Under the pieces are notes generated by a model that saw nothing but the letters and a program-made list of their open reading frames with translations, was not told the origin of the DNA and ran no database searches. Of a stretch of DNA of 64,000 nucleotides, positions 1 through 64,000 are shown in pieces. Positions within the stretch are counted from its first letter, which is position 1, and every line of letters begins with the position of its first letter. Origin of the DNA: Brachionus manjavacas (lineage: Eukaryota > Rotifera > Eurotatoria > Ploima > Brachionidae); assembly GCA_019054805.1 (NCBI GenBank), contig JAHQIY010000007.1, positions 2,671,501 through 2,735,500 of the forward strand, in the 5' to 3' direction. The translations under genes and the position numbers were made by a program.

Positions 1-1166
1 AGCTGCCAATCGGTCCCATATTAAAATGCAAAAATTGTTTAGCTTTAAAAACAAATTATATTTTTAAAAAGTTTGAAAAAAATTTAGTGAACATTAATCT
101 TCATTTTATTTTGAATTTTATTTTTTTCAAAAGCTTATGTTTTTTTAAAACTTAATTTCTAGTCTTAACTAAACCATTTGTAACGTTTAATCTAAATAAT
201 TATTTGATTCGGAAAAGAAAATTATAAACGATTATTTTAAGTTAAGAACTTTAAGAATTATTTTTTCTTTTTTTTTATAATCAAATTTCAATAACGAACT
301 GCTATTTATTTTTCGGATTTCCCTTAATTGTTCTTTATGTTAAAATAATTGCTGAAAATTTTGAATTGTCATTAAAAATTAAAAAAAAGCATTATAATAT
401 GTTTCTAAAAAAGACATTGAAAATTAAAAAAAAAAAAATTTAATTAAAAATCTTTAGATACTGAGATCTTTTTCAATTGAATTTTTGCAATTTTGAGGAT
501 CTTAAATTTTATCTCAATAATTTTTCCGAATAAATTTAAAGTTTTTAGATGCTGAAACCTTCAAATATTAAAAGTGAAATTTAATTACCCATTCTGAGAA
601 CTAAACAGAATATACTTTAAATTCTCTAAATTCTTAAATTTGATTTAAAAAAAAATCAGTAATAAGAAAATTTTTCCTTAAAAATTAATCATTTTAATCC
701 TTTTGGAAATTTTCAAAAAAGCACTCTGGCAAAAAGAGTTTTTTATTTTAAAGAATTAAAATACAAATTCTTAATTTCTATTTAAAATTTAAAAAATTCA
801 AAATTGATAAATTCAAAATTAGCCGAATTGACAAGTTTATTTTGCTTATGCTAGCTCAAATTTCGTTTCGTTTGCAGTTCGAATTACCAAATTTAAATTA
901 AATATTAACTTGCATTTAAATCGCAAGAGTTTTAGATGCAAAAATTATCTTAAACTCTAGGCATAATATTTTATTAACATACAAACCAAATAATTAATAA
1001 AATCTCAAATACTTAAACTAAATGAATAGCTGATTTTAAAATTTCTTTTTTCATTCTACTTTATTGTTTGCTTTAAATTCCTACTTGGCCAAGGTTTAAT
1101 ACGAATTCTTAACTTGATTAGTCAAAGATAATTAGAAATATAAACTAATTCATTTGAATAGAAACC
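1..1166. other. Upstream non-coding region
   Basis: AT-rich sequence with no open frame that looks coding on either strand. It contains the presumed promoter and 5' leader of the POLR1H gene starting at 1167. No repeat structure was recognised. Confidence 0.5.
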
Positions 1167-1708
1167 ATGGAAGGTAGTCAAATGATAGAGCAAGTATCAG
1201 ACAACGATATGGAAATTGACGATTCAAGATTCGAGGTCTCTGATTTAGAATTTTGTTTTACATGCGGAACTATTTTGCCTCTTCCATCACATGAAGATTA
1301 TTTGATGTGTCGACTATGCAAAAAAACCATAAAAATTACCCGTATGCTATTTTGAATTAATTTTTTTCTAATTAAAATTTTTATTTTTTTAAGAGTGGAA
1401 TGGTAAGACTTTAAAAAATGTTTATTTAATAAATGCGTCGGATTTTTTAAACGAAACGCCTTTACATGACACTATGAAGCAAAACGGCCTCAAGTCTGAG
1501 GATTTTTTGGGAACTTTAGTAGATCGAAAATGCTCAAAATGTGGTCATGAAGGAATGACTTATTCCACTAGACAGACTAGATCAGCTGATGAAGGTCAGA
1601 CTGTTTTCTATGGTTGTCCCAGATGCAAGTATGGTTTTTAATTATTATAAAAAAATAAAAATCTTTATTTTACTCTTTTAAAGGGCCCAAGAGATAGAAC
1701 ATTCTTAA
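1167..1708 (+). CDS. POLR1H: DNA-directed RNA polymerase I subunit RPA12 (POLR1H/ZNRD1), 3 exons
   Basis: Small zinc-ribbon subunit of RNA polymerase I, related to TFIIS, that acts in the nucleolus in RNA cleavage and proofreading of rRNA transcription. Exons 1167-1341, 1394-1628 and 1684-1708 (introns 52 and 55 bp) give 144 residues. The N-terminal ribbon has CFTCG and CRLCKK around residues 30-53. The C-terminal ribbon has CSKCGHEG, then TRQTRSADEGQTVFY with the catalytic Asp-Glu hairpin, then CPRCK. The short third exon restores the family tail: it reads CKAQEIEHS, whereas the unspliced frame would stop at YGF. The start is the first ATG of the open frame. Similarity to the family is strong across both ribbons. 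The next gene begins 117 bp downstream on the same strand. Confidence 0.93.
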
Positions 1709-1825
1709 AAATGAATAAATGTTAAAAAACATATTTTATTTTAAATTTTTGTACAAATATGCTAGTAACTGAGCATTTGTGATAAATATTTGAATTTTTA
1801 AACTAATTAAGGTTTATATTTATAG

Positions 1826-4353
1826 ATGCCTAAAGCGTTCAGACAAAGAAAAATCTCCTCTTCGTCAAGTGAAGACGAAGCGCCAAAAAAATCTGAAGAA
1901 TTAGATAGCGAAAACATCAAGTAAGATTAAAAGAGTTTGTGACCTAACAAATGAAAAGAAATATTAAATATTCTTTTTAAAAATTTTTAAATATAACTGA
2001 GATTTTTAAAAGCAATTTATCAAAAAAATTTAAGTTTTTTAATTTTCGTCAAGAGCTAATGAAAATGCTAAGAAATTGATTTTTTTTACTTCATTTTAGA
2101 CTCAATTGTTTTGAAACTTTTTCAAATTTTTTTTCAAATTTAATGACCAAAATTTTGATAAAGCAGAATAGTTTAAATAAATGTCTAGAATGAGGTTTTC
2201 TTATACAAAAATAGGAATACCTTATTCCTTCATTCTAATTTTATTCTATTTTTTTTCAGATCTTTTAAACTAACGGGTGTTTAAAAAATAATGTTCAAAA
2301 TTTTGAGATAAAAAATATGTTCCCATAGACTATATTTAACCAAATTTTGTTCAGTTATTTTATATCATCAAATAATTAAAAAACTTTAAAAAACTGGTTG
2401 TTACAATTTTTAACAGAAATTTGTCCTTTGATTTTTTTATAGTAAGTACATATGTTAAATAGTTCATTTTAAATTGAAAAAAACAACAGATTAAAATGAG
2501 CCCCTGATCATTTTTTAACGATTTTTTGATCAAAAGTTATTTTTAAAAAAACACTAAAATTCAGTCTTTTTGAATTTCCTCAAAAATATTACGCATCAAT
2601 ATGCTTTTTGCAATATCTTACGAGAGGAATGCAAAATGTTTTCAAATTACATATATTTATTATAAAAGCATCAAAAGATTTAAATTTTAATGTTTTTTTA
2701 AAAACAACTTTTGATCAAAAAATCGTTAAAAAATGATCAGGGGCACATTTTAATCTGTTGTTTTCTTCAATTTAAAATGAATTATTTAACATATGTATTT
2801 ACTTTAAAAAAATCAAAGGACACTCGTCATTTTTAGGCAAAGGTGTTCCAGATGGCCTATTTCTGTTAATAAAAATTGTAACAACCAGTTTAATCTCAAC
2901 ATTTTGAGCATTCTTTTTTGAATACCTGTTATTTAAATCTAAAAATTTGAAATTTTTCTTTTAGATTTTCGTTTAATTACTAATTTTTACTAAATTGCAA
3001 AAAATTAAATTATGTAATTTAATGAAAATTTCCTAAAAAAGAAAAAGTTGCCATTTGAAAAAATTAAAATTTATTTTGTTGAATAGTTTTATTTCTACGT
3101 CACGAGATTTAAATGAAAATAATCTGATAAATATAAAGATACTTTAAAATTTATGATGTAAATTTACTTTGAAGTTTTAGCTTTGAGATCATAAAAATTC
3201 AATCTCGAACTAACTAAATTCATTGTAATTTAATGGGCTACAACACTTTAATATTAGAAAATTAATTTTCATTTATTAAGTTTCTCTTTTTTTATTGCTT
3301 ATTTAATTTTACTTTTTATTTATTTTCTGCATATATTTTGAGAATAATATTTATCTGTGAGAAAAATATGATTTATCTATTTAATTTAATTTCTAAAGAG
3401 ATAAGATTGAAGAAATAAAATTTTTGCAAAAACTTCGTAATCGTTCGCATGGTTTGGATGTGTATTCGTTGGCTATAGGTGAGAGCGATAGCTCATCATC
3501 TGCTTTATTAAAAAATCTAGAGGTAAATTAATTCACATTTTGGTTAATGACCGAAATATTTAGAATATTGTAGTAATTTTAATAGGGTGATCCATGGAAA
3601 TCTAAAACTGGCGGCTTAGTTGATATGAATGTCATATTGGAAAAACGAGGAAATGAAATAGTGAAAAACATGCAGATTACTTTTTCCAAAGAGACAAACC
3701 AACGCGACGAAGATGCTGAGATGCAGCGTCTAATTGAAGAGCAGGTTAAAAAGAAGAAAGATTCAGATAGAAAAGATGGACTATACGAGACTGTGGAAAG
3801 CGAGTGTGAGATCAAAAAATTCAAATTACCTCAAGATGCCCTTTTCGATGTGCCAAAATATTTGCTGGAAAGTAATTCAAAGCACAAATCTGATGGAATT
3901 TTATCCGAGCAAATGGTCTCAGGTATACCAGAAGTAGATCTTGGCATTGAGGAAAAAATCCGCAATATTGAAGAGACAGAAAGAGCTAAGCAGCAGATAG
4001 AAAGTAAAACTAGCAAAGTCGTCTCTACACGCAAGCAGGCAAATCAAAATTCCAGTATAAATTACGTTCAACACAAAAGATTCGATGAAAGTGTTTTAGT
4101 TGATAAAAATCGGCCACCGGTTCAAAAAGACAAAAAACCAAATAGAGAAGAGCCTGTGGTTGGCGATGCACCTAAACATGAACTGTTACAGACTCAAAAA
4201 AGAAAAGAAACAGATAATGCATCGAAAGATACAAAAATTGAAACAAAAAAACAGAAAAATGTTGCTGGAGAAAAAGCAAGCGATGAATATTGTTTAGAGA
4301 AATTCAAGAAAAACATAAAATTTAATCGAGGAAACAAAATTAAAATTGCTTAA
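1826..4353 (+). CDS. C9ORF78: C9orf78/TLS1 homologue (HCA59 family splicing factor), 3 exons
   Basis: Homologue of human C9orf78 (hepatocellular carcinoma-associated antigen 59) and yeast Tls1, a spliceosome-associated nuclear protein. Exons 1826-1920, 3399-3522 and 3586-4353 join in consistent phase to 328 residues. Family landmarks are the MPKAFRQRK start with an acidic Ser/Glu run, TGGLVDMN in exon 3, FSKETNQRDEDAEM, the hallmark SGIPEVDLGIEEKI, INYVQHKRF, and a C-terminal KASDEYCLEKFKK. The charged, low-complexity composition is normal for the family. The first intron is 1478 bp, far longer than the usual ~50 bp here, because it hosts a fold-back element. The AG just before the start codon (tttatag-ATG) could be a trans-splice acceptor. 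That is inference. Confidence 0.92.
2273..2929. mobile_element. Tc1/mariner-type fold-back MITE in the TLS1 intron
   Basis: A 657-bp palindromic element. The left end starts ACGGGTGTTTAAAAAATAATG-like and the right end, reverse complemented, starts ACAGGTATTCAAAAAAGAATG-like. TA dinucleotides flank both ends (2271-2272 and 2930-2931). Long internal arms match as well: the segments around 2391-2553 and 2691-2891 are near-exact inverted copies. No open frame is present, so it is non-autonomous. The TA flanks suggest mobilisation by a Tc1/mariner-superfamily transposase; that assignment is inference. Confidence 0.75.
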
Positions 4354-6962
4354 AATTATTTTTTTACTTTTATGTTTGTATTAAATGATAAATATTTTTT
4401 TTATTTAAAAATTTCATTCAATTTTGAAAAATTTGGACTTGAAAATCCAAAAATTTACAATATTTCAAATAAAAAATTTTTTTTTGAATCCACTTAGTTA
4501 AAAAATTTGAGTTTTAAATTTTTCTAAATTTAAATTTAATTTAAGCCAAATTTTATTATATTATTAAATTATTTTTATCAATGCATATTAAAAATAAAAT
4601 ACGAAATAATTCTAATTAAATAATTTAAAAAAATTTAAGTCAAATATGCATTTATGAACTGAATGATACAGGAAAAAAGAATGCTTTTTTCACTATTTTT
4701 TCACCATTTTCATCTTTATATCTTTCTTAATGAGTATATTAGAATGATATTTTATTTAAGTGAGAAAAACAATGTAGAATTTTCAAGCCTTCCTTCAACC
4801 ACGATCAAAAATTTCTATATTTGGAATTATCTTATATGATATATTAAATTAAATGCAGCTATTCTTCAATAATTTCTTACAAAGTAACTCTTTTCTGAAC
4901 TAGGCGTCATCAAAGAGTATCTTACAAAGGGCTAGAAATAGTTATTCTCAATTTTATAAGAAATAGAACTATAATTTTTAGCTATGATTTTAATCTTTAA
5001 GGGGTCTAAAGAATCTGTCCGCGTTTATTTGTATTTTTTTGGAGCCTAAATTTCATCAATTTTTAAATACTAAACATTGAACTAAATGTAATTTAGTAAT
5101 CTTAGAACAATTTACGTTCAAATTCTAGGGTTCAAAATGATTTTTTAATTTCTTTTCTGATAAAATAATATCCAATTTTTCAAATGAAAAATATTCTATT
5201 CGTTCTAGTTTTAATAAAATCCAAAATTAGTTGGTAATGTTTCGTAATTTTATTCAATTTTTTAGCATCCGAAAGATCTTACTTAAGAAGCTGATTTTAG
5301 AAATAGTACTTAAAGTAAAATTAATTCAATTCATAATTTTCATAATTAAAGTATGGGAAATTTTCTTCTAATACAAACAAAGTCAATACTATGAACTTTC
5401 AGACCAATGTTTTGTAAAAACTTTGATATTTAAAAAAGCACATTACGATCAAAAAAATTATTTTATATCAAAAATATTTTTCAGAATTTTTATCCATTTT
5501 TAAGCTTTAAACACATCGAAAAGCCTTTATGATATATTCGAAAATTACAAAAAAAATTTCATGTCATAATAATTTTTCAGAATTTTTCATGATTTTTTTT
5601 GATAAACAAAATTTTATGAGAAATCTAAGAAACAATCGATAAAAATCTAATAGTTTCGATTGATTATTGATTAAAAGTAAAAGAAAATTAATTTTTTATA
5701 CAAATAGCTAAAAAATTAAAATTTATTCTAAATAGTGTCACCAATTCGTCTTTTTGGTGGCACATAACAAGAAACGCTAAAAACAATATAAGGCACTAAA
5801 TAGCTGAAAGATTATTTAATAAGATAATTATTTTTCTCTTTCAAATAATATAAAAAATTGTCTGTTTTTTAATAAATATTAATTTTTTTATTGATTAGAT
5901 ATTTTGTAAATATTAATTTTGGAAAAAATTAGTTTCGTAAATTTCATTTTATAAGAACTGAAAAAAATATCTTTTAATCTTGAGAACTTTAAGCTTTTAC
6001 CTTAGCAGCAAAAAATCAGTCATTTGAATGCAATAAGGGAGAATATACAAAGTTGCATCAATTCTAGAAGTCTTGTAATCATGCCCAAAATCTGGGCAAA
6101 ATACGCAAAGCTTAAACTTAGAATTTAAATTCGTGTTTAATTTGCACAGTTTTTCACAATGCTTCAGTGTTTGATTCAGCTTGTTTCATTCACAGAACTA
6201 ATTTAGCTGCAAAAAAAATTTTTTGCATTTTGTCCGCTAAATTTTTTAATTGAATTACTCATAATCAAAAAATCAAGCGTGATTTTTTTTAATTTATTCT
6301 GCGACATATTTCACTTAAAAAATTTGAATTTTGAATCATTTAAGTTAGAAAAATTTTTTGACTTAGCAGTGGATATTTTCAAATAGGGTTACTTGGGTTA
6401 TAAAAACTATATATTCTCTGAAGTAATTAATTAAAGAATTAACAAGCGCTAGAAATGCAGAAAATTGATTTCATTTTAGATTAGATTTTGATTTTTTTTT
6501 ATTCTTGTACAGGAAAATTTTTCAAAATAATAAAATTTACAAGCTAAAATAAAAAAAAAATCTTAAAAAGCCAAGTTGAACACTATCATTAATTACTTTA
6601 AATAATTTTTATTATTTACTACCTAATCAAAGATTTGGTCAAAATTTCAAGTGAAATTTTAAATTATAAAATGCGAGTTAATAATTTTGAAGAAATTAAT
6701 TAATTTTTAAATAATTATTAAACAAAAAGAAAGAGGTTGAAAAAAAATTCAAAATCTAAAAAAATAATAATAATGCGTTTAAAAAATTCTCTATTTTTTA
6801 AATTTAACTATTCATTAATTATTATAAATAAGCAATTTTATTTTTTAGCACAGAGCAAAATTTAAAATATTCAATTGGACAAAGGCTAATTTTTGAACTA
6901 TTTAGAAAAAAAGAGTATTTATTTAATTTAGAGTTTTATTTTTAAAATATTCCTTATTTAAA
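4354..6962. other. Intergenic region, no gene seen
   Basis: About 2.6 kb of AT-rich sequence between TLS1 and ATPAF2. No convincing coding frame on either strand. The one structured item noticed is a GC-containing hairpin at 5735-5763. Confidence 0.5.
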
Positions 6963-7880
6963 ATGTCTATTTTTTTTGCTCGTCGAATACAGTTACTAGG
7001 CAACTTAGGCAAACAATTGAGTAAAGCCCCAATATCAGGTTTTGTTTTAACTCAGCAGCTGAGCACTTCCGCCAGCCGAAAAGAACGCAAGCGGTTTTAC
7101 AGACAAGTGAGCCTAACCGAGTCATTCGGAAATGGGCCCAAAATGTACGAAATTAATTTGGACAAAAGAAAACTAAAAACACCGGGCGCAAATTTGTTCA
7201 CGGTAGACAATGAACTATTAGGACAAATGGTCTCGTTGGAATGGCAATCTCAGAAAGAATACATCAAACAATATACCATGCATTTGACATCACTAGTTAA
7301 CACCTGCATTGACAATCCAGGTAAACTGACCAAAGAAGTTCTAATGTCAAGCCTAAACGATTATTTACAGACTGATACTTTAATCTATTTTGATTCGAAT
7401 TCAATTGCTAAATTGGATCATTTACAAGAGACCAAGTGGCGTCCTTTGGTCGATTGGTTCAACCAGAAATTTCCCGATTTAGATCTCAAAATAAAAAAAG
7501 AAATCGACAATGACGCTATTTTCAATTTTTCTCAAACAGAAGTGTTCAATCCGGACATGAATTCCTTTGTCAAATATTTGAATAAAAATTTCGACTTAAA
7601 TACCATGATAGCGTTCAATTACATTAGTGAATGTTTGAAATCAGTTATTTTGACAGTGGCTTTGTTGGAGCGAAAAATAGAGAGTGTGGAAGAAGCCTGC
7701 GATTTAGCGGCCTTGGAACAGCAGCATCAATACGATCAATGGGGCAAAGTGGAATGGTACCATGATATAAACGAGGCCGAATTGAAATCAAGAGTCAGTG
7801 CAGCGGTTCTATTCATTTATCTGTCAAATAATTCCAAGTATTTGGTTAAAAAAAACTTAAACTATACTAACCTACAATAA
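6963..7880 (+). CDS. ATPAF2: ATP synthase mitochondrial F1 complex assembly factor 2 (ATP12)
   Basis: Mitochondrial matrix chaperone that binds the F1 alpha subunit during assembly of ATP synthase. A single exon encodes 305 residues, close to the usual ~290. The first ~40 residues (FFARRIQLLGNLGKQLSK) are basic and hydroxylated with no acidic residue, as in a mitochondrial presequence. Family similarity is clear through RKRFYRQVSL, YEINLDKRKLKTP, VSLEWQSQKEYIKQYTMHLT and VNTCIDNPGKLTKEVL, then the C-terminal helical region with SECLKSVILTVALLERKI, ACDLAALEQQHQYDQWG and VEWYHDINEAELKSRVSAA. The start is the first ATG in frame and gives a sensible presequence. Confidence 0.93.
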   Translation: MSIFFARRIQLLGNLGKQLSKAPISGFVLTQQLSTSASRKERKRFYRQVSLTESFGNGPKMYEINLDKRKLKTPGANLFTVDNELLGQMVSLEWQSQKEYIKQYTMHLTSLVNTCIDNPGKLTKEVLMSSLNDYLQTDTLIYFDSNSIAKLDHLQETKWRPLVDWFNQKFPDLDLKIKKEIDNDAIFNFSQTEVFNPDMNSFVKYLNKNFDLNTMIAFNYISECLKSVILTVALLERKIESVEEACDLAALEQQHQYDQWGKVEWYHDINEAELKSRVSAAVLFIYLSNNSKYLVKKNLNYTNLQ

Positions 7881-9859
7881 AATTTATCTCTTTAGTTAGT
7901 TTAGATATTATTTGCTTAATTAAACAACATAATCGAATATGTTTGTTTTTGATTTCACTATTTAAGCTAGCTTGAAAAAAATGCCTAGCTTTTTTTTTAT
8001 ACTAGTTGAAGTAATTAAAAAATTCCAAATAAATATGGATTCATCAATTTGATGGCTTTGGGACTTAATAATGTTTGTAGTTGGGATTTCCAAATTAAAA
8101 TGTATCTCTTTAAAAGCAGATCAAATTTTTTGTTTGAAAAAGAATCGATCAAGCAAAATAAGAAATTTCAGCAAAACGTTTTAGAATAATTAAATTTCAG
8201 AATGTTTAAATTTAGCATTATTTCCTTCTAATAATACACTAATTCAGCTTTTATTCTTGATTATTTTCTAAATCTAAAGAATATGAGACTCTAAGTCTCT
8301 TTTTTTGTAATATTTTCAAAGAGTGATTAATTTTGAAATAAAAAGCTTATTTTGTCAAACCATCTAATTTAAATTACTTGAAAAGTATTGAAGTTGTTAC
8401 AATAATAATACAATAAAAATAAATATTTCTAAATACTAAATTTTAGGTCTGAAAATGTTCTTATTTTCAAATGTAGTAGATTTAAACAATGTACTAAAAT
8501 CCTCCTTAAGAAAGAATATTATTTTGAACAAATAAGCAAAAACAGCCCAAAATAAGGAATGTTAAATTTAGTTACCTTTCTCGACTTGTTCCGTCAGCTG
8601 AACCAGCTTCCGTTTTTATTTCACTATTTCCGAAATTTTTAGTTCACTTTATTTTTATAAATTTTTTTCTTTAAGCGCTGAACAAAATTGTTAATTTTAG
8701 GTACAAATTTTGATACTAAATTAGTATTTTTAATGTATTTTACACTTGAAATTTTAATTTTTAATTTTATTTGCGTTAAAATTTTAAAATTTTATTAAGC
8801 AGTGCATTGTGATTTTTAATTAAAAAAAAACAAAATAAGAATTTGTCTTAACTTTTTTACAGATATAGAACTTTTGTTTGTTAATTAACCAGATATATAA
8901 TTTTCGGAAACTAAGACATTCACATTGACTTCATTTTTTAAATTTTGTTTTTATGAATTCTTTCAAGCGTAAGTTAATTGAAGATACATTTCATGCCAAT
9001 AAACCACACGCCAGATTTAGTAGATTTTTACGAATTTTAATTAGTTGTAATTTACAAATAGAAATTTAGCATGTAATTATTATAAAGTTTGATTTAAGTT
9101 TTCTAATAATATCTTTAATAAATTAAAATAACTAAAAAATTGCAAACTTAATTAGTTGAATTATAAATTTTAGCTAAAAATTTTATTCAAATTTTGGACA
9201 TAAACAAATTCAGTATTTAACACAATTGTAAATCGAAGAAATTTTTCTACTTTTAAATAAAGCATATAAGTAGATCAAAGTAGTTACTCGAAATATTAGT
9301 TGTGTTAAATAGTTTTTAATGATTGATGTTGCTTTTGATTGAAAAACGAATAAATTATCTATCCAAGTCTAAATATTTATTTTATCGAAAAATTGAATAA
9401 TTAATATTATCATTCATGATCTTTTTTTATAATTCTAGGCTTTGAAAATTCCTAGAAATTCGCTCCTGTTGGTTTTTGTTAAAAAGCTTTCTTTCAAAAA
9501 CGAGAAAAGATTATTTTTGGAAAAATCTTTGATGAATCATAGGTTTTAAACTACTTAGAGAATTTCTTGAGTGTTGTTTTCAATTGTTACATAATTAAAA
9601 GAATGTTGATAAAATAATAAGTTACTTGAGAAAAATTTGTATCTAAAAGTTGAATCCACCAAAAGATTATTTTTTTTATGAAATCTGAATTCTTTTATTT
9701 CAAATTTAATTGAAAATTTTGAAAAACGGAGTTAATAAATTTTGAATAAATAAATGCAGATAATTTTTGCTAGATTTAATTTTTTAATTTTAGATATTAA
9801 ATAAATGAAGTGAACAGAAAATGACAAATACTAAGATTTTTTAATATTTTTTAATTAAA
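7881..9859. other. Intergenic region, no gene seen
   Basis: About 2 kb of AT-rich sequence between ATPAF2 and the TBC gene. No coding frame or repeat structure recognised on either strand. Confidence 0.5.
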
Positions 9860-11374
9860 ATGACCAGTCTTGAAATAAAGAGACTCGATTCCGAAAATGT
9901 ACGCTCCGCAACACAAACACCAAGCAAATCATCCTTAATTTCTCCAACACGTTCCAATCTAAAGATAATTTTAAATTCTTCTCCATCTCAAATCACTCCG
10001 AAGACCCCAACACTTCCCAAAAACGATAAAGAAATTCCGATAAACATTATAAAATCCGCATCTTATGCAAGAGAAAAAAGTCAACAATCAGAACAAATCA
10101 GCCCTAGCATGAGTCTTGAAAATTCAAATTTGAACAATTCAGATAATATACCTGACATAAAAACAGACACGTTAAGGTTCAACAAGTACGGATTCATTCA
10201 GTCCGCAAAGACCGAAGAAATTTATTCGGACACCCAGCCTAGCAAAACAGATACTTTAAAAAAAATTTTCAAGAGTCCCAATAACACCTTGAATCGTACT
10301 AAAGAGCAAGAACCTGATGACACGGACTCAATGCACACAATATCGACCAAGTCAAATATTACCAATCTAAAAGATTACATTCAGAACACGGATGTCGAAG
10401 AATTTTCCGAAAATATTCCGATCAAAGTAATTCAGCTCAGAGAGCTTAAATGGGTCGAGATGCTGAAAAATTTTGACGAATGGATGGACAAAAGATTCAG
10501 GAAAATAAAATCTCGTTGTCGCAAGGGAATTCCTCAGTCAATGCGCAGCAAAGCTTGGATGCATCTTACTGGAGCTATTTTACTCAAAAAAAATAAACCC
10601 AACTATTACAACGAGTGTTTGAATAACCCGAATAATTTGGATGTAGCCAAGTATATTGAGGATATCAAAAAAGACTTACATCGTCAATTTCCGAGCCATG
10701 AGATATTCATGAAGCGAGAAGGCCGCCAAATGTTATTTAATGTTTTAAAAGCATATGCGGTGCATAATAGAGAAGTAGGCTATTGCCAAGCACAGGGTCC
10801 CATAGCCGCTTTGCTACTCATGCACATGCCCGAAGAAGACGCATTCTGGATGCTGATAAGAATTAGTGATTTTTACTTAAAGGAGTATTACAAGCCAGGT
10901 CTGGAAAAAGTCCAAATAGATGGACATTCACTATTCCATTTGTTCAAAAAAGAAAATTTACCTGCTTATAAACTAATGGTCAGTCAGAGCATTGACCCGG
11001 TTTTATACATGACCGAATGGTTTATGTGCATTTATGCACGCACTTTGCCATGGTGCACAGTTCTCAGAGTGTGGGACATGTTTTTTTGTGAAGGAATTAA
11101 AGTATTGTACAGAGTTGGACTCTATTTGATGCTGAGCGCGTTCAGTGATAAGCAAAAATTTCAAAAGTGCCAACAACAAGGCATGTACGAAACCCTGAAC
11201 TTGTTAAAAAATTTACCAATTGATTGTCTAACAGAAGCAGAATTGGTACGCGAGAGTTCTATGATAAAAATAAGTGAATCGGAATTGAGAAAAGCGTTCG
11301 AAAAAAGTCGAGCCGAGTTTTCCAAGGAAAAAAACGAAAAATTCAAGCAAACAGCGAACAAGAAAAAGAATTAA
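9860..11374 (+). CDS. TBC1D10-like Rab GTPase-activating protein
   Basis: Rab GAP of the TBC1D10/EPI64 (Drosophila whacked) group, which acts on Rab35 and related GTPases in endosomal recycling. One exon, 504 residues. Residues 1-200 are a Ser/Thr/Asn-rich, probably disordered tail. The TBC domain runs from about 220 to 440. It shows RKGIPQSMRSKAWMHL, the arginine finger in KKDLHRQFPSHE (R275), the glutamine finger in GYCQAQGP (Q310), LLLMHMPEEDAFW, and the subfamily signature DPVLYMTEWFMCIYARTLPW followed by VLRVWDMFFCEGIKV. Both catalytic residues are present, so the protein should be active. The C-terminus is Lys/Glu-rich. Member identity within TBC1D10A-C cannot be decided from sequence alone. 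Confidence 0.92.
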   Translation: MTSLEIKRLDSENVRSATQTPSKSSLISPTRSNLKIILNSSPSQITPKTPTLPKNDKEIPINIIKSASYAREKSQQSEQISPSMSLENSNLNNSDNIPDIKTDTLRFNKYGFIQSAKTEEIYSDTQPSKTDTLKKIFKSPNNTLNRTKEQEPDDTDSMHTISTKSNITNLKDYIQNTDVEEFSENIPIKVIQLRELKWVEMLKNFDEWMDKRFRKIKSRCRKGIPQSMRSKAWMHLTGAILLKKNKPNYYNECLNNPNNLDVAKYIEDIKKDLHRQFPSHEIFMKREGRQMLFNVLKAYAVHNREVGYCQAQGPIAALLLMHMPEEDAFWMLIRISDFYLKEYYKPGLEKVQIDGHSLFHLFKKENLPAYKLMVSQSIDPVLYMTEWFMCIYARTLPWCTVLRVWDMFFCEGIKVLYRVGLYLMLSAFSDKQKFQKCQQQGMYETLNLLKNLPIDCLTEAELVRESSMIKISESELRKAFEKSRAEFSKEKNEKFKQTANKKKN

Positions 11375-13136
11375 TTAATAATTGTAAAATTTAGTCAATT
11401 TTATATTTTTTTAAGTATTTATTTAGAAGCCATGAAAAATCTTAAATGGCTCATGGTTCCATAAATTAATGGTATGGTTTTTTTTTCAGAATCGTCATTA
11501 TTTTTGCATTTAATTTATCAAACAGTAGACACACACTCCATTTTATTGGAGTAATTTAAATTTCAAAAATCTTGTTAATAATCACTTTATCTTTTTTTAA
11601 TAATTCTAAAAATTTATCTAATATAGCAAGTCTTAATTGTGAGAGTATGTGCTGTTTGAACAACAAGTTGATTATGATTTTTGATTTTTTTTTATACTTT
11701 TTGTTTGTTAAAATATTATTAATAAATCATTATTAGCTAATTTTATTTTTTTTAATAAAAATATGACTAAAAAAATAAAATAAAATTAAACTAGCCTCTT
11801 ATAGATGATATTTAGACGTTATAAAAATAAAAATTCTCACATCATTATTTTAAATATTTTAATTTGCTTGATTTATTTCAGATTGATGGTACTTAAAAAT
11901 TTTTTCAAATGATTGTTTTACCCTTAAAGGCCTTAGAATTAATATTCGGTTGAATACCGTCTTAATGTGTGATAAAGCGACACTGTTGTCGATATCAAAA
12001 TTTAACCGTATGTTAGATATTATTAATGACAAAATTTTCAGAAAAAATAAATACCGATTTATGTTGTCTTTTGCATTAAAGAAAAAGTTTTAATCCTAGA
12101 AGAATTTTGTTTTTAGAAAGATTAATTTCAATTTTAATTCAATTAATACATTTTTTAAATTGCTTCTCCTTTACTCCTTTTTACCATTATTTAATTTTAT
12201 TTACAAGCAAAAAATTTGACAAGTTCTGTTTATTAGGACACCTTTTGTTTGATAAAAGATAAGAATTAAAATTTTCAAATTTCAAATAATATTTGTTTTT
12301 TACCAAAAGTAGTGATTTTTTGAATAAAATTTATTTGAGATTTTAGACTCCAAATCTGATTTCGAAATTGAAAGTTTTGAAAAATTTTAATATTAGAAAG
12401 TTTCGAACTGTTAGAACCTTACAAAAATTTTTTGGCAAACAATAACCTCATAGAGAAAAAAAACCTTACTAAAGTCAGATAAAATTGATAAACTGTCACT
12501 GTTAAACCTAAAATAAGTCCTAGTAGAAGATAGATCGGCAACTGTAAAAAGGGAAAAACAATTTGATAATTTTTTGAATAAAAAGATATTTAAAAAAATC
12601 TTATCATTTTAATTCAATAGTTAATGATTTTTGGATCAAGGGAAGTTGTTTATTTTGTTTATATATTTATATGCTGATCCAGCATTAGAATAATACAAAA
12701 GAAAAATATAATTTTAAAAATACGAGTCGTATTTTTGTAAAAATAACTTTTACAGAGAATGTAACTTTATGTATTTTAAAGCCAAGAAAAGAATTCTTTC
12801 ATTTTTTCAATGAGAGAACAACTATACACCTTTTTTTATAATGAATAAAAATAAAAAAGGATAAATCTAAACATACATTCTTTTTTGGTTTTAAAGAAAG
12901 CAATTTAAACAGAAAGCATTGCAAAAAAAATTATAATTGATTTTTTAAATGACTTAAACCGATTTACCAACACTATCTACTCGAAAAATAAAAAAACCAA
13001 ATGTCATTTTGATCGACAGCAAATCTTGAAAAAATGAAATTGACAATTAAATAACAAACAGAATAATCACAAAAAACATGATCATTTTTGTCTTCAATTC
13101 TAAAATTAATTTTATAAATTGAATAAAATGATATAT
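11375..13136. other. Intergenic region, no gene seen
   Basis: About 1.8 kb between the TBC gene and the solo LTR. It is AT-rich with short homopolymer runs. No credible coding frame seen. Confidence 0.5.
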
Positions 13137-13460
13137 TGTTGGCGGAGCTGTAAGCTTAGGCTGACTCTACTCCATGGTCATATTGGACCTTTCATACTAG
13201 TTATAATTTGTAACTAGTCTTGTTGCTAGAATTAGATTTAAACCAAACTCGTAGTTACTAGGCTGTATCTGACTAATAATAATTGATTGGAACTTGGAGA
13301 CAATTTGGAAAATAGAATGATATTCAAAGGATATATAAGAGAGATTTGAGAAGAGCTAGTTTGTGTTTTAGCTCAAGATTTGAGTTTAATAAAGTTTCTA
13401 AAACTAGTTTATTAATTCCAATGCCAAGGTCTAAGTCCAGTCCTAAGTTAACCGCTAACA
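13137..13460 (+). mobile_element. Solo LTR of an LTR retrotransposon
   Basis: A 324-bp block clearly richer in GC than its surroundings. It begins TGTTGGCGG and ends CCGCTAACA, an imperfect inverted terminal pair with the canonical TG...CA ends. The 4 bp on each side are ATAT, consistent with a 4-bp target-site duplication. Internally it carries a TATA-like box (TATATAA near 13332) and, about 50 bp further, AATAAA (13388-13393). This matches a U3-R promoter and polyadenylation layout in + orientation. No internal retrotransposon sequence or second LTR adjoins, so it is a recombined solo LTR. A Ty3-like or BEL-like origin is suggested only by the 4-bp duplication. Confidence 0.75.
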
Positions 13461-13934
13461 ATATTTAATGTATCACCCAAAGTCGACTCAAAAGTTCCAT
13501 TTTTGCGTAAATTCGATTTTGATGACACATTAAATACATCGTCGCATGGATCAATTTTTTAATTTTGATTATTTTTTCAAGACTTTTTGTAGATTAAAAT
13601 ACACAAAGCTTTAACTAAATAAAAGTATAATAATAAAAAACGAAAAGTTTTAAATGGAAATCAGCATCTTTCCAAGGCTTAAACTTGATAAAATAAACAT
13701 TACTAAAAAATATTATGAAAAATTTCTTTTTCAAAATTGATTGTAATTTAATTTAAATTTTAGCAGAAAGTTTTGGCACTAATTTATATTTTTTATTGTT
13801 ATAAAATATAATTATTAAATTATTTACTGAACTAACAATTTCTTTTAAAACTTAGCTTATTATAATATTTTTTCAAAAGAAAAATACTTTCAATTTAAAA
13901 AGGTAAAAATAAAGTTTTTTATTAAATTGAAAAA
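13461..13934. other. Intergenic region upstream of C1GALT1
   Basis: About 470 bp of AT-rich sequence between the solo LTR and the glycosyltransferase gene. No feature recognised. Confidence 0.4.
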
Positions 13935-14993
13935 ATGGAAAAAACTTTCAGAATATTTCTAGTTGTGACAATTTTTTTAATAATAATTTTGATTTCTTAT
14001 AATCAATTGGAAAGATTAGATTTTGAAAAATTATCAAGAATCAAAATATTTTCACCAAGTGAATTAAATGAAATCAACTCGAAAAATTATAGTCCAACAG
14101 TTTTTTGTTTAATCAAGACTCATCCAAAGAATATCAAGATAAATAAAACGCTGAATATTTACAGAGTTTGGGCTCATAAATGCGACAATTATCGTTTTGT
14201 AACACTTCTTCCCGAACATTTGAGGCCAAAAAATGTATCCGAAACAATCGAAGTATTCGATAATTTTTACATGATTCAACCTAAAGGACTTGTTAGAGAA
14301 ACTCATAGCAATCTGACTCTAAAAATTTATTATTCTATGATCTACATTTACAAAAATTTGCCTTCTTATGACTGGTATTATATTGTTGACGATGATGCGT
14401 ATGTAAATTTGGCTAACCTAAAGAAATTCCTTCGAGAAAAACCTTCAAATGTATCTATTACATATGGATATAATTTTAAAGTAATTGTAAAAGGTGGCTA
14501 CCACTCAGGAGGGCCAGGATATGTACTGAGCAACACTGCTTTTACAGCTATCACAAAAGCAATGATTGAAAAAATTTCAAATTGTCCAAATAGAGGAATT
14601 GATGATGTAGATATAAATGCCTGTGTTAGAAAATACAAAGGTATAAAAGGTAAATCAATAGACCAATTTGGACGAGAAAGGTTTCTGGTATTGGGATTGA
14701 TGACACATTTTAAAGGTTCCTATCCTAAATGGTTGTATGGATATGGAGAAAATTCCCCCCGAAAAGGCTTAAATTGTTGCTCCGATTCTTTAATCGCAGC
14801 TCATTACATGTCACCTAGAGATGTTTTTCGTCTAGATCTTGCCATTGAAGTGCACAAAAATGTTCTAAAGCTATACGATGATTATCAAAGACTTAAAATA
14901 CCTATCACGTTTAAAAATATTATTAAAAATTACATACTTTTGGGGGATATCGAGCAAAATTCAAATAAATTTAAAGATTTAATAAATTTTTAA
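13935..14993 (+). CDS. C1GALT1: Core 1 beta-1,3-galactosyltransferase (C1GALT1-like, GT31)
   Basis: Type II Golgi enzyme that transfers galactose to Ser/Thr-linked GalNAc to form the T antigen (core 1 O-glycan). One exon, 352 residues; C1GALT1 proteins are typically ~360. A membrane anchor lies at residues 6-24 (FRIFLVVTIFLIIILISY). The catalytic domain shows TVFCLIKTHPK, WAHKCDNYRFVTL, the metal-binding DDD at 152-154 within WYYIVDDDAYV, GGPGYVLSN, GIDDVDINACV and LNCCSDSLIAAHY. These are the Fringe-like GT31 and core 1 enzyme hallmarks. All core motifs are intact. It could be one of several paralogues, because invertebrates often carry multiple C1GalT-like genes. Confidence 0.92.
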   Translation: MEKTFRIFLVVTIFLIIILISYNQLERLDFEKLSRIKIFSPSELNEINSKNYSPTVFCLIKTHPKNIKINKTLNIYRVWAHKCDNYRFVTLLPEHLRPKNVSETIEVFDNFYMIQPKGLVRETHSNLTLKIYYSMIYIYKNLPSYDWYYIVDDDAYVNLANLKKFLREKPSNVSITYGYNFKVIVKGGYHSGGPGYVLSNTAFTAITKAMIEKISNCPNRGIDDVDINACVRKYKGIKGKSIDQFGRERFLVLGLMTHFKGSYPKWLYGYGENSPRKGLNCCSDSLIAAHYMSPRDVFRLDLAIEVHKNVLKLYDDYQRLKIPITFKNIIKNYILLGDIEQNSNKFKDLINF

Positions 14994-17238
14994 AATATTT
15001 TTTTTTTCATTTAATTAGAGTAACTATGCTAATTAAAAAAAGTAAAATTTAAATTAATGAGATTTCGTAATTTGAATCCGAATTTTTTTCTATGTTTTAA
15101 AGTGTAATATTTGTACTCTGGAATAAGGCAATGAACAAAGGGATTATGAGTCTTGAAGGACGAAAGTTAGATTATCCTTTAAGTCAGAAGAAAAAATCAA
15201 TACTTTAGACTATCCGGTGGAATTATTAAAAGAATTGCAAATTTAGTCAAATTATTTTTTTAAAGAAATGTACAGAATTTTTAAGCTATCGTGTCGGAAA
15301 TCATAGCAAAAAAGAGTAAAAAAATTAATTTTCTTAAATTTTTCTAAAATGTTTTTCCCATAAATTTATTTGTATTATTTTTTTTTATAAATAATTAATT
15401 TTTTTAAACAATTCAACCAAAGTATTAATTATTATCCCTAGTTCTAATTTTATTACATTCCGGTTCCATTTATTTTGCGCAATTTTCTAGGAAATTCTAA
15501 AATTCTGATTCCGTGATTTAATTTCTATATTCTTGACTTGACTAACTTGACAACGTCAATTTTCTAATGCTCTAGTAAACTTAGTAATTATAACGTGGCT
15601 AAAGCAATAATAATAACTTTAACAATTACGAAATTTTAAATTCTTTTTTCATTTGAGCAGAAATATATTCATAAATGTACAATATCTTATTTCTGTTAAA
15701 TTATTTTTTTTCTAAAAAATTTTAAATTAATCAAAATTTATTCAAAAAATAATGTAGTCCTAAATTTACATAACGAATAAATATTGCTGAAAATAAAATT
15801 AAGAATGCTATATTAAATTTGAAATATACTATAGTTTTTATGTTTATATGAAATTTTATAGTGCCCGAAATCATTAACTTTAGTAAGGCATATTACTTTC
15901 GAGTCTAATAACTTCCGTCGGATTCTATTTTTTGGGTTTATTTATTTATCAAAAATTTATTTTTTTGGCTATGGGGGTCTGAAACTTTACAGCCTCCAAA
16001 ATTTTTTTTTTTTTAAATGAACACCTTTTGAGCGATTATAAAAATTTTTAAACTAAGAAAATAAAAAAAGTAAAACCATGGTTTTGTTCAGAATTTTGTC
16101 TAGTTATAGAATTTGTATAAAATTATATAGGTTAAGGGGTTTGGTAAAAAGTAGATCCCAAAAAAGTTAAAAAATGTCATAATTTTTTACGCGAAAAATT
16201 TTGACATTTTTTTTTTTTTTTCAACATAACCAGCTCAGAATATAGACCATTTAATTCTCTATCAGAAAATGTGTCAATCGAGTAAATTCGTTTGATAAAA
16301 TTCTGAGCTAATATAACTTAAATAAGATATACAAAATATAAGGCTATAAAGTTTCAGACCCCGCTAACCAAAAAATAAATTTTTGATCCCCCCTAAAATT
16401 TGGCTAACCCTAGGTTTTCATATACGTAGAATCTAAAAATGAGGTCGAAATCCATATCTGAAGAAAGTGTGGAAGTTTTGCATCGCGCGAACTTTATTAT
16501 TGGGAAAAAATTTGTTAATCTATTTATGTTATCAAAAAAAATTAAAAAAAATTATGCACAATATTAACATGATTAAAAATGAAAAATTTTTTCAAAACCT
16601 TTAACTAAATGAATCTTTCCTAGGCTTGAACTTGATAAAATAAACTTTTTTATCAAAATAAAACAATTTTATAAATCGTTTTTATATTTCAAAATTAAAA
16701 CCACTAATTTTCTTCAATCTTAGTGAAAGACTTTTTTTAATAAGAATTAGCAGTTTAAATAGTTTTTACATTTTAATTTTTTAATATGAAAAATCACTTA
16801 CGTAATACGTAATAATAGTTTTATTAGCTTAATGTTTTTTAAATTAAAGCCCTTTTCTCGGTTTTACAGTAAATCAAATTTAATTTAAAATTTTCAAATA
16901 ATAACTGAGTCAAAAAATTTTAGCGTTAGTTTTTTGATTGAGAGTATATTCAGTTAAAATTTTTTTGCTATTTAAAAAACTTATCAATAACTTTGATTAT
17001 ACACCTAGAATAAATCTGAAAATTTTAACGTTGATAAAAAAGCAATAATAAAAGTATATTTTTTTAGTTTATTTAGACTTTTACATTAATTTTTTACATT
17101 ATTAAAATACATAATTGCTATTTAAATTTTTTTGGGGAAAAAACATCTTGAAATTTTGAATTTTACCAGGTTTTTTACTACTTAAAATATTAAACAAAAA
17201 GATAAAAATTAAACGGAATTATTTAAAATTGCCAATTA
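14994..17238. other. Intergenic region with one fold-back element
   Basis: About 2.2 kb between C1GALT1 and the secreted-protein gene. The only structure noticed is the inverted-repeat element at about 15949-16387, listed separately. No gene seen. Confidence 0.5.
15949..16387. repeat. Fold-back inverted-repeat element
   Basis: Arms of about 46 bp at 15949-15994 and 16341-16387 are inverted copies with a few mismatches; both contain GGTCTGAAACTTTA in one orientation. A smaller inner hairpin, centred on acgcg near 16190, pairs AAAATGTCA with TGACATTTT. No target-site duplication or coding frame was found, so the transposon superfamily is unknown. Confidence 0.55.
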
Positions 17239-19170
17239 ATGTATAAAATAATTACAATTTTATTAGGTATTTTTTCATCAGTATTTTGTTCTAAGTTCGG
17301 TGATGTAATTCCCGAATTAAAAATAAAATTGTATGAGTACCAAATTGTGGAAAGTCAATCTTATGAGCCGCCATTCAAATGGGCAGAGAAAGCCGGTCTA
17401 TTTAAGAGTGACATAAGAGTAAATTTTGTTGGAAGTCCAGTCATGAGTGAACTTAGAAACGGAAAATTGACTCCAATTTTTGACAACGACATGTTTTCAA
17501 CAGGATGGATATTTAGTGCTTTATTTGATAGGAGCCTCTATGCACTTGATGTTCCAGATGTTTATTATAATCCGCTAGAAAAAGGTCTAGACGCAATGAA
17601 TGATTACCAGAACAAAAATGACAATCAATCAATGACAACCCCAATAAGAACCTTTTGGCCACAAATTTATAACAAAACTTACGGCATTTGGCAGCAACAG
17701 CCAGATAATATTAGAAATCTAATTCTCAATATCGAAAAGCTTCCATGGGATCAAATTGAAAAATTCCTAAGAACACTTCACTTGGACAAATTAGCTGATA
17801 TTTTCCAAGAAGTCATTGACGAGGGGCATACTGCTATAAAAGCGTTTCAAATTCCTCCTGATTTTGACGATACTTATCTAAATATAGGCATTGGTTCAGC
17901 TTTGTTCAGACTTAGTAAATCCTATGGTACCTTGTACAATGAATGGTCGGAAAATAACTCAAATTTCTATGGATTAATTGAAAAAACAGTTGAGTATGCA
18001 TACAGGTCATTTGAAAACTCGGATAGAAGCATAATCGACCCTCGGACTTATTTCTATGCCAGACCGTTTATTCTGGAAGCTGAGAAGAATAATCAATCAC
18101 TTGCTCTTATAACCACTTGGATTCAGAATATTGGTGAGCAGCGATCAAGACAAAAAAAAGGAGTTTCTATGCCATTTTATGTAAATAACATTGATGTAAC
18201 CGTGTGTGCCAACAGTATTTATGGCATTACTGATGCAGCCATCATCGATTTAAATGGATTCCAAGCTATGTTTTTGAAATCCGATCAAATTCAACAGATT
18301 TATCTTAACACCACAAAATTTATAAGCTGGGCCATACAAACTAATTTTACGAAAAGACCAGATTTGGCTCAAGTTTATTATCCTTCGACTTATAACTTTT
18401 TGTGGTACACTTCTAGAACTTATTTTCTGCTAGAAAATGAATTCCGAGCTTCTAATGTGCCCAAATCCATAGCCGATATTTTAACAGAGGCTAAAACTTA
18501 TCTGTCTAGAGCATTGGAAAACGGAGCGACCAATTTTTTTCTAACAAAAGCTCAAAGGGATCATGATGGCCATGTTTTCTTTGAAGATTTTCTAGGTGTA
18601 GATGACACGGACATCTTTGGTAAAAAAAGCTCTACTGGTGAGGATAGAATATTTAGTACAAGTCAAGCGATCAATACTTTACTTTATACATGGACATTTT
18701 ATGATAAAGCTAGCAAAAAACTTCAGTGGAAGGAAAATGTTTCTGCAAATGTAAAAGACCTGGTGCGTTCGTCCATTTCTTGGCTGTCAGAAAATGCTCT
18801 TAACAAAAACTTGAAACCTTTAAATTCATTTTTTTCAGGCTCTGTTAAAGGCTTCACATCACTACCGTTTTGGTATCCTGCTAATTTTTTACAATATTTA
18901 AATGGAACAGATGTCGATCCGAATAATTTGGCTGAAGAGGATTTTGAGGATGTAATTTTTGGTGTTAAAGGATCTATTGATGAAGAGGTATTTCAAAAAT
19001 TATTAAATGAGCCTCACTTTGGTCAAATGACGCCCATTGACTTCAATGGTTACAATGAAAAAGGAGGTTTTTTTCCATTTTGGTCTTCAGAACCATATAC
19101 CTATAGTGTTTCACTTCTGGCTCTATCTCTCTTTGATAATTTAAATGATTTATTTCATTTTCAATTTTAA
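17239..19170 (+). CDS. Secreted protein of unknown function, 643 aa
   Basis: Not assigned to a known enzyme family. One uninterrupted exon. Residues 1-17 (MYKIITILLGIFSSVFC) look like a cleavable signal peptide, and no further membrane segment is evident, so the mature protein is probably secreted or luminal. It is rich in aromatic residues and has several N-glycosylation sequons (for example NKT, NNS, NTT, NGT). Distinctive stretches are AFQIPPDFDDTYLNIG, DPRTYFYARPF, TTWIQNIGEQRSRQKKG and MPFYVNNIDVTVCANS. The alternation of helical segments with conserved aromatics is reminiscent of alpha/alpha-toroid folds, but that is only an impression. Intact coding over 1.9 kb in such an AT-rich genome argues strongly that it is a real, selected gene. 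Confidence 0.85.
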   Translation: MYKIITILLGIFSSVFCSKFGDVIPELKIKLYEYQIVESQSYEPPFKWAEKAGLFKSDIRVNFVGSPVMSELRNGKLTPIFDNDMFSTGWIFSALFDRSLYALDVPDVYYNPLEKGLDAMNDYQNKNDNQSMTTPIRTFWPQIYNKTYGIWQQQPDNIRNLILNIEKLPWDQIEKFLRTLHLDKLADIFQEVIDEGHTAIKAFQIPPDFDDTYLNIGIGSALFRLSKSYGTLYNEWSENNSNFYGLIEKTVEYAYRSFENSDRSIIDPRTYFYARPFILEAEKNNQSLALITTWIQNIGEQRSRQKKGVSMPFYVNNIDVTVCANSIYGITDAAIIDLNGFQAMFLKSDQIQQIYLNTTKFISWAIQTNFTKRPDLAQVYYPSTYNFLWYTSRTYFLLENEFRASNVPKSIADILTEAKTYLSRALENGATNFFLTKAQRDHDGHVFFEDFLGVDDTDIFGKKSSTGEDRIFSTSQAINTLLYTWTFYDKASKKLQWKENVSANVKDLVRSSISWLSENALNKNLKPLNSFFSGSVKGFTSLPFWYPANFLQYLNGTDVDPNNLAEEDFEDVIFGVKGSIDEEVFQKLLNEPHFGQMTPIDFNGYNEKGGFFPFWSSEPYTYSVSLLALSLFDNLNDLFHFQF

Positions 19171-20868
19171 TCAGCAGACTATGATTATCATTCTATTAAT
19201 TTTGACTTTAAATTATTTATGGAAAATTTTTAACTTTTTAAAAATAAAAACTGGTAAAATTTTTAATTATTTTATTTACAGGTAAATTGCATGAACTAAT
19301 CATTTTTGCTTTCATGTTAAATGAAAAAAAGTGCACTCATAAATAATTAAATAATTTAAATAATCACATAAATTCTGGAAATAAATTTCAAAATCTTGAT
19401 TCATTTAGAGTAAGAGAAATTATTTTTAAAATTTTACAAATAATTTTTCTTCAGATGCATGTTAACTAATGCAAAAATAAACTTTTTAAATATTTATTTA
19501 AACTATTGCACTTAAAACAGCATTTGATTAAGTTCATTTTTCTATTTTCATTTCGATTTTGCAAAATTAATAAACTGTTTTATTACATATAAATTAAATA
19601 TGATCAAATTTATATAAAAAAAGGTTTTGATTAATTTTTAAGTTAAAAAAAATTAGTGTAGAGAAATATTTTAATGCTATCCAAACATTTTTGACCGTAA
19701 CAAAGTTTAATTCATAATTTTGCAATTTAAAAATTTTGATTTTATAAATATTATTTAATCATATAAAATATAAAAGAATATTTTTTTAATGATAAATTTG
19801 ATTATTAACTTTATTTTGCCTATTTTTACCTCAAATTGAAATTAAAAAATATATGAAAATTCAATTTATGATGAAATTACTGAAAATTATGAATTCATTT
19901 AGATTTCCAATTTTAAAAGCAATTACTTATTTTATAATAAATTTTTTGGTAATATGAATTAATTATTTATTATCATTATTATTATTATTTTTATATTTTT
20001 GTCCTTTCAACTAAAAAATTTTACTGAGTCAATAGTCTTGTACTCTCACTTTTAAAAGGAATTCGATCGATGATATCACTATTTTTCTTCATAATCTAAA
20101 CAAACAATTAAAAGAAACTAAAGAAATAAAGAGTTTATTTTAATCAGTTTAGAAAATTTTTCATATGAGTTTTTATTAATTATTTAGAACTTTTTTTTCA
20201 ATTTATTTTACCATTTGATATTTATTGCCATTTTTGTCAGCATTGATTAAAATAAATTGAACCATTGACTATTCACTCTTTTAAGTGATTCAGTTCTCAT
20301 CCATTTCACATTTTTAGAAATTAGCCTTGCATTAATAAAAAAATCTATTTAACCGAAGTTTAAAATATTTAAAACACATATTTTGAAATTTTAGTTTTAT
20401 ATTTATTATATATGTTCTTTCTAAAATAATTCACATTTAGGGATTAATTTTCAATATCCTATAATAAGAATATTTTTAGTCAAAAATTTGAAAATTTCAA
20501 TTACTAATAATTTAATTTTTTAATAGTATTTGCGCATTTAATTAGAATACTTTTTAATGACGCAGAGAAATGAGAGTTTTTGCATGAATGTTTTTTCGAA
20601 TGAAGTAAAAATATTATATTCTTATGATCGATTTTTTTAACTTCTACTTAAAATAGTATTCAAATTTGGCTAAAATGAAAGGAACTACACAACCCTTTTT
20701 TCACCAATTAGTTAAAATTAATAATTCATCTAGATATTCAATCGTGTTTTTTATTTTGAGAATTTTTTTACTTGTCATGCTTAAAACTTCATTAAATCTA
20801 ATTAACTTTGCTTAAATTCACAGGTGAATATTTAATTTGCATTTAAAAAAAAATATAATAAAAAATAC
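19171..20868. other. Intergenic region, no gene seen
   Basis: About 1.7 kb of very AT-rich sequence, including a short ATT-type microsatellite near 19970-19990. No coding frame recognised. Confidence 0.5.
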
Positions 20869-21998
20869 ATGCAGATGTATCCAATTTTTTCAAAATTCCA
20901 TAAATACTTTCCTAAATCAAAAATTGTGCAATATGTTGTGTCCAAAACTGAGTGTGAACCTAGAAATAATATTGAATATGCCCAAGAGAACCCGTTTTTG
21001 ATGAAAATTCAAAATCCATTTGAGATTTGGAAAATGTCAAAATTAATTGGCATTGGTGCATTTGGAAAGATATTTAAAGTTGAAAATATTTTCGATGGAA
21101 GAGAAGCGGCCATGAAAGTTATAAATACAGACGAAGACGAAGATTATGATTTAGACAAACTAATTGTCGAAATAGAAATCATGAAAAAATGTAGACACAA
21201 AAACATTTGTAATTTTTATGATTGTTATATTCATGACTCTAAAATTTACATGCTCATGGAATTTTGTGAATTTGGTTCACTCGATTCTATCATGTGCAAG
21301 TTGGATCGAAGTTTTACCGAAAACGAGATCAGATTTATTATAAAACAAGTTCTTGAAGCTTTAGTTTTCTTGCATGAAACAGCTTATGTTATTCATAGGG
21401 ATATAAAAGCTGCTAATATTTTACTTACAAATAATGGTAAAATAAAACTAATTGATTTTGGAGTGTCAGCAAAAAATTGGTATCTTGAGCAAAACAAAAC
21501 AACACTTGCTGGATCACCATATTGGATTTCACCCGAAATGCTAAGTTGTAAAGAAAAAATATTTAGAACTTATAATAATAAAGTTGACATTTGGTCTTTG
21601 GGAATTACTTGCATCGAACTTGCTGAAAAGCTTCCACCAAATAATTTACTAAAGCCTAAGGATGCGATGAAAAAAATTTACAAGGACAATTCACCGGGTT
21701 TAGAAGAACCAGACATGTGGTCGATAGAATTTCAAGACTTTGTTTCAAAATGTTTGATTAAAAATCCTAAGAAAAGGTTAAATGCTTCTGAACTCTTAGA
21801 GGTTTGATTTTTTTCATTTTAAATCAATTAATATTATAGTTATATTTTAATTATTTTAAGCATTTATTCATCAGAAAAGAAAAAACAAATCATTCGAATT
21901 TTATTCGAAATGATAAAATTTTTTGTTTGCTCAATTCAAGTTGTTTAACCAACAATTTCAATAAAACAAATGTCAATGGAAAGTTATTAGATTGTTAA
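20869..21998 (+). CDS. SLK-like STE20 serine/threonine kinase, short form, 2 exons
   Basis: Protein kinase of the GCK/STE20 group, closest by motif to SLK/LOK. Exons 20869-21801 and 21861-21998 (intron 59 bp, donor gag|gtttga) give 356 residues. The second exon completes the kinase fold: LLE joins HLFI, matching the usual LLEHPFI end. The glycine loop is GIGAFG (61-66), with Lys83, HRDIKAAN (HRD at 176-178), DFG at 196-198 and GSPYWISPE at 215-223. APE is changed to SPE. The insert before DIWSLGITCIELAE has the SLK length. SLK proteins normally carry a long coiled-coil tail, but here only about 40 residues follow the domain. Catalytic residues are all present. The start ATG precedes a ~50-residue basic N-terminus without recognised motifs. 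Confidence 0.88.
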
Positions 21999-22194
21999 AA
22001 AAAATAGAGACTTGCGAAAAAGTTAAAACAAAAGTCGTCTTGTAGTTTTTTAAGAGTCAAGTCAATGTCTTTTTCTTAAATCAAAAATAAAATAAATTAT
22101 CTAGGTAAAAATAAAAATATGCTTTGATTGATTCATTGATTTTTTTTACGAATTTGTATTTTTTTAATGATTTTTAAAGTAAAGCCAGACTTAT

Positions 22195-22357
22195 TTTTAG
22201 TAGTAGTAATTTTAACTGTAGCTGGCTAGCCAGCGAGTATACTGACAAGGCACACTAAGACAGCTGATGTGATTGATTGCTACTCATCCAGCAATCAATT
22301 CCTGCTCTAAAGCTGTTAACATTGCGGACTTCAACTAGTTGTTGAGAGAGTTGGTTC
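22195..22357 (-). mobile_element. CR1-like LINE, ORF2 C-terminal end and 3' tail
   Basis: Reading the - strand gives NQLSQQLVEVRNVNSFRAGI, then DCWMSSNQSHQLS and a stop. This is the typical WN.LP..VV....VNSFK..LD end of CR1-type reverse-transcriptase ORFs. A 3' tail ending in TAC/TAG repeats follows. The fragment abuts the MULE remnant at about 22357. A related tail lies at about 35104-35310. Confidence 0.7.
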
Positions 22358-23186
22358 AAAAAAAGACAAATGTAATGGACGAGTAGTGACTATTGGTCAT
22401 TTAGAGCCAGTCAAAGAGGTTACTTCCCATAACCATTTACCAGATCCAGCTAAAACTGAATGTCTATTGGCTATGGAAAACGCATTACTTCCAAATAAAA
22501 GTCAAGAATCTAAGATCCGTTTTTTTAATTTGCTTATAGCTAACATCGAAGTCCAGCCATATAACATACTTAGTGACTTCGAAAAGTCTGTACATATCGC
22601 TATAGAACATTCTCTCCCCGGGACTCGTGTTATTGGCTGTTATTTTCATCTAGTTCAAAATTTGTGGCGTCACATTCAATTATATAAATTAGTTAAAACT
22701 TATGCAGCTGATCCAAAGATCAGAAAGTCGTTTAAATTTATTCAGTCACTAGCTTTTATACCAAAGAAAGACGTAATTTTTTGTTTTAATAAGTTAAGAG
22801 AGTTGGCTCCAGTTAAATTTAAGTGTATGCTAGATTACTTTGAAAAATATTATATTGGAAGCTTGAAAAAAAATAGCAATACAATTCGATCTATTCCTAT
22901 GTTTCAAATACATTTATGGAACATAAACGAACGTATTTTGAACGATTGTCCAAAAACAAATAATTCCTTAGAGTCTTGGCACAAACAATTTGAAATCGAC
23001 GCCAAAAAACACCAAACGACTTATAAATTAATTGAACAATTTCGTATTGAGCAAAAGAACACAGACGTTTTTAGAATACAGATTCAAAGTGGGGATGAAT
23101 TTAAGAGAAAGAACAAAGAGGTACAAAAAGACGAGTTAATCAAGAGAAGTTTAAAAGATTTCAAAAGAGATAATTTCGAGAAGTAG
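22358..23186 (+). pseudogene. Internally deleted FLYWCH-MULE transposase
   Basis: Remnant of a Mutator-like (MULE) DNA transposon gene. The frame starts inside the C-terminal half of a FLYWCH zinc finger (KCNGRVVT, then TSHNHLPDPAKTE with the His-x-His). It passes after about 30 residues directly into the transposase core: ILSDFEKSVHIAIEHSLPG, VIGCYFHLVQNLWRHI and, near the end, NNSLESWHKQFE. The first part of the DDE domain, normally well over 100 residues between FLYWCH and this point, is missing. There is no ATG at the beginning; the open frame from 22386 begins with GTG. The ORF is otherwise free of stops. I regard it as a deleted, non-functional copy that decayed recently, or one whose 3' part is still constrained. 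Confidence 0.75.
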
Positions 23187-23559
23187 GCTGAAAATTTTAT
23201 TTAATTATTATAATGAACAAAAAAAAATAACTTTAAATTTGATTCGACACTTTTTTTTTATTGACTGAATAAATTGATTTGCATCGAACTTTTTTTTTAT
23301 TTACTTCTAAAAAATCGCTTCTAAAAGTACGCTATATAACTTGCTATGAAAAAAAGCGATGAATTAATTGCTTCTAACATTGCTACTAATTGACATTTAC
23401 CTGAAAAATTTTCTTCGAAAAATTAGCTGTTAAATATTTGCTACGAAAAAAATTGCTATATAACGACCTAGTGCCTTATTTTCAGCTATAGCTTTTTCCA
23501 CTAATTTTAGCCTGGCATCAATTATAGCCTGGCTCTTTTTATTTCTGATGAAACTAATT

Positions 23560-24490
23560 AATACATACGTTTGTAATTCTTATATAGATTCACATTCTTC
23601 CAGTAAAAATTATATCTAAATTGTTGAGAGCTTTTTCATTTTCAATTTGAAAAGTGGAGAAATTCATATGCTGATAAAGAAAAGGGTCGCTTGGCGTCTC
23701 TCTGAATTCATGTTCGATGCCTTTTTGTAAGATTTATGCTTTGACCAGCCATTTGACCAGATGTTTGATAGATAAAATCACCCATGGTAAGAATCTTTAA
23801 AAACTCTTACATCTACATAGTCTTTAGCTTGTTTGAAAACTAAATCAAAATCGTTTGGCCTATAAAAAAAGGCAACTTAGTTCATTTCAGAGTTGAAGTT
23901 AACTACTACTCAAATTTGCTTAAATTAAAATCTGCATCATTTAATTCAAATGAATTCATCTGAGAAAATGAAGAGACATACACCACCGCCTCTGCGTCCA
24001 TCACTTCTATACAATCTGATTTCCACGGATTCTATTTCGAAGAGCGAGTGTTTTTGCTTCGTTTCTATATTCCTTAATTCAAAGTCCAAAGCTCTTTCAG
24101 TTTAGTCAAATCTGGACAAATATAAACAGATTTAAGAGTATTTTAATCTCTCAACTTTTTGGCTGCTAACAGTATCGGATTTCTTTTTTGTTCTTATTGC
24201 TGTTCTCCTAGTTTTGGGCCTTGTTTACTTTGGTCTTTAAATATCAAGCGTCTAGAATAGGCTGGCTTGACATCACTTTTTCAAAAAGTGGTCAGAATTT
24301 TTTTGACATTTTCCTCATTTTTAGGCTCCCTTCTCTATTAATATCTTATTCTTTGATTCTGGTACACCATAAATAATCACATTTTTTCATCTTCTAATTT
24401 TTTCATTCATATTGCTGATGGTTGCGTTTGCTACAGCTATCTGATCAGCTGGTTAATTAGCATTTTTTTTATCTTTGTTTAATCACTTGA
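23560..24490 (-). mobile_element. Decayed LINE: ORF1 RRM piece and ORF2 endonuclease
   Basis: On the - strand, from high to low coordinates, stop- and frameshift-ridden frames give KKNVIIYGVPES (RNA-binding ORF1 motif), LTK.ERALDFELRNIRNEA-like text, then YRSDGRRGGGVCLFIFSDE, TMGDFIYQ and STFQIENEKALNNLDIIFT of the EEP endonuclease of ORF2. No reverse-transcriptase core follows. The family is a CR1/Jockey-type non-LTR element. The 3' end of a related element lies on the other side of the MULE remnant, at 22195-22357. Confidence 0.7.
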
Positions 24491-25846
24491 ATCCATTGAC
24501 TACTGATGTTGGATGAGTTTGCTGCCAATTCAGTTTTCTGTTTATTTATCCTAATATTTTCGGATGAGGTAGAAAAAAACATATAATTAATTTAAAAAAT
24601 TTAGCTTACATAATGAGAGAAGAAAAACATAAAATTAATAAAAAAATTTAGTTAATTTAAATAAGGCGTGAATGAGACTGGATCTTGGTTCAAGAATTTA
24701 GCAACCAAATAGACCTTAAAACACTTATTTCATTTTCATATGACGCAGCATCCGATCATTCAAATCAAAATAAGGTCTAATAGTTTTTAAAAAAATTTGG
24801 CTAAATCGACTATAATCATGTGTTTGTTTCATCTTAAATCAAATGTAGCCCTTTCTTTTAACCTTAATTTTTTTAAAAAACTAATAATTCAATTAATAAA
24901 GGTAAAAAAAAAGATTACGTGAAAAAGTAACGGCAAGATTATCGATCATTAAATCGGGAAGGAAGCGAAAAGCTGGTCATTGTTTACAATATGATTAATG
25001 AAGAAATCAAAATTAAAATTAATGTTTTTATTTTTTTTGATCAATTAATTGTTTGTTTTTTTCTCTTAAATTAAATTTAAAATATTACAAAATTTTTGAT
25101 TTTGGCTTATGTTTTTTATCTTTTTTATTCAGCTAATTCTATGTTTTTTACTCTGAAATAAAATTATAATTTTGCTATAAGTTTTTTCCTTTTTTTATGT
25201 TTTTTTATCTTTTTATATGTTTCGTTCTACCTCTTTCAATATTTTTCTTCATTTCTCTTTCTTCTAGATTTTTTATGATTTATTGATTTTTTCATCATTT
25301 AAAGCCTCCAAGATATAGTTCGAAATATTGCCAAGCAAATCATTTAAAGTTTTAGAGTGCTCAGATGTGACACCCTGCCCAAACGTTGGCCAGTTTGTTT
25401 TTGAAAAAAAATTAAGATCAAATGAATTTTGAACTTTTACTTTTAAAATGTCTTTTAAATTTAAAAATTCAAAAATGTAATGAATAATTATTTCTTAAAT
25501 TTTGATCATATGTTTCTTTTTAAAGCAAATTTTTACAAAATATAATATATTAACCTCAAAACGATGCTAATGCGGTCAATGAAATTTAAAAATTTTCAAA
25601 AGGTTTAAAAAAAAATAACGATAATTACAATATTGAGAATTGAAAATCTTTTTTCTTTTCCAGCATTTTTAATTGTTACTGGGTTTTGATTTTTATTATG
25701 TAACAATTTAATCATTGGGTAATAATTTATTAAAATAAACGAAACAATTCCATTTTAAAAAATTAAAAAAATATATATTTAATCAACTCTGTCAAAGTTG
25801 TTACTAATAAAACCAGACTTTTGTAAAGTTATTTTGAAATTTTGTG
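24491..25846. other. Intergenic region, possible further LINE debris
   Basis: About 1.35 kb. A - strand frame near 25270-25400 reads GQGVTSEHSKTLNDLLGNIS, which could be coding debris of a retroelement, but nothing decisive was found. The rest is AT-rich and featureless. Confidence 0.35.
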
Positions 25847-28800
25847 CTATAAATTGCTTTTTCCATTGTACGCTCTTTCTCTGTTTCCATTTAAATACTT
25901 TGATCCAGATGAGACCAATAGTTCGGGTCCACCACCATAGATTCCTAACAAAAACTTCCACATGTCTTCGCTAATTTTAAAATTACTAATTTCTAAAAAT
26001 TAAATTTTAGAAGCAATACTCTCTCAAAATATGTAACTTACTTGGATTTAGTTGATTAATTTTTGTTTTGTTCTTTTCTTTTTGCTTTTGAGGCAAACAA
26101 ATCGGATAGTTGTTTATTTCGCCAGGAATTTGATGCTCCATGGGACATTCATTCAATTGGACAAATTTTTCCCATTCTTTAAACCACGATTTACTAATTG
26201 CGTACACATTTATTTGATCGGACTTAGATGAATGCTGTTCTTGATTCCATTTATCCTGAAGTCTCAGAAACTCTTCTTTTTCGTGCAATTGACGCTGTTT
26301 CAAGGCTTCATCGTTCAATTGGCACTGTTTACAAGGATACAGATAATTGCATTCGTTTTTGAAGCCAATTGTATTTCGATTGTATTTAAGACCGAAATTT
26401 TCTACCAAAAAAATCCAAGTATCTTGCGTGCAAGCTATAACCAAATCATCTATAATTTTCCACTTTTTTGGATTCACAAAATTGTGCTTGCAAATAAAAT
26501 CAGAATTATCAATAGCACCACACTCGCCAAAGTATTTCAATTTGTGCAACCATTGTTTGCTGATGTAATATGGTCGAAGCATCGAGTTGCCAAAATTATC
26601 TTCGATACGAGATGATATCATATCTCTTAAATTATCTTTAATTCCGTCTGTTTTAATGTTTTTTTTCCTTAAAAAATATGCCAGCAATTATTTTGCTAAA
26701 AATAAAATTATTTAATAATACTTGTAAAATAACACATAACCCTGAATGTTTTGTACTGTTAGAGACTCAACTTGACGACAATAACTATCGTCATATTCAT
26801 ACCATTCTTCGTCAAAATGGTTTCGTGCATAAGAGATATAGTGACCGCCTTCTGGACCGCCATAATGACATATCACAGAGCTCAAATCGTACTGAGTTAT
26901 TTCATTTTTGCAGTCTTAATTTAAATTAAATACATTTAGATGTTTTTAAATTAAAACTCTTAAAAATCCTAGAAAAAATTATATCCTAATAATCTTAAAT
27001 AATTTATATTTTGTATCAAAAAACGATGTTAAGAGAAGAATAAAAATAATTCAACTCTTAAATTAATTCTAAAATTAAAAATACAATAGAAGGTTTTCAA
27101 AGAAAAAAAATATAAAATAGTGGCATTAATTTTGTTTGATTATTTCTAAATTTTTAGCTTTACACTCATAATTTATTGTGAATAGAAACTAATCTTTTTA
27201 TTTATTTTAAATCACCAACAGCTCATTCGGATTAACAATAAAATCAAAAAAAACTTAAGATAAAAAAGAAATATTAAAGCTAAGATAAATAAATTAAAAT
27301 TAGCGCTATAACGATACTAAAAGTTAAAATATTTAATCCTTTATTCAAGCAAAATTTTGACTGGTGAATTGTAAAAAACTCTGATTCATGCCTTATTCAA
27401 TATTAGCAGACTTGTTTTTAAGTCACAAGTCTTAAGTCAAGTCATTAAATTTTTTTCTAGTGAAGTTTAGTCGAGTCAACTAATTTTCTGATTTTAAAAC
27501 TAAACTTTTTTTGGATTAAAATAAAAAATCATATTTATTTTTTAGTTTAAAAATCAGAAAATTAGTTGACTCGACTAAACTTCACTAAAAAAATGAAAAA
27601 AATTTTTAAGACATTGGCTTTGACTTATTAAAAAAAGTCATAACGTCAAAACTTTGACTTAAATTTTTGTGACTTAGACTTAAAACTGTGACTTAAAAAC
27701 AAGTCTGAATATTAGTTAACCCTTTAATTTCATCCACCATATTAATATATTCTATGCGACAAAATTTTTTCGATGTTTGCATTTTCAGGTGTCTTATTAA
27801 TATAATGGTCAGACATGAAATGTTGTTTTTTTAAACGGTTGGATATTTTTAATTCTAGCTATTTTTATACCCTACACTCATCAAAATATGCCTGACTCTA
27901 TTTTTCTTTGATTTTAAAACTTTTTATAAATGAAAACTTTTGATGAAAATTTTAAAACTTTGGTGCTGCTGAAATATGTCTTGTAGAAGGTGAGAATGTA
28001 TTCAAAGTAAGAAGGTAACACAAATGGTTCAACAACTGAAAGATGTATAAAAATTATTGAGTAAAGTGATTTATTCTTGAAGATTAGATATTTAAAACCC
28101 TATTAAAAAAAAACCATAAATTTATAACTCCTCCTTTGGTACAAAAATATTCATGAAAAAATCATAAAAAAAATTTCGTGTTTGTGACATTAAATAATAT
28201 ATTTCATAAATTTCTTCAGGACAATTGTACTTTGATAACTTAAATGAGTTAAAGCTAAAAATCGATATAAAATAAAAAAAATATTTTTAAAATAATTTTA
28301 AAGAATAAGCTTCTAGATTTAAAACAAAAAATTATGAATCATGCCATCAACAAACAATATGATACTAACAATCATGTGTATGGACTAATTTTAAATAAAT
28401 TTTGCGATGGCTGATGCCAACAAGTGAAAATAAATACATTTCCACAAATTAAAAAAAAATAATTGATAAATGATTTGTTATTAGTACGAAGGAAGTTCAA
28501 TAGAATATCCAAGTACAAATCTTCAGAAAGATTACCGCTTGTTTATTTTTTGCAAAAAGAAAACAAAAAAATGAAATTCTAACAAGTCCTGAAGCATTTT
28601 TTTATTTAAATTACAAAAGTTTAATTTTACCTGAATGCACAAACGGTTGCATATTCAAGTTATCAAGCGGAAACGATACATAAGAGTTTATTTTGCCTGT
28701 GGAGAACATTGAATCGTGCCTAAAACGCTTTAAATGAATAATCAAAACCTTAATTAGATTTTAAGATAAGTCAAATTATTTTTTTAATTAATTTTTTTTA

Positions 28801-31800
28801 AATCACTTCAGGGAGATTAAGGATCTTGGAATTTTTCACTCCGTTGGTTAATCTTCAAAAAAAATTAATAATTTTTAAACTTTTTTTAATAAATTTTGAA
28901 TAAAAAAATCCGATTTACTTTTTGCATTTTTCACAACTGTACATATTTTCGTCCTTAAGATCATCGTCCGAGAAGAAGGATGACAAACAATCGGTTAATT
29001 GAATTGGATTTGACCACACATAGCCTTTCATTATGTCAAAGAACCATCCAATCCATCCACTAGACTGAATTTCTTGATCCGAGTCGCGGTTCATTTTATT
29101 CTGCAGCATTTGCAAGTACTCTTTGGATGGAATGGGAATGGATAAGTGCAAAAATGATTCAGTTGTAGTGGAAACATTGTTGCATTCAAGACATTTAACC
29201 TGACTTATCAATTTTCCCTCGAAAATTTCGCTGATTATACTTGTGTAAACAGGCTTCTCTTTTGTTTTTTCAACTTGATCTTTTAAATTTTTACAGGACT
29301 TTTTACATTGGGATTTATTATTTGAAAAGCACTCATCAGCGTCTGAATAATCGAGATCTGAGGTCAGCTCATCGTCATCACAAGTGACATAGGAATCGAT
29401 TGATTCCGAATCTCGGTCGTCTTGGGCTGATTTGGTCCAGCTGGAGGAAACACCACTGTCTTTATCAAATGTATTCGTCAGTGTATCGTCTTTATCACTG
29501 TCCAAATTATTGCTTTTAAGTGGAATAAATATGGGCCGTTTGAGCTCTTCGTGAAGTTGGTCCATCAGGTAAATAAGAAATTCCTGTGAATCGTTTTGTT
29601 GAAAGCCGCGGAATAATGGGTTTATAAGCTTAACTGTGTTAACAAAATCCACTGGTGCCAGTGTTGTAATTTGTTGATTTCTGTTGGTCTTTTGGTTAAG
29701 GCGTTTGGATGGTTGCCATAGGTCTTTCATCAATCTCATGTATTTTAAAGATAGTGGCGTAGATATTGATGACTGGTGTAGTGATTTATTTAGATTCACG
29801 ACATGGTTTACATAGCTGGAGCATTCAAGAAAAAAGCTTGTGAAAATGAAACAATTGGACAGCGCTTGCAAGGCACTACTCATGTAACAGGTATTGCCTA
29901 AATTATCTAAACCTATTTTACCAATTTCGTTGAATTTGTTTGAATCGCTGTTCAATTCCTCATTAAACACTAAAAAAAATAACATTATTTGAGAACTTTC
30001 TGGTGACTGTCTTCATTTGGTCAAAATTTGAGGAAAAATTTTTAGTTTAACATAAAAACGTTGTAACATGTGCCAAGTCACTTTATATTATTTTATTGAA
30101 AAATATCATGAAATTTACAGTTGTGCTTTAACCTGACTTTCCTTGGTAATTATCCGTAAACAAGTATGTCATTTTATGTGTAATTTTACGATTTTTTTTA
30201 TTAATTATTTTATTACACAATTTTTCTATTTTTACTTTTACTTACAACATTTTGACTTCAAAAATCGTCTTACAACCTAAAATTTCCTCAAAAAATACAA
30301 TTAATTTTTATTTTTATTAAATAAAAATAATTACTTAACAAGTGGAATATTGCGATTTAGGCATTTTTACGCAATAAAGAGTTATATTGCGAAATTAAAT
30401 TAGTTATGAAATTTATGCCATAAATCATAAAAATACGTAAAAATACGCATAAATACACATAAAAGGATACATATGTGCCTTTTAATTTAAAATTAGGAAG
30501 AAAAATCAGAAAATAGCACCATCGTTTCTATTATGTAGCAAACTGACCACTTAATAGATGAACAATGAAGTTTTTTATTATTGATCATCAAAGCTGATTA
30601 TGTAACAAGTAAAAAAAATGATGACCAAAAGACCAAATTAAATTCCTGATCAAGAATTATATTGCATTAGGAATTTTGGATCAAAAAACAAAAACAAAAT
30701 TTTAAAAGGAATTTCGCATCGCACGCAGATACGGCCGTTCGGATCCGAGTATTTTCAGCTCTCTAAATTTTTTTTTTATTTCTTTTGATAATTAACTCGA
30801 CTAACTCCTTCCTGGTCAAGCCAATGGTTAGCTAAAACATTTTTCAAAGACACAGTAAAGAGGCTTTTTAAATATTAAAATTTGAATTTTTTTTTTAAAT
30901 ACATTTCCTAATTATAATAAGTGACCAAAAATAAATAATTATTTTTTTCATGGGCATTAAATTAATTATGCTTAATTTTTTTGTTAAATTAATTAAAACT
31001 GGTTCAAAATTGGTTTTGTAAATTATATCATCTGATACATTCAATACACCATCTAAATCCAGCCTATACAAATAATTTCAAATGCTGCACAAACATAATA
31101 ATGTATAAAAGTTACATTGAAGAGTATTTGGGTTGATCAATGTTTCTTTTTTCTTTTTTATCTTAAATTCCCAGTGCCTCATTTATTTAGCTTTTAAGAA
31201 GATGTGGATTTATTACTGAATTTTACAGGACAGCTGTAAAAGTATTTTTGTTAAAGTTATTCATCTTGATTTTTTATTATTAGAATAATTTTAATTTTTT
31301 TTATTTTCATGCTCATTTTTAATTTTATTCTAAAAATTTTATTTAATTTTGATCATAAACTTCAAATAATCATAATCAATTTGGTGTATTTGAACTAGAT
31401 TAATATATTTTAGTTGAGAATCCCTTCATTTTATGATCAAAAATTTAACTTACAAAAGAAAATATTTAGAAATACAAATTAATCTTTAATGAGATACTCA
31501 CATAAAATTCAGCCAAAGAGAACCATAGTATTTGAATTTAAAAACTAAAAGTTTCTTTTTAAACCATTATTTAATATTCATTATTTTAAAATTATTTTTT
31601 TCATTTAAACATTCTACTATTTAGTCTTGCAATTTTAAATAAAATGAATGAAATTTTAAATTATCTGATGACTAGAATTGTCTATTTTAGAACATAATTT
31701 ACAAATTAATTAGAGCCTTTTAAACTAATTGTAAAGCATTTTTCTGTTTATTGTAAGGTGAAACATTCCGTGAATTTCCGTAAATTCAGCTTTTGGAAAT

Positions 31801-32927
31801 ACACAATAAAGTTTTTTTTTATTTTTAAATTCACGATTACTAATAGCAAATAAAATATTTAATATTATACACTTTATTCTTAACTATTAACAAAGTTTTG
31901 GACTTTTGGATTAATTAAATAAAATGTGTTGAAAAAAGCTGATGATTTATGTAATGGAGAAAGGACAGTGAATGACTATATGCTGATAAAAATTTTAAAA
32001 TTCAATTTTTTTTCTGAATTTTTTCTCAAAATTAAAGCTTTCATGAATATTTTTGTAATATTTCTCTTAGTTTTATAAAGCTAAATTAATAATTAAATAT
32101 CTTGAAACTTTTCAATATCCTAAAACATTCTTTAAGTTGATTTAATTGAGCTAATTTTTTTTTTAGATTATAAAATATTTTTTTTTGATGATTGAATAAT
32201 TTAATCCATCAATGGGAAAAATATGATCTGTCATTTCAAAATTTCGCGCTCAAAAATCGATCAATTTACCAAAAATAATTAATAAATTCTTACAGTTTTC
32301 TGACTCCAAAAAATCTATAAAGTCATAATCATCTACATAATTTCTTGGGTTGCCGTTTTGCAAATTTTGACCATTTAAAACAAATTTTCCTATCTTCTCT
32401 GAATCAAAGTCAACACTTGGTATATTTGACTCAAGAATGACTCTAATCGAGCACTGTTCACACCAAACATTTTTGGTAGTTAAATTAATTGACAATGGAT
32501 GATATGATCTCTTAAAAAAAATAATTTAGAAAATCTTTTTAGTTTTATAACAATAAAATACCATTGCATGAAAGCTACTGTGCTTGCTCGATGCCGAGTC
32601 TTGTCCACAGCCGACATAATAGCAGTTCTCTTTTAAACAAAGCCATAAATTTTTACTGCATTCACAGTCATGGCATTTTATCAAGTCGATGTAACCATTT
32701 TGACAATTGTCAAGTGCCAAAGATTCATTTTTAAAACTTGACCCGTCCGGCTCACTAATCTGAGCTACGATTAAGTTTGATTTAGCTGAATTTTGTAATT
32801 GAGTATATTCAAATTGCTTTAATTTAGCATCTAATATTTTTTTAAAAGATTTTTCGAGTAATAAAACGTGTGGACATCGAGTAGTCCGATTTGATTGATT
32901 CGATTTGCAAACATTTGCGGATGGCAT
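25847..32927 (-). CDS. USP20: Ubiquitin carboxyl-terminal hydrolase 20/33 homologue, 8 exons
   Basis: Deubiquitinase that in vertebrates acts on VHL-pathway, receptor-recycling and centrosomal substrates. Exons on the - strand are 32927-32562, 32510-32294, 29969-28919, 28852-28807, 28748-28631, 26914-26722, 26667-26042 and 25992-25847. All phases agree, giving 920 residues; human USP20 and USP33 are ~914-942. The order is canonical. First comes a ZnF-UBP domain (exons 1-2; [30 protein letters not shown]). The catalytic Cys box is [20 protein letters not shown] (Cys ~222), split from the rest by an acidic Ser-rich insert. Then come [10 protein letters not shown] and the His box GGHYISYAR (His ~624). 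Two DUSP domains follow ([31 protein letters not shown]) with IYGGGPEL near the end. Introns 2 and 5 are 2.3 and 1.7 kb; the others are 49-66 bp. USP20 and USP33 probably diverged after this lineage split off. Confidence 0.93.
26915..28630 (-). other. Large intron 5 of the USP20/33 gene
   Basis: A 1716-bp intron between the exon ending MQPFVHS and the exon with the catalytic His box. Apart from the hAT-like MITE at 27407-27707 it is AT-rich with no coding frame. Confidence 0.8.
27407..27707. mobile_element. hAT-like fold-back MITE in a USP20/33 intron
   Basis: A 301-bp element beginning CAGACTTGTTTTTAAGTCAC and ending with its inverse, GTGACTTAAAAACAAGTCTG. Long inner arms pair too: TTAGTCGAGTCAACTAATTT and its complement lie on either side of a short loop near 27525. 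Both ends are flanked by the same 8 bp, AATATTAG (27399-27406 and 27708-27715). CAG ends with an 8-bp duplication are characteristic of hAT-superfamily transposition. No open frame is present. Confidence 0.85.
29970..32293 (-). other. Large intron 2 of the USP20/33 gene
   Basis: A 2324-bp intron between the ZnF-UBP exons and the catalytic Cys exon. It is AT-rich. No repeat ends, RNA gene or embedded coding frame recognised on either strand. Confidence 0.75.
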
Positions 32928-33478
32928 AATACTCTCATTAAATTTTTAAATTCATTAATAAGAATTCCTTAAATGAAAAAGATAACTAACTGTATGCTTT
33001 GCTATAAGCTGAATTCTGGAAAAAAAAACTTATCATAAATGAAAATATTTTAGGGAAATTTTAATTTTTTGAAATATATCATTAGTGTTAAAATTATGAT
33101 TGAAATTTGAAAGCATGTTATATGCGGATTTCTTTTTGAAATATTATAAGTACAAAGTATAGAGCAAAGTCTTGGTTAAGATTATTTTGAAATTTTGCTC
33201 ATTAATTAATTATTATTTTCTAAAATATTCACTTTAATATTTGATTGATATTTAAGCGAAAAATACATTTTTGTATTCTTAAAAAAAAATAAAAACTTAT
33301 TTGCTAATTTCTCACTCAATAAAAATTTTGATTTTTAATAAATAATTAATTTTGCTAAAATTTATTTAAAAATTTATATTTAATTTTTATCTGTTAAATG
33401 GATGAAATTTTAAACAGCGTCTTTTGGTCAGTGTATTGAATATTTTATTTATTTATTTAATATATAATTTAGAGGGAA
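32928..33478. other. Presumed upstream region of USP20/33
   Basis: About 550 bp of AT-rich sequence preceding the USP start codon on the - strand. No specific promoter element could be identified. Confidence 0.4.
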
Positions 33479-33545
33479 TAGTTCCTCTTGGCAGCTCCGA
33501 ACGGCATAGTGCCTTCTTTTCAGCCAGCCTGTTAGGAATGTTTTG
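33479..33545 (-). mobile_element. LINE 3' tail fragment (family with 37806)
   Basis: A short block containing CATAGTGCCTTCTTTTCAG matches CATAGCGCCTTCTTTTCAG at 37840-37860, where it ends a longer reverse-transcriptase copy. AAAT-type simple repeats at about 33440-33470 adjoin the 3' side (in - orientation), and an ATT microsatellite (33550-33575) adjoins the other side. Confidence 0.5.
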
Positions 33546-34309
33546 TAATTAATTATTATTATTATTATTATTAATTTCAGCCTCATAGACAATTTAAAAT
33601 TGAAAAAAAAAAAAAAAAAATTTTAAGTTAAGTTACAGTGTATTGAATAGATTTTTTTAAAATCACTTTTAATTTAGGATATTTTTACATCTAAGAACAC
33701 TCATAATTTTTTTTTCAACTATTAAATTGTTTTTTTTTAATTAGATGAAATTATTCTTAATAGAGTACTTTTATTGACGTTGATTAAAAGAAAAAAAAAT
33801 TTTTTTTCCCATAATTTATTTCGATAACTAAGTTATGATTTAAAACTGTTATATCATTAAATGATTTGATTTTGGACATGATACCTACCGTCACAAAGTC
33901 GACGTGGGCATTATCTAATTTGTTTGAAAAATAAAAACAAAATAGATAACAGTTCCGAAAAATCATGCTCGATTTAATTTTTAGATGGCCTGGACTTATG
34001 AAAAAAATTAACTTGAGACATGCAATTTAAAGAAAAAAATTCAAATGAAAGTAAGCAAATTTCTTTATAAAAATATGTAATATCCCTTACTTTTCGAAAA
34101 ATTAAAATAATGACTAGTCACTTTAAAACAGCTTGTTTCTAAAAATGTATTAATCTAATTTATTTTACTTTTTTATGTTCGTATTTTTTCATCTATTTTA
34201 AATGCATTAAAAATAAACGAATTTGTAAAAATAGTAATTATCTTTTAAGTAAATTCATTTATTCTTAATTTCCACCTTTTGTATAGCAACTTGTTTTATT
34301 TGTTTATCT

Positions 34310-35020
34310 GTTTCAAGCTAAGGCTCCTTCAGAATATAAAATAAATAAAATAATTAAAATAAAGACAAATAAGAAAAAAAAAGAAAAAAGGATAAAAAAA
34401 TCTTAGCAATAAAAAGAAAATTAAAACGATATTTTGAAATAGCTGGAGGGAAGACATGTATAACTGTTTGATAGCTCAAGAAAAAAGAAGAAATTGTTTG
34501 ATTCAATTACACAATGGAGTTGGATATTCGATATATCTTGATTCCGAACCTTTTTTTTATAATCTTCTACCAATCTGAGGACCAATGGAACAGAACAACA
34601 GAATGACTCAATCCTGCCCTGACATATCTCTCACTCAACTCAAAAAGTAGATTTGAGACTATTAGTATTTTGAGAATAATACTGGAGGGGGTATCATATT
34701 TCAGCTTAAAAATCAACCGAACTGCTGAATTTTGAATAACTTGAATTTTTTAAAATGTTAGTTTCTGAGAAAGAATTTAAACAAGGAAAATAATAAACCA
34801 AGATTGATCCTATCAAGGATTTGTAAAGATTAACCATTGGGCTAAATGCAAGTTTTAAGTCTAATGTGATGCCTAAGAATTTGACTTTTTCCTCATTATT
34901 TAAATTGTTACCATCAATTTTAAGGTCAAGATTGATTTTAACTTTTGCTTTTTTCTCAAAGATCATGTACCAAGACTTTTCATTTGAAATTTTCCATTTG
35001 AAAAGCTATATTTCAACTTT
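34310..35020 (-). mobile_element. Truncated LINE, reverse-transcriptase C-terminus
   Basis: - strand frames with several breaks give KVKFLGITLDLKLAFSPM, NLYKSLIGSILVYYFPCLN and an AVRLIFK-like stretch, the thumb region of a CR1/Jockey-type reverse transcriptase. The 3' end carries the block TAAGGCTCCTTCAGAATA, matching the tail of the better preserved copy at 60595-61505. It is 5' truncated and mutated. Confidence 0.7.
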
Positions 35021-35083
35021 TTAAGGTGTCATTCGAATAGTGTTTAAATGCTAATTCAATATAATAGACAAATAAATAAAATC

Positions 35084-35310
35084 ATTATTTATTTATTTAT
35101 TTAATGGAATTATTAAAAACTGTATTGACAAGAAAAGCAAGGGATTGTGTTATAAGGCACACTTTGACAACCGAATAGCTTGAGTGCTGCTCATTCAGTA
35201 ATTAAAACTTGCTTGAAAATTATTAATTTCATTTATTGTGCCACCGAATAGTTGATTCGAGATAACTATTACTTGTTTTAGTCAGTTTAGAGCTTAATAA
35301 TAAATAATAT
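35084..35310 (-). mobile_element. CR1-like LINE 3' end
   Basis: The - strand gives INNFQASFNY-stop-MSSTQAIRL, followed by the same tail (AAGGCACACTTTGACA in + orientation) as the LINE end at 22195-22357. An ATTT microsatellite at 35084-35104 is the likely poly-repeat tail. Confidence 0.6.
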
Positions 35311-35519
35311 TAGATAAATATAGCATATATATAGCTTTTCATCCGCAAGGATTTGGTCGTTTAAAAGTTTTGAAAAATCAAATTAGTTTTTTCTCAAAAT
35401 AAAGTTGAGAGTTTAAGTTATTGTTAATCTCAATAACTTGATATTTTGGTAAACCAATATATTGATAAGAAAAAAATGATAATTTAAAAATTTTAGTATT
35501 TAATAATAACAACAAATAA

Positions 35520-36010
35520 TAATAAAAAAAAGCTACAGCAAGCGAGCTTGCGGAGATGGCTTACTCGGAAGCCATCTATGGTAGCTAATCGCGAAAAATT
35601 CGAGAGATAAATTAAGGAACTACCATGAAAGTTACAGAGACGAAACTGTGGTGCAAGACGAATACGAGAGATTAAACAGATTGATAAGTAGATTTATAGA
35701 TATTCAAAAAATTTTTCATTAATAAAAAATAAATAATAAATAATTTAATTAATAGTACAATAGGATAAAAAACTAAGAAGAGATGGGTAATTACATATAT
35801 AGGTACAATTGGTTAAGAAAAAAGAATTTATAGAGACATTACAGATAATACATTAGATTATAAAGAACATTACAGATAAAGAAAAAGATAAGTAGAAAAT
35901 AATTTACAGAAAATATAGTTACAAATTTAAATATAGATAGAACATTTCGGATATATAGTTACAAGATTGTATAAAGAGATAGGTCAGACGTCAACCAGTT
36001 ATGAAGTACA
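35520..36010 (-). repeat. Structured repeat tail with a three-way-junction fold
   Basis: GC-richer than its surroundings at its start. Segment 35532-35585 can fold as a closing stem GCTAC/GTAGC that encloses GCAAGC-GA-GCTTGC and an 8-bp hairpin GATGGCTT-actcgg-AAGCCATC. On the - strand this lies at the 3' end, next to T and ATT runs, as in a retroelement tail. The rest (to ~36010) is repetitive, with TCTGTAATGT-type motifs on the - strand. No coding frame. The family is unknown. Confidence 0.45.
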
Positions 36011-37805
36011 GGTCTCAATAATTAAAAATTTAAAAATTAAAATACTAAAATCCATTTTTAAAAATTAATATTACACTCAATATGTTAATAAACCTATCAT
36101 CAAATTCAGCCAGATCAAAAGACAAAAAATTCTAGATTTCGGTATCAACAAAAATTTGAAGAATTCTAAAGATAATTTTTTTAACTTCAAATATTTCGAA
36201 GTCAAAATTTTTTGTGAAAACCTACAGGAGAAGGCGATTTTTATCAGATTTTAATGAAAAAAAAACAAATAAAAAAATTGAAGTTAAGACATCCAGCAAA
36301 TATAATCAAGACATCAAAAAAATGCAAAGCTAAGTTATTAAAGCGTCAGATGGTTCAGAGAAAGTTTTGACTTGTAGGGCAAAATATCTAGATCAGAGTT
36401 GTTTTTGTTTGTTGATCAAGTAATAAACTAATTTTTTTTAAATTTGAATCAAAATTAATTGTTATTTGTTGTTTTTGGCTCATATGCCGAATATGAGAAA
36501 AAAATAACGTCAAAAATTGAAAATCAAATCCTCTTATACTAATTCATTATTAATAAGATTTACAATTTTAAATACCATTTTATTTTCTTTATTCAAATCA
36601 TGATATTTTTTGATTTTCAAATTTCCTGAAATGGTCCATTTATAATGAAATTAATCTTAAAAAAATTGGTGACATTCTTTGAAATACTTTCGTGATAATA
36701 AATAATTTTCAATAATAGAGAAAATGGAAAATTCTTTTGAATTCTGTCGAGCTTTTATTATTTCAATTTTTTACTCTTAAAAAGAATTATATTCCAAGTC
36801 ACATTATTAAAAATTTATTTAAATTAAAAGGCATTAAAAGTCAATTAATTTAAATAACTTTATTTAAAATATTTTTTAAATCGAATTTCTTTTTTGTAAA
36901 TGAAAGGTTCTAAAAATACAGGAAGTTAAAAAAAATCAGGAAGATTTAAATTTATTATATAATTAGATTCAAGTGTTACTCTTTTCATTAAAGAACAAGA
37001 ATTACTAAAGCAAAATTTTGAGGTGATTTTTTTTATTAATACTTAAGAATTCTTTGCAAAACATCGCTTTTTTCCTAATTTATGAGCTTTTTTTTACACA
37101 AAAAATACATAAATATCTTTTGCTTTTTATTTTTTTGTGAAAAATTTGAAACTTTTATTTAAATATTTTAGTTTTGTAATTTCAATTGATATTTAAATCT
37201 TGAATTATTTTTAATTAATCTTAAAACAGTTCTAATGAGTCTAAATTTTAAAATCAATTGTGTAATTTTTATGAAAAAATAAACATTAATTTAAAATTAT
37301 GCATTATTTTTTTAAAGAAGAGAACTACTTTTTCAGAATATCAAATTATTTTTTGAAAGAAATTTCTCAAATATTTTCTGATTTGAAAAGAAATTTTTAG
37401 AAAACATTTTTACAAATTAGGGTCTTTAAACCTATTGATTTAATTTGAAATTCTAATTTTAATTAGAAATTTGCAAAATTACAAAATGGATTTCTTTAAA
37501 ATAATGTTTTTTTATCGAGCGGGAAGTCCATGCATCCTTAATTTATTCTTCAGTGCTTTCGATTTTACAAATTGCTGAACAGTTTCTATTTATATTAATT
37601 AAATTTTAATGGAGAAATATTTTTTTTCAAAAAGCTCCATTCTGTTCGTGTTTATCAATTAAATATTTTAATAAAACTTAATTAAAATTCTCAAAATTAA
37701 AAGCCGTTTTATTGTTACAAAAAAGAAGTAACTCAGCATAATCATCAATAATCTAATTTTTTTCAATATTAGTGACTATTAATGATATTATTTATTTTTG
37801 AAAAA
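36011..37805. other. Non-coding region
   Basis: About 1.8 kb of AT-rich sequence between repeat remnants. No gene or recognisable element on either strand. Confidence 0.5.
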
Positions 37806-39900
37806 TAAATTAGGGAAAACCCGGGACTACCATGAACGACATAGCGCCTTCTTTTCAGACCTCTTGCCAATATTTCGTATAAAAATTTAGATAAAAAAAT
37901 AAAAACAGAACGTTGGAAATTCTTTTTTCTTTTTATAATAGTAGCTTTAGGTTGAATGCGTGTTTATAATGACGTAAAATGGCGTGATAAATTTTTTGTT
38001 TGACTGGTGCTTACTCGAGTTTTGGTAAATTGCTTATATTGGTACTAACTGAGCTTATTAAACTGTCCTCACATTTCGTTTTTTTCATTTTCGTCTTATT
38101 TTTTCTTGTTGCTTGTTTTTGAGAAGTTTTTGATTTGAAATGACTGATTGATCTTAGATTTTTGTTTTGGTAAAGTTGGAGTTTGTCGATGATTTTCTGG
38201 CATCCACCTTGGGCTATGATAAAACAGTAGTCGTAAATTGATCGTATCAACGATTTGTAGAGCAATAGGCTGAGTGTTGTTGAATTTTTTTATTTTTTAT
38301 TTTTTATTTTGCTTATTTTTTGGTGTTTTATTGCTGTCTTTTTCGCAATTTTTTTTTAAAAGTTGCTTAAAGTTCAGTTTTTGACCCTTTGGATTCCTAG
38401 AAAGGTTGGGTTTGCCACTAGTGGAATTTCTTTGTTTTGTATTGAGATTTTTAAATTGTATTTGGTAAAGTAGATGTCTCGCTTACCTTTCTTGGAAAAA
38501 ACTGTGTAATTTGTTTTGTCTTTGTAGATCAGAAAGTCTTTGTTTTCACAGAAAGATTTAAAATGGTTTACTGCATTGTGTGGGATTCTGCTTAGGTCTT
38601 TTAACGATTTATTTTTTGACCATATACATAAGTCATCTGCGAATAGACCACATTTGACATCATTTGGTATTGATAGTAAGATGTCGCTGAAGGAGAGAAT
38701 AAAAAGTGTTGGTGAAAGACAACTAACCTGGGATACACCACATATAATAGGTTTATCAGATGAGATTTTCGTTCTAATTTTAACTCAAAATGATCTGTTT
38801 TCTAAAAAAATTTATGCATTTTATTTTATTTTTGACTGCTTTTTGATTTTTCACTGATAATTTTTTCTAGACTATTTGCAAACATGTGGTTATCTCACTC
38901 TCGTCAGTTGTTAAGTCATTCTGATCATTTATTTAGGATTCTTGTTTTTGGTTTAGTTTGGTTTCATTTTCGGGGTCAAGTTTTTGTAATAGCCTCCGGT
39001 GTTTGGGGTCGTTTTGGTTGAAATTGTTCAGCTGTTCGAATTCCTTTTTGAAATTTTTAATTTTGTGTTTATAAAGGTCTTTTTTTAAGTCGTTTTTCAA
39101 TTGAGTTAAAGAATTTTTTGTGTTGAGCTGAGTTTGTTTTTGGGTAAAAGCGCCTTATTTTGTTTTTGAGCTTGGTTGTATCGACAATTTCTTTTGGGAT
39201 AGGTAAAGGGTTGTTACTTTTGAAGTTTTTTTTACATGTTTTTGTTGAGTTGTCTAGTGCTTTTTTTGGGTCTACCCGGTTTTGTTATCAACTAATAACA
39301 TATTTTGTTATCAAACTGGTCACTTTCGGTTTTGTTATCATGTTGATAACAAAATATGCTATCAAGGAAAAATGTTACCAAACATGATAATAAAATAATT
39401 TTAATGTTAACATTATATCTTAAATGATAACATAAAAGTTACTAAATTTTGAACATTTGAAATAGTAAAATTTGTTAAGTAAAGTAAAGTTTTAAGTGAT
39501 ATGAGAAATCCAACTCTATGTCCTGATGTGGGAAATAAATGGAAGGCCCTCATGGCTTAAAATTGCATGTGTCCAGCACTCCTTAAAAAAAAGATTAATT
39601 TTTACATTTTTATATTATTTTTGATAATGAAATTTTTTTTTAAATAATTTTTGAAATGATAACTAAATTATCAAAATACTTTTTTTTTAATTTTTTTGGT
39701 AACTTTTTGCTTGATAACATAACCGGGTAGACCCCTTTTTTATGTTTTGAGTTATTGAGAGAGCTTCTTGTTCAATTTGGTTGATATTTTCTATTGTCAT
39801 AATTTTTGAGAATTTTCCTATTTCTTTTATAAATTGATTCCATTTTATTTTTTAAATTCTCGGTCGGTTTTTGGGATATTTGAATCAAAATCATTAATAT
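37806..39900 (-). mobile_element. Jockey/CR1-type LINE, decayed, split by a MITE
   Basis: - strand reading from 39900 downward shows the ORF2 linker (KIRRFYPKTNS-type text), then the reverse-transcriptase core around 38860-38420. The core includes an SCLSPTLFILSFSDI stretch, the catalytic GLFADDL box and NPTFLGIQ. The C-terminal LYKSLIRSIYDYCFI and LQLYQNKNLRSIS follow, ending near 38011. Stops and frameshifts interrupt it. The 3' tail block is at 37806-37880. The MITE at 39268-39734 lies inside it, and LINE-like coding text resumes on both sides of the insert. Confidence 0.75.
39268..39734. mobile_element. MITE with GTTATCA subterminal repeats
   Basis: A 467-bp insertion inside the LINE. 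It begins GGGTCTACCCGGTTTTGTTA and ends with the inverse ...AACCGGGTAGACCC. The 8 bp outside are CTTTTTTT on the left and CTTTTTTA on the right, a 7/8 match compatible with a hAT-type duplication, although the T runs weaken the inference. The motif TTTTGTTATCA recurs several times near the ends, in direct and inverted orientation, like subterminal transposase-binding repeats. No coding frame. Confidence 0.7.
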
Positions 39901-39957
39901 GTGAATATTTTTACCAAAAATTTGGTAATTAAGATTTATTAATTTAAAATCTATGGA

Positions 39958-41531
39958 ATGGATAGAACGTGTGAGTCAGATAGAAATTGTCGACTTCTCT
40001 ACACTTTAATTGGCACCCAAGCTTCAATTTTCAGCAATGTTTCAAAATTTGGAAATTCCAATTGTTCTTATACGTTTTGTTCTAATTCGAGATTCAATCT
40101 GAGCCAGTCAATCAGTCTGTATGATCTTTGTCGCTGTGTAGCTCTATCGTTTGTATGTGATATTAATCGAGATCAGGAAAAAAACACAATTGAATCAGAT
40201 TTAGTAAGAATAATTTACTTAATTCTCTCTATATGTTTAATAATTGCGTCAGTTTTGGTCAACTTATTAACAACTTTTCTCTTGTTTAGTGAATACAAAA
40301 ATGTGGTTTTAATATTTTGCTGCATGAAAAACACTTTGTCACGTGGAAAAAACTTAAAAAAATCACAAAATTCAATGAGTGACGTGTTTATAGTGTGTTT
40401 ACTATTGAGCAATTGGATCATTACAATTTATGTAATTCCAAATCAAACATATCTTTTTCACATCAATTCAAATATTTTTGATTGTCAATTTACCGAATTT
40501 CTCAAAGCTTATTCGATCAGCATGTCTATATACAGTGTTGTAGCTCTATCGTTACAGCATTTTCTCGCCATTAAGTTCAGTCAGTATTCACTAAATTTAA
40601 CAACATACCGATTAATAGACACTCTCAGCTTCATATCACTTATTTCATTTATTAGATCATTAGGTTGTTTGGCTAAAACTTTGCTTTTTTCTCGAGCATA
40701 CCGACAAAACCTAATAGCCTCAATTCTTTTAATTTCCATGTGGATGGCAAGTGTATCAGTGGGTTTATATAATAGATCTCAATACAAGTAGTATTTCTAG
40801 GTCTTGGAAAATTTCTATTCAATAAAGATAAAATACCTTGCAGCTTTCCAAAAGAACTTAAGATCGCCACCAAGAGCTGCACTAGTAGAGGTGAAAATAC
40901 TGATTCATGGTTTCAAAAACAAGACATCATTTACATGGTTTTTCTTCTTGTTATTCCAAATATTATTGTCTTCTTATCGTATGCGTGGGTTTGTTATCAT
41001 ATTTGGTCAAAAGGTAGCAAGAAAAATATGGTTTCTTTTAGACTCTTTTATCAAAAAAATAAAATTTTGAAAAAAGAACAAGTAAAAATTGAAAAAATTG
41101 GCAGTAAATCAAGTAAAAATGACAAAAAAAGAGTATCTTTATTGGAAATGCCTTCAAATGCTGATAACTTAATGTCCAGAATTAATTTTAGTAGGCCAAT
41201 AAAGCAGCGTAATATTGATGAAATTATAAGATTAAATGATGAGTAAAAAATTTATAATTACAATCAGTTTTCATTAATTAAACGGAATCTTTCTGTGACA
41301 ATTACCACTTTTTGTATGGTTTTATGTTTTTCTTTATGCTGGATTCCCTTTTTTATTTTTCCTTTTTTTTACCATAAAATTGGTGTCTCTGATACTTATG
41401 TATATTTTAAAGTAATAATACATTTAGTTGGTTACTCATCTACTATTTGGAATCCTATTATATTCATTAAATCAAAGCGATTCAAGTTTAAATTAAAAAA
41501 AATTAGTAACAAAATGTGTCTGTGTTTTTAA
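39958..41531 (+). pseudogene. Class A (rhodopsin-like) GPCR, 2 exons, one in-frame stop
   Basis: Seven-transmembrane receptor of the rhodopsin class, ligand unknown (a peptide receptor is plausible). Exons 39958-40750 and 40801-41531 join across a 50-bp intron. TM1 is IIYLILSICLIIASVLVN and TM2 DVFIVCLLLSNWIITIYV. TM3 starts at CQFTEFLKAYSIS and ends in LQHF where DRY is expected. TM4 contains MWMAS, the second extracellular loop has SCTS, and TM5 is MVFLLVIPNIIVFLSYAW. TM6 has CWIPFF, and TM7 has the NPIIF variant of NPxxY. A TAA at 41244-41246 interrupts the third intracellular loop (after RLNDE), yet the same frame continues through KRNLSVTITTF into TM6. An in-frame intron (possible donor aga|gtatct near 41131, acceptor cag before 41263) could remove it; otherwise it is a nonsense allele. 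The long N-terminus has several cysteines. Confidence 0.75.
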
Positions 41532-42728
41532 GGGACTAAACAATCTAAAAAAACAATTAATCAGAGAGAAGGATTTTTTTTCATTTTGATTTTAGAAGAT
41601 CAAAATTTTTTAAAATTTAACAATGTTTTTTGTAGCTTTTATTAAATAAAAATTTGATTTATTTGTATTTTTAATTTTTTCCTCTTAACAATTATTAATT
41701 AAAATATTTCCAACATTAACTTTAAGTTGTAACAGATCTGTTTTGTTAAATCAATATTTTATAGGTCAATCTTCTGACGATCTGATGCATTTGCAGATGA
41801 ATTTGTCTAATATAAACTGATAGCTACCATTTTGTCTTTCAAAAATGAATCCTATTAAATTTATCAACACAAAAAAGAAAATGGATTAGATTTATCATTT
41901 TGCAAACTGAACCCCAGTTATTCTGCATGATTGTTCCATTAACGTTAATCATTGCAATAATTTTGATTATTCCGAAAAATCTTTAATAAGAAATATTCTA
42001 AAACAAATTCATAAGGAATCTAAATAAGTATCAATGTTCATTTTGAAATATTTTTCATCAGGTACCATTCGTTGTGTTCTTTGACTTTAATTTTGATAAA
42101 AATTAATTTGAAATTTACCGTCATAAATATGAAAAAATTTCTAGTGGATATTAATCAATTGATATATATAAAGTTCTAAAAAAAAAATTTAAAAACTAAA
42201 AAAAATTAATTAATTGTTTTGTTAATTTTTTTTTTCTAAAAATTAGGCTTGTTTTAACATGTTAAAGAATTGAAAAAAAGGAATTTTTAAAAAGCTTCAA
42301 AATTTTCTCAGTTGAAATCTAAAAGAAAATTTTGAAACAATTTAACAGGGATAATTTGAAACAAAAAAGAAATCTTCTATGAAGGTAGAGCTTTCAAATT
42401 TTCAATACATGAAACTTATAAAATCGATTGTATTTTTAATTATTTATTAAAAAAATATTTAAAAATTTTTTTTGAATAATTTCTTAAACTTAATTCTTGT
42501 CTCTGAAAAAAACCTGAATTTCAATTTTTAGTTTTTTCTTTTCTTAGTTTAACGAAAATGCGACATTTAATTTTAGTTTTCGGATTTTAACCTTTACTTC
42601 ATTTTCGATATTCGTTTTTTATCTCGGCATTAAACCCTAATTTCCGCTTTAAGAATATGCTCGATGTTTCAGGGTCTTTAAAACACGGGATCGATAGTTC
42701 GTAGCCCTAGGGACAAAACAAGAATTTT

Positions 42729-42756
42729 GTGTTGTGTTGTGTTGTGTTGTGTTGTA
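42729..42756. repeat. Pentanucleotide microsatellite (TGTTG)n
   Basis: Five and a half near-perfect copies of TGTTG in tandem, ending in TGTAG. Confidence 0.85.
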
Positions 42757-43854
42757 GTCCTTAGGTTTCTTTTCAAGGGTAAACGGTAGATAGATTTTTT
42801 ATTTTGTATTAATGCGTCAAAAAATAAAAAAATACATGATATTGTAAAGCTTTCCTAAAAACGTTGTTTTCCTTTTTCAATTTTACCCTGAATAAATAAA
42901 TTTTAGCTTTATTTAAATTATGTTATTTTGAAATATTTATTATTATTATGGAATTCGTGCTTAATTATAAAAATAGATATTTTTAAGACAAAGTAAGAAA
43001 AAGTAATTATTATTTTTATCCAATTTGTTTTTATAAGAAATTTGTGTGCAATTTTTTTTTATTAAATAAAATATTTTCATTTTATTTTAGATTATTTTTT
43101 GATTCTATATGATCAAGTTTTTGCTAGGAATGATATTTTAAGAACTAATGAATACTCCTAAAAATTGTTTAGTCTAAACAAAATGATGTGGTTCATAAAC
43201 TTTAAAAATGTAGTCAAATAACTTTACAAACTTTTTAAAAAGCTCCATTTCTAATTTTTATGTAAGACTTTAAAATATAATAAGCATAATTTCAAAATAT
43301 CATACTTTTACCTTAATGTCTAAATCAAAATAAAAATCGATTTTGAATGAGTAATCAATTGAAGCTTAGTGACCCTCAATGTATTGTTTTTTAAAATTTT
43401 TATTTTAGTTCGGTTAAAATTCGCTAGTAATTTTTTTTCAAGTAATTTAAAAATTATAATAAATATAACAAGGTAACTCCACTGCCAGAATAATTTTGGC
43501 AAAAAATTATTATCATAAGGAAAGAACATTATTTGAATGAAAAAACAGAAATGTTTGGAGATTTATATCTCCTTTCAATGAGAGTTGGCAATGTTCTAAG
43601 TCTAAAAAATCTGAAACCTTTAAAAATTATAAAGTTAATTTTTTTTTTTAAAACTTTATTTATCAAATTTTACCAAAAATTGTGTAATTTTCCATAAAAC
43701 TTAGTAAGAAACGGTGAGGAATGTTGAAATTTGTTTAAATTTTTCAAAATAAAACTAATTAAATATTTTGGAAAAGGAGGTAATTTTTAATTTTTCTTAC
43801 CAAAATTATTCATTTTTTCTGCCGTTAGCACTAAAGAACGATTTTACCAATATT

Positions 43855-43970
43855 TACGTATTTTAATGTAAGCTTACGTAATTTTACGTAAAATTATATA
43901 TCCTTACCGATAAATATTTACGTAAGATTACGTAAACTGATCGAAACTTAAGTAAAATAACGTAATTTTA
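43855..43970. repeat. Cluster of TTACGTAA motifs
   Basis: About six ACGTA-containing units in ~110 bp, including the palindrome TTTTACGTAAAA, bounded on both sides by TTTTACCAA. It looks like a small degenerate tandem or inverted array. Confidence 0.5.
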
Positions 43971-44483
43971 CCAATTCCGGGCTTTTTGTAGAACCATTGT
44001 ATTTTATACGGAATATAATTACTGTAGTAGCAATTTTATATTTTTTAGTAGCAATAAAAGTAGTTAATATTATATCAAGCAAAAATATTTTTTGTTAGTA
44101 GAATAAAAAATAAAAAAAAGATTGTGACAAAAAAGGAAAAAGAAAAGAAAATCAATTAATCAGCCCAATTCTTTGAATTAGCTTTACGCAGACTGTATCT
44201 TTTTTCAACTAATTGACTTGAGTTTGGAGAAAGTATCAAAACTGTCCTTAAACGAACGATAAATCTCTTTTGAAGCCTCAACATTACATTTTCTGACGTA
44301 ACTATACATTACCATATCTTCTTCTTTTATTTTAACAATTCGTAGCTTTGTTTTGCATCATTTTTTTTTAATAGTTTATTTAATATTTAAAATAAATGTC
44401 TTTGAGTAATAAATTTCCTTACACCATTGGTATTTAAAATTTTAAAAAAGTGTTCATAAAAAAGTTGTATTAAATTAATTAAA

Positions 44484-45060
44484 TTAATTAGGATTTGAAA
44501 AAGAAATTGGAAATGTACAGAAAAATAGTTGTCCATCGGAAAAGCTCATTTGAGACTTTATAAAGGAGGGTTTTAAGTTCAGAACTTCTTGAGCTTTCAA
44601 CAAAAACATCAATATAATCCTGTATGAGTGAAGTAGTGAGTGTGTTTTTATACATTTAACTTTTTTTTTGTACTTTTCAAGCAGAATTCTGAGTCTTGAT
44701 TCAATTCTATCTACCTTTTGGTCCTCGAGAAGGCCAGAAAGTTGAATAGACGTTGTGTCATATGGTAAGTGATAGATTGACTTAAACATGTATTTTGAAT
44801 TACTTGCAGTTTTTGAATGTTTGTCCAGGAGACACGAGATTATAATGGAACCTATAAGGGCATTATAGATTCCATTTAAGGTTTTTTTACTTAACTTTCA
44901 CGATCTGTGTGACAAAATTCTAATTAAATTCACACGATCATGACATCTAGAATGAATGAATTCAACCTGGAAGTTGAAACAAAGACTTTGGTCAAATTTT
45001 ATTCCAAGGAAGACTGGGGAGTCAGTTAAGTCAGTGCATCATTTAAAATCAATAGTCTAT
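44484..45060 (-). mobile_element. CR1/Jockey-type LINE fragment, RT thumb
   Basis: - strand frame gives FLGIKFDQSLCFNFQVEF, HDRVNLIRILSHRS, LNGIYNALIGSIIIS and, after a shift, MFKSIYHLPYDTTSIQLSG. This is the reverse-transcriptase C-terminal region. Stops and frameshifts are present, and no FADD core is retained. Confidence 0.65.
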
Positions 45061-45734
45061 TTATAGGTTGATATTTCAGGCATTGTTTTGAACTTTTTTG
45101 TTGTTAAAAATTTGGATTCTTGTTACGTGACCAATTTTCCATCAAATTATTCATAACTCCCAAAAAATCTCTCAATGGTAGTCGATCTCTTAATGTCGCT
45201 TAATCTTAGATATTATTGTTCATTGATTCAACCATATAGTATTTTTCTTATCACGTGAGCTCATGTTTTAATTAAATATATATTAAATTATTAATTAGTT
45301 ATTACGTCTCAAATTTTTACTACTAATAAAATAAAATTAATACTTTTTGCAAATAAAATAAACTATCTATTTAATGGTCTGCTAAAAAAAAAAATTTAAT
45401 GTCTACTATAAGAAATAAATTTGCGCCAAGAGAAAATATAAGCTATATTTTATTATTAATAAATATATTTGTGAAAAATGGATTGGGACAATTTTAAAAA
45501 CACTATATCTAAATACTAAAGTTAGTTATCGTAAGTATATGTAAAAAGATTTTACTTTTTTTCAAACATTTGAGTTTTAAATATTAAGATAACAAAAAAG
45601 CTCAGAAAAAGGAGGATTTTTATCCTAAGATGGAGCGCAATGATTAGTTGCGCTAAAGTATACTGTAAATTAATTATTTAATTTTTAAATTAAAAATCTT
45701 ATTATTTATAATTATTGATTGTTTATTGATCAAC

Positions 45735-46035
45735 AACTTCTAATATTGTTCCAAACATTGACTCCCCTACTTATAAAAGATAAAAATAAAAATTGTGACT
45801 TTTTGTCTTTTAATGAGTTTTCTTTGAGAGGATAATGATGCCACTTATCAGAACTAATCATATCAGATTTGTTAATCATTTTTAACTTCTAAATTAAGTT
45901 GCCTGTGATTTTTCTGTCATCTAGAGTTGCCTTTCTTTGAACCCTTTAAATGCTTATGATGTCCTGCTTTAAATAAGGATTCAAAACTTGGACTGCATAC
46001 TTTAAATGAAGTCTTAAAAACTAAAAAATTGTTTT
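45735..46035 (-). mobile_element. CR1-like LINE fragment, RT C-terminus
   Basis: - strand frame gives LRLHLKYAVQVLNPYLKQDI, a stop, RVQRKATLDDRKITGNL and, near the end, FISRGVNVWNNIRS. This follows the CR1 pattern VRP.LEYA..VW.P...KDI...E.VQR.AT and F..R.VN.WN. It is a decayed 3' fragment. Confidence 0.7.
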
Positions 46036-49000
46036 TTTATAATTTTTTTCATTAAATATTATAATTAAAACATAATTATATTAATTTACTTTCTTTCGAT
46101 AATTCTTTTCATAGATTGTTAATAAAAAGCTTAGAATGATATTAAATAACAAATAATACAAATTTTTAATTATTTCGAGTTTTGTTGGGAGGGCATATTG
46201 TGATAATTTCTATTACCATGCCGTTTAGATTAAATTGCGAAAATTTTTTTTTTACATATTCTTTGTAAGCTGCATGTTGTTTTTTTTTGTTTATTAAATT
46301 CAATTCTAATTCGATTCGATTTTTAAAATTTATTAAAAAATTATTTAAATAAAATAAAATTTCTAATTTTGAAAAGAATTTTTCAATTTAATTTAAAAAT
46401 TAAAGAATGGAAAATTTATGAACGATTTAAAAGAATTAAGTAATTGATATATTTAGATTCCCGTTGTGTCAGAGAATAAATCCTCGAAAAGCATGCTTAA
46501 TGGTAAACTTTCGTTTTCAAAAACTCTCTGTCTAAATTTAAAACTTCAGAAAATTCAATTTTATAAAAAAATCAAATCAGGTTAATCTTTGAAGCGTCAG
46601 TATTAGTAGCATCAACATATTTTATTTTAACATTTGGAGATATTATGAAAATTAAAAAATAATAAAAAACGTGTTTAAGAATGCACGCTTTGAAAATTTG
46701 ATTTTCCCATAAATAATTTAAGTGAATTCGAAAAAAATAAAATTATCAATAGAATTTCTAAGTGAGTTGTTAATAAGGTTTATTTCGCCTGAGTAACAAA
46801 TAAAAAATTCAGGGTTAAATATAACAAATGGCATGTGTTTCAAGAATAAATAAAGAAATATTTAGTCTTTTGTTATAAAATTAACTTCATTGATTAAATT
46901 ATAATTTAGGTTTTTATTTTCTTCCTTGCAAGCTTCAACAGTTAGATTAATTTAAACTGAACTGATTGTCCCTTCATATTAAAAAATAAGTTGACTTTGT
47001 TTATCACTAGCTGAAAATCAAAATTTAAATCTTTTTCCTTGTATTTAAAAAAAAAAGATATTTATTCATTTCATGTTTTATGAAAAATGCGGTATAAAAT
47101 TTATTTTTCAATAAATAATTCTAACAAATTTTTAACTTTAAAATAGTCTTTCTTGTCTTTTAAATTTGTCAGGCTTTGTTAAAAAAATCTATCTTTTTTC
47201 ATGTAATCAACAAGTTCACAAGCTAATTGTTTATTATCAAATGGTATTTTTTTACTAATTTTATGAAGAGTCATGAATTATTTATAATTCTCTAATGAAT
47301 ATTTTTAAATTGTATTTTTTTGAATCAGATTCAATAACAAATTATAAATTTTTAAGTTTGAAAAAATTTAGTCATTTTTTAAGGAATGTTCTTGTGCGAC
47401 AACGTCATTGAAAATTTTCTTTATTGAATTTTCTTTTTTGAATCTTTTATTTATTAAATAATTCAAACTTAGGGCATAGATGAAATTTCTTAATTAAAAT
47501 TATAGAGATTAATGGAATAATTAAAAATTAGATATAACTTTTGCAACCAAAAAATCAAATCATAAAAGAACTATTGAAGATCAAACACTTTTTGCTAAAG
47601 CCTTATACATTATTTTTTCTTAAAATTAGTTTTTCTTTTGAACATATAGTCATAATGAAGCATTTTTTTACAGTTTCTAACTTTTTAGCTGTATCTATTA
47701 CATTTTTAAAATATTTTGTGAACTGAAATCGTAAAACTTTATATGAAATTAAACATAATGACAAAGATTAATTTTTTTTATCCAAGTTAACTCAAATCGA
47801 AGAGTCAATTCTTTCAATATCAAAAAACAATCCCAAAAAAAAACAATATTTGGTAAAGGTTGTGTAATTTAAGTCTAAATAAATTATTATTTTCAAAAGA
47901 TGTTTGTTGAGAAAAATCAATAAGCAAAAAAATATTTGATAAGAATTTCAGAATTTTCAACAACTAATCTAACAAAAATTTTTAAGTTTTTTTTTCTTAA
48001 AATTTCTAACCTCTTAAGATCTTTTTATTAATTTTTTAATTTTTAATTTGATGAATGCTTTTTTAAGTTTAAATTTATGTTGACAAAGCACATTAGTTGG
48101 TTATCCAGAATAGAAATGAATGCGTTTTTATACTAAATTAAAAAAATCCATTTAATTCTTTCGCAAACACAAGAGACTTTTAAAATATGTTTAATTTTTT
48201 ATTGTTATAGAAATTTCCTAATTCAAAAAACAAAGGTTAAATTTGGAAAGAAAAAAATTATTATTTGAATTTTTTATTTCAGTTTCGCTTAGCATTAAAA
48301 CCAACTTTATCAATTTAGTCAAATTCACACTAATTTTAATATTTAATTTTAAAATTATCAGGTTTCATTTGGAGGCAGTGTGTGATCAATTAATTTTTTC
48401 AACAAAGTTAAATAATTAGATTTTTGTAATCAAAATAAAAAAATTCTTGATTTAACATTCTTGAAAGATTAAGTTGAAATTTTGACACAAGTTCAGTCAA
48501 TAGTGATGTCATTACACTTTAGAAATTAAATTGTTAAATTAAAATTTTTTTGTTTTTCAATGCTTTTTTGCAAATTATGAATGATTCTTAGCTAAAAGAG
48601 TTAGAGTTAAGTTTAAAAAAATATCGAACGATCTTTTTGTTTGATCTTTATTAAAATAAGCTTTTTTTTTTAATGCTCTTTTCAATCTATAAATCAAATA
48701 GACTGCACCCGAGTTAACATAATTTGAAATAAACAATATTTCACCGAGATATAAAATTCATTCTAGCTGCAGCGATACGATCACGTTTTACTAGTGTGCT
48801 TTGAAACAAAAATAAAAAGTAAGTCGTTTTTATTTGGATCATATTTTATTCTATTATATATTTTCTAAGCTTAAGTGTATGTTTCCATTTTAGACTTAAT
48901 CTTTGTATATTAGCAACCAAAGTTATTATTGAAAATACCAAATAACAAATTAAATTAATAAAATATTTTATTAGTAGGAATAATTTTGATAATTAGAGCT

Positions 49001-49959
49001 AATTTTCAATTGTAAATTATTAAAATTTTTTTGAGAAATAAATCAAAAATTATTCGAACATAATTTTTAGAAAAAAACTGCTCTTAGGCCTCTATTGAGA
49101 TGAAAATTTCAAAATTGAAAAAATTTATTTTTAAAAAAATCCAAATTTAAATTCAACATTGTATCCCTAGTAGCTTGAGTACCGAGGACCAAGGTTAATA
49201 AACTGATGCAATCAGGAGGTTTTTATGCTTACACGGCTATGGGTCTAATTGCAAAATAATTTACTCTAATTTTTACTTATTTGTATTCATAAAATTAAAT
49301 TTAGCATTTGTTTTTGATTAGCACATTCTTTTGAATAATTAATTACATTCAAAAAAAGTTTTTTGTTCAAAAATTAAATTTTAATAATTTCTTTTATCTG
49401 ATAAAGTTGCTCTATTTCAAACAGCACCTTTTTAATCATCGTAGCAATTTTTTCTTGCGATTTGAAAATTTTCTAAAAATAAAAAAAAAATTTGATATGC
49501 AAATCAACTTTTCCACTTAATCTTTTATAAAATTTAGAGTTTGAGTTTTTGAAAATTGTTAATGGGTCAGACAGATCTAATATGTTTGTATTAGAGTTTT
49601 AAATAGATTAAATAAATCGAACTCGTGGCTGCAAAAATTCAGGTCATTTTAACACTGAAAGTTGAACTTTTCTTATTTTTTGAAGCCAAAGCTGGCCTTA
49701 TTAATTAAAAAGATCGACTTTGTTATTATTATGATAGAAAAAATAACAAAATCCTTTAATCCATTCACATTTACTTAGAGTTATTTTAGAACTAGATCGA
49801 ATTTAATTGTGTCCAAATAAACTAAGATAGGTCGTATCTTAATTTATCTTTATACATTAGGGTTTTATCGATTTTTGGGGTTTTAAAGAAAAAAATTATG
49901 ATAAAATTCGTAATTAAATCTTCTATTTTTCAATCTTAAAATCATTCTGATCTTGGAAT
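46036..49959. other. Non-coding region, no gene seen
   Basis: Nearly 4 kb of very AT-rich sequence. No coding frame, RNA gene or clear repeat ends recognised. A GC-richer patch at about 49160-49240 has no identifiable function. Confidence 0.5.
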
Positions 49960-50410
49960 TAACATGAAGAAATTTGTTATTGATTTGAACAGAGAAATTT
50001 TTATCAGATGTCTCCAGGAAATCGCACATCTAGGCTTGCGCAATTATAATAAGATTTGGATAAGTTGAAAATCAATAAGAACGGTATCATATAAATTTCA
50101 AGATCAGCTCTTATTTTTTTGTCACAGACTAAATTTGTCATTTTTAGATTTGTACGATTTGAGGACAAAATATTTTTTTCAATTAAATAATTTTTTTTCC
50201 TCTTCTCCCTACGGATAAATTCAAATAATTTATATCACGATATGATTGAAATTGTGCTGAATTATTTCAAATTAAGAGGTTTTCTCGGCAAAGAATGCAA
50301 TCATTTAGAAGAACTGCAGTATTTTGGTATAAAAAGTAAATTATATTTGCAGTCAGAATGGATGGAAGCTGAACACAAAAGTGAGAGCGAAATTAGGAGT
50401 GCAATTGTTT
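49960..50410 (+). pseudogene. Remnant resembling a Kv2-type K+ channel T1 domain
   Basis: Broken + strand frames. The first reads KKFVIDLNREIFIRCLQEI (compare the LNVGG start of T1 domains). The second, about 50215-50410, reads IEIVLNYFKLRGFLGKECNH, then LEELQYFGIKSKLYLQSEWM and a Glu/Lys tail ending in TGA. The pattern LNYFR..G.LH...ECN.LEEL.YWGI...YLE. is that of Shab/Kv2-family tetramerisation domains. The Gly-Gly is missing, the middle is scrambled by stops, and no S1-S6 channel segment follows. It could instead be a distant KCTD relative. It lies 340 bp upstream of the first nuclear receptor. Confidence 0.35.
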
Positions 50411-50746
50411 GAAAAGAAATATGAGGCGATCAGTCTTAAGTTTAAATAATTTCACAACATGTTAAATTAACTTTAGATGCTTTATGATAAAGTATAGCTT
50501 GGGACACAAAGAGAAAGTGTGCGATCTGAAATTTCACGATTAAAAATGTTCTAGAAATTATTTAAATGTAATTCACTTAATTTCTTTGCTGCAACCAACA
50601 ATGATTTCTATTTTTTTAGTCTATATTTTAAATTATTATAAAATTTATTTAAATTTGATCTGAACTGTAGAAACTAACAAAATAAAAAAGCATAATTTAG
50701 AAAAATTTGTTTAGTCATTTATTAAACAACCCTCGTAGAATTTTAA

Positions 50747-52296
50747 ATGGTGGGAATGGGTGAAGAACATTTTTGCCTAGATAATCAACCTAGTGATGAA
50801 TCGACAAGTAGCAGCTTGGCAAATATTTGTTCTCAAGTCGAGTCTCTAATTACTAACAAGGACACTATTGATCAAAACAATAATAATTATTATAATCAAA
50901 ACGAGCAAGAAAATAAAAAGTCAAAGGTTTCTACGTTTAATTTTGGCAAGTGCAAGGTGTGCAAAGACAAGGCCACTGGTATACACTACGGCATTCCTTC
51001 GTGCGAAGGCTGCAAGGGCTTCTTTAAGCGCAGCATAGAGAAAAACGAGAAATATGTGTGCTACTTTGGCTACAAGTGTGTGATAACGCCAAAGCAGCGA
51101 AAGAGGTGTAAATACTGTAGATGGAGGTCGTGTCTGGCAGCGGGCATGTCCTTCGAGGGCATTAAGATGGGCCGCATTCCCAAAATTGAAAAGGAAAGAG
51201 CCCAGTATTTAAATGATGAACTTGTGTATGGTAAGAGTCCATTCTCTACTATCAGCCCTTCTCTCCCTTCACTTTTTACACTTGAGTTTATTTATCTAAC
51301 TAAATAATGATTAAAAAATTACTTTTTCCAAGCTAATCCGGCAATGGAGAATACAGAAAATAGAATATGTGTGCCGAGCAAGAGCCCGATTAGCTCCGCA
51401 AGCGCTCTCGGTCTTTATGCTTCATTAAACCAGTGTTACAATATTTCGCCAAATCCACAAGCTTTAAGACCCAATTCTTCCTGGAACAACAACGATTTCG
51501 GCTTGTCCATATTGGCAGACAAATGTTTTCAATTGTATCAGGATGTAATGGTAGACTATGACTGGCAGCTTAGCCGTGCTTTGAGTCTCATTCGAAAAGG
51601 AGTTAAATTAGACCTATTCCGCTATCACTTGGTCAAAAATGACGTATGGCAAGGCTATTGTGCCGAAATATTTTCATTTACCAAAAAATTTATAAAATTT
51701 GTCCAAAACACACCCGGTTTCAATCAGTTCGATTCCAAAGATTTGGCCATTTTGATCAAGCAGCGTTTGTTTACTTGCTATGGCCTTTTTTTGACCAAAC
51801 TGGTCATAGATGGAGAGTTCTATATGATTCTGGACTCGAAGATACAATCAAGTAGATATTTGATGGAAAAAGTCTATAGCAAAGAAGTGTCTGATGTAAT
51901 ATTTGAGCTTCATGACCGAATACATTCTTTTAAGCTGACCAGCAAAGAGTTGGCAGTGTTTATCACATGGTTACTAGTGTCTGAAGGTATGTTGAGCAAA
52001 ATTTTATTAAAAATAAATTAAAAAAAAAAATAAATAGATTGTGACGACATTTTTAACAAAGAATTGCTTGTTCACTTGAGAATGTACTACAGTCAAGTAT
52101 TGACCTATGAATTTAAATTAAACAATCGCAGCCAAGACATATTCAATGGCATTATTGAGGTAGATGAAACTTTTAAATTTTTTTGATAATTAAAAAAAAA
52201 ATTCATTCAATTTTGTTTTTTAAGACTTCAAATTTACTCAGTAGGTTGAATCGAATGTGTTCGCGGGCATGCTATGAAAATTTAAATCTAGACTAA
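50747..52296 (+). CDS. Nuclear receptor A (NR1-like), 4 exons
   Basis: Ligand-regulated or orphan transcription factor of the nuclear receptor superfamily. Exons 50747-51230, 51333-51986, 52038-52159 and 52225-52296 give 443 residues. A Ser/Asn-rich A/B region is followed by a two-finger DBD (about residues 68-140). Its first finger starts CKVCKDKATGIHYGIPSCEG and has P-box EGCKG. The second finger contains CVITPKQRKRCKYCRWRSCL, and the C-terminal extension is GIKMGRIPK, as in NR1-type monomer binders. The LBD is in exons 2-4, with NTPGFNQFDSKDLAILIKQ near the helix 3-5 signature. The final exon, ending ACYENLNLD, aligns with the end of receptor B. Subfamily is tentative (E75/Rev-erb-like DBD). 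The DBD segment is nearly identical to that of receptor B 2.5 kb downstream. Confidence 0.88.
50939..51202 (+). repeat. DBD tract, copy A of a 264-bp near-identical pair
   Basis: Matches 53435-53698 at 263 of 264 bases (offset 2496); the one difference is C at 50989 against T at 53485. The tract coincides with the DNA-binding domain plus its C-terminal extension, and is visibly GC-richer than flanking coding sequence. Similarity stops abruptly on both sides. Confidence 0.95.
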
Positions 52297-53248
52297 ATGG
52301 GTAAACTGAACTGTTGATCAATTTTATGTGTGATTTTTATTTGTATCAATGTAAATACGAACAAAAATATAAATCAAAGTGGCCTATAATTTAGTGTAAA
52401 TTTATCCGTCTCTAACAATGCACCTGTTCAAAGACATTTTTTTTCTGCTTATTGTATTGTACGCTTTTAAGTCCAGAACATGAACAGGTTGTAAATTCCA
52501 CTCTTTTTTTGCTTGAAGAAAAAATCATAAATATATTTAACTTTTTATTTTATCGTAAAAATTCAATTTTATTTATAAATGTTTTTTTTTTGAAATAAAA
52601 TTTAACAACATTTTGTTTGGTATTGTTTTACTAAGCCTTTCGATCTAAGGCTGATGTTGTAATTTAACTTTGGCGGACGATTTTGGTTGTCATGTTAACC
52701 AACAATCTCGTGATCCAGCAACTGATTCAATTGTTGCATAACCATGCGCTGATGCAATTGTAAGATGTTAAATAATAATTATTTCTAAAATTGTATCTAG
52801 AACAGACTAAAATATGCAAATTTTTTTCAAGAACAAACTTTTGTTATTTAAGCAGCTAAATGTCTAAAATTTTTTAATGGTTTACTAATTCTCCAAGAAT
52901 GTTGTTCTAAAAATTTAAAATAAATCTTATTTTTTCACATTATTTCGCCTCCAAAAGATATGAAAATTTCAAATTATTATAATTTTATTCGCCAAAATAG
53001 AGGCTTGTTTCTAAAATTTCAAGCTTAAAAAATTATGTATAATTTCTTTTTCTTTTTTTTTATAAAAAAAAACCTTCGCGAAAAATATAAAAAAATACAC
53101 GCAACTCTAGACTCATATAACTTTTGATATGACTTGCATTCTCACCATTTTTCATTTATATCTCAATTTTTTTTTCTTTTTTAGATATAAATGTTTCAAA
53201 AGATTTAATAAAAAAAATAAAAAAAAACTTAAATTTTTTTTGGAAAAA
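52297..53248. other. Spacer between the two nuclear receptors
   Basis: About 950 bp holding the 3' UTR of receptor A and the promoter/5' leader of receptor B. T-rich tracts precede the chosen ATG of receptor B. No other feature seen. Confidence 0.5.
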
Positions 53249-54657
53249 ATGTTCGACATTAGTAAAAATGAGAGCAATGATTTTTACACACTGAATGTAA
53301 AAGATTTGGCTGTGAACCAGAATATGAGGCATCGTCAAGAAAATGGATCGCGGTCAAATTCTAGCTCGCCAAAAAATCTTGAGCTAACAACTGCTGAGGA
53401 GCAAACAAAACACAAACCAAAACCATCAACATTCAATTTTGGCAAGTGCAAGGTGTGCAAAGACAAGGCCACTGGTATACACTATGGCATTCCTTCGTGC
53501 GAAGGCTGCAAGGGCTTCTTTAAGCGCAGCATAGAGAAAAACGAGAAATATGTGTGCTACTTTGGCTACAAGTGTGTGATAACGCCAAAGCAGCGAAAGA
53601 GGTGTAAATACTGTAGATGGAGGTCGTGTCTGGCAGCGGGCATGTCCTTCGAGGGCATTAAGATGGGCCGCATTCCCAAAATTGAAAAGGAAAGAGCCAA
53701 ATATCTCACTGAACAAAATTCAGAGGGTAACTTTAACTACGATTAAAAAAAATAAAGAAATAATTTCGTATCAAAGATGAAGATATTGAAAATAAAGAGT
53801 TGGATACAAATCAAAACGATGCCAGAGTGGAACAAATAAGACTATCTTTAAAAAGTCTTTTGAATTTGAATCCATCACTTGATCTCTTTAGAACACTTAA
53901 TCCTTACAGTTTAATTCCGAGAACATCTTTCTCGGAGTTGTGCATCTCGAATCACACTGAAAACAACATTTTTGTGCTCACCTTAATGAAAGATAGATGC
54001 TACCAATTATTCAAGAATGGTACCGATGATTTTCAGCATCAATACGAACGAGCCTTAAAGCTTATTGAAAAAGACTTTGACTGCACTATATTCAGCTATA
54101 CTCAAACATTGGAAAATGTGTGGAAAGCTTTTTGTTTGATGACATCCGAATTTACTAGACGAATGGTGTCCATAACTAGAGTTTGTCCTGGATTTGATAA
54201 ATTTGATTCCAAAGATTTAGGCTTGATCGTTAACGATCGTCTTTTTGTATGCTACGGTCTGTGTGTCAGCAAATTGTTTATAAATGATGAGTTTTATGCC
54301 CTGCTTGATGCCAATACTCAGCTAACTCACTATTGGATGGACAGACTTTTTGGTCTGAGTGTTTCCCAAAAAATATTCTCCTATCATGCTAAACTGAACA
54401 ATTTCCGACTAACCGACGGTGAAATATCAATCATTATTCCATGGTTGTGCACTAAAGATGTTCAAGTGTCCAATATGGAGCTGTTGAATGAACTAAACAC
54501 GTACTACACTCAAGTTTTACTTTATGAGCTCAATTTAAATCAACGCACTCCAGAATTTTATACACAACTAAGCCAACATTTAGAAATTTCCAAGGAAATT
54601 AATGTTTTAATAAAAAACACTAGTTTTGAGGATATAATTTGTCGTAATTTGGACTAG
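53249..54657 (+). CDS. Nuclear receptor B (NR1-like), 2 exons
   Basis: Tandem paralogue of receptor A. Exons 53249-53726 and 53777-54657 (intron 50 bp, same position and phase as intron 1 of receptor A) give 452 residues. The start at 53249 (MFDISKNESNDF) was chosen over an upstream in-frame ATG at 53129, because the intervening text is Phe/Lys-rich translation of T and A runs. The DBD is identical in protein sequence to that of receptor A. The LBD is only distantly similar: VCPGFDKFDSKDLGLIVNDR parallels NTPGFNQFDSKDLAILIKQR. The whole LBD is in one exon, where receptor A has two extra introns. The C-terminus, ending in SFEDIICRNLD, has no clear AF-2 motif. Both genes probably recognise the same DNA site but differ in ligand or cofactor response; this is inference. 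Confidence 0.88.
53435..53698 (+). repeat. DBD tract, copy B of the near-identical pair
   Basis: Partner of 50939-51202; see that entry. Flanking coding sequence (SKVST versus PKPST before it, QYLNDE versus KYLTEQ after it) has diverged at the nucleotide level. Confidence 0.95.
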
Positions 54658-55934
54658 ATACCGGCGAAAAGTACATAAACTCTCAATTGTATAGAATTTA
54701 TTATTTTTCTAATCATTTACCAACAGTTTTATAATGGCCAGTCACCAAGGACAGAAATTTACTTTATTGGTTATTTTTTCAATTTTTAATCAATTCTCTG
54801 TTATTGAAGTTGTTACTTTTTAGTTGAATATAAAAAAGGCTACAATTAATTTTGTTTTAGAAATTTATATTTTAAGAATTTTATTTATTCTTTCATAATT
54901 TTTGTAAATAAATTTACCTGAAAACCCATTTTGTACTAAAATATTTATTATAGAAATTCAAAATAGAAATTTTGACTCATAACGATGACAAATCATTTTT
55001 TAAATTTTATCATACTCAAAATTATATTAAGTATTTAAAAAAAAATCAATAATTATAATTTTTTTATTTACAGGTAAGATTAATAAAATTCAAAGTCTAA
55101 AAATATCAATGTGCTAAATTCAGCCTCTAATTCATTTGTGTTTAATTCTTATTAAAATGTATCATGATTGGTAAAACAAATTAATTTAAATGTTTGCTTA
55201 ATTTCTGCTTTTGAATTTTTAAACTATAAGAGTTACATAAATATAAAGTAACAAAAAATTTTTAAATACCTATTACTTATCGCCATGGTTTTTCATGCAA
55301 AATTTAAAAATTATTACAAATCAAAGAAAATTAAAATCCTTAACAAACAAGCTTCATCATAATTTTGGAAAATTTGATTTTAAATTTTTTAAAGACAATA
55401 AAATACTAAAAGAATCAATTTTTTTCTTAAATAAAATTGATTTATTTGCGAAACCCCTTTCGGTCTGAAAAAGGTTAATAATTACAGACCATGAAATAAA
55501 AATTTTTCGTGTTTTTATTTAATTGAATTTGCTTTCATTTCAGCTGAGGTCTTTTGTCCTTCTTGCTTTTAACCTAAAAAAATTATTTAGCAAAATTATT
55601 AAATAGTGAAATTTTAATTGATTTTTAAAATAAAATAGGTTTATTTTTACCTGGCATTTATTTCGCTTCAGTTATGCGTCTTTTTAGATAATTAAAAAAG
55701 GTAAATAATAAATTAATATGACTTCGTAAGGTTATCGGAAGTGTCTTTTGTTAAAAATGTCAAAAACAGGAAAAGCTCCACGAGTCTTTCAGCTTGAAAT
55801 TTAGGCATTCAGGTTTAAAATTCTTTTAAATGATAATTAACGTTGTAATGAAAAGTTTGGAAAAATTATCTATTTTCTAAAATTTTATTTCGTAAATTCC
55901 TAATTGTCTATAATTTTTAAAACATCATTCAATA
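54658..55934. other. Intergenic region, no gene seen
   Basis: About 1.3 kb of AT-rich sequence containing the 3' flank of nuclear receptor B. No coding frame recognised. Confidence 0.5.
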
Positions 55935-57065
55935 CCTCGCTATCTCCAGCTGCCTGGTGGAAGGCAAATTTTCCACCAACTTTCAAAAAAGGTAAAAGAA
56001 ATCTCCCATCCAACTATAGACCCATCTCCTTAACATCTATTATTTTAAAATAATAGAAAAACTGATAAAAAAATGGATTTTAAATTTCCTCAAAGAACAC
56101 AATATTATTTGAAAACACCAACATGGCTTCGTTAAATTCATATCTCGTATTACGAACCTGTTAGAATGTCTCAACCTTTTAACCGATTCCTTGAATTTAG
56201 ATTTTGCCGTCGACATTTTGTCTATCGACTTCATGAAAGCCTTTGACATTGTGCCTCATCCAGAACTTATCGTCATGGTATGGATTTAAAGGTAAAATTC
56301 TTGACTGGATCAATGCCTTTCTGTCAGAAAGGAAGCAAAGAGTTGTTCTCAATGGATTTTCTTCCAAATGAATGGACGTATTGAGTGGAGTTCCTCAAGG
56401 CTCAGTCTTAGGTTCTCTGCTTTTTATTAAATTCATAAACGATCTACCAAATGGCTTATCCGTCTTTTGCAAACTCTTTGCTGATGATAGTAAGTTGATG
56501 AGCGTAATTAGAAACCCGAAAGACCACGAAGAATTACAGGCAAATATAAGTAAGGTACTTGAGTGGACTAGGCGTTGAAAGATGGACTTAAACTTTAACT
56601 TAAACAAATGCAAAGTAATGCACTTTAGGAACAAAAATTTCTATCAAGAACACTTCTATTCTTTTGAAATCGAAGATAACTTGTATTTAATCGAAAACTC
56701 AGACTCAGAAATAGATTTAGGTGTTATTTTAGAAGATGATCTGAAATGGGACAACCATTTATCGAATATAATTCACAGAGCTAATTATATTCTTGGAAAA
56801 CTTAAGAATTCGTTTACGAATTGGGAAACATGAACATTAAGGTTACTCTTCACCTTATTTGTTAGACCAGTATAAAAGTATGGATCAGTGGCTTGGAGTC
56901 CATACAAAAAGCATGACATAAAGCAATTTAAAAAAGTTCAAAAGAGAGCTACCAAACTTGTACCGTCTATCCGGAACAAAAGTTATGAACAAACGCTCAT
57001 AGTATTAGGACTGACTAGCTTTGAAGAATGTCGGATTAGAGGTGACTTAATACAATTTTTTTAAA
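55935..57065 (+). mobile_element. CR1-like LINE reverse transcriptase, decayed
   Basis: The only + strand LINE in the window. Broken frames give FKKGKRNLPSNYRPISLTSI, then FAVDILSIDFMKAFDIVPHP. The largest intact frame (56372-56578) has GVPQGSVLGSLLFIKFINDL and CKLFADDSKLMSV, the catalytic box. KCKVMHFRN, LGVILEDDLKWDNHLS and SVAWSPYKKHDIKQFKKVQK follow. The order of RT motifs is canonical for CR1. Stops at several places show that it is inactive, and it lacks ORF1, the endonuclease and the very end. Confidence 0.85.
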
Positions 57066-57365
57066 ACTAATTTAAAATTTTTAAAGTTTAAATCTGCCAT
57101 TGCTAAGTACGATATTACTTAGTTCCGACGTTAAACCCGTTGAAAATAATTTAACAATAATAAATCTATTTTTGGTAAGTCTTCTTAGGTTACTAATAAC
57201 TTCCTTAAAGATGAGTCTAAAAAAATTGATATGTAGATCAAATGATTCATATTTGTATTTTCTTTAATTAATATTTATCATTGGGAATTTAATAGAAATA
57301 AAAACTTTAAATTAAATGCCTATTGTTCTTTTAAATAAGATTGCAAATAAAATAAAGAAAGTAAA

Positions 57366-59122
57366 TTATTTTATTAAAATTTTTTCTCTAAAAATTAAAC
57401 CATTATCATCCATCAAAAAAATCTCAATTGAATCAAGAGAGCTGTGTTTAATTTGGCTCAAATTGTTACAACCATCGCGGGTTTCATTTATTTCTAAAAG
57501 CCTGTTGAGTAAATTATTTAAATTTAATTCTATCACATACTCAAAATTTGAATGTTGTTTTAATTTTAAGTCTATTAAATCATTTTTAGAGTTGCATGGA
57601 TCTCCGCTATCAAATTCCAAGCTTCTTTTAGATGTTCTTAGTTCGTACCATATAAGTCTATTAACTGATAAGAGGGTAAATAACCTTTTTTTAAATAATA
57701 AATATCTAATGTTGAAAAATTGGATTTATTCTCACTTTTTAGAGTTTTTTATCAATTTTATATGGCCCTCTGAATTTTGAGTTTCGTTTAAAAATCTAAA
57801 AATTAAATTTAAATTGTAGATTTTTTTTAATCAAATTTTTACTTGTTATAAAAAAAAATCATTAGATTAGATAAAGTGTAGAAGCAATTTTTAAAGCATT
57901 TACACTGAGATTTTCTCATAGTACTATATGGTAAGCAACAATTAAGAGATTTTTGATAAAATATCATTTCTTTTTCACAATTTGATTTAAAATGTGCAAT
58001 TTTTTTCTCGATAAAAGTTATCTTGTTGTCTGAATTTTCTTGGCTCTTAAATACAGAAATTCTATCAATTTCTGCATTAAATGCTTTGACAAGTCGAAAA
58101 TTTTCAAAGCAAAAACATTCATTTGTTTGAATCGAAATAAAATTTTTCAAGTCATCGAAACCCCTGTACATTATTCCTTCAAAGCTGTGCCCGAGATCGA
58201 AAAGATGCGACATTTCATGCAAAAGACTGCCAAGTGTGGTCGAATAGCAGTCAGAATAAGTATTCCGAAATGCTGAATCGTTCATATAACTTGAGTCAAC
58301 TTGATTTTGGTCATAAATTTTGTTTTCCAAATCAGATAAATTTTCTGCCCATGTAAACATGCAAGCTGTGCCATAAACTGCCAAATTTTGAGCTGCCAGT
58401 GCGCAATATCCTTTTGTCTTTTGAAAGATGGTTCCATTTTTTTCCGGAAAATATCGTGTAAATGACAAAATTGCAATAAATTTTTCATTAGAATTAAAAT
58501 TTTTGTTAATCTCATCAAGTAAATAGGTGAAAATTTCATTCGAACTCATTGACAAAGCTTCGGATATTGTAAGTTTAGTCCTGAATACTTCACATGAACA
58601 AATTTCTTCCAAATTGGTGTCACATTTTAAGAAAAAAGTTTTCCTTATCTTTAATTGTTTATAAATTGCCTCACTTAAAAATGTTTGAAGTAATCTAACA
58701 TTTAAATGAATCCGATTAACTGCATTTTTTTGGTCATTGTTATTATCGTATGACTGAAATCGTCCATTGGAACAATCGTCTTCACAAACTATGTAAAGAG
58801 CTCGTACTATTCTCTCAGACTTGATTAATCTTCTAAAAAGAATTATTTTCAGTTCGGTCTCATTTGTTTTTAGAGTAATTTCGTTTCTACCAAAATATAA
58901 ATGAACAAAGACCTTAATTTAATTTTTAAAATTTAAACGTTTTTTTACTAGCTAGATTATCAATACTTTGAATTGGTTTTTGATAATTGACCAGTTTATA
59001 ATCGATCCATTTGAGTCAAAACATTGGATAATTTTAGAGTGTTGGTCACTACAGAATCCATGAAGCAGGACCATCGAATTATGGAAAACATCGCCCGGCT
59101 TTACATTCAAAATAACTATCAT
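57366..59122 (-). CDS. Putative zinc metallopeptidase (PF12044 Metallopep type), 3 exons
   Basis: Uncharacterised metallopeptidase family also found in fungi (yeast YIL108W). Exons on the - strand are 59122-58967, 58912-57843 and 57705-57366, 521 residues. The start MIVILNVKPGDVFHNSMVLL matches the N-terminal beta-domain of the family. KVFVHLYFGRNEITLK opens exon 2. RALYIVCEDDCSNGRFQS is a family hallmark. The zinc site is LHEMSHLFDLGHSFEGIM (H284, E285, H288, H294), followed by YRGFDDLKNF. The first junction is firm. The last intron (137 bp, donor aacaa|gtaaaa) is less certain: without it the protein would stop after FFYNK at 57839. With it the frame continues for 113 residues through LLSVNRLIWYELRTSKRS to a beta-rich end. 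No signal peptide. The substrate is unknown. Confidence 0.75.
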
Positions 59123-59215
59123 AATTTTAAAGAAATAAATTTTTTTCGCAATTTAAACTTGATTTTATATCACTTTTTTCTCTTCTTAGTAATAATTTTA
59201 AAACATTAGAGTATG
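59113..59215. repeat. Copy 1 of a duplicated 5'-flank segment
   Basis: Segment covering the start codon and 5' leader of the metallopeptidase gene. It closely matches 60197-60333: the first ~75 bp align without gaps at an offset of 1080, after which indels appear. Confidence 0.75.
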
Positions 59216-59569
59216 GAAAATAATATTTTACATTAAAAAAGATCTAATGAATTCTAATGAAGAGATAGTATAATTACTAAAACCTTAGAAAGTTTTTATT
59301 AAAAAATACGAAATACTCAGGTTATTTTAGATTTTAAGTTTATTGCTTTTAGAAACTTTTTTGACTATATATTATTTTTATTTTTTATTTAATAAATTTA
59401 TTTAATAAAAATTTATTTTTTTTGAGCTGAAGAATGTTGGAAATTCATGTTTGATGCAGGAAACCAATTTAATTTTTTTTTTAATTGTTAAAATTTTTAA
59501 AAAACCAACAACAAAATTTACAAAAAATCATAACAATGTTTAATAATTGTCCCTTTTCTATCCAAGTGT

Positions 59570-60060
59570 ATTATAGGAGGCGCTTACATCCTTTTCTAGT
59601 ACCTTTTTGAGCAACGGCTCCAATATTACACAGAGGTTACTGAATCGAGTTAATCATCTCTGATGCAATTAATACTAGGGGTGGGAAACCGGTTTCTTTT
59701 TGGAACAGGTTATATCCGAAGAATAAAAAAATTTTTTTTTTAAAGTTTTTTTTTTCTTTATAAATTTTATATTTTTTCAATTGAACAATTGAGAAAAGTT
59801 CAATTCTTATATAAAAAATAGAAATTTAACTGGTTTCAAAAACGAACCAGTTCCATAAACCGATTCCAAAAACAGACCTATTTTCCTTAAAACCGGTGTC
59901 GAACCGGTTTCCCTCCCCTAATTAATACCCAGTCGAAACTGGTCTCCCTATTTTTATGATGAAAGGGGTTTAAACATTTGCTCCCTTTTGCAGAGATATT
60001 ATGAAGATTTTTCCACCCTCAGCGGGTTTTGAAACCTCGATCCTCTGCTTTCATGACTAA
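59570..60060. repeat. Dispersed repeat (copy 1), interrupted by a MITE
   Basis: Two pieces, 59570-59675 and 59921-60060, align with 63815-63990. Shared blocks include ACAGAGGTTACTG, ATCGAGTT and CAGTCGAAACTG. Copy 1 is split by the hAT-like element at 59676-59920, whereas copy 2 is continuous there. Its right part has GGTTTTGAAACCTCGATCC, vaguely like a tRNA T-arm on the - strand, so a SINE is possible but unproven. Confidence 0.6.
59676..59920. mobile_element. hAT-like MITE nested in a dispersed repeat
   Basis: A 245-bp element beginning TAGGGGTGGGAAACCGGTTT and ending GGTTTCCCTCCCCTA, an imperfect terminal inverted repeat of the TAGGG type common in hAT elements. It is flanked by identical 8-bp ATTAATAC (59668-59675 and 59921-59928). 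GGTTTC/GAACCGG motifs recur inside. No coding frame. The uninterrupted repeat at 63815-63990 acts as a related empty site. Confidence 0.88.
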
Positions 60061-60196
60061 TTACAAAATTTATTTATAATCAATCATTTTAGCCTATTTT
60101 TAATAGATAATTAAGTATCAAAAGAATTACTAAAATAAAATACCGAATATTAAATTTAAATTAAATGTAACACAATGATTGCTTGCGCTAAATTTC

Positions 60197-60333
60197 TATC
60201 ATAATTTTAAAGAAATAAATTTTAATCACAATTTAAACTTGATTTTATATCATTTTTGTTCTTCTTATAATTGAGTAATAATTCCCTATTGAATACGTTC
60301 AGTCACTCAACATCAATATTAAAACATTATAAT
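60197..60333. repeat. Copy 2 of the metallopeptidase 5'-flank segment
   Basis: Partner of 59113-59215. On the - strand it retains the ATG and the next codon, then reads into an unrelated stop, so it is not a functional gene start. Confidence 0.7.
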
Positions 60334-60594
60334 CAATATATTTGTTTAATGCTGATCAGTTTCAAAAAATTGTCAATAAATACTTCCATCAAAAAAATTC
60401 ATCAAAAATAAATTTGGTCACTGAAATAAACCTTGCACGCTTGCGAACCTCCATAAACCATATGATTTTGATTCATTTTGACTTCCATCAACTGGCTGAT
60501 TTATCAGAATAAATTTTAGACTTCGAGAAAAAAAGCCAGTTGAATTCCAATATTTTGCATTCTCTTAAATTAGCATAACATTATTTATTTATTT

Positions 60595-61505
60595 GTTTTC
60601 TGTACCGAGCTAGGGCTACTTCAGAAAAAATTAAAAAAAAAAACAAAATAAAGTAAATAAGCAAAAAAAATGAAAGTTAAGAGGACATAGATTGTTACAT
60701 GTGGCACATGTTTGCATAATTCAGGTTTCAAGAAAAAAGGAGGAAATAGTAAGGTAAGGTAGCATTTACACAATGGAGTTGGGTACTCAATATATCTCGA
60801 TTCGAAGCCTTCTTTGTATTCCTCCACCAGTCTTGCAAGCAATGGAATATCATGACTCAGTCCTGTCCCAACATATCTCTCACTCAACTCAAAAAGCCGA
60901 TTCGAGACTGTTAGTAATTTAGGTTTATTAAAAGCTTCATGATGCACTATGTTGGAGGGAATATCAAATTTTAACTTAAGGATAGATCTTACTGCTGAAT
61001 TCTGAATTGCTTGTAGATTTTTGATATTATTTCCTGAAAATGAATTCAAGCAAGGAAAAGAATAGTCTAAAATTGATCCGACTAAAGATTTATATAAATT
61101 TCCTAGTGTGTTTTGATTAAGACCCCATTTTTTATTTGACAATATCTTAATAATATTTAGCCTTTTATTGTAGCTTTCTTTAATTTCGTCTACCAGTATA
61201 TTAAAATTTAACTTAGAATCAAATTTTATACCAAGAAACTTGATTTCTTTTTGGTTATTTATTCTGTTTCCATAAATTTTTAAGTTTAGATTATCACTAT
61301 CTTTTTTGTACCTAGAGAAGACTACTGAACACGACTTTTCAACTGATATCTTCATTTTCCATTTAATAAGGCATTGTTCTAGTTCGTTGGTGTATTTATT
61401 TATCTTATTTTCTAGGTTCCCCTTTTTTTTATAAATGAAGAATGTAACTAGATCATCTGCGAAAAGCAGAGAGTATTCATTATTTGTTTTGCAATCGCCA
61501 TGATT
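60595..61505 (-). mobile_element. 5'-truncated LINE with long intact RT C-terminus
   Basis: The best preserved LINE copy here. The - strand frame runs from NNEYSLLFADDLVTFFIYKK (catalytic FADD) through WKMKISVEKSCSVVFSRYKK, KFLGIKFDSKLNFN, LNIIKILSNKKWGLNQNT, LYKSLVGSILDYSFPCLNSF, SAVRSILKLKF and NRLFELSERYVGTGL. It is open for 244 codons after the FADD region (61355-60621). The 3' tail block TAGGGCTACTTCAGAAAA and a TAAA-rich tail end near 60580. It is truncated at the 5' side near 61505. The tail relates it to the copy at 34310-35020. Confidence 0.8.
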
Positions 61506-61648
61506 TTATATTAACCAGAAATTTAGTAGAAAATCATGAATTTTTAGATCGTAAATTCTTTGTAAGATAAGATGAAGCTTTTTGGGAATTCAATGTTTTA
61601 AAAAAAAATTGACAAACAATCAAATAAAAATTTATTCAATTAAAAAAT

Positions 61649-63170
61649 CTATTTAACAATTACTGTTGGTTTTTCAAAAATTATACCAAGTAATGAATTG
61701 AAAATATTTGTAAAATTTTGAGTATTATCAAAAGCTTCAAAATCGATAGTATTTAGATAAGTTTTCATCAAAAATTTTATATAATTAATTTTGTATTTAA
61801 ATTCGAGTATTTTAATTTTTAAATCGAAATATTTCAAAAGCTCCTCTTTGTTTGTGTATCCAATTGAACAAAATTTTGAATGCACATCAATTTCTGAATT
61901 TGTCAAAAAATTAAATTCATCATCAAACATCTCTTCATTTAACTCAAGCATTTCGATTCTTTCTATTTCTTTTTAGAAAAAATTTAATTTAAACTTAAAT
62001 ATTGCATTACCTACCGTAATTAAAAAAGTCATTAAGATAAATTTTAAGTCCATTGATTTTTTTAGAAAATATCTTTGATTTCAAAAGAGGAATCAAAATT
62101 TCAAAATTTTCTTGAAAACCCAAATTTAAATTAAAATTAATGTGGAAAATAAGAAACATACTTTCATTTTCTAAAGTCTTAAGATCTTTTCCAATTTTTT
62201 CCATTATTTTATTAGCTCTATTAAAACTATTTTTCATGCTGATAAAAGAATTATTTTCCAGTAATTTTGATTTTTTTTCTGTACAGCTCAACTCAATTTT
62301 ATTGATAAATGAGTGCTTTTTTGATACCTTTTCTCGCTTTTCTTCTAAACTTTTAGATATTTGGCTACGATATTTGTTATTAAAATTTAACAGATTAACA
62401 ATTGAACTTGGCAATTCTAAAAGAGGCGCAATTTTTGAAAAAGAAATACTTTTTTGATTTGGAAGAATTTTTTTGCTCGTTTTATGTCTAGAATCAGATT
62501 GAATATCCTGTTTCACCGATATAGAGTTTTTTTCTTTTTCCGGGTCTGTTTTGTTGGTGCATTTAGTCATTTTAATCGGTTCAGTTGGTCTAGACGATGA
62601 AGATGACGTCGACCCAATTCTTCTCGGTAAAGATTTTTGGGGCTCTGTTTTGTAAGGTGCATTCAAGTAAACTGGATTTTTTTCTTTTACTTTAGAATCA
62701 ATTGGTTTAAGATTCACTTTGTAATCAGCTTTTTTTTTAATTTTTGTATTGTTGTTTGCACTTGAATGTTTTGTAATCTTTTTTTTAGGTTCTTTTGAGT
62801 TCGAAGGATCCGAAAGATTTATTTGAGACAGCAATTGCTCTGCTTTGCTAAGGATATCATCGATCTCAGTTGGAATATCTTACATTGTTTAAGTTAGATA
62901 AACAGAGTTTGTGAAGGGGAAAAAATTTTAAGTTTTCTTACCTATTGCAGACGAATCATCACACGATTCATTTATTTCATTTAGGTATTGCTCTTCTGTC
63001 GATTCTTCACAATACTGGGTCCTAAGATTAAAAAAAATTAAATTGATAACATTTTTTAATATATTTGCTTACCATGGATATTTAAGAATACTTCTTAGGT
63101 CATCAACCAAGTTTTCTTCGTAAGATTTCGCGCAAGCTATATTTACATAAAAATTTAAGAAACTGTCCAT
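61649..63170 (-). CDS. TEDC2-like protein (tubulin epsilon and delta complex), 4 exons
   Basis: Exons on the - strand are 63170-63073, 63021-62942, 62878-62015 and 61968-61649. Introns are 51, 63 and 46 bp and all phases agree, giving 453 residues. The N-terminus is MDSFLNFYVNIACAKSYEEN. An acidic stretch then leads to IDDILSKAEQLLSQINL, followed by a ~120-residue Lys/Ser-rich disordered region. APLLELPSSIVNLLNFNNKY, several coiled-coil-prone helices, and LLKYFDLKIKILEFKYKINY come before the end FNSLLGIIFEKPTVIVK. Layout, length (human TEDC2 433) and the C-terminal pattern resemble TEDC2, which with TEDC1 and delta/epsilon tubulin stabilises triplet centrioles. Similarity is weak, so the name is tentative. 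That it is a real gene is supported by four consistent splice junctions. Confidence 0.7.
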
Positions 63171-63814
63171 TTATTTTAGAATTGACAATCGAATTACTAT
63201 TAATATATATATTTTATATTGCATAAAATTTAAAAAACTCAATAACACAATATATTTTACTTTTGTTTTGTAATTTTAATAAATATGCTAAATATAAGTA
63301 ACAAAATTGAATTTATCAATTTTTGAAAGTTGTCTTAAATATCTTTAAAATTTAGTTGCTATAGAAACCAAGAAATTCATGAAAATGATTTTTTTTCTTT
63401 ATCATAAATGTGAAAATTTTTTTTTAACTTTTACTTAATTTCCTCAAAAAAGTTGTTTCAAGTATTTCTTCTATTCAAGATATTTTTTCAGTCGAAATAT
63501 TTTTCAAATATAAATATAAGTAAGAGTTTTAATTTTATTTTTTTTAAATTTGGTGCTTTTAAACAACTCTTTCTTTTATCATTTAAATTTCAAATAGCAA
63601 TAATATTGATAAAAACAATAAAAAAACAATAATTTTCATTATTAATGATTTATTAATTTTCTTTTAATTTAAGTAAAAAAAGCATTCCTTCTTTTTGATG
63701 AAATATGGTTATTTTTTTAATTAAAGTTTATCCTACTTCGATGTTTGCTATTAAGATTTAGAAAATTTAGGTAAATAATTTTATTTAAAAAAATTTAATA
63801 AAAAGATAATAAGG
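63171..63814. other. Upstream region of the TEDC2-like gene
   Basis: About 640 bp of AT-rich sequence on the 5' side of the - strand gene. No feature recognised. Confidence 0.4.
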
Positions 63815-63990
63815 AAGGCGCTCGTCTTCTTTTCTGATACTTTTTTTGAGCGACGGCTCTGATCTGAAACAGAGGTTACTGCATCGAGTTGATCTTCTAC
63901 ATCGCAATTATTGCTCAGTCGAAACTGATTCCCATTTTTGGAAGAGTTCAAGCCAACATAATAATTAATTTGCTCAGGTGAAGATTGGTA
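63815..63990. repeat. Dispersed repeat (copy 2), running to the window edge
   Basis: Aligns with the two halves of 59570-60060 (shared ACAGAGGTTACTG, ATCGAGTT, CAGTCGAAACTG) without the MITE insertion. It may continue past the window end. Confidence 0.6.
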
Positions 63991-64000
63991 TGGTAAGTTT

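Follow-up and report, generated by a model that had tools for sequence, protein, structure and literature searches.

In the annelid Capitella teleta, the homeoboxes of Dlxa and Dlxb are 98.4% identical, with the remainder of the two genes largely diverged, and the authors, in the section that treats this pair, invoke gene conversion (PMC3199776). The mammalian homeobox genes TPRX1 and TPRX2 have been converted repeatedly, according to the portion of the source that covers them, and the breakpoint lies consistently a short way downstream of the homeobox (PMC8208926). The human red and green opsin genes are converted except where selection maintains a functional difference, as set out in an excerpt of a paper that also gives a theory of conversion between paralogues (PMC3924837). 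How do nuclear receptors compare? Among the matches listed in our literature search, no report describes conversion limited to the DNA-binding domain (DBD) of nuclear receptors, in a literature coverage that has most subscription papers outside it; the match that combined a receptor with gene conversion concerns, in the excerpt available, GC-biased conversion in usp and not paralogues (PMC3520820). Here, we describe two tandem genes of the rotifer Brachionus manjavacas, A and B, whose DBDs are near-identical at the DNA level and whose ligand-binding domains (LBDs) have diverged to saturation, together with a further pair of the same family that has a homogenised DBD.

Results

The window, a stretch of 64,000 nucleotides, lies on contig C7 of an assembly of 114.17 Mb in 61 contigs. 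The guide-RNA targets for vasa and mlh3 given for B. manjavacas in Table 1 of PMC10395877 have one exact match each in this genome, and the reversed-pattern controls for both have 0 matches, in agreement with B. manjavacas or a sister species very near to it. Genes A and B are arranged head-to-tail, on the + strand, with 952 bases between them. Both gene models were predicted by eye from the sequence. Gene A (50747..52296; exons 50747-51230, 51333-51986, 52038-52159 and 52225-52296) would encode an NR1-type nuclear receptor of 443 aa, with an uncertain start codon, and has an open frame across GT-AG introns of 102, 51 and 65 bases that ends in one terminal stop. Gene B (53249..54657; exons 53249-53726 and 53777-54657) would encode an NR1-type nuclear receptor of 452 aa, in an open frame across a single GT-AG intron of 50 bases, likewise with one terminal stop. 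The hinge and LBD occupy 51333..52296 in A and 53777..54657 in B, the latter without A introns 2 and 3.

By their predicted proteins, both genes belong to the nuclear receptor superfamily, with a C4 zinc-finger DBD joined to a nuclear receptor LBD. The zf-C4 domain (Pfam PF00105) scores above the cut-off in both (96 bits in A, 95.6 bits in B), the P-box region of the DBD reads CEGCKG, and the top solved relative of the DBD is Rev-erb alpha (1a6y, E 2.5e-25), in an alignment that spans the first finger through GRIPKIEKER. A Pfam search at E up to 1 returned no ligand-domain family for the A or B protein. A profile built from ten LBDs of the family matched solved nuclear receptor LBDs, with Rev-erb alpha (NR1D1) at the top (E 3.1e-18), followed by ROR, LXR, FXR and others. 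A 2DBD nuclear receptor is ruled out, as one zf-C4 stretch, a separate LBD and a stop are present in each of A and B. In the bacterial/archaeal and viral collections, no relatives were confirmed.

The homogenised tract is 88 codons long (50939..51202 in A, 53435..53698 in B), falls inside the first coding exon of each gene and is identical between the copies at 263 of 264 positions. It runs from NFGKC to KIEKERA and, given that the alignment to 1a6y reaches GRIPKIEKER, corresponds to both zinc fingers plus the C-terminal extension. The sole difference is C at 50989 and T at 53485 (TAC/TAT, Tyr in both). By Nei-Gojobori counting, the tract has zero amino acid differences and a pS of 0.018 (1 of 56.7 sites), an estimate that stands on this one difference, as against a saturated pS of 0.74, with a pN of 0.40, in the LBD. 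Independent repeat detection recovered the same A/B repeat (300 nt, 95%), and a DNA search of the genome found no third copy at tract-level identity, the next-best match being 82%. Direct comparison of both copies thereby confirms what the first-pass annotation had stated of this locus: two tracts that differ at one synonymous base, LBDs that are widely diverged at the protein level (36% identity over 226 aa), divergence directly outside the tract, and far lower synonymous divergence inside the tract than beyond it.

The edges of the tract are abrupt, with the closest differing bases at 50938 upstream and 51203 downstream in A coordinates. The 12 codons that precede it (50903..50938 in A, 53399-53434 in B) carry old divergence, with 6 synonymous differences on 7.0 sites; just upstream of the tract, S-T-F is the same protein sequence in A and B and 3 of its 3 codons are different. 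From the downstream edge to the hinge intron (51203..51230 in A, 53699-53726 in B) the copies are divergent from the first base after the tract, and the stretch Q/K-Y-L that follows it has TTA in one copy where the other has CTC. Synonymous divergence switches from near-zero to near-saturated at both edges, within conserved protein and without a gradient, as one single event would leave it. Codons for the same amino acid in A and B were compared, excluding Met and Trp: of 84 such codons within the tract 1 differs, as against 62 of the 110 that lie beyond it (Fisher p = 5e-19). If no more than one difference is allowed, the longest unbroken stretch spans 86 of these 194 codons, a length that 0 of 20000 permutations reach, with 44 as the maximum in permuted codons.

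The family has another tandem pair, L044 and L045, on contig C12, where the two genes are 16 kb apart; that this pair also has a homogenised DBD is new in this analysis. The copies show 10 differences in 502 aligned columns (L044:1423-1924), in a tract that begins in the N-terminal part of the first coding exon and continues through the DBD intron and the remaining DBD into a stretch of the hinge. For DBD and hinge together pS is 0.025 (124 codons), versus 0.69 for the LBD. The DBD intron within the tract differs by one substitution and one single-base indel, and its homogenisation indicates that the exchange took place between DNA copies and not via a spliced transcript. In 60-base windows entering the LBD, identity is 87, 83 and 78% and then 51-76%, a fall-off that may reflect older, longer conversions or just conservation.

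Could selection that acts directly on DNA or RNA sequence, through an overlapping element or codon constraint, keep the A and B DBDs alike? The tract is indeed coding, and its protein is conserved across the family. However, DBDs of closely similar protein elsewhere in the family are free at synonymous sites, with pS values of 0.66-0.75 for A or B against L034, L018, L038 and L044 (likewise 0.66-0.75 for the last three when measured from A). The closest other member, L034 on C11, has a DBD dN of only 0.12 from A and a pS of 0.73 from A and 0.67 from B; had the A/B tract diverged at the L034 rates, it should show about 38-41 synonymous differences, and it shows 1. Constraint on synonymous sites is ruled out by these values and therefore does not account for the identity of the tract. 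Considering also that the edges are abrupt inside conserved protein and that an intron is homogenised in L044/L045, the probability of this explanation seems close to nil. An artefact of assembly or polishing, in which the sequence of one DBD was written over that of the second, is very improbable as well. Short reads could map to either copy of a tract of this length, but one base sets the two copies apart and the sequence flanking each of them on either side is unique, the L044/L045 pattern comes with scattered differences and an intron indel, and the DBD paralogues of the family, at about 76-82% DNA identity, remain distinct in the assembly.

How old is the A/B pair? A protein tree was built from the LBDs of ten family members, that of L045 lacking the last exon. 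It places A and B as sisters (SH-aLRT 97.5 / UFBoot 98), with 1.04 and 0.62 substitutions per site on their branches, and the hinge intron has an identical position and phase in both genes. The sister relation with its long branches and the common hinge intron argue for an old pair. In the same tree L045 groups with L039 and not with L044, weakly (70/68). A recent whole-gene duplication followed by fast change of the LBD was considered for A and B and rejected, as the LBDs are saturated at synonymous sites and the non-coding sequence is no more alike than background.

The introns of the family bear on whether B could have been without a DBD and gained one from A by a single insertion or exon transfer, perhaps via cDNA. 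The intron at CEGCK^GFF is present in the other family members examined and missing in A, B and L018, which indicates that intron loss, possibly through reverse transcripts, occurs in this family; that intron's absence, and that of A introns 2 and 3 from B, would be in keeping with such a capture. In L018, L034, L039, L044 and L054, breaks in the reading frame point to an intron close to where intron 2 lies in A, for which reason B has probably lost the matching intron; in L038 and L052, frame breaks give no sign of an intron near that position. Against a capture, the tract begins and ends within one exon, both of its flanks are homologous with old divergence (S-T-F upstream, Y-L downstream), the hinge intron has the same position and phase in A and B, and the tract of the second pair contains an intron. 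As homologous sequence was already flanking the tract in B, replacement of an existing DBD is favoured over acquisition of a new one, and we give the latter only a slim chance.

To place both pairs among the neighbouring receptors of this genome, we drew on a survey with 72 exon-level Pfam matches, of which the best 30 loci were taken together with the A/B relatives and four further clusters. Homogenisation limited to the DBD occurs in two of the neighbouring nuclear receptor sets examined but does not extend to all of them. In the tandem pair on C4 (L051), with 71% identity over 675 bp, the DBD is not homogenised. L039 belongs to the C12 cluster that contains L044 and L045 and shows no homogenisation with either (pS 0.73 and 0.74); nor is L018 homogenised with the adjacent C11 copies (pS 0.74 to L034). 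Elsewhere, identity extends beyond the DBD: L011 and L012 are 99.2% identical over 1200 bp, DBD and LBD alike, and the four C11 copies L033-L036 have 99.4-99.8% identity across about 3.2 kb; both sets reflect either recent duplication of the ordinary kind or conversion over a longer stretch. C8 (L052) carries two copies of a first exon that encodes one zinc finger (97% over 295 bp), and a single second finger and LBD lie downstream within the 9.5 kb examined.

The first-pass annotation had also noted that the tract is GC-rich on an AT-rich background, and had seen in this what GC-biased conversion would produce. The tract is GC-rich, with a GC of 0.48 versus 0.26 for the window and a GC3 of 0.64, but this is not distinctive, as other DBDs of the genome are similar. 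The 26 DBDs scored have a median GC of 0.46 and a median GC3 of 0.49; they come from L001-L030, in which L016 and L017 are the A and B copies and L025, L026, L029 and L030 gave no match to the search pattern. Conversion as the source of the GC content is not supported: GC3 is above the tract value in 7 of the 24 other scored DBDs, and the converted DBDs of L044 and L045 have a GC3 of 0.48 and 0.47. Family members that have no converted partner reach 0.87 (L018) and 0.70 (L038), and GC3 is higher in the DBD than in the LBD in 8 of the 8 family genes compared, barely so in L034. As the tract GC3 is over the median, GC-biased conversion may have had a weak effect.

Discussion

What is found at this locus is best explained by an old tandem pair of NR1-type receptors in which later interlocus gene conversion acted on the DBD together with its C-terminal extension, an explanation that is, judging from the sequences compared here, highly probable. 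That conversion was confined to the DBD, as had been proposed from the sequence of the window, is strongly supported by the difference in pS between tract and LBD, the codon test and the LBD tree, and the same pattern is found in a second pair of this genome, L044/L045. The accompanying suggestion that conversion was recent fits a dS of about 0.018, a value resting on one difference.

The sequence supports a mechanism in which interlocus (non-allelic) conversion after the duplication transferred the DBD and C-terminal extension from one of the two genes to its neighbour, with the flanks, introns and LBD retaining their old, saturated divergence. Conversion may have recurred, because DBDs that had diverged to the level of the family, at about 76-82% DNA identity, would make poor partners for it; the lack of a gradient at the A/B tract edges, as expected from a single event, counts against this. 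The converted region may have shrunk to the DBD as the sole stretch held alike by purifying selection, and conversions that reached the LBD were possibly selected against, since they would erase the differences between the receptors. From the identity of DBD and C-terminal extension it is fair to infer a common DNA site for A and B, which we take to be of the AGGTCA type; the C-terminal extension of Rev-erb contacts the A/T-rich flank of AGGTCA. Both receptors would then bind the same sites, with the difference between them lying in what each LBD senses or recruits.

What confines the exchange to the DBD? Conversion might be passive, with the DBD as the last stretch alike enough to pair and its homogenisation without a functional role, a possibility that competes with selection and not with conversion as such, and to which we give an even chance. 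It is in agreement with the DBD being better conserved than the rest in every pair of family members compared (dN below that of the LBD), with the extension of the L044/L045 tract past the DBD into hinge and intron, and with the lack of homogenisation in the C4 pair and L039. Conversely, the A/B tract stops where the DNA-contact module ends, and one family shows the pattern in two of its pairs, but neither point is decisive; between selection and plain homology as the limit on the tract, the balance is about even. A broader reading is that rotifer NR1-type receptors undergo modular concerted evolution, in which the DNA-reading module is repeatedly reset, the LBDs diverge and selection maintains the arrangement, in at least two independent pairs (A/B on C7 and L044/L045 on C12). 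We put this forward tentatively, with the odds somewhat against it. If true, it would mean receptor sets of the form 'one address, several sensors'.

Duplicated receptors are usually viewed as diverging as whole genes; in A/B and L044/L045, the DNA-reading half has been kept common and the sensing half released. DBD-based trees are commonly used for nuclear receptors, and such trees would misdate paralogues such as A and B. Whether conversion keeps two receptors competing, or pooling inputs, at the same sites is a testable question, and CRISPR editing works in B. manjavacas, according to the relevant part of PMC10395877.

Finally, the rotifer pairs can be set beside the systems described previously. 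Within the nuclear receptors, NR1D (Rev-erb/E75) provides the top solved-structure relatives of both the A/B DBD and the family LBD profile and has the GRIPK type of C-terminal extension that is present in A and B. The kinship is distant, with an LBD profile E of 3.1e-18 and closeness judged by best solved-structure matches only. Conversion limited to the DNA-binding domain is known from homeobox pairs, as far as the excerpts cited here describe them, and the nuclear receptor cases presented here extend it. The Dlxa/Dlxb pair is alike in that its transcription-factor genes are linked paralogues whose DNA-binding boxes are nearly identical and whose remainder is largely diverged (PMC3199776, section on this pair); it differs in that it concerns homeobox genes placed tail-to-tail in an annelid, whereas the rotifer pairs are nuclear receptors, head-to-tail in the case of A/B, and one genome has two such pairs. 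In TPRX1/TPRX2, by the same portion of PMC8208926, the downstream part is merely less homogenised and recurrence is demonstrated across many species, whereas the LBD of A/B is saturated and the pair comes from one genome only. The opsins, as described in the excerpt of PMC3924837, present the converse arrangement, a small diverged island in a converted gene, where A and B are diverged genes with a small island of conversion.

Results and Discussion

The tandem receptor genes A and B are not the only such pair with a homogenised DNA-binding domain (DBD) and diverged ligand-binding domains (LBDs), as a second one lies on contig C12, formed by the nuclear receptors L044 (C12:2623915-2626991) and L045 (C12:2607819-2610895). 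The homogenised stretch, with the DBD and an intron inside it, differs at 10 of 502 aligned columns; their LBDs have diverged.

Other receptor copies are alike over longer stretches. The four nearly identical copies L033-L036 (C11:2070903-2113238) are a recent array, with a likeness of 99.4-99.8% over the 3.2 kb compared per copy; three share an orientation at a spacing of ~12.8 kb and one is inverted. On contig C7, the receptors L011 and L012 (C7:1351939-1367596), ~12.5 kb apart, share a 1200-bp block that is 99.2% identical and spans DBD, intron and LBD. The sequence flanking this block is unlike on either side.

Within the A/B family, intron loss appears to be frequent. The DBD intron at CEGCK^GFF is absent from A, B and the receptor locus L018 and present in the other family members examined, and B lacks introns 2 and 3 of A. 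The introns of A and B measure ~51 bp to 102 bp. Downstream of B, window positions 55950-57000 (forward strand) and 60624-61505 (reverse strand) resemble, by eye, degenerate non-LTR reverse transcriptase.

At the receptor locus L052 (C8:1259501-1269000), the first coding exon, carrying zinc finger 1, is present twice (reverse strand, ~728-1021 and ~5575-5868 of the locus; 97% over 295 bp), followed, within these 9.5 kb, by a single second finger and LBD. The copies may be alternative first exons, or one may belong to a remnant gene.

The receptor-type DBD copies L019, L021 and L025, on C29 and C11, are 92-96% alike. They adjoin open frames resembling, by eye, a Ty3-type retrotransposon polyprotein, and one copy carries a stop within the DBD.

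Finally, two closely spaced DBD matches lie on one strand both at L023/L026 (C14:2251110-2251577) and at L028 (C15:1442295-1442874), an arrangement like that of the 2DBD nuclear receptors reported for Brachionus (PMC10497141).
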